From a bacterium (GTDB lineage Bacteria > Vulcanimicrobiota > Xenobia > Xenobiales > JADMJV01): DNA of 64,000 nucleotides. The first letter of the stretch is position 1, and every line of letters begins with the position of its first letter. Below, piece by piece: positions 1 through 64,000 of this stretch. The position numbers and the translations under genes were made by a program. The notes under the pieces are model-generated. The model was not told the origin of the DNA. It searched no databases and worked only from the letters and a program-made list of their open reading frames with translations. The stretch spans positions 1 through 64,000 of the forward strand of contig JAFEBA010000069.1 of the NCBI GenBank assembly GCA_018266105.1, written 5' to 3'.

Positions 1-3000
1 GGGGAAAGCAAGACCCAGCCCTTGGCCATCGCCGAGGCGCCCAAGGACCCCGATAACTCGTGGTGGTCTGGCGTCACCGGCTGGATCAGCAGCAAATTGG
101 CGCTGGCGGGAGACACAAAGCCGTCGCCCGGGGCGAGCCTGGACAGCGTCTTTGGAGAAACTTTGCGATTCGGGTTCGAGACCTTGCCTCAGACCGATTC
201 TTCGATCGAACGGTCTGAGAGTGACCACTGGACAGAGAACACCATCGCCTCGGGCCAGCATACGCGCCCGGCTCTCCCGTTTGGGCGGGTCGATAACCTG
301 AGCCAAACCTTTTACGCAGACCGGAAGCAAACCGAGCCTTCCATTCTGGAGACCCCCCAAACCGAGCCATTGCGAGCGGAGTCGAGTCCACTTGCCGCAA
401 GCCACCGCCTGGTCGAGGAAAAGTTCGAGCCGGGCGCTGTGGAAGCGCAAGATGTGCTCCCCCAACCATCACGCCCTCAGGAAACAGCCTTTCGCTCTTC
501 AGAGAGTCTCGTTTCCCCTTTGTACGAGCCGGAGGCCTGGCGGGAGCGAACGAGCCAGGCCCAAGCGGTGGAGGCAGACGAGCCATCCTCTCCGGCGGAA
601 CAGTCGTCCGTGCATCTCGATCAGAGATCTCAGGGCCTCGCCCTTGACTCTAGCGTGAACGCTCAACGATTCGACGCAGGCGAGCTCATTCCGCAACGGC
701 TGAGGCTGGATCTTGAAAGGGATGTCGAGCAGTCCGGCACGGGCATCATGGCCCAAACAGAACACCGGGAGCTGACCGCTCCTGAGCAGCAATCTCTACA
801 GCAGACGATTGAGAGCGGTGCTGATGGGAAAGTCGTTGAGAAGGAGGCTTGGAGACCTCAAGATTCGGCATCTGAACTCGAAGCCAACCTGCAAACCTTT
901 GCAGGCTCGGAACCGCCCCTCGAAGACCACCAACTGATCCATAAGCTGGTGGCGCGCGCCGCCGAGGATTCGGCATCCGCAGATGCTTCTTGGGGGCTTT
1001 GGGGCTCGGATTTGTCGCGTGAGCCAGAACCACGTCAAAGCGCTCAACCCGCGCTTGCGCCCGAGGCCGCGACCAACCTCGAGAGTGGCATTCAGCACAC
1101 ATCGGACCTTCTGAAGTTCGAACCCATCCCCGACCAAGAAGCCGGGCCACAACCGCTACGGGAGCCCGACCCGGGGACGCAAAGTTTAGACTTCTCCTCC
1201 GAGTCCGCCCCCAAAGCGAGGATTCAACCCACGGAACCAACCGAAGATTCAGAGGCCGCCCACCAGCCCTTGGGACCAGTCCATGACAGAAACCCGGGCC
1301 TTCATAGCCTGGAACCGAACCCTGAATCGGAAGGCACCGGCCTGACACTAGGGCCTGGCCTTGGCAAAACCTTGGTTCTCCAGAATCCGGAATTCCCCCC
1401 AGAGTCCACAGCTGTGGACCCGGTCCTGGAACCAGACCTCGGCCACCAACCATCCCTTCAGAACCGGGAATCGCCCCCCGAGTCCGCAGCCATGGCCCCG
1501 GTCCCGAACCTGGAACCAGACCTTGGCAACCAACCATTCCTTCAGAACCGAGAATCGCCCCCCGAGTCCGCAGCGGCGCCCCAGATCCTGGAGCCAGACG
1601 ACTGGAAAGACTCCAATATTCAAAACTCGGCGCCGTCCCTCCAGTCGGAAGCGATCCCCCCAAGCTTAGAACCCGAAAATCGACACCAGCCGAGTCTCGA
1701 GTTAGACGCCGTGGCCCGAAACACGGAGCCCAACCTCCGCCAGGACTCCAATCCTCAGGTCTCAGAGCCGACCCCCGAAGCAGAAGCCGTGGCCCAAAGC
1801 CTGGAGCCAGAGCTGCGTCGGGACCGCGGTCTTCAGAACGAGGAACCGTTCCTGGAGCCCGAAACCTTGACTCGGATCCTTCCGGGATCAATCTCCGACC
1901 CGAAGCCAGAGGCGCCAACGAGCCCGAGACTTCAAAGCTCAGAGTTCGCACCAGAGCCCGAAGTCAGCGCCCAGACCGCACCTGACCGCGATTGGGCTCA
2001 GTTTCCAGAAGCCCCAAACAACCAGAACCCAACCACCTTGGAGTCGACCTCGGGCGGGGAAAGCGCCCAGGCCGCCCCGCTGCGGCAGCCTCTCGGGACC
2101 GCGACTCAGCTTGCATTAGCAGAAAATGGTCCGACTCTAAACCTTGAGCGGGACCACGAAGACCGGGTCACCCTGCCGTCTGAACCCAGGCCCCCTGACC
2201 AGCCCGCCGAAGCCCAACCGGATGCTTGGCAGGGGCTCAGAAGCGAGCTCCATTCGCCGGTGCGACTCACTCAAAACCGGCTGCAGGAGACAAACATTCG
2301 CTCAGAAATCGGCCTTGAGCTCGAGCACAAACTGGAAAGCCCGACGGAAGAGCCAGGGGCGGCCCGAGCTGAACTGGCCGAGCCCCTACCAGTCGAACCA
2401 GCCGGTCCGGCAGATCGCCTGCGAGCCCTGCGCCGCGAGCCACTTTCGGAAGCCGGGCCGTTGCCGGAAGATTGGGATCCGAAGCAGCTCTGGTCGGCAG
2501 TGGCCGACCAGATTCATCTTCCTCCTGCGCTTAGCCCGCTCCCGGCAAAGTCGCCAGCTCCCGTCCAGAGTCCTCAAATCGTGCGACCCGCGCCCGACAC
2601 ATCAGGACTGATCGAGGAACTCCAGTTGCCTGACCCGGGACACCTGATTCAACCGCGCTCGCCCCAAACCGCTCCGCAGCGCTCGGTCCCCGAGGCCAAT
2701 CCACGCTCGGCATCCGCCTCGCGATTTCAGTTTCCGGCGCCAGCCAAAGTGGTCGCCAAAAAGACCGAGACCCTGAAATCGCAGGCAGCAGCCGACAAAA
2801 CGGGTTCCAAAGAGCCCGGCCAGAGCCCGGGCGAGGAAGTGGCCGAAAACGCGGCCCAGGGTGGAGGCTCTGCAGGGGGCGCCAGACTGGCCGGAGGAGG
2901 CAGTTCGTCGGCCACGGTCTCCAGTCAAAATGCCGAAGCCGCCAGCGAAACATCAGAAGTGGCCGCCCTGCATCGGGCCAATGCGAGCACAAACTTAGGC

Positions 3001-3600
3001 GGCGGTTCCTTGCTGGCTTTCAACCAGCAATCCGCAGCCACCGCTCAGGCCAATCAGAGTGCCCAAGCGGGTGCGGCTCAGCAGCGCGAGCAAGACCATG
3101 AAAAAGCTCAGAGCGCTCGCAAGCTCGAAGAAAATAAGGATTCGACCAAAAGCAGCAACCAGAAGCAAGAGTTTGAACAGGCGCGCAAATTTCACCAGCA
3201 GCAACAACAGCGTCAAAGAGCCGGCTCAGCTCCCCAAGAACCTAAAGGCCAACAGGCACAGCGCTATCGCCAGGTGCAGAAAAACGAAGAAGTCAAAGAG
3301 CAGCTGGCGGGAACCTCAGAGGACCACAGCCAGGTGGCCTGTGCCCGTTGTGGCTTCTTGCTGGGAGGTTCGGCCGACGTCAACTGTCCGATCTGCAGTG
3401 CCGATCACAACGATAAGATCCACCAGATGCTAACCCAATATCGGCTATCCAAGGATTCCTGGGTCAGTGCAGTGGATACGGTCGTGGCCAGTCCGCGGGC
3501 TCAACTCGTTCTGCCAGAAGTCAGTCAGGCGGCGGTGGAGTTGCGCTACATCCCGAAAATTCCGAAATTTGCCCAACTCCTGCGCACGGTTAAGGAATAG
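1..3600 (+). CDS. Very long Pro/Glu/Gln-rich protein with C-terminal zinc ribbon (5' end outside window)
   Basis: The reading frame is open to the left edge, so the true start lies upstream; the first in-frame start-like codon inside the window is TTG at 22. About 1000 residues are low-complexity, rich in Pro, Glu, Gln and Ser, with a degenerate tandem repeat around 1372-1620 (units like LEPDLG, QNRESPPESAA). An Ala/Gly/Gln-rich stretch follows at about 2860-3250. A four-cysteine zinc ribbon follows (CARC at 3340, CPIC about 14 residues later). After it comes an ordered tail of about 65 residues. No signal peptide or membrane segment is visible. I do not recognise a family. A scaffold, tether or molecular-ruler role is possible but is only inference. 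A small exported-protein gene follows 28 bp downstream on the same strand. Confidence 0.75.
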   Translation, partial: GESKTQPLAIAEAPKDPDNSWWSGVTGWISSKLALAGDTKPSPGASLDSVFGETLRFGFETLPQTDSSIERSESDHWTENTIASGQHTRPALPFGRVDNLSQTFYADRKQTEPSILETPQTEPLRAESSPLAASHRLVEEKFEPGAVEAQDVLPQPSRPQETAFRSSESLVSPLYEPEAWRERTSQAQAVEADEPSSPAEQSSVHLDQRSQGLALDSSVNAQRFDAGELIPQRLRLDLERDVEQSGTGIMAQTEHRELTAPEQQSLQQTIESGADGKVVEKEAWRPQDSASELEANLQTFAGSEPPLEDHQLIHKLVARAAEDSASADASWGLWGSDLSREPEPRQSAQPALAPEAATNLESGIQHTSDLLKFEPIPDQEAGPQPLREPDPGTQSLDFSSESAPKARIQPTEPTEDSEAAHQPLGPVHDRNPGLHSLEPNPESEGTGLTLGPGLGKTLVLQNPEFPPESTAVDPVLEPDLGHQPSLQNRESPPESAAMAPVPNLEPDLGNQPFLQNRESPPESAAAPQILEPDDWKDSNIQNSAPSLQSEAIPPSLEPENRHQPSLELDAVARNTEPNLRQDSNPQVSEPTPEAEAVAQSLEPELRRDRGLQNEEPFLEPETLTRILPGSISDPKPEAPTSPRLQSSEFAPEPEVSAQTAPDRDWAQFPEAPNNQNPTTLESTSGGESAQAAPLRQPLGTATQLALAENGPTLNLERDHEDRVTLPSEPRPPDQPAEAQPDAWQGLRSELHSPVRLTQNRLQETNIRSEIGLELEHKLESPTEEPGAARAELAEPLPVEPAGPADRLRALRREPLSEAGPLPEDWDPKQLWSAVADQIHLPPALSPLPAKSPAPVQSPQIVRPAPDTSGLIEELQLPDPGHLIQPRSPQTAPQRSVPEANPRSASASRFQFPAPAKVVAKKTETLKSQAAADKTGSKEPGQSPGEEVAENAAQGGGSAGGARLAGGGSSSATVSSQNAEAASETSEVAALHRANASTNLGGGSLLAFNQQSAATAQANQSAQAGAAQQREQDHEKAQSARKLEENKDSTKSSNQKQEFEQARKFHQQQQQRQRAGSAPQEPKGQQAQRYRQVQKNEEVKEQLAGTSEDHSQVACARCGFLLGGSADVNCPICSADHNDKIHQMLTQYRLSKDSWVSAVDTVVASPRAQLVLPEVSQAAVELRYIPKIPKFAQLLRTVKE
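1372..1620 (+). repeat. Degenerate coding tandem repeat (Pro/Glu-rich)
   Basis: Three successive units of roughly 70-80 nt encode variants of LEPDLGxQPxLQNRESPPESAA. The second and third are nearly identical at nucleotide level (about 1426-1490 and 1510-1571), which suggests recent slippage or unequal duplication within the long Pro/Glu-rich gene. Confidence 0.75.
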
Positions 3601-3628
3601 AAAGCGAACGAAACCCGACCCTGACTTT

Positions 3629-3982
3629 ATGAAAATCTTGATTTTACTGCTGGCTTTGAGCGGTTTGAGTTGGAGCGAGGAGGTCAGTGCCGATCAGGCC
3701 CGCGAGATTCAGGCCAAACTCAAGCTCGGAATGACCCGGGCTCAGGTGGAAAAGTCGTTCACCGGAGACGGCGGACTGGCCCTCCCCTTTAAAATGGAGC
3801 GCTACATCTTACTGAGCAGCCTGAACAAACCAAAAGTGGCCAAAGTAACGCTTCAGTTCAGGCCGGCGGGAATGAGCAAAGAAGTTTACCTGCTGGGCAA
3901 GTGGGCCCCGCCCAGGCAGAAGCCTGGCGATGTCTTGATGCAGATATCCCAGCCTTTCCTTGAGCCGATGACTCTGGACTGA
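3629..3982 (+). CDS. Small exported protein, SmpA/OmlA-like motif
   Basis: This encodes 117 residues. The ATG at 3629 is chosen because a short signal peptide begins there (hydrophobic ILILLLALSGL, then a likely cleavage after the Ser/Trp/Ser stretch). The frame extends upstream but overlaps the end of the long Pro/Glu-rich gene. The motif LKLGMTRAQVEKSF near residue 35 is typical of SmpA/OmlA (BamE-like) folds, where 'G-M-s-..-v' begins the helix pair. Length fits a small periplasmic protein. The function is unknown; the fold assignment rests on one motif. Confidence 0.6.
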   Translation: MKILILLLALSGLSWSEEVSADQAREIQAKLKLGMTRAQVEKSFTGDGGLALPFKMERYILLSSLNKPKVAKVTLQFRPAGMSKEVYLLGKWAPPRQKPGDVLMQISQPFLEPMTLD

Positions 3983-4002
3983 TCCCGCGAAGCCAGGCCT
4001 AC

Positions 4003-5271
<1,269 letters not shown>

Positions 5272-5332
5272 GGGGCGCGGCTTCAGGTCCCGCCCGAGCG
5301 AGTCCTTCTGGCCGCTGCGACCGCCGATTGTG

Positions 5333-6010
5333 CTAAGGACGGGGGTGGAGGATGACCAGCTCGTCGCTCAGCTCATTCTCGCCGCCACCCTGAGAACAGG
5401 GCAACTTCTCTCCCAAGAGTTGACCGGCTTTGCCCACGCAATCCAGCATCGCCTGCAAAGGCTTGCCCTGACGCAACCCGGACACTGCTGCATCGCGCAC
5501 AAGCTTGACCCCTTCCTGTCCGATCGCGTCCAGCGCGCCTTGATCCGCCAGCACCACCACCCGGCGCTCAAAAAGCGAGAAGTAAATCAAGAGTCCGCCG
5601 CGCTGCACGGTGCTGGCCAGCTTCTGACTACAAAAAACCGACCAGGCGGCTCGGACCGTCTCTTCCTCCATCTCGCGCTTGGGCACGAAAGGTGTGCGCA
5701 GCCCGGGAATCCAGCTGCCCAGGCCGTTGCCAGCTAGAAAGCCGAGACACAGAACTCCAACCTCCCAGGCCAGGGAAATCGGCTCGGCCGCTCCCCAACT
5801 GCCCGTCCCGCCGTTGTGGAGGCTGTGCAACAAACCCAGCAGCAATAACGCGCAAGCGAAGCCAAGCATGGCCTCAGCTCGATCATAGCGACCCGACTCG
5901 GTAGCGACGGCACACACAATCTCACCGGTGGTGGTCGTCTCGGCCTTCTGCAAGGCCTGGCGGATCTGAGCCCGCTCCTCCTCTGAATAAAGGTTGCGTG
6001 CGTCTACCAC
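5333..6010 (-). CDS. TPM-domain membrane protein (TLP18.3/Psb32/MOLO-1 type)
   Basis: A protein of 225 residues. The N-terminal block (EERAQIRQALQKAETTTTGEIV) and the later segment with VVVLADQGALDAIG are typical of TPM domains, here interrupted by two hydrophobic helices (about residues 47-65 and 83-100). It therefore resembles the short membrane TPM proteins that sit beside YgcG-like partners. It overlaps the upstream TPM gene by 7 bp on the same strand, implying translational coupling. The exact biochemical role of TPM domains in bacteria is poorly defined; envelope quality control or phosphatase-like activity has been proposed for relatives. Confidence 0.75.
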   Translation of the reverse strand: MVDARNLYSEEERAQIRQALQKAETTTTGEIVCAVATESGRYDRAEAMLGFACALLLLGLLHSLHNGGTGSWGAAEPISLAWEVGVLCLGFLAGNGLGSWIPGLRTPFVPKREMEEETVRAAWSVFCSQKLASTVQRGGLLIYFSLFERRVVVLADQGALDAIGQEGVKLVRDAAVSGLRQGKPLQAMLDCVGKAGQLLGEKLPCSQGGGENELSDELVILHPRP

Positions 6011-6903
6011 CAGTCGCTACACCCTCCGCCCCAACTGCTGTGATGATGGTGATGATGGCCGCCACCAAACCAGCTGCTGCAGCCCCCGAACCACCCGTCG
6101 TGAGAATCGCCCCAACCAAACCAGGAGTGGCAGTGGTGGTGATGGCTGGGCATGATCATCGCCAGCGCGACCAGAGCCGTCACGCCCAGAATGGGAAGAA
6201 CCAGCGAAGAAAAAGCAGTGGCCAGAAAGACCGTTAAGGATAGGCCAATCATGGCCGGCCGCCCGATGAATTGGGGAATCCCAGCCAAACCCAGCAGCAA
6301 CAGCATCGCACCGCCCAAAAACATAACCAGCGTCATCATGCCCGAGAGACTGCAGTAAGGCAGGCTGCGAGCGATGCCGCGGTCCAGCTTCTCCGAGATG
6401 CTCCCAGTGGAAGCTCCAGGGCCCTTGGGCTCTTCGGCCAGATGATGGACCGCGTTGGCCCCCCGATACACGGCCAGGGAGTAGTCGCCGTGCAGCGAGG
6501 GCGGGACCACCACATCGCGCAAAATCTGATCGGCTTTGGCCCGGCTGGTCTCATCCCATTCACTACCGAGCTGAATCTTGGCCTTACGGTCTCCGACTGA
6601 ATAGAGGAACAGGATATCGTCCGAATCCAGACCCCAAATCTCGAACCATCCCTTCGCTCCGGACTCGACATCGCTCAGGCCATACCCGGCCAGATTGCTG
6701 ATGGTCACCACGAACACCCGAGTCTTGCCTTTGGCGTTCCAGGAACGCAAATCCGACTGCATTTGCTTGCGTGTCTGGTCCACAGTAATGACGTTGGCGT
6801 AGTCCGCCAGGAAGTCGTTGGGCCCGGGCTTGGCCGGCATTTGCAGAGCGACAGCCCATAGTCCGAGCACGAAAAACAAAAACCACATTCGGCAGTTTTG
6901 CAT
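6004..6903 (-). CDS. YgcG-like TPM-domain protein with His/Trp/Cys-rich tail
   Basis: This 299-residue protein has an N-terminal signal or anchor (WFLFFVLGLWAVALQ), then a periplasmic TPM domain (about 25-165; ADYANVIT, TRVFVVTISNLAGYG, SVGDRKAKIQLG). Three hydrophobic stretches follow (about 190-250). The tail of about 50 residues is loaded with His, Trp, Gly and Cys, including runs of four and six histidines. Relatives usually end in Gly/Ser-rich tails with Phe or Trp; the histidine and cysteine loading is unusual and would suit metal binding. It forms an overlapping pair with the smaller TPM gene downstream. Confidence 0.78.
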   Translation of the reverse strand: MQNCRMWFLFFVLGLWAVALQMPAKPGPNDFLADYANVITVDQTRKQMQSDLRSWNAKGKTRVFVVTISNLAGYGLSDVESGAKGWFEIWGLDSDDILFLYSVGDRKAKIQLGSEWDETSRAKADQILRDVVVPPSLHGDYSLAVYRGANAVHHLAEEPKGPGASTGSISEKLDRGIARSLPYCSLSGMMTLVMFLGGAMLLLLGLAGIPQFIGRPAMIGLSLTVFLATAFSSLVLPILGVTALVALAMIMPSHHHHCHSWFGWGDSHDGWFGGCSSWFGGGHHHHHHSSWGGGCSDWW

Positions 6904-6962
6904 CCGTGGGAATTAAGGTTTTGGCCTCACTCCCCTGCGAAAAAGTTGGCCGGATTTTGTAA

Positions 6963-8471
6963 TCACTCCTCAGATCCGTCGGTTACGTCTTCCGCCTCGC
7001 CGCAACCCAGCTTGTTTCTCAAGGAATGGTAGGTTTCTTCCGAGATCAATCCCTTCATATGAGCGTCCCGCAATCCGAGACGTTGGGCCGCCGCCACCAG
7101 GTTGGCGGCATCACGACGCTGCTCTTCCAGAACCTGTCCGGTCTGGAACTGCTGCAGCTCGGCCCGCAAACGCTCGATATTGCGCTTCAGCGGCTCAGCC
7201 TGCTCGGCGAAGACCTCATCGCTGATGTGATAGCGAGACTTGCTCTTGCGCAGCACGGCCAGGGCGCGCTCGTGGGCCATCAACTCTCCCAGGCGAGTCT
7301 CGTAATCAAGCAGAGGTCCCTCTCGATTGATGATACCCAGACGGTGTAACAGTGGCTTGACGGTAAGACCCTGGACGAAGACCGACAGGAGCACCACACC
7401 AAAGGTAATCAAAAGCAGTTCCTCGCGTTCGGGAATGGCCAGGGCCATACCCAGAGCCATAGCGATCGAACCACGCAAGCCCGACCAGAGAACGACCGGC
7501 TGCCAGCGCCAAGGAATCCTGCTCAAGGGGGCCAGCACCACCAGAGCCACAAGGCGAGCGGCGTTGACCACGCCAAAGGCAATGACGATGGGAAGCCAAT
7601 GACTGCTGAGCTGGCTCAGGTCGACCTGAGTGCCGATCAGCAAAAAGACCAGCGAGTTGCAGAGGAAGCCCAGATACTCCCAGGTATTGGCCAGACTCAG
7701 GCGGGTGTTGACCGACATAAAACCCGGATTCATGGCCAGATTGCCGTAGACCAGCCCGGCCGCGATCACCGCCATGACACCCGAGGTGTGAGCATACTGT
7801 GCGATCAAATAGCTGGAATATGCCAGGATGGTGCTGAAGGTGACTTCGATCAAATGATCGTCGATACGCTCGGTAATCCGACTGACCAGCCAGCCCAGAC
7901 CCGCCCCGATGGCCAGACCTCCCAGCGACTCAAAAAAGAACAGGCCCACCCCCTGACCGGCCGAGACGGCCTCGGTGGCCACCAGCAGATTAAACAGAAC
8001 CACGGCCGCGCCGTCGTTGAGCAGACTCTCACCTTCCACAATCACAGCCAGATCTTGAGGCGCCCGCAATTGTTTGAAGAGAGCCAGCACCGCGATAGGG
8101 TCGGTGGCCGAGATGAGGGCGCCGAAGACCATGGCCGCCCGCCAGGGAAAGTCCAGAAAGACCTGCATGCCCCAGCCGGTCAGAAAAGCCGAGATTAACA
8201 TCCCGGGCACCGCCAGCAGTAAGATGCTGCGCAGATTCTTGCGTACAGTCGCCACCGGAATGTGGATGGCCGCCTCAAACAGCAGGGCGGGCAACAGCAC
8301 AGTGAAGAGCAGCTCGGGAGTGAGCTGGACCTGCAGCGAGAAAAACGACCGCATTAGACCTACGGCCAGGCCGACGGCTACCAGGGCGATGGTGTAAGGC
8401 AAGCGGACGTATTTGCAGCCCAGCGCCACCGCCGAGATGACCAGCAGCTCGGCGATGAAGCTACCGATCAG
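6963..8471 (-). CDS. CPA1-family Na+/H+ antiporter (NhaP/NHE type)
   Basis: A polytopic inner-membrane cation/proton exchanger. Key features are the first-helix pattern [18 protein letters not shown], the [11 protein letters not shown] motif carrying the transport Asp, [15 protein letters not shown], and a C-terminal cytosolic segment of about 100 residues with a predicted helix-rich, charged sequence. The first conventional start (GTG at 8429) would cut the first membrane helix in half. The frame extends upstream through [10 protein letters not shown] to a CTG at 8471, whose CTGA overlaps the TGA of the upstream aldehyde dehydrogenase. I therefore prefer the CTG start (about 502 residues), although CTG initiation is rare. 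Confidence 0.85.
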
Positions 8472-9922
8472 AACTTACGAGACCATTCCTTGGGCCAGCG
8501 TTCCACCACAACCTTGGTCTGAGTATAGAATTCGATCCCGTGCCGCCCCTGAGCGTGGAGGTCGCCGAAGAAGCTATCTTTCCAGCCGCTGAAGGGGAAG
8601 AAAGCCATGGGCGCGGCCACGCCAATGTTGATGCCCAGGTTACCCACCTCAGCTTCGTGGCGGAACTTGCGAGCAGCAGCACCGCTGCTGGTGAACAAGC
8701 AGGCCTGGTTACCGTATTTGCCCGAGTTGATCCAATTGATCACCTCGTCCATATCTTCAAAGTGGAGCACTCCCAGAACCGGTCCGAATATTTCCGTGCC
8801 GACCAGTTCGCTCTCCAGCGGCATGGTCATGACGGTTGGCTTGAGGAAACTGCCCTTTGCGAAGTCTTCACGGCCATCCAGGAGCACCTGGGCGCCCTGC
8901 TGCACACCAATCTCGATCAGACCGCGCACCCGGTCGCGGCTGGCCTTATTAATCAACGGGCCCATCTGCACGCCTTCGTCCAGACCGTTTCCGACTTTGC
9001 GAGTCTGCCCGGCCGCCTTCATGGACTCCAGAAAGTCATCCTTGACGCTTCCCACCGTAACCGCCAGAGAGGAGGCAAGGCAGCGCTGGCCGGCACAACC
9101 AAAGGCGCTGTCGGCCACGATCTTGGTGGTCATGTCCAGGTCTGCATCGGGCAAGACGATGATGGGATTCTTAGCGCCACCCTGAGCCTGCACGCGTTTG
9201 CCATTCTGGCTGGCTTTGGCGTAGATGTAGCGCGCCACCTGAGTGGAACCAACGAAACTAACGGCCTTAACCAGGGGATGTTCAAGCAGGGCGTCCACCA
9301 CTTCCTTAGCGCCGTGGACGAGGTTGGCTACGCCAGCGGGCAGGCCGGACTGATTGAGCAGTTCCAGCAACCTGACCAGCGTTTGGGGCACTCGTTCCGA
9401 CGGCTTCAAGACCACCGTATTGCCGCAAACCAACGCATAGGGCAGAAACCAGAGGGGGATCATGGCAGGAAAATTAAAGGGCGTGATGATGGCGCACACG
9501 CCCACCGGCTGGCGAATCATCAGCTCGTCGATACCGGGCGCGATGTCTTCGTTGTGATAGCCCTGAATCAGGATAGGCGCTCCGCAGGCCACCTCGACGT
9601 TCTCGATGCCGCGCCGCAATTCTCCCTTGGATTCCTCCAAGGTTTTGCCGCACTCCTCGGTGATGCCGCGGGCGATCTGCTCGAAATTCTCCTCCAGCAG
9701 TGCCTTGTACTTAAACATCACCTGGATGCGCTCGGTAACCGGAGTATTACGCCAACCCTTGAGCGCCTTCTGAGCGCATTGCACGGCTCGATCCACGTCC
9801 TCGGCGGTTGACAAGGGGACTTCGGCGAGTATCTCGTCGGTAGCCGGGTTGATCACCTGTTGGGTGGCGGAGCTGGAGGCTTTCTCCCAGCGATGGTCGA
9901 TCCAATTTTGTAGCAATGTCAT
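8468..9922 (-). CDS. mmsA: CoA-acylating methylmalonate-semialdehyde dehydrogenase-like enzyme
   Basis: A 484-residue NAD-dependent aldehyde dehydrogenase. It has the [11 protein letters not shown] nucleotide/substrate segment (~148-158), VSFVGST (~221-226), and the catalytic Cys281 in [11 protein letters not shown]. The Glu general base of ordinary ALDHs is replaced around QGGAKNP, a hallmark of the CoA-dependent methylmalonate-semialdehyde dehydrogenase branch. That branch oxidises methylmalonate or malonate semialdehyde to propionyl- or acetyl-CoA in valine, inositol or beta-alanine breakdown. ATG 9922 is chosen because the frame further upstream runs through the RNase P RNA gene. No Shine-Dalgarno precedes this ATG. 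The antiporter gene overlaps its stop codon. Confidence 0.88.
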
Positions 9923-9925
9923 GGA

Positions 9926-9952
9926 TTGACGGTTCGGGTCTTGGGGTAGTGT
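9926..9952 (+). promoter_or_regulatory. Candidate promoter of the RNase P RNA gene
   Basis: A -35 hexamer TTGACG (9926-9931) is followed after 15 bp by TAGTGT (9947-9952), placing the expected start near 9959, exactly where the P1 helix begins. The spacer is short and the -10 is weak, so this is a reasonable but not certain promoter. Confidence 0.5.
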
Positions 9953-9958
9953 GCCCTC

Positions 9959-10336
9959 TAAGTTAGCTGGACGGTCGCGGGGCGGTGCATCATCGCCTTG
10001 AGGAAAGTCCGGGCTCCCAAGGGCAGGACGCTGGATAACGTCCAGTGAGGGCGACCTCGAGGATAGTGCCACAGAAATGTGAACCGCCGTTCCTTGGAGC
10101 GGTAAGGGTGCAACGGTGGGGTAAGAGCCCACCAGCGGCACGGTGACGTGCCGGCTAGGTAAACCCCGTCCGGGAGCAAGACTCATTCGGAGGCGGAGAC
10201 AGCAATGTCTCCCCTGGCGGCTCGTCAGGCTGCCTTCGAGTATGTTGCATCAGGCGGGCGGTAACGTCCGTCGCAGAGAGATGACCGTCAACAGTTCGCT
10301 GTGACAGAACCCGGCTTATAGGCTGACTTGCTAGAG
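9959..10336 (+). ncRNA. rnpB: RNase P RNA, bacterial type A
   Basis: This is the catalytic RNA of the tRNA 5'-processing ribonuclease. The conserved 5' P4 strand and following core GAGGAAAGTCC-GGGCTC starts at 10000. The internal block with AGAGCCCACCAGCG lies at about 10124-10138, and the GGTAAACCCC region at about 10158. The 3' core ACAGAACCCGGCTTA is at 10304-10318. P1 is closed by AGTTAGC near 9961 against GCTGACT near 10322. Length of about 375 nt suits type A. The 5' leader CCCTCTA can also pair with TAGAGGG of the following terminator, extending or competing with P1. Confidence 0.95.
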
Positions 10337-10362
10337 GGACCCCCGGGTCCCTCTAGTTTTTT
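10331..10362 (+). terminator. Rho-independent terminator of rnpB
   Basis: A 12-bp perfect stem CTAGAGGGACCC / GGGTCCCTCTAG with a 2-nt (CC) loop is followed by TTTTTT. The TAG stop codon of the convergent 10353-11636 gene lies inside the 3' arm. Confidence 0.92.
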
Positions 10363-11636
10363 GTCAGATGCCACCGACTTACCCATTGGCGCAGTTTGAT
10401 CTTGAACTTGTAAAGGGCAGGACGATCACTCACGCGGCACAGGCTGCCCGGCCAACCCTCGTTCATGCGCTCCTTATGTTCCCGCAGCACGGCCTGTGTG
10501 GATTCCGTCCAATGGTTCCGAACCTGGTTTCTCAGCCCTCGCAACAGCAGAGCGCCGCAAATTCCGTCCATGGTCTCCTGAATCTGAACCTTCAGATCCT
10601 GACGTTTCTGCAAGAGAGCTTCCAGCTTGGGAATCCACTCGCTCCCACCACGCAATCTCAGCCTGGCCAGAGCCCGCTCAGGCGCAGTCTGCAGCTCCTG
10701 TTCCAACTGGCTCTTTTCCTGGCAGAGCCGGGCCTGGGCAGACTGCAACTGTTCGGTGAAAGCCTGGCGAGCCACGGGCGCCCCCGCAAATTTTGGATCG
10801 TTCACGCGAAAGACCGCGCCATAGTTTTCGCAGAACTCCGAGAGCATGAAGGCTTTGCCGATGTGGCAACGGCTGACCTCTCCGCCCACTTCCACCGGGA
10901 ACTGATGACCGTTCAGCTTGAGCGAAGCCATCTCCCAAGGGTGCTGTATGGTCCTGGAAAGCTTGTGCAGCTCCTGAGTCAACGGCGGTTCGGTGTGATT
11001 GTTGGCCCAAGCCCGAAAGTGGGCTTGCATCCGGCTGGCGGCAGGCTCCGTGCCATAGTAGCTATCGTAAGTGAGCAGCTTGGAACGACCTTGTGGGTAG
11101 TTGTCAGCGAAATCGAAGCCGTAGCGGGCCCAGGTATAGGTTCCCAGGCGCTCGCTGACGCCGTTGACGGACATCCCGCCCGCCTCCAAGGTAACCCGAC
11201 TGTCGGTATGTTTAGAGCCTTTCCGCACCAGGCTGATTTCTTGCTCGAGGATTTTGATACTGACGCCCTGGCCACGACACTGATGGGCGACATAGACACC
11301 TGAACGGTGCAATTCAAGAGAGCCATCAGGATGGCGGGCTACGTGGGTTTCTGCCCGAGCCAGCTCCTCGCCCTCGTGATCTCGCCAGCTGACCGCGTAG
11401 TCCACCCGACCCTGCTCGCAGTGAACGTCGGTGATGTAGCAGTGCGAGCCCTCCAGGCAGGATTCATAGAGTTTGGTCAGACCCTCTCGGCTGACCGGAA
11501 AGCCCAGCACCTGACTCATCTGGCGGGCCTGCTCGACCTCAAAGGGTACTCCTTGGCCCACCCGGGCCAACTCCCGAGTGTGCCCGTTGTTGGGAACACT
11601 TTTCACCAGAGGGGGGGTGAAAGCAAGCGGCTGCAT
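10353..11636 (-). CDS. Unrecognised 427-residue protein with an acetyltransferase-like segment
   Basis: No family recognised with confidence. Around residues 95-140 there is GSLELHRSGVYVAHQCRGQGVSIKILEQEI. It resembles the GNAT pattern of a beta strand followed by R/Q-x-x-G-x-G/V and a helix that binds acetyl-CoA pyrophosphate. Residues 150-205 continue in a plausible GNAT-like way (TWARYGFDF). The C-terminal half (~285-400) is a charged helical region with likely coiled coil (QSAQARLCQEKSQLEQELQ). No signal peptide or membrane helix is visible. The gene converges on rnpB, and its stop codon sits in the rnpB terminator stem. An N-acetyltransferase with a coiled-coil extension is the best guess. 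Confidence 0.6.
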   Translation of the reverse strand: MQPLAFTPPLVKSVPNNGHTRELARVGQGVPFEVEQARQMSQVLGFPVSREGLTKLYESCLEGSHCYITDVHCEQGRVDYAVSWRDHEGEELARAETHVARHPDGSLELHRSGVYVAHQCRGQGVSIKILEQEISLVRKGSKHTDSRVTLEAGGMSVNGVSERLGTYTWARYGFDFADNYPQGRSKLLTYDSYYGTEPAASRMQAHFRAWANNHTEPPLTQELHKLSRTIQHPWEMASLKLNGHQFPVEVGGEVSRCHIGKAFMLSEFCENYGAVFRVNDPKFAGAPVARQAFTEQLQSAQARLCQEKSQLEQELQTAPERALARLRLRGGSEWIPKLEALLQKRQDLKVQIQETMDGICGALLLRGLRNQVRNHWTESTQAVLREHKERMNEGWPGSLCRVSDRPALYKFKIKLRQWVSRWHLTKN

Positions 11637-11709
11637 GACCCAATCATTCTGCCTGGCCTGATAAACTCCCCGGTGGTTTTGTATCCCCAGACCGACTTAT
11701 ACTGGACCA

Positions 11710-11952
11710 ATGAAACCGCTGCTTTTCCCACTAGCCCTGGTCTTTGATGTCCTCGCCATCTGGGGTTTGTTCAAGGTGCTGTTCGGCAACTGGAACATGT
11801 TCTGCCGCTGCGTTTACTACTACTTCAAGCCGGATTGGCTCTCTCACCTGGATGGAGACTGCTATGAGGACTCGGTTTCCGAGTTCTGTCTGTTCCTCTA
11901 CTTTGGAATCCTGGGTTTACTGTTCTGGGGCGAGGCCGTCTACTTCTTTTAG
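11710..11952 (+). CDS. Small two-helix membrane protein
   Basis: An 80-residue protein with two hydrophobic segments: PLLFPLALVFDVLAIWGLFKVLF near the N-terminus and FCLFLYFGILGLLFWGEAVYFF at the C-terminus. A Cys/Tyr-containing loop separates them. It is divergent from the acetyltransferase-like gene and overlaps the stop of the next, convergent gene by 4 bp. I recognise no family; coding is likely because the hydrophobic pattern is sensible and there is no better frame. Confidence 0.5.
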   Translation: MKPLLFPLALVFDVLAIWGLFKVLFGNWNMFCRCVYYYFKPDWLSHLDGDCYEDSVSEFCLFLYFGILGLLFWGEAVYFF

Positions 11953-13049
11953 CTGGCGTAAAAACGTCGCAGGCGGGATGCAAGCCAGGCCGCAGCCTGG
12001 CTATTTGAGGTTCGTCCGGTGATGATGCATGCATCCGAAATTAGCTGCAGGTGAGCTCCTCGGGTGGACTGGCGCACCCAGATCTCCTCGAGTTGATCAG
12101 CCGGGATGCTGGCCGACCAGATGGGCACCCCCCAGAGTCGGTCCCGGGCATCTAGACTCTTGCGAGTGGCGCGCAGCTCCTTGCCATAGCCAAACAAAAA
12201 GAAAGCGGTGGTCAAAACGATGGCGCCGCTTACGTAGAAGTAGAGAAACTGGTGATTCAGCCGGGCGAAGTCTAAAAACGAGAGCTGAAAGCGCTCCACT
12301 GACTCCTGGCCAGGATTGTGTCGCGGAAAAATGGGCACCACCGCCAACAAGAACACGAAAAGCACCAGCGTGAAAAACTCGTTCAACATGGCTGGACTGG
12401 CCAGCCGCCAGGTGTAGCGCTGGCTATTCTCGTCCTCGTCATATTCGAAAGGACAGGGATCGGGCTTGGGAGCCTCCCCGCCCAACAGCTCCGGCTGCTT
12501 GCGCACCCGATCCCGAAAAGGAAGATCGAGCTCCTCGCGAGGAATCAAAATCTCGCCGGTCTCGGCCTTCTCCAAAACCGGACAGTTGATGCTTTTGGCC
12601 AGTGCTTCAGCCAGGGAGCGACTCTCGATGTGATGGCCCAGGCGTCTGTCCAGCACGTATTGACGTTTACCGTCGACCAGATTGACCAGCCAGAACTCCA
12701 GAACGTTGGGCCCACGCTCTTCTTCCTGAGAGCGCAGCCGGATCATCGGCTCGCCTTCCCAGTGATAGCGCAGGCCTCGCTTGATCCAGCCATCCTGAAC
12801 GCGAATGCTCTTGCCATCCAGCCAGAAGCGCTTGCGCGTATAGCGGATCAAAATAAAGCCCACCACGACCAGGGCGATACCGGCTGGCGAAGCCACGTCC
12901 ACCCAGCCTGCATCGGGATAAACCCGATCGAGCAGGCCGCGCACGGGGAAACTCAGAGCCAGCCCCAGGAAAATCAAGAAGAAGCCGAGATCATTATTGC
13001 TCTGCGAAGGAATCGAAATGACCCCTAGCGAGTTTTTGGTGACGCTCAT
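11949..13049 (-). CDS. Unrecognised integral membrane protein coupled to the FlhB/FlhA-like fusion
   Basis: A 366-residue protein with two N-terminal hydrophobic helices (~20-40 and ~50-68). A cytosolic domain follows (~70-215) rich in charged residues, then two more helices (~228-246 and ~270-290). A C-terminal soluble domain ends the protein (RATRKSLDARDRLWGVPIWSASIP...). Its ATGA start overlaps the stop of the upstream FlhB/FlhA-like fusion gene, so the two are almost certainly co-transcribed and translationally coupled. I recognise no family. The pairing suggests it may anchor or receive the fusion protein at the membrane, which is inference only. Confidence 0.65.
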   Translation of the reverse strand: MSVTKNSLGVISIPSQSNNDLGFFLIFLGLALSFPVRGLLDRVYPDAGWVDVASPAGIALVVVGFILIRYTRKRFWLDGKSIRVQDGWIKRGLRYHWEGEPMIRLRSQEEERGPNVLEFWLVNLVDGKRQYVLDRRLGHHIESRSLAEALAKSINCPVLEKAETGEILIPREELDLPFRDRVRKQPELLGGEAPKPDPCPFEYDEDENSQRYTWRLASPAMLNEFFTLVLFVFLLAVVPIFPRHNPGQESVERFQLSFLDFARLNHQFLYFYVSGAIVLTTAFFLFGYGKELRATRKSLDARDRLWGVPIWSASIPADQLEEIWVRQSTRGAHLQLISDACIITGRTSNSQAAAWLASRLRRFYAS

Positions 13050-14248
13050 AGACCCCCCAGCGTGGTAAAGACGTGCACGTCCGCGTCCGGAGCCACTTCC
13101 GGATATGATAGGACCGGAAGCTGCGGAAAGGATGGTTCAACCAGGCGTTTTACGAAGCGCCGAGCGCGAGGCCCGCACAGCAGCACAGGCCTGAAACCCT
13201 GATCCTGAGCCTTTTCCCAGGCGCGCGCGACTCCACCGAGCAGACGCAAGCTAACGTCAACATCGAGGTCGAACCAGATGGCCGAGGATGCCTGGCGCAC
13301 GTCCTTAAGAATGCACTTTTCCAGCTCGGGAGCCAGCAGCATTGCCTGCACCACCCCTTCTGAGTCAGAATACTCCCGACAGAGCTGAAAATTGAGCGAA
13401 GCCCGAACAAACTCGGTCAACTGGTCGGGATCGGCGGACCGGTTCTTGTGTTCCTCGATGGCTTCCAAAATCGGCACCAGCTCGCGAATGCGAATCCCTT
13501 CGCGTAAGAGGTTCCGCAGAATCTGACGCAGACCCGAAACCGTGAGAAAGGTGGGAAAAAGGGCCTGGTAGAGGTTTTTGTGAGACTTGCGCAGTCCATC
13601 CACCAGCGCCTGAGTCTCGCGAAACCCCAGCAGACGGTGGGCGTTGCCTTTGACCACTTGATGCATTCCGGCCATCAGCTCACCGAAATCGGGCCCGGTC
13701 CATTGGAAAAGGGCTGACCCCTGCATCAAAATCTGGCCATCGTTGGCCAAATCCGGGACATGGCTGAGGGTCACGGCCAGTAGCGGCAGGCCCAATTCTT
13801 TTTGCAGCCGATGCCGATGCAGGGTGGTCAACGCCTCGACCGGCAGAAGCCATTCAGCCTGACGCAGCTCGATAGCCAACCGAGATTCTTCCAGTAGCTG
13901 TGTGGCCTTCGCCTTTGAACGGGGGCGCAGGTCTTTCACCAGGCGCACCGGCATCGGACCCGGGCGGCTACGCTGAACCATTGCGATGGCCTGAGCGGCC
14001 GGACGAAAAAGACTGTCGGGAATATCCTGCCCGGGCAACAGATTTTGCACGCTTTCACTGGAGATCTCAGCGCACTCAACCACTGGAACGCCCAGTTCCT
14101 GAGCAGACCACAAGAGCTCCAGGGCCTGCTCTCCCGCCAGATTGGCCACGATCGCCGGGGTTTCGCCCGGTAAATAGGACAATGCCAGCACTTGCCTGTT
14201 TGGCGCCAGCAGCACAACCTCGGTCTGACTCAGTGTAGAAGGGTCCAC
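13046..14248 (-). CDS. Soluble fusion of FlhB C-terminal-like and FlhA C-terminal-like type III export domains
   Basis: This is a protein of about 400 residues in two parts. Residues ~5-90 read like the FlhB/EscU cytoplasmic domain: TEVVLLAPNRQVLALSY aligns with the strand carrying the NPTH autocleavage site. GVPVVE and GQDIPDSLFRPAAQAIAMV match the following helices. The NPTH is replaced by APNR, so autocleavage should not occur. Residues ~100-400 resemble the FlhA/EscV C-terminal domain (LRQILRNLLREGIRIREL, PILEAIEE, LTEFVRASLNFQLCREY, FPQLPVLSYPEV). No membrane domains are present. GTG 14248 is chosen because it starts just before the FlhB-like strand and lies downstream of a promoter. A longer frame runs into the divergent RNA gene and is rejected. 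Confidence 0.8.
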   Translation of the reverse strand: MDPSTLSQTEVVLLAPNRQVLALSYLPGETPAIVANLAGEQALELLWSAQELGVPVVECAEISSESVQNLLPGQDIPDSLFRPAAQAIAMVQRSRPGPMPVRLVKDLRPRSKAKATQLLEESRLAIELRQAEWLLPVEALTTLHRHRLQKELGLPLLAVTLSHVPDLANDGQILMQGSALFQWTGPDFGELMAGMHQVVKGNAHRLLGFRETQALVDGLRKSHKNLYQALFPTFLTVSGLRQILRNLLREGIRIRELVPILEAIEEHKNRSADPDQLTEFVRASLNFQLCREYSDSEGVVQAMLLAPELEKCILKDVRQASSAIWFDLDVDVSLRLLGGVARAWEKAQDQGFRPVLLCGPRARRFVKRLVEPSFPQLPVLSYPEVAPDADVHVFTTLGGL

Positions 14249-14311
14249 TGCCAGAATTGTTGCCGATCGAGGCGCAAAGTCCTGGGGTGTTCGGGAACAA
14301 ATTCTGAACTT

Positions 14312-14341
14312 ATTGTAAACGAAACACCAAGTGCTTGACAG
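14312..14341 (-). promoter_or_regulatory. Leftward promoter for the FlhB/FlhA-like fusion gene
   Basis: On the minus strand the -10 is TACAAT (14312-14317) and the best -35 is CTGTCA (14336-14341) with an 18-bp spacer. The -35 overlaps the -35 of the rightward promoter almost entirely, so polymerase could not use both at once. Confidence 0.6.
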
Positions 14342-14363
14342 AGTCTCCGGCCGAGCATAGGAT
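14335..14363 (+). promoter_or_regulatory. Rightward sigma-70-type promoter of the 1.2 kb structured RNA
   Basis: A perfect -35 TTGACA (14335-14340), a 17-bp spacer and TAGGAT (14358-14363) predict transcription from about 14370. No open frame with a plausible start and Shine-Dalgarno follows on this strand until past the terminator at 15573. Confidence 0.75.
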
Positions 14364-14877
14364 GCAGACCTCAGCCCGCAAGGCTGACGCTTCAACAAGC
14401 GTAAGAGTTGACGCACCACTGAGCGCACAAGTGGGGGTAACTTGCAGACCACAGCAAGTTGGAGAGTGATGGCTCCACAATCTGCCTTCATCATCCCGAT
14501 CCCGAAATGGTCGTAGTGACCTTTTGGAATGGGAGGTGCTGTCTCGAACCTTAGAGACAGGGGTCGCTGACGCCCTGAGTGCAGCCGTCTTGCGCGGACC
14601 GTAAATCGCGTAAGGACCGGCCCTCCAAGCGGAACCGCGAGGAGAAACGCGTTACTGAAAGGTGACAAAGACGTTGGAGTAAGCCGGGAACCTGGAGTGG
14701 CGACCAGGGGGCTCTGATTGAGCCTGAAATCAATCAGGGGTAGCGTGCAAACCACAGTCACGTGGTCGGATTACAGCGACGCAAAACTTGTAATGAGGTC
14801 TTCGTAAACGGATGCGGAGTCGAGAGACGAAATGACTGGTGCGGTAAAAAGCCCCGGTCGAACGCAAGCCCTGCGAA

Positions 14878-14951
14878 GGAGCCTGGCGTAGGAGGTCGGC
14901 AGCCAGGGGGCCCTGATACAGCCCGGATGTTTCAGAGGTAGCTTGCAGACT
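14878..14951 (+). repeat. 74-nt perfect direct repeat, copy 1, in the structured RNA
   Basis: This unit spans H1, H2 and the 5' side of H3 of one module. It is identical base for base to 15037-15110; after three differing bases, the shared sequence resumes as GCAAGCCGT. Confidence 0.95.
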
Positions 14952-15036
14952 TGAGCAAGCCGTCCAATCCAGAGGGCGAAGCGAATCGAAAGCTAGATGG
15001 ATGAGGCTCATAGCGGACTCTTCGGATTCCAATGTG

Positions 15037-15110
15037 GGAGCCTGGCGTAGGAGGTCGGCAGCCAGGGGGCCCTGATACAGCCCGGATGTTTCAGAGGTAG
15101 CTTGCAGACT
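15037..15110 (+). repeat. 74-nt perfect direct repeat, copy 2, in the structured RNA
   Basis: Second identical copy, offset by 159 nt from the first. The differing trinucleotide falls in the H3 loop, so both copies keep the same hairpin. Confidence 0.95.
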
Positions 15111-15539
15111 AAAGCAAGCCGTTGCGCTCATTCAACGAGAGTCAAACCTTGGACAAGTGAGAGAGGCCTCGAGCCCGATTGGGAGCCGTAAGGCAGAATG
15201 GATACGTGTTGAAGCGCGTAGACACCCGGTCTGATCGCTCATCTTACTGGAGATGAACGAATGGCTTGAGGAGCCCGGTGCAGGAGGGTACGGCGACCGG
15301 GGGGCTACTGTCCCAGCCCGAAGGGGAACAGGGGTTGCTTGCAGACCAGAGCAAGTCGGTGAGTTACAGCACCGAAAGCGAAGTGAAGCGCTGTAAAGAG
15401 GCTGTTGAAGAGTCCGGAGACCGTGAGGTTCAAGACGCGATTCGCGGGGACGTCCTGACAAGGACCGAAAGCGAAGCGCCCTCTGGAAGAAACTCAGTCA
15501 ACAGGGTCTGGTGTAGGTGGGATGGCTGCCAGACAATAG

Positions 15540-15573
15540 AAAAAGCCGCTTGTGAAAATCAAGCGGCTTTTTT
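15540..15573. terminator. Bidirectional terminator between the structured RNA and the 15573-16142 gene
   Basis: A 9-bp stem AGCCGCTTG / CAAGCGGCT is flanked by A5 on the left and T6 on the right, so it can end transcription in both directions. The last base of the T-tract is also the last base of the minus-strand gene's TGA stop. Confidence 0.92.
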
Positions 15574-16142
15574 CATTTCTGCTTCCACTTTACCACCAGA
15601 GCCAGCCCATCGTCCTCTCGTATCTGGTAGCGTTCCCAACGGGGCTTCAGCGCGGCGCACTCCTTCCAAAGGGCCTCGACCGGACCCGGCAACTTGGGTC
15701 GGCCGCCCAGCAACCTGGCCAGACCACCCCTGTGCAACCAAGCATCCAGCCGGTTCATCCAGGTCATTGGACAGATGCGCTGGTAGTTCTCCACTTTAAA
15801 ATCGTTCTTCAGCCATTCCTCCAGCGTTCGAAAAGATGGGGGGCCTTGCTTGCGCAGGGTCGGGTAGCGGTCGGGGTTCTGGGCCAGTTCTTCTTGCAGG
15901 GCGTGGCGCAGGTCAATCCACTGGAAGCTCAGACGAACCAACTGGACCTCACTCTTGCCCTGATCGGCCGCCGAGACGGTGTGACTCTGCAGTTGTTCTT
16001 GAGCCAGCCGCACCCGCTGCATGGCGCGATCATCCGCCGCGCCTTCCTGGCTGCGCCAGGCGTTGGCCATCAGCAGGTCTTTCTCGCGAGAGGCAGCGTC
16101 TCGTGCCCTCCTGGCCCGAGACTCCAACTTAGAGACGTCCAC
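15573..16142 (-). CDS. Unrecognised helical, charged protein
   Basis: About 189 residues from a GTG at 16142; the frame is open further upstream to 16268 but would then overlap the divergent EEP gene by over 100 bp. The N-terminal half is strongly helical and charged (KLESRARRARDAASREKDLL, MQRVRLAQEQLQSH), likely coiled coil. The C-terminal half is Trp-rich (LEEWLKNDF, CPMTWMNRLDAWLHRGG, ALVVKWKQK). I recognise no family. The start is uncertain: an alternative at ATG 16214 would add a hydrophobic, Leu-rich leader that could act as a signal peptide. Confidence 0.5.
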   Translation of the reverse strand: MDVSKLESRARRARDAASREKDLLMANAWRSQEGAADDRAMQRVRLAQEQLQSHTVSAADQGKSEVQLVRLSFQWIDLRHALQEELAQNPDRYPTLRKQGPPSFRTLEEWLKNDFKVENYQRICPMTWMNRLDAWLHRGGLARLLGGRPKLPGPVEALWKECAALKPRWERYQIREDDGLALVVKWKQK

Positions 16143-16150
16143 CTCTCTAA

Positions 16151-17161
16151 ATGCGGTCTTCGGTAGGCTGGCCCCTGCCGGGCGCAGAAGCAGCAGGAGT
16201 GATCTGGGCCTTGCCATTGCTGCTCTGCCTGCTGGCGCCCTACCTCTCGGCGCGTGCCAGTTGGCCACTGGCTATGCTGACAATCGGCTTCCCATGGATC
16301 TTTCTGCTTAACCTGTTGGCAAGCCTGTGGCTCCTCTTTCGGCGCAACAGGCAGGCGGGCTGGACGCTGCTGGCGTTACTACTGAGCATCCCCCACTGGT
16401 CTTCGTTTATCAACTGGAAGCTCCAGAGCCCGGGCTCATTTCGGGTCCTCTCCATGAACTGTCGATACTTTGAAGCTGACTCGGTGGGCCGGGCGAAGGT
16501 TCACCAAAACATTGAGGATTGCAAACCTCATTTGCTCGCCCAGCGTCCAGACGTCATTTGCGCTCAAGACTTCTCTACCAGCCACCAGAAAGAAAACTCA
16601 CAAATCGAGGATCTCGTGAACGGCCCCCTGGGACTCACGCAGACGATCCGGTTTCTGCCCAGCATGTTCATCTACTCGCGGGAGCCGCTGGAGACTCATC
16701 ACGGACTGGTCTTCCCTTCCACCTTCAACTGCTATTGCGCGGCCGACTTCCAATTAGGAGGACGCAAGGTTCGCGTCTTCAATCTTCATCTGGAGTCGTA
16801 TGCGCTGACAGGCACCCAAGGAGCTTTGAAGCGCCTGCACGACGGCATTGTGGCCCGCTCGGAGCAAGCTGAGATCGTGGCCCGAGATGTAGCCTCCTCG
16901 CCTTATCCGGTCATTCTATGCGGAGACTTCAATGACGTGCCCACCTCCTATGTCTATCGTACCGTTCGGGGTCGACTGCAGGACGGATTCCGCAAAGCCG
17001 GGAGGGGCCTGAGCTTTACTTACCAGGGACCCATCCCTGGACTGCGCATTGACTACATCTTCTGCTCATCCGAGCTTGAGTTCACCAGTTACCGAACCGT
17101 CAATGCCGGCTCGTTTTTTGACCACAGTTGGGTCCTGGCCGACCTGCGCTGGCGCCAATAA
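16151..17161 (+). CDS. Membrane-anchored endonuclease/exonuclease/phosphatase (EEP) family protein
   Basis: A 336-residue protein with two or three N-terminal hydrophobic helices (about 17-75), then an EEP catalytic domain of about 250 residues. Family signatures are RVLSMNCRYF (first strand with metal-ligand Asn), RPDVICAQDF (the usual Glu metal ligand is Gln-Asp here), VFNLHLES, ILCGDFNDVP (general acid Asp and Asn), IDYIFCS and the terminal FDHSWVLADL with the catalytic His. It probably faces the periplasm and cleaves phosphodiesters of nucleic acid or lipids. The start is uncertain: TTG 16211 has a better-spaced AGGAG upstream. A terminator follows the stop directly. Confidence 0.82.
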   Translation: MRSSVGWPLPGAEAAGVIWALPLLLCLLAPYLSARASWPLAMLTIGFPWIFLLNLLASLWLLFRRNRQAGWTLLALLLSIPHWSSFINWKLQSPGSFRVLSMNCRYFEADSVGRAKVHQNIEDCKPHLLAQRPDVICAQDFSTSHQKENSQIEDLVNGPLGLTQTIRFLPSMFIYSREPLETHHGLVFPSTFNCYCAADFQLGGRKVRVFNLHLESYALTGTQGALKRLHDGIVARSEQAEIVARDVASSPYPVILCGDFNDVPTSYVYRTVRGRLQDGFRKAGRGLSFTYQGPIPGLRIDYIFCSSELEFTSYRTVNAGSFFDHSWVLADLRWRQ

Positions 17162-17192
17162 AAAAAGCCCCTGTGGAGGGGCTCTTTTTATT
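17160..17192. terminator. Bidirectional terminator after the EEP gene and rpsU
   Basis: A stem AGCCCC / GGGGCT with a short loop is bounded by an A-run on one side and TTTTT on the other, serving the converging EEP gene and rpsU. Confidence 0.88.
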
Positions 17193-17206
17193 GACGCTCA
17201 GCTGGC

Positions 17207-17377
17207 TTAGCTGCGGCGACGACGAGCGGCCAGCATTTTCTTCTTGCGGCGAACGCTCGGCTTTTCGTAGAACTCACGCTTCTTAATTTCCGCCAGAACG
17301 CCATCTCGTTGGCACTGACGGCGGAAACGCTTGAGGGCAGATTCAATGGACTCGCCTTCTTCAACGCGGGTTTCCAT
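17207..17377 (-). CDS. rpsU: 30S ribosomal protein S21
   Basis: A 56-residue basic protein: [20 protein letters not shown] at the N-terminus, then [20 protein letters not shown], ending in a Lys/Arg-rich tail with RRKKKM and ARRRRS. This is the full S21 pattern, a small-subunit protein near the mRNA channel that aids initiation. Two in-frame ATGs are possible. The second (17377) sits about 9 nt after GGAGG and is preferred; the first (17386) directly abuts the Shine-Dalgarno. Confidence 0.93.
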
Positions 17378-17421
17378 CTGATTCATCCCTCCTTCCCTGC
17401 GCGTGGTTCACGCAGATAGGC

Positions 17422-17451
17422 ACCTTAGCACGACTCGTACCGCTTTGACAA
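17422..17451 (-). promoter_or_regulatory. Candidate rpsU promoter
   Basis: On the minus strand TTGTCA (17446-17451) is followed after 18 bp by TAAGGT (17422-17427), giving a leader of about 35 nt to the start codon. The -35 is good and the -10 is moderate. Confidence 0.5.
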
Positions 17452-17478
17452 GCGATCTGCTTCACTGACGAATAAATT

Positions 17479-18966
17479 TTAGAATCTCTTGCCAGCACCG
17501 ATGATAGGATAGCCGGTCGTCTTCGAATGATTCACCTCGCGGAATCCGCCCATCAGGTAGAAATCACCGGGAAAGAGTACCTTGCCATAGAGGTCCACTC
17601 GGAAGTTATTGGTGTCATAAGCGTCACCGCTGAGTTCCAAACGTTTGTCAAAGAGACGGGCGTCAACGCCTGCACCCAATTGACCGCGCACCACGCCCGC
17701 GCGCACTCGGAACTGTTCCCAGTTCTTATAAGCCTGCAGGTTCAACAGATTATCCTGTCCGATGGAGTCGACACCAATCTTGGCGCCGTAGGGCCCGTTC
17801 GGCAGTAAAAAAACATTGGCATTGCCGGAGGCGCGGCCGGTGCGGGTATTCCATTCCGTTTCCAGGTAGGTCTGAGCCATCGGGCCTTTGGTGATGCCCT
17901 CAGTGATGCCATCTACGGTGTTGATGACCTTCTTGGCCCCCTCAGTGGCCTCCCGGGTGTTTTGAATGGTGTCGCGGATGTCGCCCTGCAGCTCGGGGTC
18001 GGCCGTGACGCTGCGGATATCCGAGGCAATACCCTGGACCTCCTCGCTGGTTTTCTTCAGGTTATTCACGGTGGCCAGCACGTCGTCACGCAGATCCTTG
18101 TTGTTGGCCAGGGTCTCCAGGGTCTTCATGGTCCGATTGAGGCTTTGCGCCGTTTCCTTGAGCGTGCTAACGATGGTGTTGATATTGCCCTGGTTCTTCA
18201 CCACCACGCCTTTGAGACCGCTGGAGAACCCGCGCAGGTCGGCACCCACCGCCTGGGCGTCACTTTGGAAGCCGGTCACAGTCTGGTCGACGTGAGCCAC
18301 CACCAGCTCGATGGCGTTACCAAGGCGCTCCACCCGGCCGTTGAGGCTGTGCACCAGGCCTCTGGCGTCCGTGCTGGCTCCCTTCAGGTTGCGGGAGATC
18401 TCAGTAAAGTTGCCCATGGTCTCGCGGATATCGTTCTGGAACTTCTTGTCGGCCACCAGCTCGTTGAGGGCAGTCACCGACTGGCGGAATTCGCCCATCA
18501 CAGCATTGCCTTCTCGAGCCAAGTCATCGAGACTCACCGGAGGTTCGCCCACAATCGCCTCGCCTTTGGGCTCCAACGGCTTGGTGTCGGCAGGAATGCG
18601 TCCGGTGCGAATATCCACCCACTTGTCGCCCAAGAGGTTGCCGGCCACAGTGTAAACGTAAAAGCTGTCTTTGGGATCATCGGAGCGGCGGCTGCGGTAA
18701 AGATTGACGCCCGGACGGGTGATCAGCATGGTCACGCGCACGCGAGAGTCTTCGCTGCTCAACTCCATCTTCTTGACCAACCCGACTTTGACGCCGGCCA
18801 GCAAGACGGGCGCCTTGGTTTGCAGGCCGCCCACGTTCTGGAACGAGACCTGAAACTCCTGACCCTTTTCTTCGCTGATGCCCCCCAACTGGGTGACCAC
18901 CAGCCCGAACAAGATAAGAAAGATGACTGCGACCATCCCTACTTTAGCGGCTGAACTCATTTCCAT
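17479..18966 (-). CDS. mlaD: MCE/MlaD-family lipid-transport protein with C-terminal outer-membrane-like domain
   Basis: A 495-residue protein. A short cytosolic start precedes one membrane helix (~8-27). The MCE domain follows (~35-140; FQNVGGLQTKAPVLLAGVKVG, YTVAGNLLGDKWVDI). A long helical region (~150-375) is Asn/Thr/Val-rich with coiled-coil spacing. The final ~115 residues look like alternating beta strands and end in Phe (IGAGKRF), the pattern of outer-membrane beta-proteins. This matches the long MlaD type known in diderm Firmicutes (Veillonella), where MCE, helix and beta-barrel bridge the two membranes. It is last in the operon after the MlaF and MlaE genes. The beta-barrel call is inference. 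Confidence 0.85.
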   Translation of the reverse strand: MEMSSAAKVGMVAVIFLILFGLVVTQLGGISEEKGQEFQVSFQNVGGLQTKAPVLLAGVKVGLVKKMELSSEDSRVRVTMLITRPGVNLYRSRRSDDPKDSFYVYTVAGNLLGDKWVDIRTGRIPADTKPLEPKGEAIVGEPPVSLDDLAREGNAVMGEFRQSVTALNELVADKKFQNDIRETMGNFTEISRNLKGASTDARGLVHSLNGRVERLGNAIELVVAHVDQTVTGFQSDAQAVGADLRGFSSGLKGVVVKNQGNINTIVSTLKETAQSLNRTMKTLETLANNKDLRDDVLATVNNLKKTSEEVQGIASDIRSVTADPELQGDIRDTIQNTREATEGAKKVINTVDGITEGITKGPMAQTYLETEWNTRTGRASGNANVFLLPNGPYGAKIGVDSIGQDNLLNLQAYKNWEQFRVRAGVVRGQLGAGVDARLFDKRLELSGDAYDTNNFRVDLYGKVLFPGDFYLMGGFREVNHSKTTGYPIIGAGKRF

Positions 18967-18981
18967 GAGACTGTCCTCCTG

Positions 18982-19776
18982 CTATACACGGATGGGCCCT
19001 TTCGAGCTTCCTTCGCGAAACTGTTTGATGTAGGGATTGTCGGTGGAGGCAAACTCTTGGGGAGGGCCGCTCCAGACGATTTTCCCTTCGTGAAGCATAA
19101 TGATGTTGTGGGCAACTAGCATGGCTCCGGCCAGGTCATGGGTCACCACCACCGATGTGGCTCCAAGGCGATGCTGCAGCTCCAGAATGAGCTCGTTGAT
19201 GACAGTGCTGATGATCGGGTCCAACCCGGAGGTGGGCTCGTCGTAAAGAACCACGTCAGGGTCTGTGGCCACGGTTCGGGCAAAGCTGGCGCGCTTTTGC
19301 ATACCGCCTGAGATCTGGCTGGGATAGAGATGGTCCATACCCTCCAGGTCCACGATCGCCAGCTTCTCGGCCACGATTCGCTGGATGTCTTCTTCCGGCA
19401 AGTTGGTGTGCTCGCGTAAGCCAAAGGCCACGTTCTCACCCACCGTCATTGAGTCAAAAAGAGCGGCCTTCTGAAAGGCCATGCCCACCCGCTTTCGCAA
19501 CTGGTCCAATTCTTTCGGCTTCATTCTGCCGATATTCTTGTTATTGATGAGGATCTCGCCCGAGGTCGGCTTCTGCAGACCGACCATACAACGCAGGGTG
19601 GTGCTTTTGCCAACCCCGGAGAGACCGAGAATGACCAGAGTGGTTCCACGTGGAACGCTGAAGGAGACATTGTTCAGAACGCTTCTGCTTCCGAATGTTA
19701 CCGTAAGATTCTTCACTACGATAGCGGGATCGGACATTGGCTCGCGTGGGCCGGTTATCGCTTCTTGCTTGGCCAT
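18982..19776 (-). CDS. mlaF: Mla-type ABC transporter ATPase
   Basis: A 264-residue cytosolic ATPase that powers phospholipid movement with MlaE. Walker A GLSGVGKST (~53-61), Q-loop FQKAALFDSMTV, signature SGGMQKRASFAR, Walker B VVLYDEPTSGLDP and the switch His in VTHD are all present. The MlaF/Mkl branch shows in the FDSMTVGENVAF segment and the terminal FREGSSKGPI. It lies one base after the MlaE gene and 15 bp before the MCE gene, so all three form one operon. Confidence 0.93.
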   Translation of the reverse strand: MAKQEAITGPREPMSDPAIVVKNLTVTFGSRSVLNNVSFSVPRGTTLVILGLSGVGKSTTLRCMVGLQKPTSGEILINNKNIGRMKPKELDQLRKRVGMAFQKAALFDSMTVGENVAFGLREHTNLPEEDIQRIVAEKLAIVDLEGMDHLYPSQISGGMQKRASFARTVATDPDVVLYDEPTSGLDPIISTVINELILELQHRLGATSVVVTHDLAGAMLVAHNIIMLHEGKIVWSGPPQEFASTDNPYIKQFREGSSKGPIRV

Positions 19777-19777
19777 A

Positions 19778-20557
19778 TCAGTTAATCGGGAAGAGCACAG
19801 CCGACAGGAAGTAGTTGGTCATAAACACGATAATCATGGAAATGACCACGCTGCCGGTGGTTGCCTGGCCGACGCCGGCGGCGCCTCGTCCTGACTGCAA
19901 GCCTTGCTGACAGGAGACCAGAGCGATCTGAGTCCCATAAATCATGGCTTTAAACAAGCCCTTGGTGACGTCATCCAGCACGGCCATCCGGCGCACCGAA
20001 TCAAAAAAAACTTCCTGGGGGATGCCTGCGCTGGCTTCGGCCACAAAGGAACCACCCACCAGCCCGGCCATATCCGAAAAGAGAGCCAGCACCGGCATCA
20101 TGGCCACCAGCGCCACCACTCTCGGCAAAACCAGATACTTGATGGGACTGACGGCCATGCATTCCAAAGCATCGATTTGCTCTGTGACTTTCATCGAACC
20201 GATCTCAGCCGTAATGGCGGAACCCGCTCGGCCGGCCACCACCACGGCCGTCAACATAGGCCCCAGCTCACGGGCCATGGCCAGAGCCACACCGCCGCCG
20301 ACAATATTGGAAACTCCGTACTGCACCGCCACGTGAGCCAATTGCAGACTGATCACCATGCCAGCAAAGGTGGTTGTGAGCAAAACGATCATGATCGAAT
20401 TGACGCCAAGAAAAGCCATCTGGTAGACGGCCAGTGAGGTGCGCAAGCCGCCCGCAAACAGATATCCCAGCACTTCCCAAAGCAAAAGAGCCAGACCACC
20501 GATGTAGTCCAGGATTGCGATAACGGATTGGCCGAGCGACTCAAAAAAGCGAATCAT
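19778..20557 (-). CDS. mlaE: MlaE-type ABC permease
   Basis: A 259-residue polytopic inner-membrane permease of the MlaE family. Recognisable blocks are the N-terminal amphipathic FFESLGQSVIAILDYIGG, then SIMIVLLTTTFAGMVISLQ, the coupling-helix block GSMKVTEQIDALECMAVSPIKYLVLPR and the C-terminal GAAGVGQATTGSVV segment. It moves lipids between the inner membrane and the MCE assembly. First gene of the compact mlaEFD set, 38 bp downstream of the solute-binding protein gene. Confidence 0.92.
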   Translation of the reverse strand: MIRFFESLGQSVIAILDYIGGLALLLWEVLGYLFAGGLRTSLAVYQMAFLGVNSIMIVLLTTTFAGMVISLQLAHVAVQYGVSNIVGGGVALAMARELGPMLTAVVVAGRAGSAITAEIGSMKVTEQIDALECMAVSPIKYLVLPRVVALVAMMPVLALFSDMAGLVGGSFVAEASAGIPQEVFFDSVRRMAVLDDVTKGLFKAMIYGTQIALVSCQQGLQSGRGAAGVGQATTGSVVISMIIVFMTNYFLSAVLFPIN

Positions 20558-20594
20558 GGCCGGGGTGGCTTCCGTGGTACGGGGGTGAGTCCTC

Positions 20595-21812
20595 TCACCT
20601 GAGCAGTTCTTGTGGAGTTTTTTCCCCGCGCAGAACCGATCCCAGGGCTTTGCCCGCGCTGGTATACCGCTCTGGCTGGCTTCCGGAGGTGTCGACCATG
20701 CGCGACTTCCCGATGGAATTGAGAAAGACTCGCAGATTGCTGTGATCAGCCAGACGCTCGCGGCGGTAGAAAGGATTATCGAAGACTTTCAGATGGGCGG
20801 CCAGGTAAGGGCTCTGCTCGGCAAAGCGCAGCTGCTGCTGGAAGTCGGTCAGAAAGAAGGCCAGTTCCTGAACCTTGTAGAGCTCTTTGTCCGGCACGTT
20901 CTTGAACATCGCCAGGGCCCAACCCTGAGTTTCGGTGATGCGACTGAACTTGTCAAAACCAGGGATGAGGGCGGTCTTGACTGGCAACCCGGTCGATCGC
21001 AGATTCAGGTAGTCCTCGACATTTCCAATGTACATTCCGACCGGAAGCATTGCCGGCTGACCGTCGACGGGCGCCAGACCCGGGGTCAGCTTCTTGAAAT
21101 ATTCAACCGTGGTCTGCACGGCCACTGGATTACTGGCTGAAACGCTGCTGGCCAGGCCCTCCCCGCCGTTCTGCCAGACCAGCATTTGAAAGTTGCGGCC
21201 GATGCTCATGGGATTATCAGGAGTCCCCAAAGAGAGCGTCACGCTTTGCTGGTTGGCTTTCGGATCACTGATCTTCTTGGCTGCCGCCAAAACCTGGTCC
21301 CAGGTAGCCGGAACCTGCTTGATGCCGGCCCGCAGCAAAACGTCCGTGTTATAAATCAAGGCGCGGGTAGTGAAAAACATGGGCAGGGCATAGAGATTGC
21401 CATTGACCTGGGAGGCCTCCCACAGGGGAATCTGGGCATTGTTCTTGATAGCCCAGCTGAATCCGAACTGTTCCTTGGGCATCCAGGTCTCGACCGGATA
21501 TATGGCGGGCTGACTCGCGACCAGCCCCGGCAGCCAGCTATTTTCGACGATAGCCAGGGTCGGCGCTGGACGACTTGGGTCACTCAGGCTCTTGTATAGG
21601 AGTTGGGGATCGGGAAAATTCTTGACCTGAATGTCCAGGTAAGTATGGCTCTGCTGAAACTCCTGAATGAAGCTGTCCAGCACCTGGGCGGAGCGCTGGG
21701 GCAGACTGAAGTAAATTTGGACGGGAAGCTTGGTACCGAGAGCTTCACGGGGTTTGGGTTGGGCGCAAACGGCCACACTTAAGAACAAAAGAAAGAACAG
21801 TGTCCGCAACAT
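20595..21812 (-). CDS. Family 1 extracellular solute-binding protein (UgpB/MalE-like), orphan
   Basis: A 405-residue periplasmic binding protein with a Sec signal peptide (FFLLFLSVAVCA then QPKP) and no lipobox. The body has family 1 features: SFIQEFQQSHTYLDIQV, PTLAIVENSWLPGLV, LYALPMFFTTRALIYNTDVL and PATWDQVLAAAKKI. Such proteins deliver sugars or glycerol phosphates to an ABC importer. Unusually, no cognate sugar permease is adjacent; it sits 38 bp upstream of mlaE on the same strand. It may work with permeases elsewhere, or have been recruited near lipid transport for glycerol phosphodiesters (speculative). Confidence 0.82.
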   Translation of the reverse strand: MLRTLFFLLFLSVAVCAQPKPREALGTKLPVQIYFSLPQRSAQVLDSFIQEFQQSHTYLDIQVKNFPDPQLLYKSLSDPSRPAPTLAIVENSWLPGLVASQPAIYPVETWMPKEQFGFSWAIKNNAQIPLWEASQVNGNLYALPMFFTTRALIYNTDVLLRAGIKQVPATWDQVLAAAKKISDPKANQQSVTLSLGTPDNPMSIGRNFQMLVWQNGGEGLASSVSASNPVAVQTTVEYFKKLTPGLAPVDGQPAMLPVGMYIGNVEDYLNLRSTGLPVKTALIPGFDKFSRITETQGWALAMFKNVPDKELYKVQELAFFLTDFQQQLRFAEQSPYLAAHLKVFDNPFYRRERLADHSNLRVFLNSIGKSRMVDTSGSQPERYTSAGKALGSVLRGEKTPQELLR

Positions 21813-21861
21813 TGGGTTGCTTTACCCGATCAGACTCAGGTGAAAACTCGGGCAGCCCTGG

Positions 21862-22881
21862 CTATTTAGAATACGAGAACTCTCCGCGGTCGCCGTAGAC
21901 ATCCTCCAGGAAGAGCTTCAGGCTATCCTGATTGGGAACGCGCGGGAAGGTGACTAACCCCGTGACCTCTTGCTTGGGAGCAAGCTTGCGATCCAGAACC
22001 TGGTCGTAGTGGGTGGCCACCACCCGTTTCTCGTCCGGCGCGGCCATAAAAATGTGCCAATGGAAGGGGGACATTTCAACGTTCAGTTCGCCCACGTTTT
22101 GCATGCGCACCTGGAACACTTCGTTTTTATCCAGCTGCTTCTCGCGCATCATCTGCTGGCGCAGTGCGTTCAGCTCCTCCACGCTGGTCATACCCTGCTG
22201 AGCCGCCTGCATCTTGCAGTATGCTTCCAGCAGCTCGTTGTCCCAGTGCACCACTTCGATCTGGATGCGGGCCATGTAGTCGCGCATCATGTGCTCGCGC
22301 AGATTGTGGCTCCAGTAGGCCTGGCTGGCCGTGCGAATCAGAGTGTCCGCCGAATTCCACCACCAACCCGGCCCGCCGGTCCAGAGCGAAAAAGCCAGTG
22401 AGTCGGCCATGTACAGGCCATTCTGGGTATTGAAGGCCTCCTGGTTCTGATCGGTTTTGCCGGACCACTTCTGCTGAAACTCCTGACTTTGAGTCCGGCT
22501 CTTGAGCATCTCCTGGTATTCTTCCGAGGTCTGCTGCATGGTGAGCTGCAACGGCGTTAGCGCCTTGGGCTGACCGGGCCTGTTGTTGGTGGCCTGCGGG
22601 GCAACTTCGCCACCCACCGTGAGGGCGTCTCCGGCCAGAACCGGCTCCTGCGAGTAGAGCTGGGCTACGCTGGCCTGAGATTCTTGCTGGTTGACGTTCT
22701 GCACAACCAGTTCGGCAATATTGCGTCCCATGCGAATGACCACAAAACGGTCGCCCACTTTGACGGAGTCCATCAGGCCACGGTTAATGACAATCCGGGA
22801 GCCCTCCACTCGAACCACAAAGCCGGCAGGGGCGGCCATGGCGGCCAGACTGATGAGCAGAACAATCAACAGGGTACGCAT
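21862..22881 (-). CDS. Exported protein of unknown function, Gln-rich helical
   Basis: About 339 residues from ATG 22881, where a clear signal peptide begins (TLLIVLLISLAAMAAPA). Upstream in-frame sequence lacks this sense and overlaps the divergent BsuPI-type gene. A small beta domain follows (FVVRVEGSRIVINRGLMDSVKVGDRFVVI), like the domain seen in exported proteins carrying 'function of a conserved loop' repeats. A long Gln/Glu-rich helical region with many Met comes next, and the protein ends in a beta-rich C-terminal domain. I do not recognise a family. It lies 50 bp upstream of the solute-binding protein gene. Confidence 0.65.
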   Translation of the reverse strand: MRTLLIVLLISLAAMAAPAGFVVRVEGSRIVINRGLMDSVKVGDRFVVIRMGRNIAELVVQNVNQQESQASVAQLYSQEPVLAGDALTVGGEVAPQATNNRPGQPKALTPLQLTMQQTSEEYQEMLKSRTQSQEFQQKWSGKTDQNQEAFNTQNGLYMADSLAFSLWTGGPGWWWNSADTLIRTASQAYWSHNLREHMMRDYMARIQIEVVHWDNELLEAYCKMQAAQQGMTSVEELNALRQQMMREKQLDKNEVFQVRMQNVGELNVEMSPFHWHIFMAAPDEKRVVATHYDQVLDRKLAPKQEVTGLVTFPRVPNQDSLKLFLEDVYGDRGEFSYSK

Positions 22882-22940
22882 GCCCAAATTATCCACTTCT
22901 CGGAGCAGGTTGACAAGCCCGCCATTAGGAACATTTGAGT

Positions 22941-23525
22941 ATGGACGCCCGCAATGTTCGGCTGAAGCGCAAAGTGACGGCGGTTGAGCCTCTTTCCCCA
23001 CAGCAGCAGATGGTTCGCTTTGGATTGGCTCTCCTGGCCGTGCTGGTCCTGTTTGTGCTGGGCGTCAAATGGTTTGCGGAGAACCGTCAGGGAGCGCTCA
23101 ATTCCAGCGCAGACCTGGAGTCGCACGGACTCTATCTGAAGCTTTCCATGGCCAAATCCGCCTACGGCACCTCCGAACCGATCGACGTGGTGCTCCAGGT
23201 CAAGAACATCTCGGACAAGGATACCGTGCTCAACTTCGACACAGACCTTGAGTTCGATTTCACGGTTCAGAGCGAAATGGACCTGCTCTTTACGCAGATT
23301 CCCCAGAACATTTGGCAGTACAGCAGTGAGCCCGAGCATATTCCCAAAGCAAAAGCTCACAGTATCACCATCGCTCCCGGCAAAGAACATGTCTTCAAGG
23401 GCCGATGGAACCAACAGATGTTTTCAGGAGCCAAGGTTAAACCAGGCCGTTACATCATTACGGGCTATCTCAAGTCCACAAACCATTCTGAGAGGCTAAC
23501 CTTACGCGGTCAAACCCAGAAGTAA
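22941..23525 (+). CDS. Membrane-anchored BsuPI-domain protein
   Basis: A 194-residue protein from ATG 22941 (AGGAA upstream). One transmembrane helix lies at about 28-45 (GLALLAVLVLFVLGVKW). It is followed by an Ig-like beta domain: LYLKLSMAKSAYGTSEPIDVVLQVKNISDKDTVL, EFDFTV, KEHVFKGRWNQ and PGRYIITGYL. That order matches the BsuPI fold, first known from an intracellular proteinase inhibitor of Bacillus and widely found in extracytoplasmic proteins. A tRNA promoter follows directly. Confidence 0.78.
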   Translation: MDARNVRLKRKVTAVEPLSPQQQMVRFGLALLAVLVLFVLGVKWFAENRQGALNSSADLESHGLYLKLSMAKSAYGTSEPIDVVLQVKNISDKDTVLNFDTDLEFDFTVQSEMDLLFTQIPQNIWQYSSEPEHIPKAKAHSITIAPGKEHVFKGRWNQQMFSGAKVKPGRYIITGYLKSTNHSERLTLRGQTQK

Positions 23526-23532
23526 AGTTTGG

Positions 23533-23561
23533 TTGACGAATGATTCGCTCGGTTGTATACT
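23533..23561 (+). promoter_or_regulatory. Promoter of the tRNA cluster
   Basis: TTGACG (23533-23538), a 17-bp spacer and TATACT (23556-23561), just upstream of tRNA-Pro. The only promoter-like sequence I see for the five tRNAs. Confidence 0.78.
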
Positions 23562-23574
23562 GCCGGTCGGGCTT

Positions 23575-23651
23575 CGGAGCGTAGCGCAGCCTGGTAGCGC
23601 ACCTGCTTTGGGAGCAGGGGGCCGCCGGTTCGAATCCGGCCGCTCCGACCA
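23575..23651 (+). tRNA. tRNA-Pro (anticodon UGG)
   Basis: A 77-nt cloverleaf: acceptor CGGAGCG / CGCTCCG, anticodon loop with TGG, T-arm GGTTCGAATCC, and encoded CCA. Confidence 0.97.
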
Positions 23652-23657
23652 GAGTGG

Positions 23658-23733
<76 letters not shown>

Positions 23734-23749
23734 AAAGTTGAATATTTGT

Positions 23750-23827
23750 GGTGAGTGTAGCTCAGTTGGTCAGAGCACTGGTCTGTGGAACCAGGGGTCG
23801 GGGGTTCAAGTCCCCTCACTCACCCCA
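23750..23827 (+). tRNA. tRNA-His (anticodon GUG)
   Basis: A 78-nt tRNA with the extra G at position -1 opposite C73, typical of tRNA-His. Anticodon loop CTGTGGA gives GTG; acceptor GTGAGTG / CACTCAC; encoded CCA. Confidence 0.97.
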
Positions 23828-23836
23828 CTAAATTGC

Positions 23837-23911
23837 GGGCCGCTAGCTCAGCGGTAGAGCAACCGGCTCTTAACCGGTTGGCCGTAGGTTCGAATCCTAC
23901 GCGGCCCACCA
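23837..23911 (+). tRNA. tRNA-Lys (anticodon CUU)
   Basis: A 75-nt cloverleaf: acceptor GGGCCGC / GCGGCCC, anticodon loop CTCTTAA, encoded CCA. Confidence 0.97.
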
Positions 23912-23915
23912 AAAC

Positions 23916-23951
23916 GAATGCGGGGGAGGCATCATTGTCGCCCCCGCATTC
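23916..23951 (+). other. Strong hairpin between the two tRNA-Lys genes
   Basis: An 11-bp perfect inverted repeat GAATGCGGGGG / CCCCCGCATTC with a 14-nt loop. There is no T-tract after it, so it is not a normal terminator. It may be a processing or attenuation structure in the tRNA precursor. Confidence 0.8.
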
Positions 23952-23962
23952 ATAAGAGCTCC

Positions 23963-24037
23963 GGGCCGGTAGCTCAGTGGTAGAGCATCCGACTTTTAAT
24001 CGGGTGGTCGCGGGTTCGAATCCCGCCCGGCCCACCA
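23963..24037 (+). tRNA. tRNA-Lys (anticodon UUU), integration target
   Basis: A 75-nt cloverleaf: acceptor GGGCCGG / CCGGCCC, anticodon loop CTTTTAA, encoded CCA. Its 3' half, from the anticodon arm on, is duplicated at 28982-29030, marking this gene as the attachment site of the adjacent element. Confidence 0.97.
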
Positions 24038-24038
24038 A
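23990..24038 (+). repeat. attL: 49-bp direct repeat in the 3' part of tRNA-Lys(UUU)
   Basis: The sequence from CGACTTTTAATCGG in the anticodon arm through CCA plus one A is identical over 49 bp to 28982-29030. Flanking bases differ immediately on both sides. Confidence 0.95.
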
Positions 24039-24074
24039 GAGAAACCCTTACAAAATAAGGGTTTCTCTTTTTTT
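24038..24074 (+). terminator. Element-borne terminator after tRNA-Lys(UUU)
   Basis: A 13-bp perfect stem AGAGAAACCCTTA / TAAGGGTTTCTCT with loop CAAAA, followed by a T-run. It lies inside the inserted element and replaces the native terminator now displaced to 29033-29057. Confidence 0.93.
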
Positions 24075-24112
24075 ATGAGGTCCTCAGAGGGTGAACGCGG
24101 GTCTGCAAGAAC

Positions 24113-24161
24113 TGGACAAACTGACCCCAAATGGACAGAGCAATGGACACCAGAGTGGACA
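24113..24161 (+). repeat. TGGACA direct repeats, left end of the element
   Basis: TGGACA occurs at 24113, 24132, 24144 and 24156, the last three spaced by 12 bp. The same hexamer recurs twice at the right end (28905 and 28918). Arrangement near both ends resembles arm-type integrase sites. Confidence 0.6.
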
Positions 24162-24179
24162 GGGCTCACGGAGGAACCT

Positions 24180-24767
24180 ATGGACGCTAACGCACCCGCT
24201 CGGAAGCCTATGGACAAGAAGCCGCCGACCCAGAAACGCGAAGACCCTGGGCTGAAGCTGGACCCGAAAGGCCGGTGGTGGGTGGACTGCTACATCAACG
24301 GCCAGCGAGTGCGAAAGTGTGTGGGTAAGAAGTCTGATGCAAAGGAAGCCTTGGCAAAGGAGAAGGAGCGGGGCCGGCTGGCCCTCTTGTTCCCGGAGCG
24401 AGTGGAGTCGGCCCAGGCCAAGAAGTTAACAGTGGCCGACCTGGTCGCCCGGTTCCAGCCTGAGCTCGAAGCCAACTGCCGCAGCCACAAGAACCCGACC
24501 AGGTCCGGCGCCGTGGCTGCAGAGTTCTTCGGCAGCAAGCCGGTCTCTCAAATCAAGCCAAGGCCCGCATTTGCCTCCGCCTCTACGGTCGCAAAAGGAA
24601 GAAGTGGCCCGAAGAACACATATGTTTTGTTACGTGAAGCCCTTTACGAAATGGATCAAGCTAAGGAACAGATGAGAGTCGCTCAAGCTCGGCTTGACGC
24701 TGCCACTCATCGACTTCTCGAAGTATTGCAGAAAAGCGAAAGCAAGGGCGCAACCAAATCCCATTGA
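24180..24767 (+). pseudogene. Tyrosine integrase remnant: N-terminal domains without the catalytic domain
   Basis: This 195-codon frame starts at ATG 24180 with GGAGGA just upstream. Residues ~24-70 (LKLDPKGRWWVDCYINGQRV...KKSDAKEALAKEKE) match the arm-binding N-terminal domain of phage-type integrases. Residues ~80-130 (KLTVADLVARFQPELEANCRSHKN...FFGSKPVSQIK) match the SAM-like core-binding domain. Right after VSQI the sequence departs to an unrelated segment and a coiled-coil tail. The R...HxxR...Y catalytic domain is missing, which suggests an internal deletion fused the two parts. It could still bind DNA, perhaps as a repressor or excision modulator, but cannot recombine by itself. Confidence 0.75.
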
Positions 24768-24811
24768 ATCATCTGAAATTCAAAAACTGCGGAGGAAGGT
24801 AAGGGGAAAGT

Positions 24812-25021
24812 ATGGATAACGGTTCTGTATGGATGTTTCTTTCAATTTGCGCGCTGATTCAGCTTTGCATACTTGGGTTTTTCATGATCTCAATGGGCAA
24901 CTTGGTGGCCGCTGCGCGCGCCATTGAGACGCACACCCAGAAGGCCACAGTCTTGCTCACGGTCCTGGCCAACAAGCAGGGCGCGACCGATGAGGACGTA
25001 AAGACTGCGATGGGCCGGTGA
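24812..25021 (+). CDS. Small single-helix membrane protein
   Basis: A 69-residue protein preceded by GGAGG- and AGGGG-like ribosome sites. One hydrophobic helix (FLSICALIQLCILGFFMIS) is followed by a short amphipathic helix and a charged C-terminus. Unknown function. Its place in the element and good ribosome-binding site favour a real gene; small membrane proteins are common in defence islands, but I see no specific family. Confidence 0.55.
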   Translation: MDNGSVWMFLSICALIQLCILGFFMISMGNLVAAARAIETHTQKATVLLTVLANKQGATDEDVKTAMGR

Positions 25022-25034
25022 ATCAGTTTTGTGC

Positions 25035-25054
25035 TTGGTCGACAACTTGACCAA
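25035..25054 (+). promoter_or_regulatory. Inverted-repeat operator candidate upstream of the unknown/PIN/nuclease operon
   Basis: TTGGTC-8 nt-GACCAA lies about 30 bp before the ATG at 25085. It overlaps a possible -35 (TTGACC, 25047-25052), with TAGAAT further downstream at 19-bp spacing. The layout would suit autoregulation, as in toxin-antitoxin operons. Confidence 0.5.
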
Positions 25055-25084
25055 TTTGCGTGAACACGGTGTAGAATCGAACGG

Positions 25085-25834
25085 ATGTCTGAGTTCTTAG
25101 TCGCCAAGTTTTTAGATGAGATGGCTGGACTGAAGCGCCTGGGCGACACCTTGAACAAATTTCAGGCGCTGCTCGACGCATGTTCGGAGCATCTGAGCGG
25201 TAAGAAGGCGGAATTCACCCTTCTGACTCTCTCTAAGAACAGTCCGGTAGATTTTACGCTGGCTCCTAAGTCCGCTTCCCAGGTGGTGGACAAAGCGGTT
25301 AGCTTCATCGCTCAAACTGTGGAGGACATCAATAAAGGGAAGCAGCCACAGTGCCCGGAGAAGCTGCTAAAAGTGTTCCTGGTGGGGAGCCGGTTCGAGC
25401 TCGGCTACGGCGAGATCAAAGTGCAGACTTCTGATCTGTTCGAGTCCAACCTTAGAGGTCTACTGAGCAAGAAACGCCGGGAATTCCAGGTAGTCCGCGG
25501 ACGAGTCGTGGCGATCGACATTCACGATAAGCGTGAGTTCCGGATCTTTCCTCGCCTGGCCAAGCCAGTAAAATGCCAGTTCGAACCCCACCAGTTTGAT
25601 GAGGTCCGCGATGCTATTGGGAAGATTGCTGAAGTCTCTGGTGTCGCATTGATTTGGAAGGGCGACCCAAGCCCAACCGTGATCAAGGTTGACAGCATAA
25701 AAGTGGTTGAGAGGCGGCCGGCGCCCCCCAGAAGCCTTCGAGGACTCGGGGCCAGAGATTACGCCGGGATAGACTCTGTTGCGCACGTGCGGGCTATACG
25801 TGAAGAGTTTGAGCAGGGGTTCGGCGGTGGCTAA
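25085..25834 (+). CDS. Unknown protein preceding a PIN toxin; possible antitoxin or partner
   Basis: A 249-residue soluble protein of no family I recognise. The N-terminal ~80 residues look helical. The middle (FLVGSRFELGYGEIKVQ, REFQVVRGRVVAIDIHDKREFRIFPRLAKPVKCQFEP) is beta-rich. The C-terminal part (LIWKGDPSPTVIKVDSIKVVERR) may be a beta hairpin. Its stop overlaps the GTG start of the PIN gene by 8 bp (GTGGCTAA), so the pair is translationally coupled as in many toxin-antitoxin modules, but it is much larger than usual antitoxins. It may instead be a sensing or RNA-binding partner. Confidence 0.65.
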   Translation: MSEFLVAKFLDEMAGLKRLGDTLNKFQALLDACSEHLSGKKAEFTLLTLSKNSPVDFTLAPKSASQVVDKAVSFIAQTVEDINKGKQPQCPEKLLKVFLVGSRFELGYGEIKVQTSDLFESNLRGLLSKKRREFQVVRGRVVAIDIHDKREFRIFPRLAKPVKCQFEPHQFDEVRDAIGKIAEVSGVALIWKGDPSPTVIKVDSIKVVERRPAPPRSLRGLGARDYAGIDSVAHVRAIREEFEQGFGGG

Positions 25835-26306
25835 AGCGAAACCGCCAAAGGTCTATTGGGACTCGTGCATTTTTTTGGCCCTGCTCAAGAACGAGACTTA
25901 CCATGGCGAACGGGCCCTACGTCATATGGACGACATGTATCAGGCGTGTCTGAAAGGGGACCTCGATATTGTCACCTCGGCTCTCTGGCGCCTGGAAGTA
26001 TTGCTTGAACGTCACGTCCAACGGGATACCCACCAACTAATGGAAGACGCCTTTCACAATGAGGTCTTCCTTTCTGTGTCTGCCACTGAGCAGATTTTTA
26101 GCAAAGTGGCAGAGCTGCGATTTCAACTCGGGATTGACAAAAAGACTCTGCTACTGGGCGACGCGATTCATGTGGCCACCGCACTATGCATGGGGTGCCC
26201 AGTTCTTTACAGCACAGACAAGCACATGCTAGGAGTCGCCGGTTTGATCCCTGGCCTCCGTATAGAAAAGCCTCAAGCCGCTCCCGAACTTTTTGATGAA
26301 GCGTAG
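25827..26306 (+). CDS. PIN-domain ribonuclease (VapC-like)
   Basis: About 159 residues from GTG 25827. PIN features are the first acidic residue in VYWDSCIFLALL (Asp12), the middle Glu in TSALWRLEVL, and the late acidic pair in LLLGDAIHVATALCMGCPVLYSTDKHM. These four acids would hold Mg2+ for RNA cleavage. PIN toxins usually cut tRNA or rRNA and are held by a co-encoded antitoxin; the overlapping upstream gene is the candidate here. The next gene's ATG lies inside this one's end, extending the coupled unit. Confidence 0.85.
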   Translation: MAKAKPPKVYWDSCIFLALLKNETYHGERALRHMDDMYQACLKGDLDIVTSALWRLEVLLERHVQRDTHQLMEDAFHNEVFLSVSATEQIFSKVAELRFQLGIDKKTLLLGDAIHVATALCMGCPVLYSTDKHMLGVAGLIPGLRIEKPQAAPELFDEA

Positions 26307-26835
26307 CACCTTAGCCCTTCTCCTAGTCCTCACCCTGGTCGCCGGAGCCGATCAACTCCGCGGCCTGGTCGACGACGTCCACGACGGCGACACCGTCCGC
26401 CTGCGCACCGACCATGGCCTGGTCCGGGTCCGCCTTGAGTCCATCGACGCCCCCGAGCTGAAGCAGCCGGGCGGCGTCCAGTCCCGGGACTACCTCCGCC
26501 AGCTGGCGCCGCTCAACCATCCCATCCTGGTGGAGGTCACCGGCCAAGACAAATACCATCGGACCCTAGGCATCGTCTTTCGCAACGGCCAGAACCTGAA
26601 CTTGGCCATGGTGCGCAGCGGCCACGCCTGGGCCTACCGCAAATACTGCCACACCCAAGCCTTTTACGATGCCGAACACCAGGCGCAGGTCGCGCACGCC
26701 GGCATCTGGGCATCCTCGACGACGCCCCAGCCGCCTTGGGAATTTCGCCACATGCCAAAACCCCCGAAGACCAAGAGGACCGAGTTCTCCCACGCCACTG
26801 AAGGAAATTCACAGTATAAATATACTAGTAGATAG
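26296..26835 (+). CDS. Secreted thermonuclease-like (SNase) protein
   Basis: About 179 residues: Sec signal peptide (TLALLLVLTLVAGA) then a staphylococcal-nuclease OB fold. DGDTVRLR, VRVRLESIDAPE (active-site Arg and Glu) and KYHRTLGIVF (second Arg) are in the right order, followed by NLAMVRSGHAWAYRKYC and AQVAHAGIWA. It would degrade DNA or RNA outside the cytosol with Ca2+. The ATG at 26296 overlaps the end of the PIN gene by 11 bp. Its base composition is clearly more GC-rich than the two preceding genes, hinting at a different origin. Confidence 0.85.
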   Translation: MKRSTLALLLVLTLVAGADQLRGLVDDVHDGDTVRLRTDHGLVRVRLESIDAPELKQPGGVQSRDYLRQLAPLNHPILVEVTGQDKYHRTLGIVFRNGQNLNLAMVRSGHAWAYRKYCHTQAFYDAEHQAQVAHAGIWASSTTPQPPWEFRHMPKPPKTKRTEFSHATEGNSQYKYTSR

Positions 26836-27006
26836 TGAACGAAAATCGACATCCTTATGGCGTCGGCATCATGCGGCCATGATCGAACAAAGTTGTGGTG
26901 TCATGATTTTCAAACACAAAATATGGGACTAGACTGACTGACCCCCGATCACCTATTATCGTCAAACGGAACCAGTATACATACTACCACAGAGGGGTCA
27001 AAGACG
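26836..27006 (+). other. AT-rich spacer with a small inverted repeat
   Basis: A gene-free stretch between the nuclease and metalloprotease genes. AGTAT-AC-ATACT (about 26973-26984) lies about 25 bp before the protease start and could be an operator. I see no other feature and no open frame with a good start. Confidence 0.4.
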
Positions 27007-27696
27007 ATGAAAAACCAGGCTATCCTCCCGAGCGAAATCAAGCCGAGCCTTAGCGCATTCAGGAACCGTCAGGGTTGCTACCACAAGCACCGCCACCGCT
27101 ACCAACTGCAGCAACTGGAGCTTCTGCAGAACTCCGAGAAATGGGATGTGCCCGGCCAGGCGCTGGCCCACATCCTGCAGACCCTAGACCTGCGCCTGGT
27201 CCAGTCCTACTTGCCGCCCGACCGGTGGGCCGAGATTGACTTCGAGGCGCGAGTGATCCGGGTGGCCACCGACCTGGAGGCGCAGCTCCACCACCCGAGC
27301 GCCACCCAGCGTGTCCTGATCGACAGCGTGACGCATGAGTTGGCCCACTGGGTGCTGAAGCACAAGCCGGGGCGGGACGGGGTGCAGAAGGCGAACTGGG
27401 AAGTGGAGGCCACGGTCTGGACCTACCAGTTCCTGGCGCCGTGGTGGCTACTCGACGGCCGCTCCGAAATTCGGGCCATGCAGAAAGGCGGACTGACCGA
27501 GCGGAAGCAGCTGGCGCTGATCTACGAACTGAGCGACTGGTTCGGGGTCACCCGCTCGTTTATGATCCGGGCGCTGGAGCTTTACGGGATTCTCGAGTTC
27601 GGAGTTTTGGAATACCGGAAGACGGCCAGGCCGCGGAGCGGGCCCGAGTTGGTCAAGCACTTGCTAGAGGACAGCCGGCGGGCGGTGGGGGCTTAG
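27007..27696 (+). CDS. ImmA/IrrE-type zinc metalloprotease
   Basis: A protein of 229 residues. The zinc site HELAHW (His110, Glu111, His114) sits in a helix, with downstream VEATVWTYQFLAPWWLL supplying the likely third ligand Glu, as in ImmA/IrrE. The C-terminal ~45 residues (LALIYELSDWFGVTRSFMIRALELYGIL) form the usual helical segment after the protease core. In mobile elements such proteases cleave a repressor of the ImmR type to induce excision or stress genes. No ImmR-like HTH gene is next to it, so its target is unknown; the antitoxin-like protein or the integrase remnant are possible. Confidence 0.85.
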   Translation: MKNQAILPSEIKPSLSAFRNRQGCYHKHRHRYQLQQLELLQNSEKWDVPGQALAHILQTLDLRLVQSYLPPDRWAEIDFEARVIRVATDLEAQLHHPSATQRVLIDSVTHELAHWVLKHKPGRDGVQKANWEVEATVWTYQFLAPWWLLDGRSEIRAMQKGGLTERKQLALIYELSDWFGVTRSFMIRALELYGILEFGVLEYRKTARPRSGPELVKHLLEDSRRAVGA

Positions 27697-27942
27697 TCCC
27701 GTTTCGCGTAAAACGCGTCCAAGTTGTCCAATTTCATGATAAGTGTCACAGGGGTCATCAGGGTATCACCTAGTCATCCAGAGTGCCTTGACGCACCCTT
27801 AGGGACATCCACAGGGGTATTTTCATACTTTCGATCGGTATTCGCCTACCACATGATCTGAAATTTGTCAAGTGGTAAACCCTTGACAAGGACTAAAATT
27901 GTAAGATAAGATTTCAACTGTAAACGTCCCACCTAGCCTCTG
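27697..27942 (+). other. AT-rich regulatory spacer upstream of the Abi gene
   Basis: A 246-bp non-coding stretch. It contains CCACAGAG/CCACAGGGG-like words and the block CACAGGGGTCATCAGGG, and a near-inverted repeat around TTGTCAAGTGGTAAACCCTTGACAA. The latter overlaps the promoter -35 at 27883 and may bind a regulator. No coding signal is seen. Confidence 0.4.
27883..27912 (+). promoter_or_regulatory. Promoter of the Abi gene
   Basis: Perfect -35 TTGACA (27883-27888), an 18-bp AT-rich spacer, and TAAGAT (27907-27912). The -35 forms an inverted repeat TTGTCAAG...CTTGACAA with sequence just upstream, a possible operator. Confidence 0.65.
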
Positions 27943-28905
27943 GTGGAGAGAAATCTCCGCTATGCGCAACCTGGTGGGTCATTTTATTTTCGGGGTTTTT
28001 CGTTGTCCTACGCTAAGTTACCGCTAACTTTTGTCGACCAGCTTGCGCTCCTTGAACGAAGAGGGATGCAGTTTCACGATAAGGCAAAGGCTCTAGAGCG
28101 GCTTACCTGTATCAATTACTATAGGCTCAGAGCCTACTGGCTGCCTTTCGAAACCCCACCTCCATCCGGTTCAACTGAACCCCATCACTTCAGGGCGGGC
28201 ACTTATTTCGAGGACATCATAGACCTCTATCGTTTTGACCGTAAGCTTCGTTTGCTGTTTATCGACGCCGTCGAGAGAGTCGAGGTTGCACTGCGAACGC
28301 AGTTGGCCACAGTCTTATGTAACGCATACGGGCTTGATGCCCACCAGAAGCCCGAGAACTTTCACAATAAGAAGACGCATCGTGAAGGGGTAGCGAAGCT
28401 TCTATACGAGTATGGTCGCAGCAAAGAGACCTTTGCGAAGCATCACCAAGACAAATACTCGGACTTGTTGACGCCTCCGCTTTGGGTAAGCGCTGAGCTT
28501 TTGACGCTCGGAGAACTGTCTAGGTGGTTTGACAATATTGGTAAGCGGGCCGACAAGACCACTATTGCTGATGTCTTCGGCATGCCAGCAACTTACTTAG
28601 GCATGTATCTTCAGGCCCTTACCCTTGTGAGGAACCTCTCTGCCCATCACAGTAGACTTTGGAATAGAAGTCTATCCAATAAGTTACCCGCACCCGACTC
28701 TGATCTGAGCGCCTTGGCTCAAAAAAAGCACTTTACTTCCGAGCATCACCTTTTCAACTGCATTCTGGCAACCGGTCACGCTCTGGACAAAATCTCGCCA
28801 GGCCACTCTTGGCGTCGACGGATGAGAGAGGCCCTTGATGAACACTCAGCCGTCGACGTTCACAGCATGGACTTCCATCCTGACTGGAAAACCCTTATCA
28901 GCTAA
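27943..28905 (+). CDS. Abi family (AbiD/AbiF-like) HEPN abortive-infection protein
   Basis: Up to 320 residues from GTG 27943. The family's usual start region, a short basic lead then LPLTFVDQLALLERRGM, points to TTG 28003 as a likelier start. The order of conserved blocks is that of Abi_2 proteins: LTCINYYRLRAYWLPF, FEDIIDLYRFDRKLRLLFIDAVERVEVALR, and LVRNLSAHHSRLWNR. The last holds an R-x4-H HEPN motif, suggesting RNA cleavage. These proteins stop phage by shutting down infected cells. It has its own promoter and is the last gene in the element. Confidence 0.88.
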   Translation: MERNLRYAQPGGSFYFRGFSLSYAKLPLTFVDQLALLERRGMQFHDKAKALERLTCINYYRLRAYWLPFETPPPSGSTEPHHFRAGTYFEDIIDLYRFDRKLRLLFIDAVERVEVALRTQLATVLCNAYGLDAHQKPENFHNKKTHREGVAKLLYEYGRSKETFAKHHQDKYSDLLTPPLWVSAELLTLGELSRWFDNIGKRADKTTIADVFGMPATYLGMYLQALTLVRNLSAHHSRLWNRSLSNKLPAPDSDLSALAQKKHFTSEHHLFNCILATGHALDKISPGHSWRRRMREALDEHSAVDVHSMDFHPDWKTLIS

Positions 28906-28923
28906 TGGACACCGCAATGGACA
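28905..28923 (+). repeat. TGGACA direct repeats, right end of the element
   Basis: TGGACA at 28905 and 28918 (13 bp apart), starting on the last base of the Abi gene's stop codon. They mirror the four copies at the left end. Confidence 0.6.
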
Positions 28924-28981
28924 ATTTTCAGAGAATATCCCGCTAAATACTTCCGAAAAGGCATCCTGAGGGGTGTCGTGT

Positions 28982-29030
28982 CGACTTTTAATCGGGTGGT
29001 CGCGGGTTCGAATCCCGCCCGGCCCACCAA
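28982..29030 (+). repeat. attR: 49-bp direct repeat of the tRNA-Lys(UUU) 3' end
   Basis: Identical to 23990-24038 but not preceded by a tRNA 5' half, so it is the distal attachment site rather than a gene. Confidence 0.95.
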
Positions 29031-29032
29031 CA

Positions 29033-29057
29033 AAGCCTCGCGCAAGCGGGGCTTTTT
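29033..29057 (+). terminator. Displaced native tRNA-cluster terminator
   Basis: AAGCCTCGC-GCAA-GCGGGGCTT stem-loop ends in TTTTT. It sits right after attR, as expected for the original terminator of the tRNA operon before integration. The convergent pseudopilin operon ends just beyond it. Confidence 0.88.
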
Positions 29058-29070
29058 GGTTTCCGGGGGT

Positions 29071-29832
29071 TCAGGGAAGATCGGGCAGGACTTGAAAACG
29101 GTAGCTTTGGGTGAACTTCGAGTTGCTCAAAGACTGATTGCCAATGGCGATTTCACGTCGGGCTCTGGCCAGTTCCACCGCTTGAATGGAAATATCCACG
29201 CCCCCGTCCTGCGCCTGAGCATCGAAGGCCAGCAGTTGGCGAGCCAAGACCGTGACCGTCTGGTCGGGGGTGTCTCTCACCACGCTAAAGTCCAGCTGAT
29301 TGGGGGCTTTCAGATAGCTGGCAATGGCGCTGGAGGGGATCAAGACTTCTGGGCCCGACCCGGACTGGTAACGGATCTCCTTGCGAATCAGGACCTTGTG
29401 CGCACAGAAGTCGTCCAATCCAGAGGGTCCACCGGGCTGGCAGGTGATTCCGGCCAGGCTATCGTGCTGCTGCGGCTTGATACTGTAATAGAGTATGTTC
29501 TTCTTCCAGGCCGGATTGCCGGCATTGTCGCGAGTGGGCTTTCCACTCGCGTCCAGGCAAGAAAGAAACCACAAGGCCTTTCCCTCAGCCAAACCCGCCG
29601 CCGACACAGGAACATCGCAGGTCTCAAGCTTCGACTTCGAGGTCTGCAAGAGATCGCGACGCAACCAGTGGGCGGCTCGCTTGAGCTGGGTGGAGGCATC
29701 CACGGAGCCCACCGTATGCCGCAGTGCACTCTCGCTATAATGGGTGGCCAGTGCCAGCAAAAGTAGCATTCCGCTGAGAACGGCCAGGCTAATCAGGCTT
29801 TCGAGCAGGCTAAATCCACGCCGCGAGTTCAT
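29071..29832 (-). CDS. Type IV pilin/pseudopilin-like protein (PilW/GspJ-type)
   Basis: A 253-residue protein with a type III signal: short basic start SRRGFSLLESLISLAVLSGMLLLLALA, where Gly-Phe is the prepilin peptidase site and Glu+5 is present. The periplasmic body has Cys pairs (ETCDVPVSA, FLSCLD, GITCQPGG, DDFCAHK). The VVRDTPDQTVTVLARQLLAFDAQAQDGG segment is typical of minor pilins. It would be processed and assembled in a type IV pilus or type II secretion pseudopilus. Third in a tightly overlapping operon (ATGA overlap). Confidence 0.8.
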   Translation of the reverse strand: MNSRRGFSLLESLISLAVLSGMLLLLALATHYSESALRHTVGSVDASTQLKRAAHWLRRDLLQTSKSKLETCDVPVSAAGLAEGKALWFLSCLDASGKPTRDNAGNPAWKKNILYYSIKPQQHDSLAGITCQPGGPSGLDDFCAHKVLIRKEIRYQSGSGPEVLIPSSAIASYLKAPNQLDFSVVRDTPDQTVTVLARQLLAFDAQAQDGGVDISIQAVELARARREIAIGNQSLSNSKFTQSYRFQVLPDLP

Positions 29833-30287
29833 CTTTCGTGCACCAGACGGATGCAGTCATACTGGAGTTTCCCATAGCCCTGGCGCTGGTTGTTGGACTG
29901 ACCCCACCAGCTGAGGTGCAACCGGACCACCTTGACTCGATTCTGGGTGGAGGAGCCGCCGATGTTTTGACCGGCCGGACTCTGAGCGGTTTCGGCATCC
30001 ATTCGATAAGCAAAATCGGTCCTGTTGAGAACATAAGAGCCTTCTCGGTAAGCCGGACCTGAGGCGGGATACTCGTGATTCCAGAACTCGTCGTGCTCCC
30101 GCTGAGCACGTTCGATCAAGTTGGACAGAATATGGTCGGCGGCCGCCTGTCCGGCCGACAAGTCCACCGTTTTGCGCTGCCCACGCAGCAGACCAAGAGA
30201 AAGGCCGACCACCGCCAGCAATGCCACAGCACAAAGGAAAACAGCCAAAAGGACCTCAGCCAGTGAAAACCCGCGACGCGATATCAT
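29829..30287 (-). CDS. Type IV pilin/pseudopilin-like protein (PilV/GspI-type)
   Basis: A 152-residue protein with the prepilin leader SRRGFSLAEVLLAVFLCAVALLAVVG: Gly-Phe cleavage site, Glu+5. A short helix and small periplasmic domain follow (DHILSNLIERAQREHDEF...). It overlaps the gene before it by one base (TGATG) and the gene after it by 4 bp, so all three are made together as minor pilins. Confidence 0.8.
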   Translation of the reverse strand: MISRRGFSLAEVLLAVFLCAVALLAVVGLSLGLLRGQRKTVDLSAGQAAADHILSNLIERAQREHDEFWNHEYPASGPAYREGSYVLNRTDFAYRMDAETAQSPAGQNIGGSSTQNRVKVVRLHLSWWGQSNNQRQGYGKLQYDCIRLVHER

Positions 30288-32461
30288 CAGTGTACGGCGA
30301 GGAAAATCAGAGCCAACTTCGCGCTACTGATGCTGGAGTCGCGCGGAACCAGACTGGCCGGGTCATACAGAAACTGAGCGTTGCCGACCTTGAGATCCAC
30401 CTTCCCGGTGGGATGAGCGGTCAGAAAGCGATTGGTGGGGAGGAGACTGAAAATTGAGGATGTCGCATTCCAGGCACTCGGAAGTCGCTTGGAGGGCGCT
30501 CGGGGGCTACCACCGGGGTAGCTCCCCGCAGGATCGCCACCATAAGCGGTCAGGACGCCATTGAGGAAAAAGTTGCTTTTGCCCAGGTTCGCATTCACAC
30601 CCCCCTGAGCGTAGACCACTCCCGAGAAAGCCACGTCGGATGGAGTCAAGGGAAAGGGCGGCTGCACCTGCAAAAACTGCAGGAAGAGAGGGGTTGTGAT
30701 CTGCAGGCTGACCGGATTTCCAGCCAGGTCGAGGCCCGAAGCGGCCGTAGTGGCGGAAGGGTCAAAGCTACTCTGGACGGCCGAACTCGCCTGGGCGTAG
30801 GTCGGATCCGTGCTGAAAGCTCCACTGGCCAGCGAGAGCGCCGAGTTCTGGAAGGGGTAAGAGAAGGCGCTCGAGTCGGTCAGGCTGTTACTCAGCGAGA
30901 GATTATTGAAGTTTTTAGGAGCCTGGGGACGGGTGTCGGAACTCAGAGAGCTCACATTGAGCTGGAACGTATTGCCCAGAAAAAAGGTGTTGTAGAGACT
31001 GATCTGGGGTGAGGGCGGGGGTAGAATGTTGACGTCTCCCCGAGCGTAGAGCGCGATATTGCTCTCTGGATCGGCCTCGAAAACACTGCTGGCCTGAATC
31101 CCAATCTGGCCCGAACTGGCAAGAGAACCTTTGCCTTTGGAGCAACCGGTCAGAACGATATGACTATCGGAGCCAGAATTCGCCACCAGGGCGGGCTGCT
31201 GCGAGTTGCTGGAGTCAAAATACTGTAAGGGGCGATTGCCCGCCAGTAGCAAGTCGGAATCGGCCACCACCGCAAAGGAACTGACTCCAGTGGGCGAGTC
31301 GGACACGTGAACCTTACCCCGAATGACCGTGGTCAGGGAGCCAGGCTCCAGATCCAAGCCAGTACCGCTGAAACCGGGCAAAGCGGACAGGTCGGTGGGA
31401 TTGGCCAGCACCTGGGTCGGAGGCCCGCTGGGTAGATTTCCATCGAAAGCCGTATCGTAATAGTGCAATTCGCGGGTGCCGGAGGCATTCTCATGCCAGA
31501 CGTAGGTACCGCCGGGAACGTGGGTATCCGCGGGATTCTGCTGCACCAAGGAATTGAAGGTCAACCTTGGCCAATGAGGATCCTGCTGAACAAAGCTCTC
31601 GTGGCCGGGACTATAAGTGCCGCCCCCGGAAACACTGACCTGACCGCCCGGGCCCAATGTGAACTGAACCCCTTTGTTGGCCACAAATTGGCCCTGCACG
31701 GTCATGTCGCCGCTGATCACTCGGATGCCGGGCATCCGGTCGTCGGTCGAGTCGACGATAATCTTGCCCTCTGTCTGGGTGGAATCCGAGCCGACCGCCT
31801 GGGCGGCAAATCCGCCGGCGGCGTACAGAACAGAGTCATGAATGGCCATCTCTTCACGACAGAGCACCGTATCGGCCACCTGCACCTGGCAGCGGGCGGT
31901 ATCGGCCGGGGCATCCGATTGACAACCCTGGCCGGCCAGCCCGATCACCCTGATGTCGGCACAGAATCGGGGCACGGATTCGGTGGGCGAACTGCCGGAG
32001 ACGGGATAATGTCCACCGCCTGAGGTCGGGCGCGCCACCTGTGCGCGCGCGCTACCGCTCAAGTTGTTCAGGCTGACCCAGGGAGTGTCCAGAAAAAAGC
32101 CTGGATCCTGGTTGCCGTCTTGGGCACTGAAACGAATCTGGAACTGGCTCTTGGTGCCGTCCTGGGCGGTCAAGGTGCCCACTACGTTGCCGTGGTCTTC
32201 CACCACGTGCAGCGAAGGGGTATCCACCATCACAGCATTGCCGTCCCCTCGCCAATGAATGTTCTCTTGCAAGCGGCTCCAGGCGTAATTCGCACCGGAT
32301 CGGGCAGCCTGAACGGCGGCCTCTTTGTCGCGGGAGTGCACCGTTTCAGCCAGATCAACCGGGAGCATCTTGAGGGCGGCGCCCAAAAACATGGAGATGA
32401 CCAGCACTGAAAGCATGACCAGGACCAGAGCAAATGCTCTCCGACGTTGATATTTAAGCAT
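30287..32461 (-). CDS. Very large PilX/GspK-like minor pilin with an extended periplasmic domain
   Basis: A 724-residue protein starting with a basic N-terminus and a single hydrophobic helix (AFALVLVMLSVLVISMFLGAALKML) like PilX or GspK, which lack a standard prepilin site. An AVQAARSGANYAWSRLQ segment follows, typical of PilX. The remaining ~600 residues are Ser/Gly/Asn/Pro-rich with beta repeats (VSGGGTYSPGHE, VIRGKVHVSDSPTG, SGVVYAQGGVNANLG), an unusually large periplasmic or surface-exposed domain. It leads the three-gene operon. A cell-surface or sensing tip role is plausible. Confidence 0.75.
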   Translation of the reverse strand: MLKYQRRRAFALVLVMLSVLVISMFLGAALKMLPVDLAETVHSRDKEAAVQAARSGANYAWSRLQENIHWRGDGNAVMVDTPSLHVVEDHGNVVGTLTAQDGTKSQFQIRFSAQDGNQDPGFFLDTPWVSLNNLSGSARAQVARPTSGGGHYPVSGSSPTESVPRFCADIRVIGLAGQGCQSDAPADTARCQVQVADTVLCREEMAIHDSVLYAAGGFAAQAVGSDSTQTEGKIIVDSTDDRMPGIRVISGDMTVQGQFVANKGVQFTLGPGGQVSVSGGGTYSPGHESFVQQDPHWPRLTFNSLVQQNPADTHVPGGTYVWHENASGTRELHYYDTAFDGNLPSGPPTQVLANPTDLSALPGFSGTGLDLEPGSLTTVIRGKVHVSDSPTGVSSFAVVADSDLLLAGNRPLQYFDSSNSQQPALVANSGSDSHIVLTGCSKGKGSLASSGQIGIQASSVFEADPESNIALYARGDVNILPPPSPQISLYNTFFLGNTFQLNVSSLSSDTRPQAPKNFNNLSLSNSLTDSSAFSYPFQNSALSLASGAFSTDPTYAQASSAVQSSFDPSATTAASGLDLAGNPVSLQITTPLFLQFLQVQPPFPLTPSDVAFSGVVYAQGGVNANLGKSNFFLNGVLTAYGGDPAGSYPGGSPRAPSKRLPSAWNATSSIFSLLPTNRFLTAHPTGKVDLKVGNAQFLYDPASLVPRDSSISSAKLALIFLAVH

Positions 32462-32677
32462 GAATAAAAGCTACCAGACTTTTGGGCCACTTTCCAGACG
32501 CCGCACAATAAGCGAAGCTAACAAAAGCCAACAATAACCTACTGATCGACAGGCTGACTCGGACCGGGCGCGCGCTGTCCAATCCGAAATCGCCCAGACT
32601 CTTCCCTGGCGAGCAGAGCCGTCTTTTTGTTCAGGCCGCTACTGATTTCTTGGAATCAGTCGGGAGCCGGTCACTTT

Positions 32678-33013
32678 CTACTTCGACTTGCGTACGGGCA
32701 TCGAAGCAGCCCAAATGGCCTGTAACAATGCCGGCACCGGAAGGGCCATAATGGCGTAGACCAACCCGTCGCCGACTCGAATCCAAGCGCCACTCTGGTC
32801 CTGAAAGAGGAACTTACCGGTGGTGAACCAGTCCAGCAGACACAGGCAACCGATCAGTGCAGCGATTGTGTAGCCCATTTGAGAGCCGACCTGGTTGGCC
32901 CGTTGGGCGGGTTCGTGACCGGCCGCGGCTCCCAGAATAATGATTCGGGTCATCAGGTAGGGACCCGGGAAGATCGCCACCAGGGCGAACAAAAACCACT
33001 GGTAAACATCCAT
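32678..33013 (-). CDS. Small integral membrane protein
   Basis: A 111-residue protein with three hydrophobic stretches (WFLFALVAIFPGPYLM, GYTIAALIGCLCLLDWF, GLVYAIMALPVPALLQAIWAA) joined by short charged loops. No family recognised. Divergent from the ATP-grasp gene. The 216-bp space on its downstream side holds a 9-bp hairpin (32641-32660) without a T-run and no gene. Confidence 0.55.
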   Translation of the reverse strand: MDVYQWFLFALVAIFPGPYLMTRIIILGAAAGHEPAQRANQVGSQMGYTIAALIGCLCLLDWFTTGKFLFQDQSGAWIRVGDGLVYAIMALPVPALLQAIWAASMPVRKSK

Positions 33014-33099
33014 ACTTAAGACCTTAACCTGGTTGAACCAAAAGTCAATCCCGGCCCGCCCGGAGGGTGAATGAGGGCGCGGCGGGGAAGCGCAGGCCC

Positions 33100-33960
33100 A
33101 TGAAAGCTGCCTTGATCACCTGTTCGCGTATGCCCAACCTCCATCCAGATGACGAACTGATGGCCCCCATCTTGAAAGAACTGGGCGTGGAAACGGTGAC
33201 CGTTGAATGGACGGACGCCTTCCCGGGTGGCGTGGATGCCATCTGGTTGCGCACGCCCTGGGACTACCACCGACAACTACCCAAATTCCTGGAGTGGGTG
33301 GAGAGCACTGGGGACGTTCCCATGTGGAACTCCCGCGAGGTGGTAGGCTGGAATTCACACAAGCGTTATGTGGCCGAGCTCTACAACGCAGGCCTGCCGG
33401 TTGTGCCGACGCGGATCTTTGAGCCCGACCAGGTGCTGGATGAGAACGACCTGGCCGGGTGGTTGGCCGGACAGCCGGTGGTGGTCAAGCCGGCCGTCAG
33501 CGCCGGAGCTTACAAGACGTCGCGTTACGATCATTGGAATGAAGCTGCCATTCAACACGCAGCCGAACTGCATATCGATGAAGCCGTCATGATCCAGCCC
33601 TACTACGCCAACATCGAGAAATACGGCGAGCGCTCGCTGATCTTTTTGGACGGCCAGTACAGTCATGCGGTCCGACGGCATCTGCCACTCATCGAAGGTC
33701 CGGAAGTGGATTACTTGATGCAGCCGGTGCAGGCTTCCCAAGCAGAACTGGAGGCGGCCGAAAAGATTCTGGCCTACCTGCCCTTCCCCGACCTGCTCTA
33801 CGCTCGGGTGGACCTCATTCCGGACAACCAGGGACAGCCCAAGTTGTTGGAACTGGAGTTGATCGAGCCCCAGCTGTTTCTACGCGAGCACCCGCAGGGA
33901 GCCCCGGTGCTGGCGCGGGCCTTCGCACGTCGACTACAAAGCTGCGTAAAAAGCGTCTAG
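33100..33960 (+). CDS. ATP-grasp ligase (DcsG/glutathione-synthetase-like)
   Basis: About 286 residues from ATG 33100; the longer frame from 33067 adds a poor leader. The start KAALITCSRMPNLHPDDELM resembles the first strand and loop of DcsG-type ligases. ATP-grasp features follow: WLRTPWDYH, NSHKRYVAELYNAGLPVVPT, QPVVVKPAVSAGAYKTSR (glycine-rich lid), VMIQPYYANIEKYGERSLIFLDG, and LELELIEPQLFLRE with metal-binding Glu residues. It would join a carboxylate to an amine or thiol using ATP. The substrate is unknown. Confidence 0.85.
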   Translation: MKAALITCSRMPNLHPDDELMAPILKELGVETVTVEWTDAFPGGVDAIWLRTPWDYHRQLPKFLEWVESTGDVPMWNSREVVGWNSHKRYVAELYNAGLPVVPTRIFEPDQVLDENDLAGWLAGQPVVVKPAVSAGAYKTSRYDHWNEAAIQHAAELHIDEAVMIQPYYANIEKYGERSLIFLDGQYSHAVRRHLPLIEGPEVDYLMQPVQASQAELEAAEKILAYLPFPDLLYARVDLIPDNQGQPKLLELELIEPQLFLREHPQGAPVLARAFARRLQSCVKSV

Positions 33961-34707
33961 CCTGCGGATTGCCCTCTCCACGTTGCGAAAACTGTGGGCA
34001 TTGGCGCGCAACTGGGGGAACACGCGCTCAAAAGCATCGTGCACCTTCTGGTAAGCCCGCGTCGTCTGTCGTACATCCTGGTAACGGGAGTTGCAGGCAC
34101 TCTCGTAGTTGAAAGCCGCGGTCTGCAACTGCTGAAAATCCCCGGACCAGCCTCCCCCGTAGCCGAGGCCAAACAGACCGAAGCCGTTGCCAGGAACGAT
34201 ATAAGGGTTGCTGATCTGCTGCACGTCAATGCGCAAAGAACGAGCCTGAAGCAGTAATTCCTTGGGATCCTCACAGCCGGGCGGATCCCAGTCCCGCTTC
34301 AAATCCGAGACCGCGATCTCCCCAGCCGAGGGCAAATTATAACCGCCAAAAGACCTTTCCGCTCTTTCCAACCCTTTCTCCAGGACCGAGACTTCCTCCA
34401 ACCAGGCGTTCACCGGTCCAGGCTGGGGCAGAACCGCCAGACCCACGCGCAGGCGCTCACGAAATCGTCGCATATTGGAGATCAGGTCCTGCAGGGCCGG
34501 TCGTTCCAACTGGCTGTCCGGCCCCCAGTTGGCCACAATCTCAAGGGTGCCCAGCAGCAACTTGAGGTCCTCCGAGGACATCCGCCCGCCCCAACTGTCG
34601 GGCAGAGTCAGGCTAGCCCCCTGAGTGGCCAGCCGCGCAGCTGCATCGTGATAGCTTTCGGCCCAGACTGGAAAAGCCAGAGCCAGCAACAGAATCCATT
34701 TACCCAT
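33934..34707 (-). CDS. Exported protein of unknown function
   Basis: A 257-residue protein from ATG 34707, where a signal peptide begins (KWILLLALAFPVWAES); the longer upstream frame overlaps the divergent mutase gene and is rejected. The body is helical and charged, with ALQDLISNMRRFRERLRVGL and EVSVLEKGLERAERSF as likely coiled coils. A Gly-rich mid-section (FGLFGLGYGGGWSGDF) is followed by Asn/Tyr-containing helices. No family recognised. It overlaps the end of the ATP-grasp gene by 27 bp, convergent. Confidence 0.6.
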   Translation of the reverse strand: MGKWILLLALAFPVWAESYHDAAARLATQGASLTLPDSWGGRMSSEDLKLLLGTLEIVANWGPDSQLERPALQDLISNMRRFRERLRVGLAVLPQPGPVNAWLEEVSVLEKGLERAERSFGGYNLPSAGEIAVSDLKRDWDPPGCEDPKELLLQARSLRIDVQQISNPYIVPGNGFGLFGLGYGGGWSGDFQQLQTAAFNYESACNSRYQDVRQTTRAYQKVHDAFERVFPQLRANAHSFRNVERAIRRLDAFYAAL

Positions 34708-34746
34708 GAGAAGAATTTGGCTTCCCGACTGAGAACACCTGGAACG

Positions 34747-35301
34747 ATGAAAGATGTCGTCGTCTGGCTGGTGCGCCACGGAGAGACCGTCTGGAACGCG
34801 GAACACAAGATTTCGGGTTGGGTGGACGTGGAGTTGAGCCAGCGCGGCCAGCAGATGGCCCGCGACCTGAGGGCAAAGCTGGAGCGCGAGCATTTCGACG
34901 GCGTCTGGAGCTCTGACCTGAAACGCGCCATGGACACGGCCGAACTGGCTTACCGACGGCCCGAGAAGGTGGATGCGCGCCTGCGCGAATTGGACTTTGG
35001 TCCGCTGGAAGGCCTGAACTGGATGACCATGCCGCCCGAGCACAAACGGGAGGTGCAGGATTTCTGTGAAAACTGCACGCGCGGAGGCGAGACCATCTCG
35101 TCCTTCGAACAAAGGGTGTGCAGTTTCCTGGATCACCTGCAACCGGGCAGGCACCTGCTGTTCGTGCACGCCGGAGTGATTCGGGTAGCGCTGAGGCGTG
35201 TGCGAGCCGATCGATTTGTGCCCCCGACCTCGGTGGCCATTGTCAACTGGAGCCGGGAACAGCTGATCGAGCTGCACCTGCCACCCGAGATTGGAGCCTG
35301 A
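34747..35301 (+). CDS. Histidine phosphatase / phosphoglycerate-mutase family protein
   Basis: About 184 residues from ATG 34747. RHGETVWNAEHKISGW holds the catalytic His (RHG motif), with SSDLKRAMDTAELA and LRELDFGPLEG completing the active-site frame; the second His is in LLFVHAGVIRVALR. Such enzymes move or remove phosphate from small molecules (for example cobalamin or glycolytic intermediates). Substrate is not readable. It overlaps the GST-like gene by one base (TGATG). Confidence 0.87.
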   Translation: MKDVVVWLVRHGETVWNAEHKISGWVDVELSQRGQQMARDLRAKLEREHFDGVWSSDLKRAMDTAELAYRRPEKVDARLRELDFGPLEGLNWMTMPPEHKREVQDFCENCTRGGETISSFEQRVCSFLDHLQPGRHLLFVHAGVIRVALRRVRADRFVPPTSVAIVNWSREQLIELHLPPEIGA

Positions 35302-36248
35302 TGGGACACTTTATTGATGGTCAGTGGCACGAGGGATTTTATGTCCCGGACAAGGAGGGCCGCTTTGTGCGCACCCCCACCGTCTATCGAAGCCCGCTGG
35401 ACAAAGAAGCCCTTTTCAAGAAGCGCTATCTGCTCTATGTCTCGCTGGCCTGTCCCTGGGCCCATCGGACCCTGATCGCCCGCGCCCTGCTCGGTCTCAA
35501 AGCCCAGATCGAAGTGGCCGTAGTGGACTGGCTGATGAGCGACCACAGCTGGGCTTTCAATCCCGAGCGCCCCGGCTGTACGCCGGAGCCGCTTTTCGGC
35601 GCTCACTATCTCAAAGAAATCTACTTAAAATCCAACCCCAACTATACCGGCCGCGTCACCGTGCCCGTCTGCTGGGATAAGGAAAAGGCCACCATCGTCA
35701 ATAATGAGAGTCGCGAGATCCTGCGTGGTCTGGCCAAACTGGCCACACAGCGCTACGACCTGGCGCCCAGCCCCGAGGTCGACGCCATCATCGATAGTCT
35801 CTATGAGACCGTCAACAATGGAGTCTACCGGGCCGGCTTCGCCACCAGTCAGGCGGCTTATGAGGAGGCCGTCAGCAGCCTCTTTCACGCGCTCGAGCAC
35901 TGGGAGAGCGTGCTGGGCAAGCAGCCCTTCCTGGCCGGCCAGGCCTTTAGCGAAGCCGACATTTGCTTTTTCACCACCCTGGTGCGCTTTGATCCAGTAT
36001 ACTTCATCCACTTCAAATGCAGCCACCGCCGCATTCTGGACTACCCCAACATGTGGGCCTACCTGCGCAGCATCTATCAGATGACGGGGGTCGCGGAGAC
36101 CTGCAACATGGACCACATCCGCCACCACTACTACGAGAGCCACCGACACATCAATCCTTACGGTATCGTGGCCCGGATTCCGGCAGCCTATCTAAACTCG
36201 GCCCACGACCGCTGGGAGCGGTTTCCGCAGGCTATTTTTCCCGCTTAA
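35301..36248 (+). CDS. Xi-class glutathione transferase / glutathionyl-hydroquinone reductase-like
   Basis: A 315-residue protein with a thioredoxin-like N-terminal domain carrying the CPW motif (Cys51 in YVSLACPWAHRT) typical of the Xi class. The C-terminal helical domain has AFSEADICFFTTLVRFDPVYFIHFKC, and the conserved end WAYLRSIYQMTGVAETCNMDHIRHHYY. These enzymes reduce glutathionylated quinones, linked to redox protection. Same strand and one-base overlap with the mutase-like gene. Confidence 0.9.
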   Translation: MGHFIDGQWHEGFYVPDKEGRFVRTPTVYRSPLDKEALFKKRYLLYVSLACPWAHRTLIARALLGLKAQIEVAVVDWLMSDHSWAFNPERPGCTPEPLFGAHYLKEIYLKSNPNYTGRVTVPVCWDKEKATIVNNESREILRGLAKLATQRYDLAPSPEVDAIIDSLYETVNNGVYRAGFATSQAAYEEAVSSLFHALEHWESVLGKQPFLAGQAFSEADICFFTTLVRFDPVYFIHFKCSHRRILDYPNMWAYLRSIYQMTGVAETCNMDHIRHHYYESHRHINPYGIVARIPAAYLNSAHDRWERFPQAIFPA

Positions 36249-36710
36249 CCTCAACCCAACCCGGCTTGAGCAGCCGCTCCAGAGTGGCGGGGTTCATCCC
36301 TACCAGAAAGCCCCGCTTGCCGCCGTTAATGTAGAGGTAAGGCAGTTGCTGAATGGATTTCTCGGCGTAGATGGGCCACGATTTGCGCTGAGCAAAAGGG
36401 GAGATGCCGCCTACCTGATAGCCACTGGCTTTCTCGGCCTGTTCCCGAGAGCAAGGCTCCAGTCCACGCAGGCCCGCCTGGCGCGCCAGTTCTCGGGCCG
36501 ACACCTGGAGATCGCCGTGCATCAGCATGACCACGACCTTGGGACCCTCGCAAAACATCAGGGTCTTGATCACCTGGTGCTCGTCCACGCCTAACTCACG
36601 CGCCGAGACTGCCGTGCCTCCATGCTCCTCATACTGGTAAAGATGCTCGGAGAACTCTGCCCCGGCCGAGCGCAAAAAGCGGATGGCCGGCGTGACCGGG
36701 TTCTTCTGAC

Positions 36711-36714
<4 letters not shown>
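36232..36714 (-). CDS. ybaK: YbaK/EbsC-family Cys-tRNA(Pro) deacylase
   Basis: About 160 residues. The family edits mischarged cysteinyl-tRNA-Pro. Family blocks are LYQYEEHGG, LGVDEHQVIKTLMF, VVVMLMHGDLQVS, YQVGGISPFAQRK and YINGGKRGFLVGM. TTG 36675 would start mid-domain. The frame extends upstream through NPVTPAIRFL, the usual beginning of the fold, to a CTG at 36714 whose CTGA overlaps the citrate synthase stop. I therefore propose a CTG start coupled to gltA. Its end overlaps the GST-like gene by 17 bp, convergent. Confidence 0.88.
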
Positions 36715-37976
<1,262 letters not shown>

Positions 37977-38045
37977 AGATTTGTGGCTCCTTGAACGTCG
38001 CTACCCTTGGGGCGCGGGTCCCTTCCATAAGGGCGGATGGATCCC

Positions 38046-39221
38046 CTACAAGTTATGGCGGGCGAGTTTCTCTCCGATTGCACGTTCACCATCCGCCTGC
38101 TCGAGAATACGGTAAAGCTCCCTCAACTGGACCCAGATGCGGAAAGTCAACTGGTGCTCACCGCCAAGGTGCTCCTCGGCCAGCACGGCCACGTTCTCGA
38201 GAATCGGCAAGGCTTCTTGAAAACGCCGCGCGCCCATGTGGGCGCTACCCAGATTGAACAAAATCGAGGTCCGCCCGGCCTGAGTCAGGGGCTCGGACAG
38301 ATCTAGCGACTTCTGAAATAGGGCCCCGGCCTCGTCGTAGCGCTCCAGGAGGAACAGCACCAGGGCGTATTCGTTCAACCAGCGTCGGGTTTGATCCGGG
38401 CAGTCGGCCCCCACCCGGGCTGCCTCATCCAGCTGGCCGGAATCGCGCAAACAAATCAACTGACCCAGGCGGCAGCCAGCCAACCTGGCGTCGTCCGCCG
38501 GCACACAGCCGGCGAAGGCGGGCACGGCCCTGGCGTAGAGCTCGGCTGCCTCCGGCAAACGTTCCTGAGCCATCAGCGACTCGGCCATGTTGGCCACCAC
38601 TTCAGCGTAAGCCAGGGTTTTGTCGCCCCAGAGTTCACCAATCAGGGCCAGGGTCTGGGCTCGAGTTGTGTCAGCCTGCACCTTCTGGCCCGTGGCGTCA
38701 TAAATATGGGTGAGCATATGCAGTGCCTTGGCCTGGCCTTCACGGTTGTCGCTTTGCAGCCGCACCAACTGGTGCAGAATCTCGGCCGCTTCAGGCAGCT
38801 TTTGTTGAGCCAGATAGAACTGGGTCAAGTTCTCCATGGCCTGGACGCGCACGGCCGGTGCCACTTCGCGCGTCAGAGCCGACTGGAACAACTTTTCAGC
38901 CTCTCCGATCCGTCCCAGCTTGGCGTAATCACTGGCCAGATTCAGCATTCCGGCAGCGATAATTTCATGGTCGGGCCCCAGCAGCTTGTGAGAAAGCGTC
39001 AGGGCCTGCTCCTGCAGATTGACGGATTCGGCGGTGCGGCCCGAGTGCGAGAGGGCGCAGGCCAGGTTATTGAGGGCGCGAGCCATGCGCATATCGGGAG
39101 GGTCGATTTGAGAGGCTTCCTCCACGGTCACTTCAAAGGCCTGCACGGCCTGGTCCCATTCGCCGTTCTGATAGGCCTGCATTCCCAGCTGATTGAACAG
39201 CTCCCAACGATCGTCATTCAT
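38046..39221 (-). CDS. Tetratricopeptide-repeat protein
   Basis: About 391 residues from ATG 39221. At least eight TPR-like helical pairs are visible, such as LGMQAYQNGEWDQAVQAFEV, ALNNLACALSHSGRTAES, MLNLASDYAKLGRIGEAEKLF and ILFNLGSAHMGARRFQEALPILENV. TPR solenoids carry protein contacts. No enzymatic domain or signal peptide is seen. It lies 69 bp upstream of gltA, same strand, and is divergent from the metallo-beta-lactamase/cNMP gene. Confidence 0.85.
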   Translation of the reverse strand: MNDDRWELFNQLGMQAYQNGEWDQAVQAFEVTVEEASQIDPPDMRMARALNNLACALSHSGRTAESVNLQEQALTLSHKLLGPDHEIIAAGMLNLASDYAKLGRIGEAEKLFQSALTREVAPAVRVQAMENLTQFYLAQQKLPEAAEILHQLVRLQSDNREGQAKALHMLTHIYDATGQKVQADTTRAQTLALIGELWGDKTLAYAEVVANMAESLMAQERLPEAAELYARAVPAFAGCVPADDARLAGCRLGQLICLRDSGQLDEAARVGADCPDQTRRWLNEYALVLFLLERYDEAGALFQKSLDLSEPLTQAGRTSILFNLGSAHMGARRFQEALPILENVAVLAEEHLGGEHQLTFRIWVQLRELYRILEQADGERAIGEKLARHNL

Positions 39222-39300
39222 CACGGTCCAGCCTTGGCAAACTTTCGCGGCGAGTCCTGCCCGGAAAAGGACCCCGAGAGCCCACGAGGAACAAGCGACT

Positions 39301-41469
39301 ATGAGTGAGTTCCTGGTCCGCGAGCTCAACCGCGGTGGACTGCTGGTTGAGCGAGGGAACTTCACCCTGCAGGTGGGTGCTTACCCGGAGACCATCAAGG
39401 ACACCATGACCGCCAAGCAAGGCGTCCCCGACCTCTTCCTGGTGCCCCGTGAACTCTTTGACCACCAGTTGGGCATCAGCGCGGTCGAACTGGAATTTCC
39501 CCTTTACTACAACTTTTACCTCAAGAAGCGCAAACTTCGCTTTATTTGTCATCAAAGACAGATGCGCCCGATCCTCAGGGTTCTGAAAGAATCGCTTTTC
39601 GGCCCGAACACCCTGCGACACGACCTGGAATACCGGCACGGCACCGATTCCCCCGGCTATCCCGATCTGGCCGAGGAGATGGCATTTTTTAAGAAGGACC
39701 CCAACCTGCCTCGCGGCCGACTGCGCCTCTCCGACTGTATCCAACCCCTTCTTTTCGATCAGAACGGTTGCTGCCAGGTGGACGGGGTCACCGTCTTTGA
39801 TCTAGGCGAAGACCGCTACCGACTGGAATGTGAGGGCGAAAGCAAGAATTTCGGCTTCATTCCGGGCTGCGGACTGGAGTTGCCCTCCTCTGAGTGCCCC
39901 CCCAGCGAGTTCCATCCCCCCACTTTTGGCATCACCCTCATCGGAAGCGGCCACGGCTTTGACTCGAAGGCGAAAACCTCAGGCTTCGTTATCTGGCTGG
40001 ACGGCAAGGGCGTACTGATCGACCCACCTGTGCACACCACCCAATGGCTCAAAGGGCAGGGCATTAATCCGCGCTCTATTGAGGACATCGTGCTCACCCA
40101 CTGCCACGCTGACCATGATTCGGGCACACTGCAAAAGGTATTGCAAGAGGGCCGAGTGCGCCTGCACACCAGCCCCACCGTGCTGCAAAGCTTCACCCGC
40201 AAGTATCGCGCTCTGACCGGGCTGACGGAAAACCAGTTCCTCAGTCTGTTTGATTTTCACCCGGTCATGCTGGACGAGAGTGTCAACATCGCTGGCGGCA
40301 CCTTTCGCTTTCAATACCGCTTCCATCCAGTGCCCACGCTCGGGTTCGAGACCTTTTTCCGAGGAAAATCCTTCGCCTATTCTTGCGACACGCTCTGGGA
40401 TCCCGAAGTCTTACAGAAACTGGCCGAGGAGGGACTTTTTTCGCCCAGTCGAGCCGAAGACCTGATCGAATTTCCCTGGCACAGCACCCTGGTCCTACAC
40501 GAAGCCGGCATTCCGCCCATTCACACTCCAGTGGCCGTGCTGGCCAGGCTTCCCGCAGAAATCAAGGAGCACGTCTATCTGGTTCACATTTCTGACTCGG
40601 CCATCCCGGAGGGTTCAGGCCTGCGCCTCGCCCCCACGGGTGCCACCGACAGCCTGGAAATCCCGGTGCCGGCCACGGAACTGAGCCTGGCTCAGCGCAG
40701 CCTGGACCTCCTGGCCCATATCGATCTCTTTCGCTCGCTGCATGTCGACAAAGCCGCCGAATTTCTGCGTTTCGCCAAGTATCACAGCTATGAAGCGGGC
40801 GAACAGGTGATTCAATCCGGCCAGCCGGGCAACGATTTTTACATGATCATGGCGGGAGAAGCTGAAATTCGCCGTCAGGGCGTCACCTTCCGAACTCTCA
40901 GTCGCTACGAATACTTCGGCGAATTTGCGGTAGTGGAAGACTCCCCCCGTATGGCCGACGTCTTTGCCCGGACCAAGCTGGAGGTTCTGATCATGTCACG
41001 CTATGACTTCCTCTGCTTCCTGCGCGGCACGCCTTTGCTGCCGCTATTCCGCCGGGTCGCCCGCAACCGCCTGCACTATGCCGAAGACCTGGTGCAGCTG
41101 AACCCGCGCCTGAGCGAATTGACCAGCTATCAGCGCTCTCAGTTAATGTCGCTGCTTTTGCCCCGCAAACTGGAAGCAGGCGCAACCCTGTTTGAGCGTG
41201 GTCACAAGCTAACCCACTACTACATCGTGGCCGAAGGCAGCTTTCGCCTCGAGGGTGGAGAGGGCCCGCCCATCTCGGCCACCCCCGGGGTTTTCCTGGG
41301 CCAGGTCAGCCTGGATTTAGAAACTCCACACCACATCCGAACAGCCGTAGCCGAGATGAAATCGCGTGTGCTGGAGGCGCCGGCCGTCCAGATGCAGGAA
41401 TTCTTCCGAATGAATCCGGGGTTCACGTTTCGACTGGGCCGCCACGCGGCCGAGAACCACTACTGCTAG
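39301..41469 (+). CDS. Metallo-beta-lactamase domain fused to two cyclic-nucleotide-binding domains
   Basis: A 722-residue protein from ATG 39301 (GAGGAA upstream). Residues ~1-190 are an unrecognised domain (TAKQGVPDLFLVPRELFD...). Residues ~205-480 are a metallo-beta-lactamase fold with THCHADHD (H267, H269, D271, H272) and later His ligands (SCDTLWD, PWHSTLVLHEAG). Residues ~505-620 and ~630-715 each read as cNMP-binding domains (KYHSYEAGEQVIQSGQPGND and LPRKLEAGATLFERG). A hydrolase regulated by bound nucleotide is the natural guess. No DNA-binding domain is visible. Confidence 0.85.
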   Translation: MSEFLVRELNRGGLLVERGNFTLQVGAYPETIKDTMTAKQGVPDLFLVPRELFDHQLGISAVELEFPLYYNFYLKKRKLRFICHQRQMRPILRVLKESLFGPNTLRHDLEYRHGTDSPGYPDLAEEMAFFKKDPNLPRGRLRLSDCIQPLLFDQNGCCQVDGVTVFDLGEDRYRLECEGESKNFGFIPGCGLELPSSECPPSEFHPPTFGITLIGSGHGFDSKAKTSGFVIWLDGKGVLIDPPVHTTQWLKGQGINPRSIEDIVLTHCHADHDSGTLQKVLQEGRVRLHTSPTVLQSFTRKYRALTGLTENQFLSLFDFHPVMLDESVNIAGGTFRFQYRFHPVPTLGFETFFRGKSFAYSCDTLWDPEVLQKLAEEGLFSPSRAEDLIEFPWHSTLVLHEAGIPPIHTPVAVLARLPAEIKEHVYLVHISDSAIPEGSGLRLAPTGATDSLEIPVPATELSLAQRSLDLLAHIDLFRSLHVDKAAEFLRFAKYHSYEAGEQVIQSGQPGNDFYMIMAGEAEIRRQGVTFRTLSRYEYFGEFAVVEDSPRMADVFARTKLEVLIMSRYDFLCFLRGTPLLPLFRRVARNRLHYAEDLVQLNPRLSELTSYQRSQLMSLLLPRKLEAGATLFERGHKLTHYYIVAEGSFRLEGGEGPPISATPGVFLGQVSLDLETPHHIRTAVAEMKSRVLEAPAVQMQEFFRMNPGFTFRLGRHAAENHYC

Positions 41470-41481
41470 ATGATTCGTGAA

Positions 41482-42528
41482 CTAGCGGATATTGCCCTGA
41501 TCTAATTTCCAGCCTTTGGGGGTGGAAATAGCCACGTAGGCGCCTTTATAGAAATGCTTCTTGCCATTTTCGGTCACTTCCAGGCCTATTTCGACCTCAT
41601 AACGACCGCCCTTTAGGGAATGCAAGGACTTGACGCTGCAGCGAGCGTTTTCCGTTTTGGCATAACCCTGGCGGAACTTATCCAGAGTCATCTCCCGCTG
41701 CCACTCCGGGCTCAGGGCATCATAAGCGTCCTGGTATTCCTTATCGTTGATGGCGCCATAAAAGCCCATTACCAGATCGGTCACCGCCTGCTGGGTAGCC
41801 TCGGCACTGTTATTCAGGACGCGGGTGGGAGCAGGCAGGGGCGGCTCATCCCCGCGATGTCCATAGATTCGGCCCACCCAGGTCCCGGCATAAAGACAGG
41901 CAGCAGCCATGCCCAGGATCAGCAGAGCCCGAAAAGCCAGTCCCACCCCCGAAACGACTGAGGAACCGACGGTGGAGGCGGTCTGAGTGGTGCCCCGCAC
42001 AAACCACTCCGAAAAATCCTCGATGAACTTCCAAAGCGGACCCAAACCCACGCCGCGATTTGGGGTCTCCCCCTCCCAGCCCATCGGTCCCAAATGAGGA
42101 TGTTGAACCCGCTGGGTGGCATCGGGGTCGACCGGCATTTCGATCGAATCCGTGCTGGGGGGAAGAAAGTTGGCCTCTGGTTCTACCTGAGCCGGAGCTT
42201 CCTGGGCCTGGGCAGCCTGAGCCGCCTGACGGCGAACGGAGCTGAGGGGCCGCGCCCGAGGAGTGGGAGCGGCCGGCGCTTCCTGAACCGCAGAAGGAGA
42301 CTCATCCTCGCTGGATGGAGGCGGAGGGGCGGGAGCTGGCTCAGGCTCGGCGCTGGGTGAAGGGGCCTCTCCTCCACCACCCTCCTCACCTCCACCTTCG
42401 GGATTCTGGTGGGTGAGTTCGTGACGGCGTAAGCTCTCTTCATCAATGAAGACCTCATCACAAACCGGGCAGGAGAAAATCTTGCGCCGAGAGCGCGAGC
42501 CCGCACGTGATGTTCTGGGTGAATCCAA
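41482..42528 (-). CDS. Membrane protein with an N-terminal C2H2 zinc finger
   Basis: A 348-residue protein from TTG 42528. Residues ~18-41 hold a classic C2H2 zinc finger: FSCPVCDEVFIDEESLRRH with ELTH after it (C-x2-C-x12-H-x3-H). A Pro/Glu/Ala-rich linker follows (~42-150), one membrane helix (AFRALLILGMAAACLYAGTW, ~205-225), then a small periplasmic domain (VTDLVMGFYGAINDKEYQDAYDALSPEW...) that looks like a DUF4878/NTF2-type fold. The combination suggests a cytosolic DNA- or protein-contact motif tied to an envelope domain. Start codon is uncertain. Confidence 0.75.
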   Translation of the reverse strand: MDSPRTSRAGSRSRRKIFSCPVCDEVFIDEESLRRHELTHQNPEGGGEEGGGGEAPSPSAEPEPAPAPPPPSSEDESPSAVQEAPAAPTPRARPLSSVRRQAAQAAQAQEAPAQVEPEANFLPPSTDSIEMPVDPDATQRVQHPHLGPMGWEGETPNRGVGLGPLWKFIEDFSEWFVRGTTQTASTVGSSVVSGVGLAFRALLILGMAAACLYAGTWVGRIYGHRGDEPPLPAPTRVLNNSAEATQQAVTDLVMGFYGAINDKEYQDAYDALSPEWQREMTLDKFRQGYAKTENARCSVKSLHSLKGGRYEVEIGLEVTENGKKHFYKGAYVAISTPKGWKLDQGNIR

Positions 42529-42630
42529 AGAGCCGCTTACCCTTCTCTCCTCTTTACACGTTTGTTAGTGCTCAGCTTGCGAAGTCCTGGTTTCAATCAT
42601 AAAACCTCCGGGTAAGCCTTCGGGACGCCT

Positions 42631-43473
42631 ATGCATCAAGTTTTAGTGGACCTCGGCGGTTTCAAGATCTACACCTACGGCGCGTTGCTGGCCACCGCAT
42701 TCTTTCTGGCCAACCAATGGGGCCTGTACCTGGCCCGGCGCCTGGGCTACTCCCTGGCGGCAGTCGAAGAGTCGATCATGTGGTGCATTCTGCTGGGAGT
42801 GGCAGGCTGCCGACTGGGCTTCGTGCTGGTCTATCCCGACAATTACTTGAAGAATCCCTTGCAGATCTTCAACCTCCGCGAAGGCGGCCTGACCATCATG
42901 GGCGGCGTTCTGTTCGTGATTGCCTATCAATGGATTCGATGTCGGGCCAAGGGCAAATCGGTGATGGACCTCTATGATTTTTGGGCCGGACCTTTGCTGG
43001 TGGGCATGGCCTTCGGACGGTTAGGCTGCCTGGCCCACGGCTGCTGTTTTGGCGCCGTAACCGATCTACCCTGGGGCATCACCTATCCCCCGGGCGTGCT
43101 TCAGGCGCCGGGAGTGATCAACCTCATTCCGGGGCCACGTCACCCTTCCCAGCTCTATGAGATGCTGATGGACCTGGGGCTCCTGGCCCTGATCACCAAG
43201 CAGCTTTTCAACCTCAAGTTCGCCGGTCAGAATTTCTATACATTTATGCTGGGATACGGCGTTATCCGCTTTCTAGATGAAATGACACGGGAAAAGGAAA
43301 CCCTCTACGGCGCCTTTACGATTTACCAGTGGGTCAGCCTCGGGATGGCCGTCATCGGCCTGCTGGGCCTGCTGGGGGTCTTCGGCAAGAAACCCGTGGA
43401 CCGAGAAATATTTCCCCGGGACGATGCTGCTAGCGGACCACGGGCCGCCGGTAGCGATGCGCTTCCGACTTGA
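42631..43473 (+). CDS. lgt: Prolipoprotein diacylglyceryl transferase
   Basis: A 280-residue polytopic enzyme that adds diacylglycerol to the lipobox Cys of prolipoproteins in the inner membrane. The signatures are GGLTIMGGVLFVIAY, the Lgt signature FGRLGCLAHGCCFG, and RHPSQLYEML. Consistent with the lipoprotein-type signal of the BtuF-like gene in this window. Its 3' end overlaps cofH by 44 bp, convergent. Confidence 0.95.
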   Translation: MHQVLVDLGGFKIYTYGALLATAFFLANQWGLYLARRLGYSLAAVEESIMWCILLGVAGCRLGFVLVYPDNYLKNPLQIFNLREGGLTIMGGVLFVIAYQWIRCRAKGKSVMDLYDFWAGPLLVGMAFGRLGCLAHGCCFGAVTDLPWGITYPPGVLQAPGVINLIPGPRHPSQLYEMLMDLGLLALITKQLFNLKFAGQNFYTFMLGYGVIRFLDEMTREKETLYGAFTIYQWVSLGMAVIGLLGLLGVFGKKPVDREIFPRDDAASGPRAAGSDALPT

Positions 43474-44671
43474 CCAACTGTTGATAAGACCCAAAGGCGT
43501 CTTCCTCACCCAGACGGTCGAGCGGGCTGTCCGGGTCCTCGCCTGGCGCAAAGTCTCGTAAAATCTCGTATTTTGTGTTGCGCTGGGCCGGCTGACGTCC
43601 CAATTCTTCGATCAGTTGATGCAAAACAGCCGGGCTGGTCCGCTGCCCGTGGGCCGAACCGGCCGCGGTGGAAATGCTTTCGTTCATGAGCGTCCCGCCC
43701 AGGTCATTCACCCCGGTCATCAGCATGGCCTGGGCCAGCTTCATGCCTTCCTTCACCCAGGAGACCTGCAAATTACGGATGCGAGTGCCGAGGAAGACGC
43801 GCGCCAGCGCGTGCACACGCAGCACTTCCAATCCGCTAGCTCCGGCGCGCACGCCAGGGTTCTTACGCAAATACATAGGAGCTTCACTATGGACAAAGCC
43901 GAGCGGCACGAACTCGGTGAATCCGCCCGTCTCCTCCTGCAGATTGCGCAACAGCAACATATGCTGCAGCCAGTGTTCCGGCTCTTCCACGAAGCCATAC
44001 ATCATGGTGGAAGTGGTGGGCAAACCCAGAGAGTGGGCTCCGCGAATGACCTCCAACCACTGTTCTACGGAAATCCGTCCCGGCGCCACCTGATCGCGCA
44101 ATCCCGCGATCAGCAATTCCGCCGAAGTGCCCGGAAGGCTGTCCAAACCGGCGGCTTTCAGCTCCTGGAGGTATTCTAAAATCGAGCAGCGAGAGCGAAC
44201 CGCTCCGTAGAGCACTTCTTCAGGCGAGAAAGCATGCATCAGCAACCCGGGAAACAGGGCCTTGATTTTACGCGTAAGCTGGATGTAGAGGTCACCCTCC
44301 ATCTTGGGCGGCAAGCCAGCCTGGATGCAAACCTCGGTGGCCCCGAAATCCACAGCCTGCTGAACGCGCCGCAGAATCTCCTCATCACTGAGGTGGTAAC
44401 CCTCTTCCGTACGGAAATCGCGGCTGAAGGCACAAAAACCACAGTGCTTGATACAAACATTGGTAAAATTGATATTCCGATTGACCACATAGGTGACGCG
44501 ATCACCCACCTGAACCCGACGAAGCTCGTCGGCCACCTGCTGCATGGCCAGCAACTCAGGCCCCATCACCCGAGCCAGCGGGAGAGCCTGCTCGTAGCTG
44601 AGAGTGGCTCCATCCAGGGCCTGACTGAGGGCCTGATAGACCGGTTCCGAGATTCTGTTACGCTGCAACAT
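43430..44671 (-). CDS. cofH: 5-amino-6-ribitylaminouracil-tyrosine 4-hydroxyphenyl transferase (FO synthase subunit 2)
   Basis: A radical SAM enzyme of about 413 residues. The CxxxCxxC cluster site (Cys73, Cys77, Cys80, in NFTNVCIKHCGFCAFSR) is near the N-terminus. The mid-region has STMMYGFVEEPEHW and LNDLGGTLMNESIS-like CofH blocks. It couples a tyrosine-derived fragment to the ribityl-pyrimidine, the first half of FO formation; CofG then closes the ring. ATG 44671 overlaps the end of cofG by 14 bp. Confidence 0.94.
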   Translation of the reverse strand: MLQRNRISEPVYQALSQALDGATLSYEQALPLARVMGPELLAMQQVADELRRVQVGDRVTYVVNRNINFTNVCIKHCGFCAFSRDFRTEEGYHLSDEEILRRVQQAVDFGATEVCIQAGLPPKMEGDLYIQLTRKIKALFPGLLMHAFSPEEVLYGAVRSRCSILEYLQELKAAGLDSLPGTSAELLIAGLRDQVAPGRISVEQWLEVIRGAHSLGLPTTSTMMYGFVEEPEHWLQHMLLLRNLQEETGGFTEFVPLGFVHSEAPMYLRKNPGVRAGASGLEVLRVHALARVFLGTRIRNLQVSWVKEGMKLAQAMLMTGVNDLGGTLMNESISTAAGSAHGQRTSPAVLHQLIEELGRQPAQRNTKYEILRDFAPGEDPDSPLDRLGEEDAFGSYQQLVKSEAHRYRRPVVR

Positions 44672-45758
44672 AGCCGATTCTCTCCGCATTTTCTTGCACC
44701 GCCCGATGCAGACCAGGATCTACCCAGCCAAAATATTCTGGGTAGACCGAAAGGCGAGGCTCCAAGGAATAACCCTCCAGAGCGCAGGTCTCCCGCAAAG
44801 TTTGGATATGCGGCCAGGGAGCCTCGGGATTGATGAAGTCCTGAGTGACCGGACTGATGCCGCCCCAATCGTTGATTCCGGCCCGAATCAACATCCGGTG
44901 GGCCAGGGGAGTGAGATTTGGGGGGGCCTGCACATTCATGTCCGGCAACATCAAACGAGCCACCGCCACCAGGCGCACCAGTTCCCAGTCTTCCATCTCC
45001 AAATGATCGCGCATGACAATGTCGGGCTTGGCCCGAAAGGTCTGCACGATCACCTCCTGGAGATGACCGTACTGTTTGTGGATGCGCTCAATCTCCAGCA
45101 GCGTATCCACCTGCTCCTCCAGGGTCTCCCCGATCCCGGCCAAAATTCCGGTGGTAAATGGAATCTTCAGCTGTCCGGCCTCTTCAAGCATCCGAATGCG
45201 CAAGGCCGGCTCCTTGTCGGGCGCCCCGGCGTGAGCCTGGCCTCGCTCGCGCAGACGCGGACTGACATTCTCCAGCATCAAGCCCATACTCACGTTAACC
45301 GGCCGCAATCTCTCCATCTCCGTCCGGGTCAACAGACCGGCGTTGGTGTGCGGCAACAGTCCGGCATTGAGAGCCACCACGCAGGCTTCGTAGACGTACT
45401 CTGCGGTGGTCTCCACACCCATCCGTCGCAGTTGCTCCTGATAAGTCGGGTAGACCGCTTCGGGACGATCGCCCAGACACATCAGCGCCTCGCTGCAGCC
45501 CGTTTGCACTCCTTGAGCCGAGACCTGGCCGATCTCCTCCAGAGACATGGTGCGCGCCCCGGGATCGCGGGGGCTCTTGCGAAAAGTGCAGTAAGCGCAT
45601 TTATCCCGGCAAAGATTGGTGACCGGCAGAAACACCTTAGGGGAATAGGTCAAACGCTTGCCGGTGCGGGCATCGCGGGCCTGACCGGCGGCGGCCAGCA
45701 ATGTGTCCAGCTCGCCAAAGGGTGTTTGCAGCAGGCGCAGAGCCTCTGAAGCGTTCAC
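44658..45758 (-). CDS. cofG: 7,8-didemethyl-8-hydroxy-5-deazariboflavin synthase (FO synthase subunit 1)
   Basis: A 366-residue radical SAM enzyme with CxxxCxxC at Cys50, Cys54 and Cys57 (TNLCRDKCAYCTF). Further CofG blocks are TGILAGIGETLEEQVDTLLEIERIHKQYGHLQEVIVQTFRAKP (in pieces) and ISPVTQDFINPEAPWP. It turns the CofH product into FO, the chromophore of F420. It lies 42 bp after ribD and overlaps cofH, so these three act in sequence from pyrimidine to deazaflavin. Confidence 0.95.
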   Translation of the reverse strand: MNASEALRLLQTPFGELDTLLAAAGQARDARTGKRLTYSPKVFLPVTNLCRDKCAYCTFRKSPRDPGARTMSLEEIGQVSAQGVQTGCSEALMCLGDRPEAVYPTYQEQLRRMGVETTAEYVYEACVVALNAGLLPHTNAGLLTRTEMERLRPVNVSMGLMLENVSPRLRERGQAHAGAPDKEPALRIRMLEEAGQLKIPFTTGILAGIGETLEEQVDTLLEIERIHKQYGHLQEVIVQTFRAKPDIVMRDHLEMEDWELVRLVAVARLMLPDMNVQAPPNLTPLAHRMLIRAGINDWGGISPVTQDFINPEAPWPHIQTLRETCALEGYSLEPRLSVYPEYFGWVDPGLHRAVQENAERIGYVAA

Positions 45759-45800
45759 CTGTGCCCCCTTCCGCGGGCGCGGTTGGCGCCCTGCCGGGGC

Positions 45801-46940
45801 TTAAGTCGTGATCTCCGGTACAGGCTGGCAGGCAGCCCGCCAGCCGTCCTCGAGTTCACCGTCGAGAACCAGGTCATCCTCCAGCCGGCTCCAGCGAACC
45901 CGCTTGAGCCGATGTGCCTCTTTCATCCAGGCCACGCCCTGGCCGGAGAGGGGTCCCGGAGCCCCACCGGCACCCACCAGAATAGGAGCCACATAAGCCA
46001 GCACGCGCTGCACCAGGCCCTGATCCAGGAAAGACCCGGCCAGACGAGGGCCGCCCTCAACCAGCAGGCTGCGAATGCCCTGACCGTGCAAGTAGTCCAA
46101 CAGCTGGGGCAGGCCGGTGGCCTCAAAAAGCTCGCCACCGGCCTGCAGCATCTGCTCCCGCCAGCTGCCTTCGGCCAGAGGCCCGTAGCCGATCCAGATG
46201 GGACCTCCGGGAGAATTGAAGAGGCGAGCCTGGGCGGAAAGCCGCCCTCGGCGGTCGGCCACCACTCTTACCGGCTGGGGAGCCCCGGCAATGCCCCGAA
46301 CGTTCAGGTGAGGGTCATCCTGAAGAGCCGTACCACTTCCAACCAGGATGGCTTGATGGGCGGAACGCTCTTGATGTACCTGCTGGCGCGAGGCAGGCCC
46401 GCTAATCCAGCGCGAATCGCCATTCTCGGTGGCAACCCGCCCGTCCAGCGTCATGGCATATTTCAAAGTGACGAAGGGACGTTGAGAGACGGCCGCGTGA
46501 AAAAAGAAGCGATTCAGATCCAGGCAGCGCTCGTGCCAGAAGGCTGGACAACCTTCCACCTGGATACCGGCCTGACGCAGCAACTGCGCGCCGCCCCCCT
46601 GGACACGAGGATCGGGATCCAGACTGCCGACCACCACCCTGGCCACCCCCGCCGCCAATAACTGGGGGGCGCAGGGAGGGGTACGGCCGTGATGGCAGCA
46701 GGGCTCAAGATTAATGTAGAGAGTGGCTCCACGGGCAAACTCACCGGCCTGCTCCAAAGCCAGCACCTCGGCGTGACTCTCGCCCGCAGCTCGATGATAG
46801 GCCTGACCAACGATCTCATCACCCCGAACCAGCACGGCCCCAACCATCGGATTCGGGGCTGTGGTCAGCCGGCCACGGGCCGCCAGCTCCAGGCACAGCT
46901 GCATGGCCTGCTCATCCAGTGATGTCCAGGTTAAGCCCAT
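45801..46940 (-). CDS. ribD: Bifunctional riboflavin deaminase/reductase
   Basis: About 379 residues from ATG 46940, which overlaps the end of the WD40 gene by 10 bp; the upstream frame extension is rejected. N-terminal deaminase: NPMVGAVLV, HAE (His56, Glu58) and PCCHHGRTPPC (Cys81, Cys90) form the zinc site. C-terminal reductase: TLKYAMTLDGRVAT, GDSRWISGPASR, DDPHLNVRG and LVEGGPRLAGSFL. Its products feed 5-amino-6-ribitylaminouracil, shared by riboflavin and by CofH, which explains the operon with cofG/cofH. Confidence 0.95.
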   Translation of the reverse strand: MGLTWTSLDEQAMQLCLELAARGRLTTAPNPMVGAVLVRGDEIVGQAYHRAAGESHAEVLALEQAGEFARGATLYINLEPCCHHGRTPPCAPQLLAAGVARVVVGSLDPDPRVQGGGAQLLRQAGIQVEGCPAFWHERCLDLNRFFFHAAVSQRPFVTLKYAMTLDGRVATENGDSRWISGPASRQQVHQERSAHQAILVGSGTALQDDPHLNVRGIAGAPQPVRVVADRRGRLSAQARLFNSPGGPIWIGYGPLAEGSWREQMLQAGGELFEATGLPQLLDYLHGQGIRSLLVEGGPRLAGSFLDQGLVQRVLAYVAPILVGAGGAPGPLSGQGVAWMKEAHRLKRVRWSRLEDDLVLDGELEDGWRAACQPVPEITT

Positions 46941-47893
46941 TTCCAGATCTTGATCAGCCCCTGAGGATGGCCGCTGGCCGCCATTTTGTCCCGCAAACAG
47001 CAAGACCAGCATTCTCCCTGCACCGGCAACCTGACCGGCTCGGCTGGAAAAGCCGAGGGCTTGCGCCAATCAGGCAACTGCTGAATCCCCAGAGTCATCC
47101 CTCCATCCGAGCAACCGGCCATGGCCCGGTTGGCGGTCCCGTCCAGCCAGAGTGCTCGAAGGTCTCCTCCGTAACTGGCGCGCTGGCTGGCCTTGGGATT
47201 GACCCGACAATAGATGTCCAGGCTGCCTCCCATCGCACCCGCCAGCACAAAAGTCGCGTCGCGAGTGAGGGCCAGATTGGTGATTTCTCCCGGCTGGTCT
47301 TTCAAAGTGATCGGATCATCCGGTTTGTTGATATCCCACAGCACCACCCGCACACCCTGGGTGGCCGCGAACCATTTGCCGTCGGGGCTGAAAGCATAGT
47401 AGCGAGGTTCCGGACGGTAGGACACCACCGGCGGAGCCGTCAGAGGCACCAATTTCATCGTCTTGGAATTCCAGAGCATCAGGGTGGTTCGCTCACGTGT
47501 GCCGGCCCACCACTCGCCGTTGGCCGAGACTCCCACCGGGTCAAATTCGGCCGAATATGGTTCCTCAGCTCCCGTCGCCAGCACCACTCGCCGAGTCTGG
47601 CCGTTGTCCACGCAGAGCATGTGAGTGCGGTTGGTGCCCAGCAAATAGGTCTTCTCACTGCGTCCCCAGAGGCGACGATTCTGAGCGATGTTCCAAAGCG
47701 AGAGCGAGCCGTCGCTGGCCCAACTGGCCAGCGTCTTGCCGTCGGCCGCCAGGTCGATCTGTTCCACATTAATGTCCGAGCTGTGGCGCAACTCCTGAAC
47801 CAATTTCCAACTGACGTTAGCGGCCCGGGAACGCCCCTGCAGCAAGCAAAAGCCCATCGCCAGCAAACCCTGATTGAACTCTCTTCTTCTCAT
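46931..47893 (-). CDS. WD40-repeat protein with Tat-like leader
   Basis: A 320-residue protein. MRRREFNQGLLAMGFCLLQG is a twin-arginine-type leader. The rest reads as WD40/quinoprotein-like blades: IDLAADGKTLASWASDGSLSLWN, YAFSPDGKWFAATQGVRVVLWD, LALTRDATFVLAGAMGGSLDIY, and a closing GLIKIWKWA. The beta-propeller probably acts outside the inner membrane in protein contacts. It is the first gene of the ribD-cofG-cofH operon; a direct F420 role is not evident. Confidence 0.75.
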   Translation of the reverse strand: MRRREFNQGLLAMGFCLLQGRSRAANVSWKLVQELRHSSDINVEQIDLAADGKTLASWASDGSLSLWNIAQNRRLWGRSEKTYLLGTNRTHMLCVDNGQTRRVVLATGAEEPYSAEFDPVGVSANGEWWAGTRERTTLMLWNSKTMKLVPLTAPPVVSYRPEPRYYAFSPDGKWFAATQGVRVVLWDINKPDDPITLKDQPGEITNLALTRDATFVLAGAMGGSLDIYCRVNPKASQRASYGGDLRALWLDGTANRAMAGCSDGGMTLGIQQLPDWRKPSAFPAEPVRLPVQGECWSCCLRDKMAASGHPQGLIKIWKWA

Positions 47894-48011
47894 CGCACCT
47901 GCTTCTCAGCCCTTGCATCCGCTCCTTTTTCGGACTCGCCAGGAACCCAGACCCGGCACGAGAAGTTAGTCAGGTTGAAACCCTATTCGGGGTAGGGAAT
48001 GGAGGAAACCG

Positions 48012-48788
48012 ATGACAGACCCTCGCGTCCAGCAAGATCGCGACTACGTATCTTCTGGCTATGCAGAAACCGCCGTTGGAGCGGAACAAGTTTTTGTGCC
48101 GAGTTCGCACATGCGTGTGCTCGACACCGGGAAAAAGGCTGAGGTGATTCGCGAAACCTATCGACTGCTCGCCATTGGCGTGTTCAGCTCGATGGCGACC
48201 GCCTGGCTTGCCTCCCGGTCGGTCTCGCTGGTGATGATGTTGTGCACGCCGATCGGCTTCCTGTTGGCCTTTATGGGCCTGAACATGGTTCCGGCCATGG
48301 CTCTGAATTCGGCTCGCAAAAGTGGCCGCAATGCAGCCCTGGCTCTGGCTCTGGATGGAGCCCTCTCGGGCGTCTGCATCAGCCCGCTGATCTTTCAAGC
48401 GATGCTGATGTCGGGCTCGGGCGCCAACGCTCCCAACCTGGTCCAGTCGGCCCTGGTTGTGACTGCGGCCGTGTTCCTAGGAATCTCCGGTTATATCTAT
48501 CAAAGCGGCACCCAGTTCAACTACGGAAAGGGCTTCGGCGTAGGCCTGGCCTGGACGCTGATGATCGGCATCCCGATCAACGTCTTCTGGTTGGGCAGCG
48601 GCACCTTCGGCCTGATGTTGTGCCTCGGCGTCGGCATCCTGGGAACCCTGCAGTTGCTGTGGGCGACCTCTCGCGTGCTGCATGATCCCGAGTTTAACGA
48701 CCCGGCCTACGGAGCTCTATGCCTCTTTGCCGGATTGTTCAATCTCTTCACCACCATCTTGCGCCTGTTCATGTCCTCACGCCGCTAA
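48012..48788 (+). CDS. Bax-inhibitor-1 (YccA/BI-1) family membrane protein
   Basis: A 258-residue protein with an N-terminal cytosolic ~45 residues and seven hydrophobic segments. The order is typical of BI-1/YccA: KAEVIRETYRLLAIGVFSSMATAWLA, NAALALALDGALSGVCISPLIF, GISGYIYQSGTQFNYGKGF and LCLFAGLFNLFTTILRLFMSSRR. Family members are membrane pH/Ca2+ channels or protease modulators. GGAGGAAAC precedes the ATG. Confidence 0.82.
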   Translation: MTDPRVQQDRDYVSSGYAETAVGAEQVFVPSSHMRVLDTGKKAEVIRETYRLLAIGVFSSMATAWLASRSVSLVMMLCTPIGFLLAFMGLNMVPAMALNSARKSGRNAALALALDGALSGVCISPLIFQAMLMSGSGANAPNLVQSALVVTAAVFLGISGYIYQSGTQFNYGKGFGVGLAWTLMIGIPINVFWLGSGTFGLMLCLGVGILGTLQLLWATSRVLHDPEFNDPAYGALCLFAGLFNLFTTILRLFMSSRR

Positions 48789-48812
48789 CAGGGCGGAGGG
48801 CCAACAGCGAGA

Positions 48813-48841
48813 AAAGGGGCCTCCCTCGAGGTCCTTTTTCT
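48813..48841 (+). terminator. Rho-independent terminator after the BI-1-type gene
   Basis: Stem GGGGCCTC / GAGGTCC(T) with a CCTC loop, bounded by AAAA and TTTTT; it may also work for the opposite strand. Confidence 0.8.
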
Positions 48842-48862
48842 TTTGGCAAGGAGAGTCCGGCA

Positions 48863-49690
48863 ATGATCATCACCGAAAATATCTCGCGCAAGCGCTACCG
48901 CGTGGAGCAGGGCAAGAAGTTCAAAATGAAGGACTGGGACGCCAATGATCGCGAGGGATTGCCGCCCGAAACCCATCTGGTGATTGGCCAGACCGCCCGC
49001 GAAATCGTGCGTATCGAGGATCTCCAGGGCCGCCTGCACGCCGAGCACAAGCACAAGGTGCTGATCGTCTTTCAGGCCACCGACACCGGCGGAAAGGATG
49101 GCAGCATCCGCAAGCTGGCGGGCGGGATGGATCCGGCCGGACTGAAGGTCACCAGCTACAAAGCGCCCAGTGCCCTGGAATACGACCACGACCCGCTCTG
49201 GCGCATTCATCCGCACGTACCCGGCAAAGGCCAGGTGGCCATCTTTAACCGTAGTCACTATGAGGATTACCTGGTGCCCAGGGTCCACAAAATCTTCGAC
49301 GAAAAGCGCTTGGAAAAGCGACTGAATCACCTGCTCCACTTTGAGGAGATGTTGGCCGACGAAGGAGTCTGCATCATCAAGTTCTTCCTACATATCGACA
49401 AGGATGAACAGAAGAAGCGCTTGTTGGCTCGTCAGGAAAACCCCGAGAAACACTGGAAATTTGACCTGGCCGACCTGAAAGAGCGCGACCACTGGGACGA
49501 GTATCAGAAAGCCTACGAGGATATGATGTCCCACACCAGCACCGACCAGGCCCCCTGGTATATCATCCCGGCCAACAACAAGAAGCGCCGGGACCTGGTG
49601 GTGGCCACCATCGTGCGCAAACACCTGGAAGAACTCAATCCACAGTTCCCCAAGGCCGCCTTTGACGTAAGCGAGCTCAAGATCAAGTAA
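48863..49690 (+). CDS. Polyphosphate kinase 2 family protein
   Basis: About 275 residues from ATG 48863 (AAGGAGAG upstream). PPK2 signatures are LIVFQATDTGGKDGSIRKLAGG (P-loop-like, in two parts), VFNRSHYEDYLVPRVH-type block (here AIFNRSHYEDYLVPRV), FFLHIDKDEQKKRL, and WYIIPANNKKRRDLVV. The enzyme uses polyphosphate to phosphorylate nucleotides (ADP/GDP or AMP, depending on class). Single-domain class I or III; class not decided here. Confidence 0.92.
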   Translation: MIITENISRKRYRVEQGKKFKMKDWDANDREGLPPETHLVIGQTAREIVRIEDLQGRLHAEHKHKVLIVFQATDTGGKDGSIRKLAGGMDPAGLKVTSYKAPSALEYDHDPLWRIHPHVPGKGQVAIFNRSHYEDYLVPRVHKIFDEKRLEKRLNHLLHFEEMLADEGVCIIKFFLHIDKDEQKKRLLARQENPEKHWKFDLADLKERDHWDEYQKAYEDMMSHTSTDQAPWYIIPANNKKRRDLVVATIVRKHLEELNPQFPKAAFDVSELKIK

Positions 49691-49730
49691 CCAGCAAGGA
49701 CTGGGAGGCACTGGCAAGAATGCGCTCCCT

Positions 49731-50282
49731 ATGATCGAGAAAACCATTCCGACCGTGCTGCGTCGAGGCTTGTTGGGTGTAGCCTTTTGCTATTTCGCCT
49801 CGCTGGCCATGACTGTGGTGGGCTTCTGCTGGGATCTGCGCTTCGGCCTCTGCCTGCTGCTACTGCAGGCCAATTTCAGCCTGTTCTACTCCATTTGTGC
49901 GCTCTCCAGCGCCGAGGGTCGACGCTTCTTTGCGTGGGCGGCCCGACTGCGATTTCTGACCTTTATCTGCGCGGCCGTGCTGGTGGCGCTGGACCCGAAC
50001 GATCCCTGCAAATGGCTCTCCTGGGCCTGGGTGGTGGGACCCCTGTGGTGGCTGTCTCACGTACTGGGGGGAGCCGGGCTTTACGTGGTTTACCAGGAGT
50101 ATCGGCCAGGAGGAGTCTCCTGGTTGACCCTGGCGGTGCCTCTCTGGGTGGGAGTTCTGCTGGTCAATCCCTTTGGATTGCCGGGCTACCTGGTGCTAGC
50201 CGGCTCGCTTGCCAGCGTCCTGCTCCAGTCGTTTTTGTTCCTCTGGCCGCTTCGGCCCGGCGCCCAGCGGCGCTCCTTCTAA
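49731..50282 (+). CDS. Integral membrane protein of unknown function
   Basis: A 183-residue, strongly hydrophobic protein with about five or six helices (LLGVAFCYFASLAMTVVGF, FGLCLLLLQANFSLFYSIC, WWLSHVLGGAGLYVVY, WLTLAVPLWVGVLLVN and the C-terminal LVLAGSLASVLLQSFLF). No family recognised. It follows the PPK2 gene by 40 bp on the same strand and may be co-transcribed. Confidence 0.6.
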   Translation: MIEKTIPTVLRRGLLGVAFCYFASLAMTVVGFCWDLRFGLCLLLLQANFSLFYSICALSSAEGRRFFAWAARLRFLTFICAAVLVALDPNDPCKWLSWAWVVGPLWWLSHVLGGAGLYVVYQEYRPGGVSWLTLAVPLWVGVLLVNPFGLPGYLVLAGSLASVLLQSFLFLWPLRPGAQRRSF

Positions 50283-50287
50283 CCGGA

Positions 50288-50352
50288 CCGGACCAAGCCA
50301 GTGCCTGGTCCGGCTGCTGCTCATGCGCACCGGCCCCAACCAGTTGGGGCCG
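50288..50352. other. Two strong hairpins between convergent genes
   Basis: CCGGACCA / TGGTCCGG (50288-50313) and a 10-bp perfect CGGCCCCAAC / GTTGGGGCCG (50331-50352). Neither has a T-tract. They probably stop or insulate converging transcription from the 49731 gene and the F420 oxidoreductase pair. Confidence 0.7.
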
Positions 50353-50427
50353 GCGGCGGGTCGTTCATTTGTCATAGCTGGAACCTATCCCGACCGCCTG
50401 CCCCAGATCTGTGTGACAGTTCACAAA

Positions 50428-50809
50428 CTACATACCGGTGGTCTTTTGGATCTCAATCACGTAACGCACCCGTTGCTCGTCCGGCTGGCGGTATGGGTAA
50501 GTCTCCACACCCATGTAAGCCTTGGCCAGCTCGTCGATCATTTTCTCGGCGTTGGGGGCCTTCCTCAATCTCGACCACCTTGCCCCGCAGTTCCAAGTAG
50601 CGATAGCCGTTCTTGGGATCAACCACGGACAAAGCCACCTGAGGGTTGGCGCGCATATTACGGTCCTTCAACCGTCCCTTGGCTGAATTCACTTCCAGCT
50701 TTCCGTTCAGGTAGCGAAACCAGACGGGAGTAGACTGAACACTGCCATCTTCCCCCAGAGTGGCCAGATGGCCGAACAGATTCGAGGTGAGCAAGTCTTC
50801 ATTCTTCAT
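50428..50809 (-). pseudogene. F420-dependent PPOX-family oxidoreductase, frameshifted
   Basis: The 5' part (SNLFGHLATLGEDGSVQSTPVWFRYLNG, KDRNMRANPQVALSVVDPKNGYRYLELRGKVVEIEE) is a normal start for class I F420-dependent pyridoxamine-oxidase-like proteins. The matching end, APNAEKMIDELAKAYMG then VETYPYRQPDEQRVRYVIE, lies in a different frame. One extra base around the GGCCCCC run near 50564-50570 would join them. This could be a real recent frameshift or a sequencing error in a homopolymer. The gene is just 1 bp downstream of the luciferase-like F420 gene, so both belong to one operon. Confidence 0.8.
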
Positions 50810-50810
50810 A

Positions 50811-51986
50811 TTAGAGTCCTACTTTCTTCCAAATATCCAGATCCCTCGGCAAGAGACGACGCATGAGGCCGAACTTGCGCAGCGGTTGGATTAAAACGTT
50901 CATCGCCCGAGCGAAAGCGGTGGGAGGACGGCCGGTGAACTCGGGCATCACCTCACAGGCAAACCAGACGATGGACGAGATCACATCGGGGCTGGCATTG
51001 GTCAGTTCGAAATGAGTGACGCCAGCGTTGACGTATTTGCGAACCTGCTCGCGGATCTGCGAGGCCGGACCGGCCACCACAAAGCGGCTGAGCATTTCGT
51101 CTGGCAGCCAGCGGCAATATTCTTCATACAAGCGCAGCGATTCCGGGTCGGCCGGGTTGACAGTATGGTAGCCCACCCCGCGGAGATGCTCGGGGGGATT
51201 CCACTCCATCCCCATTTGCTGAATGGCGGGCTCCCACACCAGGGCGCCCGCGTAGGGTCGCACCGCCGCGGCCAGCTGCTGCTGACTGGGCTGATCCGGG
51301 CCGTCAAAGAGAGCGAAGGCAAAGGGCACACCGCGATCGATTTGATTGGGATTTCGCCCCGCCTCCAGAGCCGACTTGCGGATACCCGAGAAGTAATCAT
51401 CATAATGAGAGGGAGGGATGACCACCGGCTTCCAGCCATCCGCCACCTGGCCAGCCAGACGTTGCATCTGAGGACCCAGGGCGGCCAGATGCACAGGAAT
51501 CTTCCTCCCTTTCCAAGGGCGCACGCTCAGGCGGGCACCCTTCAACTGAAAGAACGCTCCCTGGTGGTCCACCGCGTAACCGCCCATTAACCCGTGAAAG
51601 ACCTCGATAAACTCGCGAACCCGGCCCACCTTGCGGTCTTTCCACTGAAAGCCGAAGGCGTCGAGGTTCATGGCCTCGCCGCTACCCAGACCCACGATCA
51701 GTCGGCCGCGACTGAGCTGATCCAAAGTGGCTGCGCGCTGCGCAAAGATTGCGGGATGCAGTCGGTGAGGATCGGACACGGCCGTGCCCAATTGGATGCG
51801 CCGGGTGTGAGTGGCCACAGCCGCCATCACGGTCCAGGCGTCCACACCCTCGGCCTGATCAAGAAATGTTAAATGGTCGGGAAACCAGAGCGTATCGTAG
51901 CCCAGACGCTCGCATAAAACCGACAGTTTGATTTGCTCTTGCAGGGGAGCATGAGCAACGATACACATTCCGAACTTGGGTCGCAT
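50811..51986 (-). CDS. LLM-class (luciferase-like) F420-dependent oxidoreductase
   Basis: About 391 residues from ATG 51986. TIM-barrel features: KFGMCIVAHAPLQEQIKLSVLCERLGYDTLWFPDHL, RIQLGTAVSDPHRLHPAIFAQRAATLDQLSRGRLIVGLGSGE and VHLAALGPQMQRLAGQVADGW. These proteins use reduced F420 (or FMN) to move hydride onto diverse substrates. F420 dependence is likely here because cofG/cofH are in the same region and a PPOX partner is next door. Substrate unknown. Divergent from the ATP-grasp gene at 52034. Confidence 0.9.
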   Translation of the reverse strand: MRPKFGMCIVAHAPLQEQIKLSVLCERLGYDTLWFPDHLTFLDQAEGVDAWTVMAAVATHTRRIQLGTAVSDPHRLHPAIFAQRAATLDQLSRGRLIVGLGSGEAMNLDAFGFQWKDRKVGRVREFIEVFHGLMGGYAVDHQGAFFQLKGARLSVRPWKGRKIPVHLAALGPQMQRLAGQVADGWKPVVIPPSHYDDYFSGIRKSALEAGRNPNQIDRGVPFAFALFDGPDQPSQQQLAAAVRPYAGALVWEPAIQQMGMEWNPPEHLRGVGYHTVNPADPESLRLYEEYCRWLPDEMLSRFVVAGPASQIREQVRKYVNAGVTHFELTNASPDVISSIVWFACEVMPEFTGRPPTAFARAMNVLIQPLRKFGLMRRLLPRDLDIWKKVGL

Positions 51987-52033
51987 CCAGCCTCCGCAGG
52001 GTACTTTGGGCATGCCTGGAATGGACCTCCCCC

Positions 52034-53224
52034 ATGTCGATCACCTTTTTATGTCTGGCCAGCTATTTCAAGGGCGCGGCCTTTATGGAAGAAGCCAAGC
52101 GGCAAGGTTGCCGCGTTTTGTTGTTGACCTGCGAGAAGCTCAAGCACGAGCCGTGGCCGCACCACGCGCTGGAAGACATCTTCTACATGCCCGAGCTCAA
52201 CAAGTATCCCGACATTATTCGGGCTGTGAGCTACCTGGCCCGACACCACCAGATCGATCGTATCATTCCGCTGGACGACTACGACGTTGAAACCGCGGCC
52301 CGACTGCGCGAGCATCTGCGAGTCCCCGGCATGGGTGACACCACTGCCCGCCACTTCCGCGACAAGCTGGCCATGCGGGTGCAGGCTCGAGACGAGGGCG
52401 TGCCCGTTCCAGACTTTGTGCACGTGCTCAACCACGGTCAGGTAGACGCCTTTATGCGTCGTTGCCCCGGCCCCTGGGTGCTCAAGCCCCGCTCCGAAGC
52501 TGGCTCAGTAGGCATCAAGAAGCTTCACCACCCGCAGGAAGTTTGGGACACCATTGAGACACTGGGCGACCTGCAGTCGTATTACTTGATGGAACAATAC
52601 GTGGCTGGCGATGTCTACCACGTGGACTCTATCGTCTATGACCGCAAGATTCTCTTTTCGCAGGCCCACCGTTATGGAGTGCCACCATTCAACGTCTGGA
52701 ATCACGGTGGAGTCTTTTCCACCAAAAGTCTCCACAAGGAAGCCCCGGAGCTCGGAGATTTGCTGGCCGTTAATGACCAGGTCATCCGCGCCATGGGTCT
52801 GCTACGCGGGGTCACCCACGCCGAATTCATTCGCGGCCAGGACGGAAAGCTCTATTATCTGGAGATGGCGGCCCGGGTGGGCGGCGCCAATATCGATGTG
52901 TTGGTGGACAAAGCCACCGGAGTCAACCTTTGGGCCGAGTGGGTCAAACTGGAGCTGGCCAACTTCCACGGCCAGCCCTACAAGCCACCCAAGCGCTCCT
53001 TCGGCCACGCTGGCCTGATGCTGTGCCTGTCCAAACAAGCCGAGCCCGACCTGTCTCACTACAGCGACCCGGATGTGGTGTGGAAACTCAAGAAAAACCA
53101 TCACGCCGGCCTGATCGTCAACTGTAAAACGGCTGAACGCCGGGACCAACTGGTCAGCCACTACCTTGATCAGATGGGTCACGACTTTCTCGCCGTGGCT
53201 CCACCCAGCCAGACCGCCGTTTGA
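52034..53224 (+). CDS. ATP-grasp domain protein
   Basis: A 396-residue protein. The N-terminal domain is Rossmann-like (ITFLCLASYFKGAAFMEEAKRQGCRVLLLT...IDRIIPLDDYDVETAARLREHL). The central ATP-grasp domain has GPWVLKPRSEAGSVGIKKLH (phosphate loop region), YLMEQYVAGDVYHVDSIVYD, THAEFIRGQDGKLYYLEMAARVGG (metal Glu/Asn), and the family's HAGLMLCL end segment. It would form amide or similar bonds using ATP. Its stop overlaps the start of the ogt gene by 4 bp. Confidence 0.88.
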   Translation: MSITFLCLASYFKGAAFMEEAKRQGCRVLLLTCEKLKHEPWPHHALEDIFYMPELNKYPDIIRAVSYLARHHQIDRIIPLDDYDVETAARLREHLRVPGMGDTTARHFRDKLAMRVQARDEGVPVPDFVHVLNHGQVDAFMRRCPGPWVLKPRSEAGSVGIKKLHHPQEVWDTIETLGDLQSYYLMEQYVAGDVYHVDSIVYDRKILFSQAHRYGVPPFNVWNHGGVFSTKSLHKEAPELGDLLAVNDQVIRAMGLLRGVTHAEFIRGQDGKLYYLEMAARVGGANIDVLVDKATGVNLWAEWVKLELANFHGQPYKPPKRSFGHAGLMLCLSKQAEPDLSHYSDPDVVWKLKKNHHAGLIVNCKTAERRDQLVSHYLDQMGHDFLAVAPPSQTAV

Positions 53225-53724
53225 TCTTCCACCATCGAGTGGATACGGCCTGGGGGCCGGCCTGGCTGGAATGGAACGAGGAGGGGCTGCTACGCAGCTA
53301 TCTGCCCGGGCCCTGTCAACCGGTCGGCCAGCACGCCGGTCTGCCTCCCTGGTTGGCACCATGCGCCCACTGGCTTGAGGCCTTCTTTCAGGGTCAGCCA
53401 GCTCCGCCCCCGGATTTCCGGCCGGTGCGCAGCCAGTGCAGCCAGGCGGAGTGGCTGGTCTACGAGCAGACTCAGGCGATTCCGCCAGGCCAGGTGAAGA
53501 CCTACGGCCAGATCGCAGAACTCTGCGGGCGGCCTGGGGCTGCCCAGTGGGTTGGACAGGCGCTGGGGAGTAACCCCTGGCCACCCTTCGTGCCTTGCCA
53601 CCGGGTCATCGGCTCCAACGGCAGAATGACGGGGTTTTCCGCGCCGGGAGGGGTGGACAGCAAACGCCGGCTTCTGGACATGGAATCAGGGCGCGAGCAA
53701 GGCCAACTCTTTGAGGGATCATAG
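53221..53724 (+). CDS. ogt: O6-alkylguanine-DNA alkyltransferase (MGMT/Ogt)
   Basis: A 167-residue protein from TTG 53221. The C-terminal domain is clear: QVKTYGQIAELCGRPGAAQWVGQALGSNPWPPFVPCHRVIGSNG with acceptor Cys126. The helix-turn-helix usually carries an Arg finger (ARAVG) to flip out the base; here it reads AQWVG, so the Arg is Gln. The protein may have altered substrate or weak activity. The N-terminal ~70 residues are a short version of the usual lead domain. Coupled to the ATP-grasp gene. Confidence 0.9.
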   Translation: MIFHHRVDTAWGPAWLEWNEEGLLRSYLPGPCQPVGQHAGLPPWLAPCAHWLEAFFQGQPAPPPDFRPVRSQCSQAEWLVYEQTQAIPPGQVKTYGQIAELCGRPGAAQWVGQALGSNPWPPFVPCHRVIGSNGRMTGFSAPGGVDSKRRLLDMESGREQGQLFEGS

Positions 53725-53758
53725 GAGCCGCTGAACCAGGGCAGAATCCTGAAGGGCT

Positions 53759-54589
53759 TTGAAGTCCAAATTGAGCGCATTAATCCTGAGTGTAAGCCTC
53801 TCGGGCTGCCAGTCCAGCCCTGAGACGCCCGTAACCACAACCACTCAGCCCCGAGTTGTAAGTCTCACCCCCAATCTTACCGAGATCTTGTTCGCGCTGG
53901 AGGCTGGTCCCCAGGTGGTGGGGGTCACCGGCAATGACCATTTTCCGCCCGAAGTCGACCGACTCCCCAAAATCGGTGATTTGCAGTTGAACTACGAAGC
54001 ACTGCTGCAACTGCACCCGGACCTGGTGGTTTACGATCCGATGCTCAATCGGCAGCAGCTGGCCCAACTGCAAAAATTGGGCCTGCATCTAGAACCCCTC
54101 TCCACCCAAACCATTCCGGACATGCTGGCCTCCATCCAAGAGCTGGGACACAAGCTCGACAAGACGGAGCAGGCCGAGCAACTCACGGCCGGGCTGAAAA
54201 ACGGGCTGGAACGAGCTCGACTGCGGCGCCAAAAAATGAGCTACCACCCCCAAGCCCTGGTCGAGATTTGGAATGACCCTCTGATCGCCGCAGGCAAGGG
54301 TTCGTACTGCTCGGAAGTGCTTGAAATGGCTGGATTTAACAATATCCTGACCCGCTCCGGCTATCCCACTCTGGACCTTGAAGAACTCCAACGGATGGAA
54401 CCCGATGTTCTGATTCTGACCCACCCGCTGCCAGACACCCCCGCCTGGCGCAATCTGAAGGCCGTGCGCACTCAGTGCGTGCTTCAAATTTCGGAGGATC
54501 TACTGGTTCGACCCGGACCTCGAGTTCTGGAAGCCCTGCAGCGAATGCAGGATTGGCTGGAACTACGGCAGCCTCCGCCGCGTGCGTAG
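53759..54589 (+). CDS. btuF: Cobalamin/heme-type ABC substrate-binding lipoprotein (BtuF-like)
   Basis: A 276-residue protein from TTG 53759. A lipoprotein signal with lipobox LSGC (Cys at about 17) anchors it. The body follows the helical-backbone binding fold: RVVSLTPNLTEILFALEAGPQVVGVTGNDHFPPEV, LLQLHPDLVVYDPM, SIQELGHKLDKTEQAEQL and SYCSEVLEMAGFNNIL. BtuF-class proteins bind cobalamin in the periplasm. It overlaps the permease start by 8 bp. A siderophore or heme substrate is possible, but the VVSLTPNLTEILFALEAG pattern is BtuF-like. Confidence 0.85.
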   Translation: MKSKLSALILSVSLSGCQSSPETPVTTTTQPRVVSLTPNLTEILFALEAGPQVVGVTGNDHFPPEVDRLPKIGDLQLNYEALLQLHPDLVVYDPMLNRQQLAQLQKLGLHLEPLSTQTIPDMLASIQELGHKLDKTEQAEQLTAGLKNGLERARLRRQKMSYHPQALVEIWNDPLIAAGKGSYCSEVLEMAGFNNILTRSGYPTLDLEELQRMEPDVLILTHPLPDTPAWRNLKAVRTQCVLQISEDLLVRPGPRVLEALQRMQDWLELRQPPPRA

Positions 54590-55556
54590 CTGGCTGTTGC
54601 TGGGTTTGCTGGCCCTGGCCGGGCTCTTGCTGCTGGGCCTTGGGTCCGGCTCCTATCATTTGAGCCCGACCCAATTATGGACAGCTCTACGCCAGGGTCC
54701 GACCCAGGGAGCGGAAAATGTGGTGGTCTGGCAACTACGACTACCGCGCCTACTGCAGGCGGCCCTGGTGGGCTCGGCCCTGAGCGCTGCCGGAGCGGCA
54801 TTTCAGTCGCTACTGCGCAGCCCGCTGGCCGACCCCTATCTTACCGGAACATCGGCCGGGGCCTCTTTGGGAACGGCTCTGGCGGTGGTGCTGGGGCTGG
54901 GGTTGGGCTGGTTTCCCCTGTGCGCTTTCTTGGGCGCCCTGGCCTCGGTGTCCTTGGTGACTCGCCTGGCTCGAGTCCAACAGGGCGTGCGTCTGGAGGA
55001 CTTCTTGCTGGCCGGTGTGATGGTCAGCACGCTGCTGGGGAGCCTGGTCAGCCTGCTGATGGTGCTGGCCGGTCGAGAACTGGGCAAACTGGTCTTCTTT
55101 CTGCTGGGCAATCTTTCCGGCAGCAACTGGCCCCTCTTAGGCTGGTGCCTGGCTCCGCTGGCGGTCGGCGTGGGCCTGCTGGCCTGGAACGCCTACGCAC
55201 TGAACCTGCTGAGCCTGGGTGAAGAGCTGGCCGGCCCGGCCGGAGTGCCGGTAGAAAAGGTGAAGCTGCAGGTGCTGCTGGCCGCCACCCTGCTCACGGC
55301 TGCGGCCGTCTGTTCCTCGGGACTGGTTGGATTCGTAGGACTGGTGATCCCCCATCTCTGTCGCCTGTGGGTCGGCCCGGACATGCGCCGCCTGTTGCCG
55401 CTTTGTCTGGTCTGGGGTGCGGTCTTCTTACTGGCCTGCGACTGGTTGACCCGCCTGTCCCCTCAGGAACTCCCGGTCGGAGTGGTGACCGCCCTGCTGG
55501 GCGCCCCCTGGTTCCTGAGCCAGCTTTACGCCCAACAAAAGGCTCGCCAATGCTAG
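54582..55556 (+). CDS. btuC: BtuC/FecCD-family ABC permease
   Basis: About 324 residues from GTG 54582. Ten hydrophobic helices with FecCD blocks: WQLRLPRLLQAALVGSALSAAGAAFQSLLRSPLADPYLTGTSAGASLGTAL (in pieces), LVGFVGLVIPHLCRLWVGPDMRRLLPL and the terminal ELPVGVVTALLGAPWFL. It is the channel for the BtuF-like lipoprotein, with the ATPase gene overlapping its end by 7 bp. Confidence 0.93.
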   Translation: MRSWLLLGLLALAGLLLLGLGSGSYHLSPTQLWTALRQGPTQGAENVVVWQLRLPRLLQAALVGSALSAAGAAFQSLLRSPLADPYLTGTSAGASLGTALAVVLGLGLGWFPLCAFLGALASVSLVTRLARVQQGVRLEDFLLAGVMVSTLLGSLVSLLMVLAGRELGKLVFFLLGNLSGSNWPLLGWCLAPLAVGVGLLAWNAYALNLLSLGEELAGPAGVPVEKVKLQVLLAATLLTAAAVCSSGLVGFVGLVIPHLCRLWVGPDMRRLLPLCLVWGAVFLLACDWLTRLSPQELPVGVVTALLGAPWFLSQLYAQQKARQC

Positions 55557-56338
55557 CGATCCAGGATTTGAGCGTGAACTATCCCAAGCGGCCTCAGGCT
55601 GTCAGCCAGGTGACAGCCCACTGGAAGGCCGGCCAAACGGTGGGGTTGATCGGGCCGAATGGTTGCGGCAAGTCAACCTTGCTTAGAGCTTTGGCCGGAT
55701 TGCTCCCCTATCAGGGTTCGCTGCTGATAGAGGGCCGTGAGCTGGCGGGCCAGAGCCCGAGCTGGCGAGCCTCCCGGCTCAGCTACTTGCCCCAGCAACT
55801 GGGCTTCACTCAGTCCTTCACAGCCGCCGAAGTGGTCATGATGGGACAGTTTCACCGCCTGGACCGCTGGGGCGGCGGGGGCTCCCTGACCCTGGTGAAG
55901 CAGTCGCTGGAGCGAGTCAACGCCGGACATCTGGCCCACCGCCCGGTCACCACCCTCTCCGGAGGAGAGCTGCAGAGGGTTCGCCTGGCTCAAGCTCTGG
56001 CCCAGAACGCGGCCGCCTGGCTGCTGGACGAACCCACCTCAGCCTTGGACCTGCATCAACAATTAGAACTGGTTGAACTTTTTCGGGAACTGAGAGAGCA
56101 GGGCAAGAGTTTGCTCATAGTGCTGCACGATTTGAACCTGGCCAGGCAACTTTGCTCAGAGGTGTGGGTCATGCAGGCAGGTCGGTTGCTGGCTCGAGGA
56201 ACGCCTGATGAAATCTTCGCCGGCAGCCAGTTCGAGAATATTTTTCAAATCAAGATGGAGGTTTTCCGGGATAAAGACGGGGATTCGATTTTGTGGCCCA
56301 AGAAATTGACGCATTCTGAATCCTCTGATACCCTTTAG
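55550..56338 (+). CDS. btuD: Cobalamin-type ABC transporter ATPase (BtuD-like)
   Basis: A 262-residue ATPase: Walker A GPNGCGKST (~34-42), Q-loop LPQQLGFTQSFTAAEVV, signature LSGGELQRVRLAQAL, Walker B AWLLDEPTSALD, switch His in VLHDLNLA. With the two upstream overlapping genes it makes a complete importer. No cobalamin riboswitch is visible upstream of the operon. Confidence 0.92.
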   Translation: MLAIQDLSVNYPKRPQAVSQVTAHWKAGQTVGLIGPNGCGKSTLLRALAGLLPYQGSLLIEGRELAGQSPSWRASRLSYLPQQLGFTQSFTAAEVVMMGQFHRLDRWGGGGSLTLVKQSLERVNAGHLAHRPVTTLSGGELQRVRLAQALAQNAAAWLLDEPTSALDLHQQLELVELFRELREQGKSLLIVLHDLNLARQLCSEVWVMQAGRLLARGTPDEIFAGSQFENIFQIKMEVFRDKDGDSILWPKKLTHSESSDTL

Positions 56339-56583
56339 AAGTTGCCGGAAGCCTCCCTGGTGGAGGAGGCCGGTTGACTCGCCTGGTGCGGGTCGTTAAT
56401 CGCGACGATCGCGATGGAAAGGAGGTGGGTGCCATTCCTAGTTCGAGTATGCATCCCACTTCCGGAGGGGTGGGTGCGTAAAGGTCAATTGACCTTTGCG
56501 CTTTAGCCTCCGGCCTGCAGGCACCTTCGGGTGCCTGTTGTGTTTTCAGGAGTTTTTCAGGCTCGATTGAATAAGTTCCAAGA
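56339..56583 (+). other. Structured intergenic region with an 18-bp palindrome and a terminator-like hairpin
   Basis: Between btuD and the next gene are several inverted repeats. GCCTCC / GGAGGAGGC lies near 56351-56370. GGTGGGTGC (near 56423) can pair with GCATCCCACT. AAAGGTCAATTGACCTTT (56480-56497, perfect palindrome) extends to GCG / CGC. GCAGGCACC-TTCG-GGTGCCTG follows, then a T-rich stretch (about 56517-56545), probably a terminator. A 30-codon frame (about 56413-56505) is possible but unsupported. This may be a small RNA or a leader with an operator; function unknown. Confidence 0.5.
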
Positions 56584-57249
56584 ATGAAACGCCTGTTCGT
56601 GATGCTGCTGCTGGCTTTGCCGGTTGCCGCTGAGCCCATCGTTTCGGGGGACTGGACTGTCGACGCGCAGCCGCTAGAAGAGCAGCGTGCCCGAGTTGAG
56701 GCCTGCTATCACGAGGCCAGCCAAGAGGACAACTACTGGCGTGCGCGACTGGATGAGCAGAAAGTTGGAATGGAGATCCACCGCGAGCTGGTGGGCCCAC
56801 TGCAGGCCGAGTTGGATCTGGAAGAAAGCTGGCAGACTGAGTTGGAACAGCGTCGCGCCCAGGTGACGGTCAGTCTGGTCGACTTTCACGGCTGGGGCAG
56901 TGGGCTGAGCAGTCGCTGGGAGAATCTGGGCGAGCAATGGTCCACTCCTCAGCTGAGAGGCTGGGTTTCAACACCAGAATGGGGAGGCTTTTCGGCCCGA
57001 GGTGAGTTGACTACCACCAGCGATAGTCGTGGCTACCTGGCCCGCCTGTGCAAGCGCCTGGGCCGAGGGCAGCTGCAAATCGAAACGGCCGTCACCGAGA
57101 ATGAACATCTGCAGCGGCGCTGGCTGGCCCGCTACCAATGGAAGCTGGGCCGGAACGCCAGCTTCTCCACCAGCGGCAGCCGCACGTTTCTCGAGTCCGA
57201 GGGTGAGGTGCAGGACAAGGTGGAAGCCAATCTGGAAGTGCACTTTTAA
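56584..57249 (+). CDS. Exported protein of unknown function, coiled-coil then beta-rich
   Basis: A 221-residue protein. A signal peptide (KRLFVMLLLALPVAAEP) leads to a charged helical region (~35-100, with EEQRARVEACYHEASQEDNYWRARLDEQKVG in pieces, likely coiled coil). The C-terminal ~110 residues look like alternating strands (GWVSTPEWGGFSARGELTTT, ARYQWKLGRNASFSTSGSRTF) and end in Phe (NLEVHF), as outer-membrane proteins do. No family recognised. The next gene starts on its last base. Confidence 0.65.
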   Translation: MKRLFVMLLLALPVAAEPIVSGDWTVDAQPLEEQRARVEACYHEASQEDNYWRARLDEQKVGMEIHRELVGPLQAELDLEESWQTELEQRRAQVTVSLVDFHGWGSGLSSRWENLGEQWSTPQLRGWVSTPEWGGFSARGELTTTSDSRGYLARLCKRLGRGQLQIETAVTENEHLQRRWLARYQWKLGRNASFSTSGSRTFLESEGEVQDKVEANLEVHF

Positions 57250-57653
57250 TGGAATCGATGAGTCCTGACGAGATCTGGGAGTTTTTCGACTCCACCCCGG
57301 GCTGGGCCGCTCTAACCACCATGGATGAAGACGGCTTCCCTCACACAGTGGCCATTGGCTACTTTCGCCTGGGAGAAGTCCTCTATTGCGGTTGCCGGGC
57401 GGGAACGCGCAAATGCCGAAACCTGATGACCAATCCTAAAGCCAGTCTGATGCTGGAGAACGGGCGCGGCGGACAGGGACTCAAAGGAGTTATGTTTCAA
57501 GGCGAAGGTCGCGTCATCGACGATCCGGTCGAATTGCTGGAGCTCAAGGGCCGGTTGGCCGATCAGCGCGGAGAACCGCGCCCCGAGAAGGTGGCTCCCG
57601 GCATCGCCTATCTGGAGCTTCGACCGCACCGCGTTCGCAGCTGGAAGCGTTAA
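57249..57653 (+). CDS. F420-type PPOX (pyridoxamine 5'-phosphate oxidase-like) protein
   Basis: A 134-residue split-barrel protein: WAALTTMDEDGFPHTVAIGYFRLGEVLYCGCRAGTRKCRNLMTNPKASLMLENG (in pieces) is the normal order for F420- or FMN-binding PPOX proteins, with an Arg/Lys pair for the cofactor phosphate. The end AYLELRPHRVRSWKR is typical. It probably binds F420 given the pathway in this genome region. Starts on the last base of the previous gene. Confidence 0.82.
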   Translation: MESMSPDEIWEFFDSTPGWAALTTMDEDGFPHTVAIGYFRLGEVLYCGCRAGTRKCRNLMTNPKASLMLENGRGGQGLKGVMFQGEGRVIDDPVELLELKGRLADQRGEPRPEKVAPGIAYLELRPHRVRSWKR

Positions 57654-57662
57654 CTCCAGTTC

Positions 57663-58790
57663 ATGCGCGGAGCGGTCATTTTCAACGGCAACATTCAAGC
57701 CGAGGCGGACTTCGTGGAGCGGGCGGCCAGCACGCTCAAGAATTCCCGCCACCAGGACCCGGAGGTGGCCGGGCGGCGTAAGGTAGTGCTGGTCACCGCC
57801 GGCTGGGTCGAGAACGAATACCAGGAAGGCCACATCAAGAAGGCCCTCTACGCCATCGGCATCAAGCCCGACTTTCAAAACGGGCATGACCAAAACGTTC
57901 AAAACCTGGCCCTCTACCACCGCTACCAGGAATTTCTCCAGCAGCGTCCGGCCCTGGCTTCGGCCTGGCAAGAATGCGAGGCCATGATCGAAGGCGCACG
58001 CGCCCAATATCTGGAGAAAAACAGCTTCTTCTGCGCCTCCCTGCGGCGCTCGCTACAACACTTGCGAGAATACCTGCCCACCGAGTCGCTGGCCGGCATG
58101 CTGGACAACACCTTGCTATTTACGGGAAGGCGCGGACGGCTGATCAGCTTCCTCAGTAACGAGGTGCGGGAAATGCTTCAGCTCCTGCAGGCCAACGATG
58201 ATCGCATGGTGCAACTGCTGACGGAGCTGGACGAGCAATTTGCGGATGAAACCGGTCTGGCCTACGATCCCCTCTGGACGGCCAGCCGGCAGCAACTCAG
58301 CGATTGCATTCTCTCAGCCAATTCCATCTTTTTGTTCGGTGGCAACCTGGGAGTATTGCATCGCTGTCTGACCTTCTTCCGTTTGCGCCAGCCCCTGCTC
58401 GAGGCTTTGCGCAGGGGCACCACCTTTTACACCGTTTCGGCCGGCTCGCTGATGTGCTGCGAGCGCATCATCGTCTACAACGACTTTGAACACGAGCGAG
58501 AGTTCCAGCTTTACGACCGAGGGTTCGGTCTGATCCGAGAGTTACAACTTTTCCCACACTGCATGGACCGCATTCAGACGGACGATGCCGACAATCTGAC
58601 CTATCTGTCGCATCGCTTCCGCCATCGGGTCTGCGTCGGCCTCAACCAGGAATCGTTCCTGGAGGTGGAGTTTTCACCTGAGATCAAGGCCACCTCGCTG
58701 GGGACTCGCGACGGGGTCTACGTTTTCGACAGAAACGGAAACAAAGCCCGATATAATGCGGGAGAGATCATACTTCCCAGGTGTGATTAA
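57663..58790 (+). CDS. Peptidase S51 / cyanophycinase-like protein
   Basis: A 375-residue protein. The N-terminal KVVLVTAGWVENEY strand and the C-terminal IFLFGGNLGVLHRC then TTFYTVSAGSLMCCERI carry the class I glutamine-amidotransferase-like fold with a Ser nucleophile in SAGS, as in dipeptidase E and cyanophycinase. A helical insert of ~130 residues (about 60-190) is longer than usual. The closing GTRDGVYVFDRNGNKARY part is family-like. It may cleave Asp- or beta-linked peptides. Overlaps the PilZ gene by 23 bp, convergent. Confidence 0.75.
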   Translation: MRGAVIFNGNIQAEADFVERAASTLKNSRHQDPEVAGRRKVVLVTAGWVENEYQEGHIKKALYAIGIKPDFQNGHDQNVQNLALYHRYQEFLQQRPALASAWQECEAMIEGARAQYLEKNSFFCASLRRSLQHLREYLPTESLAGMLDNTLLFTGRRGRLISFLSNEVREMLQLLQANDDRMVQLLTELDEQFADETGLAYDPLWTASRQQLSDCILSANSIFLFGGNLGVLHRCLTFFRLRQPLLEALRRGTTFYTVSAGSLMCCERIIVYNDFEHEREFQLYDRGFGLIRELQLFPHCMDRIQTDDADNLTYLSHRFRHRVCVGLNQESFLEVEFSPEIKATSLGTRDGVYVFDRNGNKARYNAGEIILPRCD

Positions 58791-59508
58791 GGAAGGTCTT
58801 TAGATAGACCGTCAGCATCCGGAGTTGGGCCGGCTTCATCTCTCCAAACTCAATGCCGTAAAGAAAATGCCTACCCTGCGGACGAGCTTTGACCAGTGTC
58901 CCGCTCACGTCCAGGCCCGGCAACTTGTCGTAGGGCCCGATTCGTATCGTCATCTCGCCCAGAGGTAGCTTGTCCCTATACTCAAAAAGAGCTCCCCCCA
59001 CCCCCAAATTCTGGATGCGAATCTCGTGTCGGGAGTTGTCGGCCCGTTTGACGGTGCCCTCAAGAATACACTCGGCCCGAACCCAGTTGCGCTTGGAAAG
59101 CAAGGACTCAGGACGAAATCCCAACTGCTTCATCACTCCTCGAACCCAGGTGCGCCCCATCTTCTTGGCTTCGGTGGCGTAGACCAATCCGGCGTAGGTG
59201 ACGAAACTTTTCTCGGGTTGTTGCTGCCAGACCACCTTGCAGTCCACGGGAGCGCCATCCTCACCCACCTCGTTGAAAGGACTGTGAACGGTGAGAATCT
59301 GCCCCGGCTTGAGAGTCTGAAAAACCTTGAGGCGCAGGCCCCCCACGCCCATGTCGGTGATCACCCCGTCCAGTTTCTTCGAATCCAGCACCACCTGGGT
59401 CTTGTAGTGGCAGCGCATGCGGATTAACTTGCGGCGCTCCCCAAAATCCCAGTCAGGGGTCGGACGTTGCACCAGGCTGAGAAAGCCCTTCATGATGTCT
59501 TTGAGCAT
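58768..59508 (-). CDS. Tandem PilZ-domain protein
   Basis: A 246-residue protein with two PilZ domains. The first (~24-125) has RRKLIRMRC (RxxxR-type) and ITDMGVGGLRL; the second (~138-245) has KRNWVRAECILEG and IQNLGVGGALFE. In each, the Ser of the usual D/NxSxxG motif is Gly (DMGVGG, NLGVGG). PilZ domains bind cyclic di-GMP and control surface behaviour; the pseudopilin operon in this window is a possible client. The Ser-to-Gly change may weaken or alter ligand binding. Confidence 0.82.
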   Translation of the reverse strand: MLKDIMKGFLSLVQRPTPDWDFGERRKLIRMRCHYKTQVVLDSKKLDGVITDMGVGGLRLKVFQTLKPGQILTVHSPFNEVGEDGAPVDCKVVWQQQPEKSFVTYAGLVYATEAKKMGRTWVRGVMKQLGFRPESLLSKRNWVRAECILEGTVKRADNSRHEIRIQNLGVGGALFEYRDKLPLGEMTIRIGPYDKLPGLDVSGTLVKARPQGRHFLYGIEFGEMKPAQLRMLTVYLKTFLNHTWEV

Positions 59509-59615
59509 GAGACACCGCTTTTCTCGCCAGGGCGGGCGGATCCCGTTTCAATTCCTTAAAAATGGAGCCGGTTGGGCTTCGAGGTGCGGACTGCTGAACG
59601 GCGAAATCAGACTGA

Positions 59616-60239
59616 ATGGCTAAGCCGACTTTCAGATTTGAAGTCAATCTGAAGAAGAAAAAAGTGGCCCCGGAACCCGAGGAGGAGCTGAAGTTGGAAC
59701 CCGCCCGCACATGGGAAATGGAAATTGAAAAGAAACTGCGGGGGATCAAGCAGGCCAAGGTCAGTGAGGACGACTGGGAAGAAGATCCGCTCACCGTCAA
59801 GGAATTGCTCTCTGCTTACAACGCTTCGCTGCAGCGCTGCCAGACAGTTGAACTGGGTCGACGGGTGGAGGCCACCATCGAATACTCTGTCTTCATCGAC
59901 GAGTGGGAAAACAAGCACGTGGTGACCCAGCCCCTGGGCGCAAAAGGCTCACGCATCAGCGAACTGATGGTATCGCCCGATGGCACTGTATTGAGACTCA
60001 GTCTGGAGCGGATGTCGGGCCCTTTGATCGACCTGGACCCCTATATGGGAATTGGTTTCGCCGAGTTCAGTGACGACAAGGATCTAGAGCGCGAACTGCG
60101 CGAGAAGCCCAACTACAATCTGCAAATCACTCGCTACATTCGCGAAGGCGACCTGCTGGTGGCGGTGGAGCAGGTTCGCAAACGCTACGACCCGACCGCC
60201 GGCAAAGTCGTCAACGAGATGGAATTTACTCTCCAGTAA
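59616..60239 (+). CDS. Unrecognised soluble protein
   Basis: A 207-residue protein. The N-terminal ~60 residues are highly charged (FEVNLKKKKVAPEPEEELKLE), then a predicted alpha/beta domain (VELGRRVEATIEYSVFIDEW, ELMVSPDGTVLRLSLERMSGPLIDL, YNLQITRYIREGDLLVAVEQVRKRY). No signal peptide or membrane helix. Real by length and sense; no family recognised. Divergent from the PilZ gene. Confidence 0.6.
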   Translation: MAKPTFRFEVNLKKKKVAPEPEEELKLEPARTWEMEIEKKLRGIKQAKVSEDDWEEDPLTVKELLSAYNASLQRCQTVELGRRVEATIEYSVFIDEWENKHVVTQPLGAKGSRISELMVSPDGTVLRLSLERMSGPLIDLDPYMGIGFAEFSDDKDLERELREKPNYNLQITRYIREGDLLVAVEQVRKRYDPTAGKVVNEMEFTLQ

Positions 60240-60276
60240 ACCCTTCTAGAGTCAATGCCAGCCGGGACGACTCACT

Positions 60277-61131
60277 CTAGGTGTTGGGCTTGCTCTGGCG
60301 GGCCTTCTCCATACGAACCTGCACATACTGACTGTCCGGTCGGATCTTCTTGGCCGCTTCGAAGGCCAGGACGGCCTCGCTGGGACGGTTGAGTTTCATG
60401 TAGGTGTCACCCAGCAGAGCAGCCGCATCAAATCCCTGCGTGATGCCCTTGGGATCCAGGTCGCGAGCGCGCATCAGAGGCTGCACGGCCTCTTCGTAGC
60501 GCTTGAGGTCATACAGGGCGGAGCCCACGAAGTAGTGACCGTCCGGGTAAGTTGGGAGCTCGTCCACGATGCGCTGATACAGCTGCAGAGCTTCATCCGG
60601 CTTCTTATCGTCCACCAGCAAAATATTACCCAGGCGATCCAGCGCCATGACGTCATGGGGATTGATGCGCAGAGCGCGCACGAAGTAACCTTTGGCGCGC
60701 GGCATCATGCGCTTTTGGAAGTAGACCATGCCCATGCCAGTGTAGGCCAGCGAGCACTTGGTATCGTCCTTGGCGGCGTTTTTGAACTCGGTGAGGGATT
60801 CTTCCATCACATTGGGCATCACCAGGCCCTTTAGGAAGTAGGCCATGCCCAGCTGGGCCTGAGCCACCGGGTCGCTGCCCTTGGACACCGCCTCCTGCTC
60901 GATCTTGGTGACGATCGTGGTGATGTCACGCTTGCGATAATAGGAGTGCAGCAGATAGGCCATCGCCAGAGTGTTCTGGGGTTCCTGGCGCACGGCTTTA
61001 TCGAGAAGCGGAATAGCATCATCGAACTTCTCTTCGTAGAAGGACACCATGCCTTTCTCTAATTCATTTTGAGCCCAACCGGGGCTGCTTAACAGCAGCA
61101 GTGCGGCGCCCAGGGCGATGTGCTTGAACAA
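60277..61131 (-). CDS. Exported TPR-repeat protein
   Basis: About 284 residues from TTG 61131, which has GAGGAG at a good distance and begins a signal peptide (FKHIALGAALLLLSSPGWA). Six or so TPR units follow (EKGMVSFYEEKFDDAIPLLDKAVR, AQAQLGMAYFLKGL, RALRINPHDVMALDRLGNIL, AAALLGDTYMKLNRPSEAVLAFEAAKK). Probably a periplasmic scaffold. It lies 62 bp downstream of the sugar permease gene on the same strand and could be read through from it. Confidence 0.8.
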   Translation of the reverse strand: MFKHIALGAALLLLSSPGWAQNELEKGMVSFYEEKFDDAIPLLDKAVRQEPQNTLAMAYLLHSYYRKRDITTIVTKIEQEAVSKGSDPVAQAQLGMAYFLKGLVMPNVMEESLTEFKNAAKDDTKCSLAYTGMGMVYFQKRMMPRAKGYFVRALRINPHDVMALDRLGNILLVDDKKPDEALQLYQRIVDELPTYPDGHYFVGSALYDLKRYEEAVQPLMRARDLDPKGITQGFDAAALLGDTYMKLNRPSEAVLAFEAAKKIRPDSQYVQVRMEKARQSKPNT

Positions 61132-61193
61132 TGTTCTATACTCCTCACGTGGCCAATCACGGCTCATTTGCCCGAAGCAAGGGGACAGCAAAC

Positions 61194-62027
61194 CTAACCT
61201 TTCACGGCTCCTTGCGTCAGTCCCTGTACCAGGAAGCGCTGAATTGAGAAAAACAGCACCAGGATCGGGATACTCCCCAAGATGGATGCTGCAGCAAAAA
61301 GTGACCAGTTGGCCGAGAAGTTCCCAGAGATAAAACTCTGCATGCCAACCGCCAGAGTATAGCGATCGGCCTCCTGCATCAGCACACTGGGAAAAACGAA
61401 GTCGGAGTAGGGGGTGATGAAGTTGAAAACGGCCACCACCGCCAGAATCGGTCCCAAAAGCGGCAGAATGATTTGCCAGAAGGTCTGGTGAGGCGTGGCC
61501 CCATCCAGATAAGCGGATTCTTCAAGCTCCTTGGGCAGAGAGTCTATGTAGCCCTTGATCATCCAGGTGTTGAACGGGATTCCACCGCCAATGTAGACCA
61601 GTGAGAGACCCAAAAGGCTGTTGAGGCCGATCACGCCTCCGGTCAGGTTGCCCATCACCTGCAACACCCGGAAGACTGCCACCATGGCCATGCCGGCCGG
61701 GAACATCTGCAACAAGATCATCATCAACAGACCGTATTTTCGACCGGGAAAGCGAAAGCGGGCGAAGGCGTAGCCAGCCAGGGTGGTGACGCAGAGCGCC
61801 ACCAGGGAAGCCAGCGTGGAGACGATCAGCGAGTTCCACATCCACTTCAGAAAGTGAGTGGTCTGAAGCAACTTAAAGTAGTTCTGCACGGTCAATCCGG
61901 CCAGGCTGAGCGAGAACAGGTCATTGCCGCTGCGGAAAGAGGCCAAAAGCACCAACAGAGCCGGGGCCAGACTGAGGCACAAGCAGAAAATCAGGAAAGC
62001 GTGGATCAGCGCGTGCTTCTTAGCCAT
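61194..62027 (-). CDS. malG: MalG-like ABC sugar permease
   Basis: A 277-residue inner-membrane permease with six helices. The EAA coupling loop is in KGYIDSLPKELEESAYLDGATPHQTFWQIILPL (in pieces), and the N-terminal NYFKLLQTTHFLKWMWNSLIVST is typical of MalG. It moves maltose-type sugars or related glycans with the MalF-like partner, whose stop codon it overlaps by 1 bp. Confidence 0.92.
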   Translation of the reverse strand: MAKKHALIHAFLIFCLCLSLAPALLVLLASFRSGNDLFSLSLAGLTVQNYFKLLQTTHFLKWMWNSLIVSTLASLVALCVTTLAGYAFARFRFPGRKYGLLMMILLQMFPAGMAMVAVFRVLQVMGNLTGGVIGLNSLLGLSLVYIGGGIPFNTWMIKGYIDSLPKELEESAYLDGATPHQTFWQIILPLLGPILAVVAVFNFITPYSDFVFPSVLMQEADRYTLAVGMQSFISGNFSANWSLFAAASILGSIPILVLFFSIQRFLVQGLTQGAVKG

Positions 62028-62932
62028 CAGTCTTCGAACGCCCCCGAGGCGTTGAAGTTAAACCAACTGAGCGAGGCCACAATCAAGAAGATGAGCACCG
62101 CGTAAGCGCAGGCCAACCCATACTGATACTGCTGAAAAGCCAGCTTGTAGGAGGTGGTGATCAAAATGTCGGTGGCTCCGGCGTCGCTGCCCGCCACCGG
62201 CGGGCCACCCGCGGTGAGCAAGTAGATGGTGGCAAATTGATTGAAGTTAAAGGCAAAGCTGGAGACGATGACGGGAACAAGAGCCGGGCGCAGCATGGGG
62301 ATGGTGACGGACCAGAATTGCTTCTGCGAACTGGCCCCATCCATCCCGGCCGCTTCATAAAGGTCCTTGGGAATGCTCTGAAGGGCGCCCAGGCAAACCG
62401 TGAGCATAAACGGGTAGCCCAGCCAGACATTGACCAGCAAGACCGAAAAACGCGACCACCAGGGGTCATCCAGAAAGGGGATGGGAGCATGTCCCAGCTG
62501 CACCAGCACGCCGTTGAGGGCACCCTGATCGCTGCTGTTGAGAAGACCTTTCCACATCAAAACCGAGATAAAGGCTGGAATGGCCCAAGGCACAATAAAC
62601 AGGGTCCGATAAAAGTTGACCCCCTTCAGGCCCTCGGTGTTGAGAGGAAGGGCCAGCATTAATCCAGTGGCGATGGAGAAAAATACCGACAGCCCGGCCC
62701 AAACCAGCGTCCAGCCAAAGACTCTGCCGAAGGTGCGCATCTCCGGCCCAAACAAGATCCGCTCGAAATTATGCAGCCCGATGAAAGAGAACTCTCGGAA
62801 ATGAAAGAGCGAATAGTTGGTAAAGGCCAGATAGACCGAATAAAGGTTGGGCAACATGGAGAGCACGGTCAGCAACATCAGGGCGGGCCCGATGTAGATC
62901 ATAGGCAAATAGCCGCTGCGCTTTTCTTCCAA
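62027..62932 (-). CDS. malF: MalF-like ABC sugar permease
   Basis: A 301-residue permease with six helices. The coupling EAA loop is in LGALQSIPKDLYEAAGMDGASSQKQFWSVTIPMLRP (in pieces); FYRTLFIVPWAIPAFISVLMWKGLLN is the usual MalF block. It lacks the large periplasmic P2 loop of enterobacterial MalF, like most Gram-positive homologues. It starts directly after the binding-protein gene. The ATPase gene (malK) is not in this window. Confidence 0.92.
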   Translation of the reverse strand: MEEKRSGYLPMIYIGPALMLLTVLSMLPNLYSVYLAFTNYSLFHFREFSFIGLHNFERILFGPEMRTFGRVFGWTLVWAGLSVFFSIATGLMLALPLNTEGLKGVNFYRTLFIVPWAIPAFISVLMWKGLLNSSDQGALNGVLVQLGHAPIPFLDDPWWSRFSVLLVNVWLGYPFMLTVCLGALQSIPKDLYEAAGMDGASSQKQFWSVTIPMLRPALVPVIVSSFAFNFNQFATIYLLTAGGPPVAGSDAGATDILITTSYKLAFQQYQYGLACAYAVLIFLIVASLSWFNFNASGAFED

Positions 62933-64000
62933 CTACTCCACCATCCGCTGAATCTTCTCGCGAATTGCCCGGTCCGCGCCTTGCAGTTCCGTAGTCGGAT
63001 CCACCTCTCCTTTGGTGATCAGCTCCAATGATTGTTTCATCGGATCCCACACCGCATTCGCGGCCGGATGGTTCGGCATGGCCACGCCTTGTTCGACCAC
63101 CCGTGTAAAAGCGGCGATATCCGGGCCCTTGATAGGATCCTTGGCCACCTCGGCCTGAGCATCTCGGCGAGCGGGAACGCGGCCCGAAGCCAGGGCCATG
63201 GTGACCTGACAATCCTTGGATCCGAGGAACTCAACCAGCGGGAAAGCATCCTGCTTCCGGGGCGAAAGCTGGTTGACCATCAGGCCGTTGACACCAATAA
63301 AGGAGGCGGCCGGGTGGGTTCCCGGAGGCACGGGCTCGATGATGTAGGGGGTTTTGCGAGCCCTCAGGTCACCTAAAAACCAGGGACCATTCAAGGTCAT
63401 GGCCAGCCGGCCGTCCAGAAACATGCTCTTGGCAAAGTCGTTCTGAGCCCCCAGCGGCACCAGACCCTGATCACGCAGGCTTTTGAGATAAAGGGTGGCC
63501 TGCACGCCCTCGGGCCCGGTCAGGCCCGGATCCAGGCCCCCAGACTTGAATACCGTGGCGCCACTGGCCGAGAAAAAGGGCCAGGAGAAGTACAGTTCTC
63601 GCAGGTCGAAATAGAAGCCCTTAAAGCCCTTGGCAGTGCTATGATTCTGAAGCTCCAGCGCGTAGTCGCGCAGGTCTTCAATGCTCTTGGGACTACGCGG
63701 CGCCAATTCAGGGTTGCGCAGCAATGCCAGGCCATCCAGAAGAATGGGATAGGCATAAACCTTACCCTCGTATGTAACTCCATCCATGGCCACAGGCAAA
63801 ACCTCTTTTTTGAGAGGCCCCACCATGGACTCAGGCAGCGGTTCCAGCAGTTGAGCGGCCGAGAAAACTCCCAACCAGTCCTGGGGACCGACCACAATCT
63901 CCGGCCCCTGGCCGGCCGGAGTGGCCACCAGCACCTTGTTTTTAAGTCCATCGAAGGGCACGCCCAGCACTTCCACCGGCTGCCCGTAGCGTGAACAGAG
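62933..64000 (-). CDS. malE: MalE-like sugar-binding protein (5' end outside window)
   Basis: The frame stays open to the right edge, so the signal peptide and first ~50 residues are missing. Visible blocks are VEVLGVPFDGLKNKVLVATPAGQGPEIVVGPQDWLGVF, LEPLPESMVGPLKKEVLPVAMDGVTYEGKVYAYPI (in pieces), LAMTLNGPWFLGDL, and NAVWDPMKQSLELI. This is the binding lipoprotein or periplasmic protein that feeds MalF/MalG. The gene adjoins malF without a gap. Confidence 0.9.
   Translation of the reverse strand, partial: LCSRYGQPVEVLGVPFDGLKNKVLVATPAGQGPEIVVGPQDWLGVFSAAQLLEPLPESMVGPLKKEVLPVAMDGVTYEGKVYAYPILLDGLALLRNPELAPRSPKSIEDLRDYALELQNHSTAKGFKGFYFDLRELYFSWPFFSASGATVFKSGGLDPGLTGPEGVQATLYLKSLRDQGLVPLGAQNDFAKSMFLDGRLAMTLNGPWFLGDLRARKTPYIIEPVPPGTHPAASFIGVNGLMVNQLSPRKQDAFPLVEFLGSKDCQVTMALASGRVPARRDAQAEVAKDPIKGPDIAAFTRVVEQGVAMPNHPAANAVWDPMKQSLELITKGEVDPTTELQGADRAIREKIQRMVE

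What the first reader, a model, noticed from the sequence alone, without database searches (positions are those of the whole stretch)
14335..15573. A 1.2 kb non-coding, structured RNA with five to six repeated hairpin modules
A consensus-like promoter (TTGACA, 17 bp, TAGGAT) and a strong terminator enclose ~1.2 kb with no gene. Inside are repeated modules of three hairpins with conserved loops (AGCCYGRA and AGAC-starting) and compensating stem changes between copies. I know of no described bacterial RNA with this architecture. The size and ornate structure recall GOLLD, ROOL and OLE, but the repeated modules differ. It could be a scaffold, sponge or regulatory RNA.
Basis: partly seen in the sequence, partly recalled or inferred. 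Interest (0 to 1): 0.92.

Follow-up and report, generated by a model that had tools for sequence, protein, structure and literature searches.

The report
New modular non-coding RNA gene family
A 1.2-kb stretch with no protein-coding gene appears to make a long, intricately folded RNA from six repeated, knotted modules; it is one of about eight related RNA genes in this uncultured bacterium (phylum Eremiobacterota) and matches no known RNA family, so it looks like a new class of large RNA whose job is still unknown.

Summary
Window 14335-15580 looks like a non-coding transcription unit (sigma-70-type promoter, terminator) with six repeats of a hairpin module. It belongs to a family: 45 copies in six Eremiobacterota genomes (five of one genus, one of another family), 6-10 per genome, most with their own promoter and terminator. 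No copy scanned matches Rfam at gathering thresholds; phages, plasmids and viral contigs give no hits.

Support for RNA structure is strong: 525 compensatory cells against 143 in shuffles over 123 modules; 94 covarying pairs in a 15-gene alignment; 72 of 78 gaps are not multiples of three.

The H2 loop pairs with its 5' linker (z = 11), the H3 loop with its 5' linker (G-C 84, A-U 29), and the H4 loop with a strand before GAGGC (z about 13).

Best reading: a trans-acting, multivalent structural RNA whose modules are binding or assembly units (inferred). A CsrA sponge is disfavoured because csrA does not track the RNA. Membership of GOLLD, ROOL or OLE is rejected. Function is untested and transcription was not observed.

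The parts
14311..14329 (+). conserved box upstream of the promoter (TATTGTAAACGAAACACCA), shared with several paralogues
   Evidence: pattern box+5+TTGAC gives 13 matches in 5 genomes, 11 in front of family copies described here and 2 at contig ends that cut the gene, 0 in the reversed control; aligned upstream regions
14335..14363 (+). sigma-70-type promoter: TTGACA, 17 bp, TAGGAT; predicted start about 14370
   Evidence: sequence; TTGAC-15..20-TAnnnT found upstream of 39 of 45 family members by one regex
14386..14462 (+). module 1 (5' variant: H1 14392-14411 and H2 14416-14434 with AGCG-type loops, H3 14441-14458)
   Evidence: R1 27 bits, R2 39 bits; linker ACGCT pairs with loop AGCGT
14534..14590 (+). 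module 2, diverged: linker AGGTG, H2 14539-14560 (CTGTCTC-GAACCTTA-GAGACAG), H3-like hairpin
   Evidence: linker-loop pairing AGGT/ACCT; not found by the covariance models
14687..14766 (+). module 3 (H1, H2, H3)
   Evidence: R1 63.9 bits
14765..14794 (+). H4 pseudoknot of module 3: stem 14765-14768/14777-14780, loop 14769-14776 pairs with 14788-14794
   Evidence: ATTACAG/TTGTAAT followed by GAGG
14878..14963 (+). module 4 (H1, H2, H3), 98% identical to module 5
   Evidence: R1 91.6 bits; repeat D1
14961..15007 (+). H4 pseudoknot of module 4: loop 14966-14973 (ATCCA) pairs with 14998-15002, followed by GAGGC
15037..15122 (+). module 5 (H1, H2, H3)
   Evidence: R1 91.3 bits
15120..15161 (+). H4 pseudoknot of module 5: stem 15120-15124/15133-15137, loop CTCATT 15127-15132 pairs with AGTGAG 15156-15161, followed by AGAGGC
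   Evidence: same pair in orthologue L025
15270..15359 (+). module 6 (H1, H2, H3)
   Evidence: R1 75.6 bits
15357..15402 (+). H4 pseudoknot of module 6: stem 15357-15361/15370-15374, loop TTACAG pairs with CTGTAA 15391-15396, followed by AGAGGC
15506..15534 (+). H1-like 3'-terminal hairpin (GTCTGG...CCAGAC, loop with AGGTGGGATGG), present at the 3' end of most family copies read
   Evidence: sequence; helix at columns 1226-1255 covaries in the 15-sequence alignment
15535..15577 (+). rho-independent terminator
   Evidence: inverted repeat I2; terminator-like sites downstream of about 40 of 45 family members

Best explanation
Shown by sequence comparison: the region is one gene of a new, multicopy family of long modular non-coding RNAs in Eremiobacterota (now Vulcanimicrobiota). 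Each gene has its own surroundings, and most have a recognisable promoter and terminator. The RNA is a string of compact modules, each built from hairpins whose loops pair with the adjacent linker (H2 and H3) or with a strand just downstream (H4). Inferred: it acts in trans as a multivalent structural RNA. Each module is an autonomously folding binding or assembly unit, presented up to six times per molecule, so that the RNA holds several copies of one partner (a protein, another RNA, or itself) in one complex. My split: family and structure about 0.95, trans action about 0.85, multivalent scaffold or assembly role about 0.45.
For: 45 copies in 6 genomes, 6-10 per genome. Groups A, C, D, F and H keep their place within most or all of the genus, but neighbours differ between groups, so there is no common target gene. 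Strong covariation. Pseudoknots: H4 loop with downstream strand, mean 10.59 against 6.84 +/- 0.28; H2 loop with 5' linker, 9.66 against 7.76 +/- 0.17, at least 3 Watson-Crick pairs in 108 of 124 modules with 24 different pairings; H3 loop with linker, the highest-scoring unmodelled column pair, G-C 84 / A-U 29. Not coding. Module number differs between orthologues of this gene (5, 5, 5, 6, 4) while the module itself is kept, as expected if modules are repeated binding units. A promoter with an upstream box shared by several groups and found only at starts of family copies.
Against: No transcript, partner or phenotype has been observed. Stems and pseudoknots vary while exposed conserved bases are few, which also fits a role in which only shape matters. 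Some paralogues carry a single full module (group F, about 450 nt), so multivalency cannot be essential for every member. Groups B, E and G are not syntenic, so part of the family may simply move around.
Confidence: 0.5

Rival explanations
1. Protein sponge: the repeated modules titrate an RNA-binding regulator, as CsrB/CsrC do for CsrA.
For: Repeated modules; G-rich H1 loops with GGA in 75 of 124; separate promoter-terminator units; multiple paralogues.
Against: csrA is found in G000, G004 and G005 but not in G001, G002, G003 and G006, which carry the RNA, and G005 has csrA without the RNA. A sponge hardly needs three pseudoknots per module. An unknown regulator remains possible.
Confidence: 0.25
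2. RNA-only assembly: the RNA oligomerises through loop contacts into a cage, ring or filament, as GOLLD and ROOL do.
For: Ornate pseudoknotted fold without a recognisable partner gene, as described for ROOL (PMC12286853). Modules repeat, which suits polymerisation.
Against: Many conserved loop bases that could kiss another molecule already pair inside the module; H1-H2, H1-H3 and H2-H3 loop-loop complementarity is at chance. Variable module number between orthologues argues against one fixed closed cage.
Confidence: 0.15
3. Antisense-type regulatory RNA that base-pairs with mRNAs through its loops.
For: Trans-acting genes with sigma-70-type promoters and terminators.
Against: The loops that vary between copies vary together with their linker or downstream partner, i.e. 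they are internal pseudoknots; single-stranded conserved seeds are not evident; 0.45-1.7 kb is far longer than usual.
Confidence: 0.07
4. A relocating genetic element that spreads as a promoter-to-terminator unit.
For: Groups B, E and G show about 80-86% identical RNA at non-matching neighbourhoods.
Against: Groups A, C, D, F and H are fixed in place through most or all of the genus; no transposase among the neighbours tested; no hits in phages, plasmids or viral contigs; dense covariation shows selection on the RNA. Draft MAGs may also misplace copies.
Confidence: 0.05
5. Protein-coding or cis-regulatory (leader) region.
For: Long open frames exist on the minus strand, as expected at this G+C content.
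Against: 72 of 78 gaps not multiples of three, no codon phase; open frames differ between orthologues; own terminator and a convergent gene downstream.
Confidence: 0.02

Closest known systems
GOLLD RNA
   Same: large, highly structured bacterial non-coding RNA of unknown function
   Different: no Rfam match; no phage hit here; built of repeated modules; multicopy per genome
ROOL RNA
   Same: ornate fold with multiple pseudoknots, no known protein partner
   Different: no Rfam match; ROOL (659 nt in the solved example) is phage/prophage-borne and often near tRNA islands (PMC12286853); here chromosomal, modular, variable in module number
OLE RNA
   Same: about 600-nt ornate RNA (PMC9723947)
   Different: no Rfam match; OLE is a component of a ribonucleoprotein in Bacillus halodurans (PMC9723947); no repeated modules known to me
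CsrB/CsrC/RsmZ sponge RNAs
   Same: repeated hairpins in one transcript with its own promoter and terminator
   Different: modules are pseudoknotted multi-hairpin units; RNA distribution does not follow csrA; CsrC scores only 11.8 bits against a gathering score of 61, over the terminator

Membership tests
GOLLD / ROOL / OLE (Rfam) | match to the family covariance model | tested here: not met
   cmscan of window and paralogues, gathering and permissive thresholds
GOLLD / ROOL | carried by phages or prophages, often near tRNA islands | tested here: not met
   no hit in phages, plasmids or viral contigs; nearest tRNA cluster in the window is 8 kb away
GOLLD / ROOL / OLE | homo-oligomeric RNA complex | not testable with these tools
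   needs native biophysics or cryo-EM
CsrB-type sponge | repeated GGA loops bound by CsrA, with csrA in the genome | tested here: not met
   GGA in H1 loops of 75 of 124 modules only; csrA not detected in 4 of 6 genomes with the RNA, one of them only 82% complete
large structured bacterial ncRNA (general kind) | conserved structure with covariation and no conserved reading frame | tested here: met
large structured bacterial ncRNA (general kind) | transcribed as a discrete RNA | not testable with these tools
   promoter and terminator are conserved, but no expression data
group I/II introns, RNase P, tmRNA, riboswitches | match to the family covariance models | tested here: not met
   RNase P elsewhere in the window was found, so the search works

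The most novel reading that the evidence does not exclude
A new class of RNA machine: a tandem array of linker-loop pseudoknot modules, encoded by six to ten trans-acting paralogues per genome, that builds an intracellular multivalent RNA or RNP assembly with no counterpart among described bacterial RNAs.
Probability: 0.4. Interest if true: 0.95.

Novelty: categorically new. Interest (0 to 1): 0.86.

Why it matters
New large structured bacterial RNAs are rare, and three of them (GOLLD, ROOL, OLE) were recently found to form unexpected RNA-only complexes. This family adds a different architecture: a repeated unit in which hairpin loops pair with their own flanking strands, copied one to six times per molecule and in six to ten genes per genome. 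The repeats give an internal alignment that makes the fold unusually well defined, so one module of about 130 nt could be probed and solved directly. The variable module number is a natural experiment on what the repeats are for.

Tried and rejected
CsrA-sponge idea (H1 loops with GGA): csrA distribution does not match. Loop-loop kissing between H1, H2 and H3 within a module: no better than swapped pairs. Link to the FlhB/FlhA-like gene: specific to one paralogue group. Link to pseudouridine synthases (truB next to group F, an RsuA-like synthase next to group I): kept as a note only, because other groups lack it. Relatives outside the order: the phylum scans found 6 of 149 genomes with either model; single pattern hits in Rhodoferax and Desulfogranum look like chance (13.5 bits, E 0.15, or nothing with R2). 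A first, unanchored test of the H4 pseudoknot gave a weaker separation (12.29 against 11.00 +/- 0.19); the anchored test is sharper, but its anchor was chosen after seeing examples, so its z is optimistic. The first MFE script timed out.

Full report
Observation. The region 14335-15580 carries a promoter-like TTGACA-17-TAGGAT, a strong terminator, and no convincing protein-coding gene. Rfam finds only chance-level matches there even at permissive thresholds, although it recognises RNase P and tRNAs elsewhere in the same window.

A family, not a single locus. A DNA search of relatives finds the region in all four other genomes of the genus and, weakly, in one genome of another family of the order, and it finds further copies in the window's own genome. 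Fetching these loci and scanning them with a covariance model built from 44 module copies gives 45 copies: 8 in the window's genome, 7, 10, 7 and 7 in its congeners, 6 in the more distant genome. Two further gene starts in G004 are cut by contig ends. A pattern scan of named genomes shows that these are Candidatus Eremiobacterota MAGs, an unnamed bacterium (MAG_50) and 'bacterium CPR1'; NCBI now calls the phylum Vulcanimicrobiota. Over 149 genomes of the phylum only these six match, with either of two models. Phages, plasmids and viral contigs give nothing.

Independent trans-acting genes. By similarity and position the genus copies fall into nine groups (groups as listed). Groups A (the window's), C, D, F and H have conserved neighbours across most or all species, but different groups have different neighbours: an FlhB/FlhA-like fusion gene (A), a SpoIIE-type phosphatase (D), truB (F), an Fe-S protein and a PLD protein (H), peptidases (C, E). 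One regular expression finds a TTGAC-n-TAnnnT promoter in front of 39 of 45 copies, and terminator-like sites follow about 40. An upstream box plus -35 pattern occurs 13 times in the five congeneric genomes; 11 sites lie in front of copies described here and 2 at contig ends that cut the gene, and the reversed control gives 0. That this box reflects common regulation, rather than shared descent, is inference.

Not coding. In eight close pairs of copies, 72 of 78 alignment gaps are not multiples of three and substitutions show no codon phase. Open frames differ between orthologues.

Structure. Over 44 modules, 13 of 20 pairs show changes on both sides (110 cells against 32 in shuffles). Over 123 distinct modules it is 19 of 20 pairs and 525 cells against 143 (that alignment was fitted to the structure, so it leans towards it, while one search's MAFFT alignment was not). 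An alignment of 15 whole genes gives a consensus of 255 pairs, 93.5% canonical, 94 pairs with double changes, against 22-36 when the partner is slid by 1-3 columns (the structure was predicted from the same alignment, which favours it). Folding energies are lower than shuffled (z = -4.9 for the window copy, -3.8 for the short form).

Pseudoknots. Three further interactions were not part of any model. First, the loop of the hairpin after H3 (H4) pairs with a strand directly 5' of a GAGGC-like anchor: 59 distinct units score 10.59 on average against 6.84 +/- 0.28 (maximum 7.97 of 2000) when strands are swapped between units. Window examples are TTACAG/CTGTAA, CTCATT/AGTGAG, ATCCA/TGGAT and ATTACAG/TTGTAAT. 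Second, the H2 loop pairs with the linker 5' of H2 (GGGC/GCCC, GGAC/GTCC, GGGT/ACCC, CGCT/AGCG and others): z = 11.3 against swaps, at least three Watson-Crick pairs in 108 of 124 modules. Third, the first base of the H2-H3 linker covaries with the fifth base of the H3 loop, G-C in 84 and A-U in 29 of 117 modules; it is the highest-scoring unmodelled column pair by mutual information. The swap and shuffle controls do not fully correct for relatedness of the sequences, so the z values are indicative; the variety of different complementary pairs is the stronger argument.

Variation. The orthologues of the window copy have 5 (window), 5, 5, 6 and 4 model-detected modules, and the window copy contains a near-identical pair (98% over 86 nt), so modules are gained and lost. 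Short paralogues (group F, about 450 nt) have one full module.

Mechanism. Loops and linkers pair with each other and vary together, which argues against antisense action through those loops. Different neighbours argue for action in trans. Module gain and loss with a conserved module argues for a multivalent role. I therefore favour a scaffold or assembly RNA whose modules are repeated binding units; whether the partner is protein, RNA or the same RNA is unknown. A CsrA sponge was tested by co-occurrence and disfavoured. No transcript was seen, and this remains the main gap.

Comparison with known RNAs. The nearest in spirit are GOLLD, ROOL and OLE: large, ornate, functionally obscure bacterial RNAs, shown by cryo-EM to form homo-oligomers (PMC12286853). 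Membership is rejected on covariance models, and for GOLLD and ROOL also on the phage/tRNA-island setting; oligomerisation could not be tested. Literature searches found no description of such an RNA in this phylum, within an open-access library only. I call the family categorically new at the level of RNA class and architecture, while noting that 'large structured bacterial ncRNA of unknown function' as a broad kind is known.

Noticed in passing
window 13046-14290 (-): A 414-aa protein joins the C-terminal domain of FlhB/SctU (residues 21-105) to that of FlhA/SctV (206-403) without their membrane parts; an orthologue (44% identity) is in G006. Its role is unclear.
   Followed up: partly
L071 6601-7524 (+); L073 6677-7369 (-): Two paralogue groups sit next to pseudouridine synthases: group F is divergent from truB (conserved in all five genomes), and the group I copy in G000 adjoins an RsuA-like S4 pseudouridine synthase. 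May be coincidence.
   Followed up: partly
window 9959-10334 (+): Bacterial RNase P RNA class A, 281 bits, about 4 kb upstream of the element.
   Followed up: no
window 23575-24034 (+): Cluster of five tRNA genes.
   Followed up: no
L024 6850-7253: After the terminator of the group C copy in G000 there is an array of short tandem repeats (GCTCCACCCAGCGACGACTCCCCCGTGGAGC...) running to the contig end.
   Followed up: no
L122, L123 (G004 C105 end, C149 start): Both contigs stop just after the promoter of a family copy, suggesting that similar copies break assemblies and that copy numbers here are lower bounds.
   Followed up: yes
order-level genomes: csrA is detected in only 3 of 15 genomes of the order (G000, G004, G005), including 2 of 5 in this genus.
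   Followed up: no
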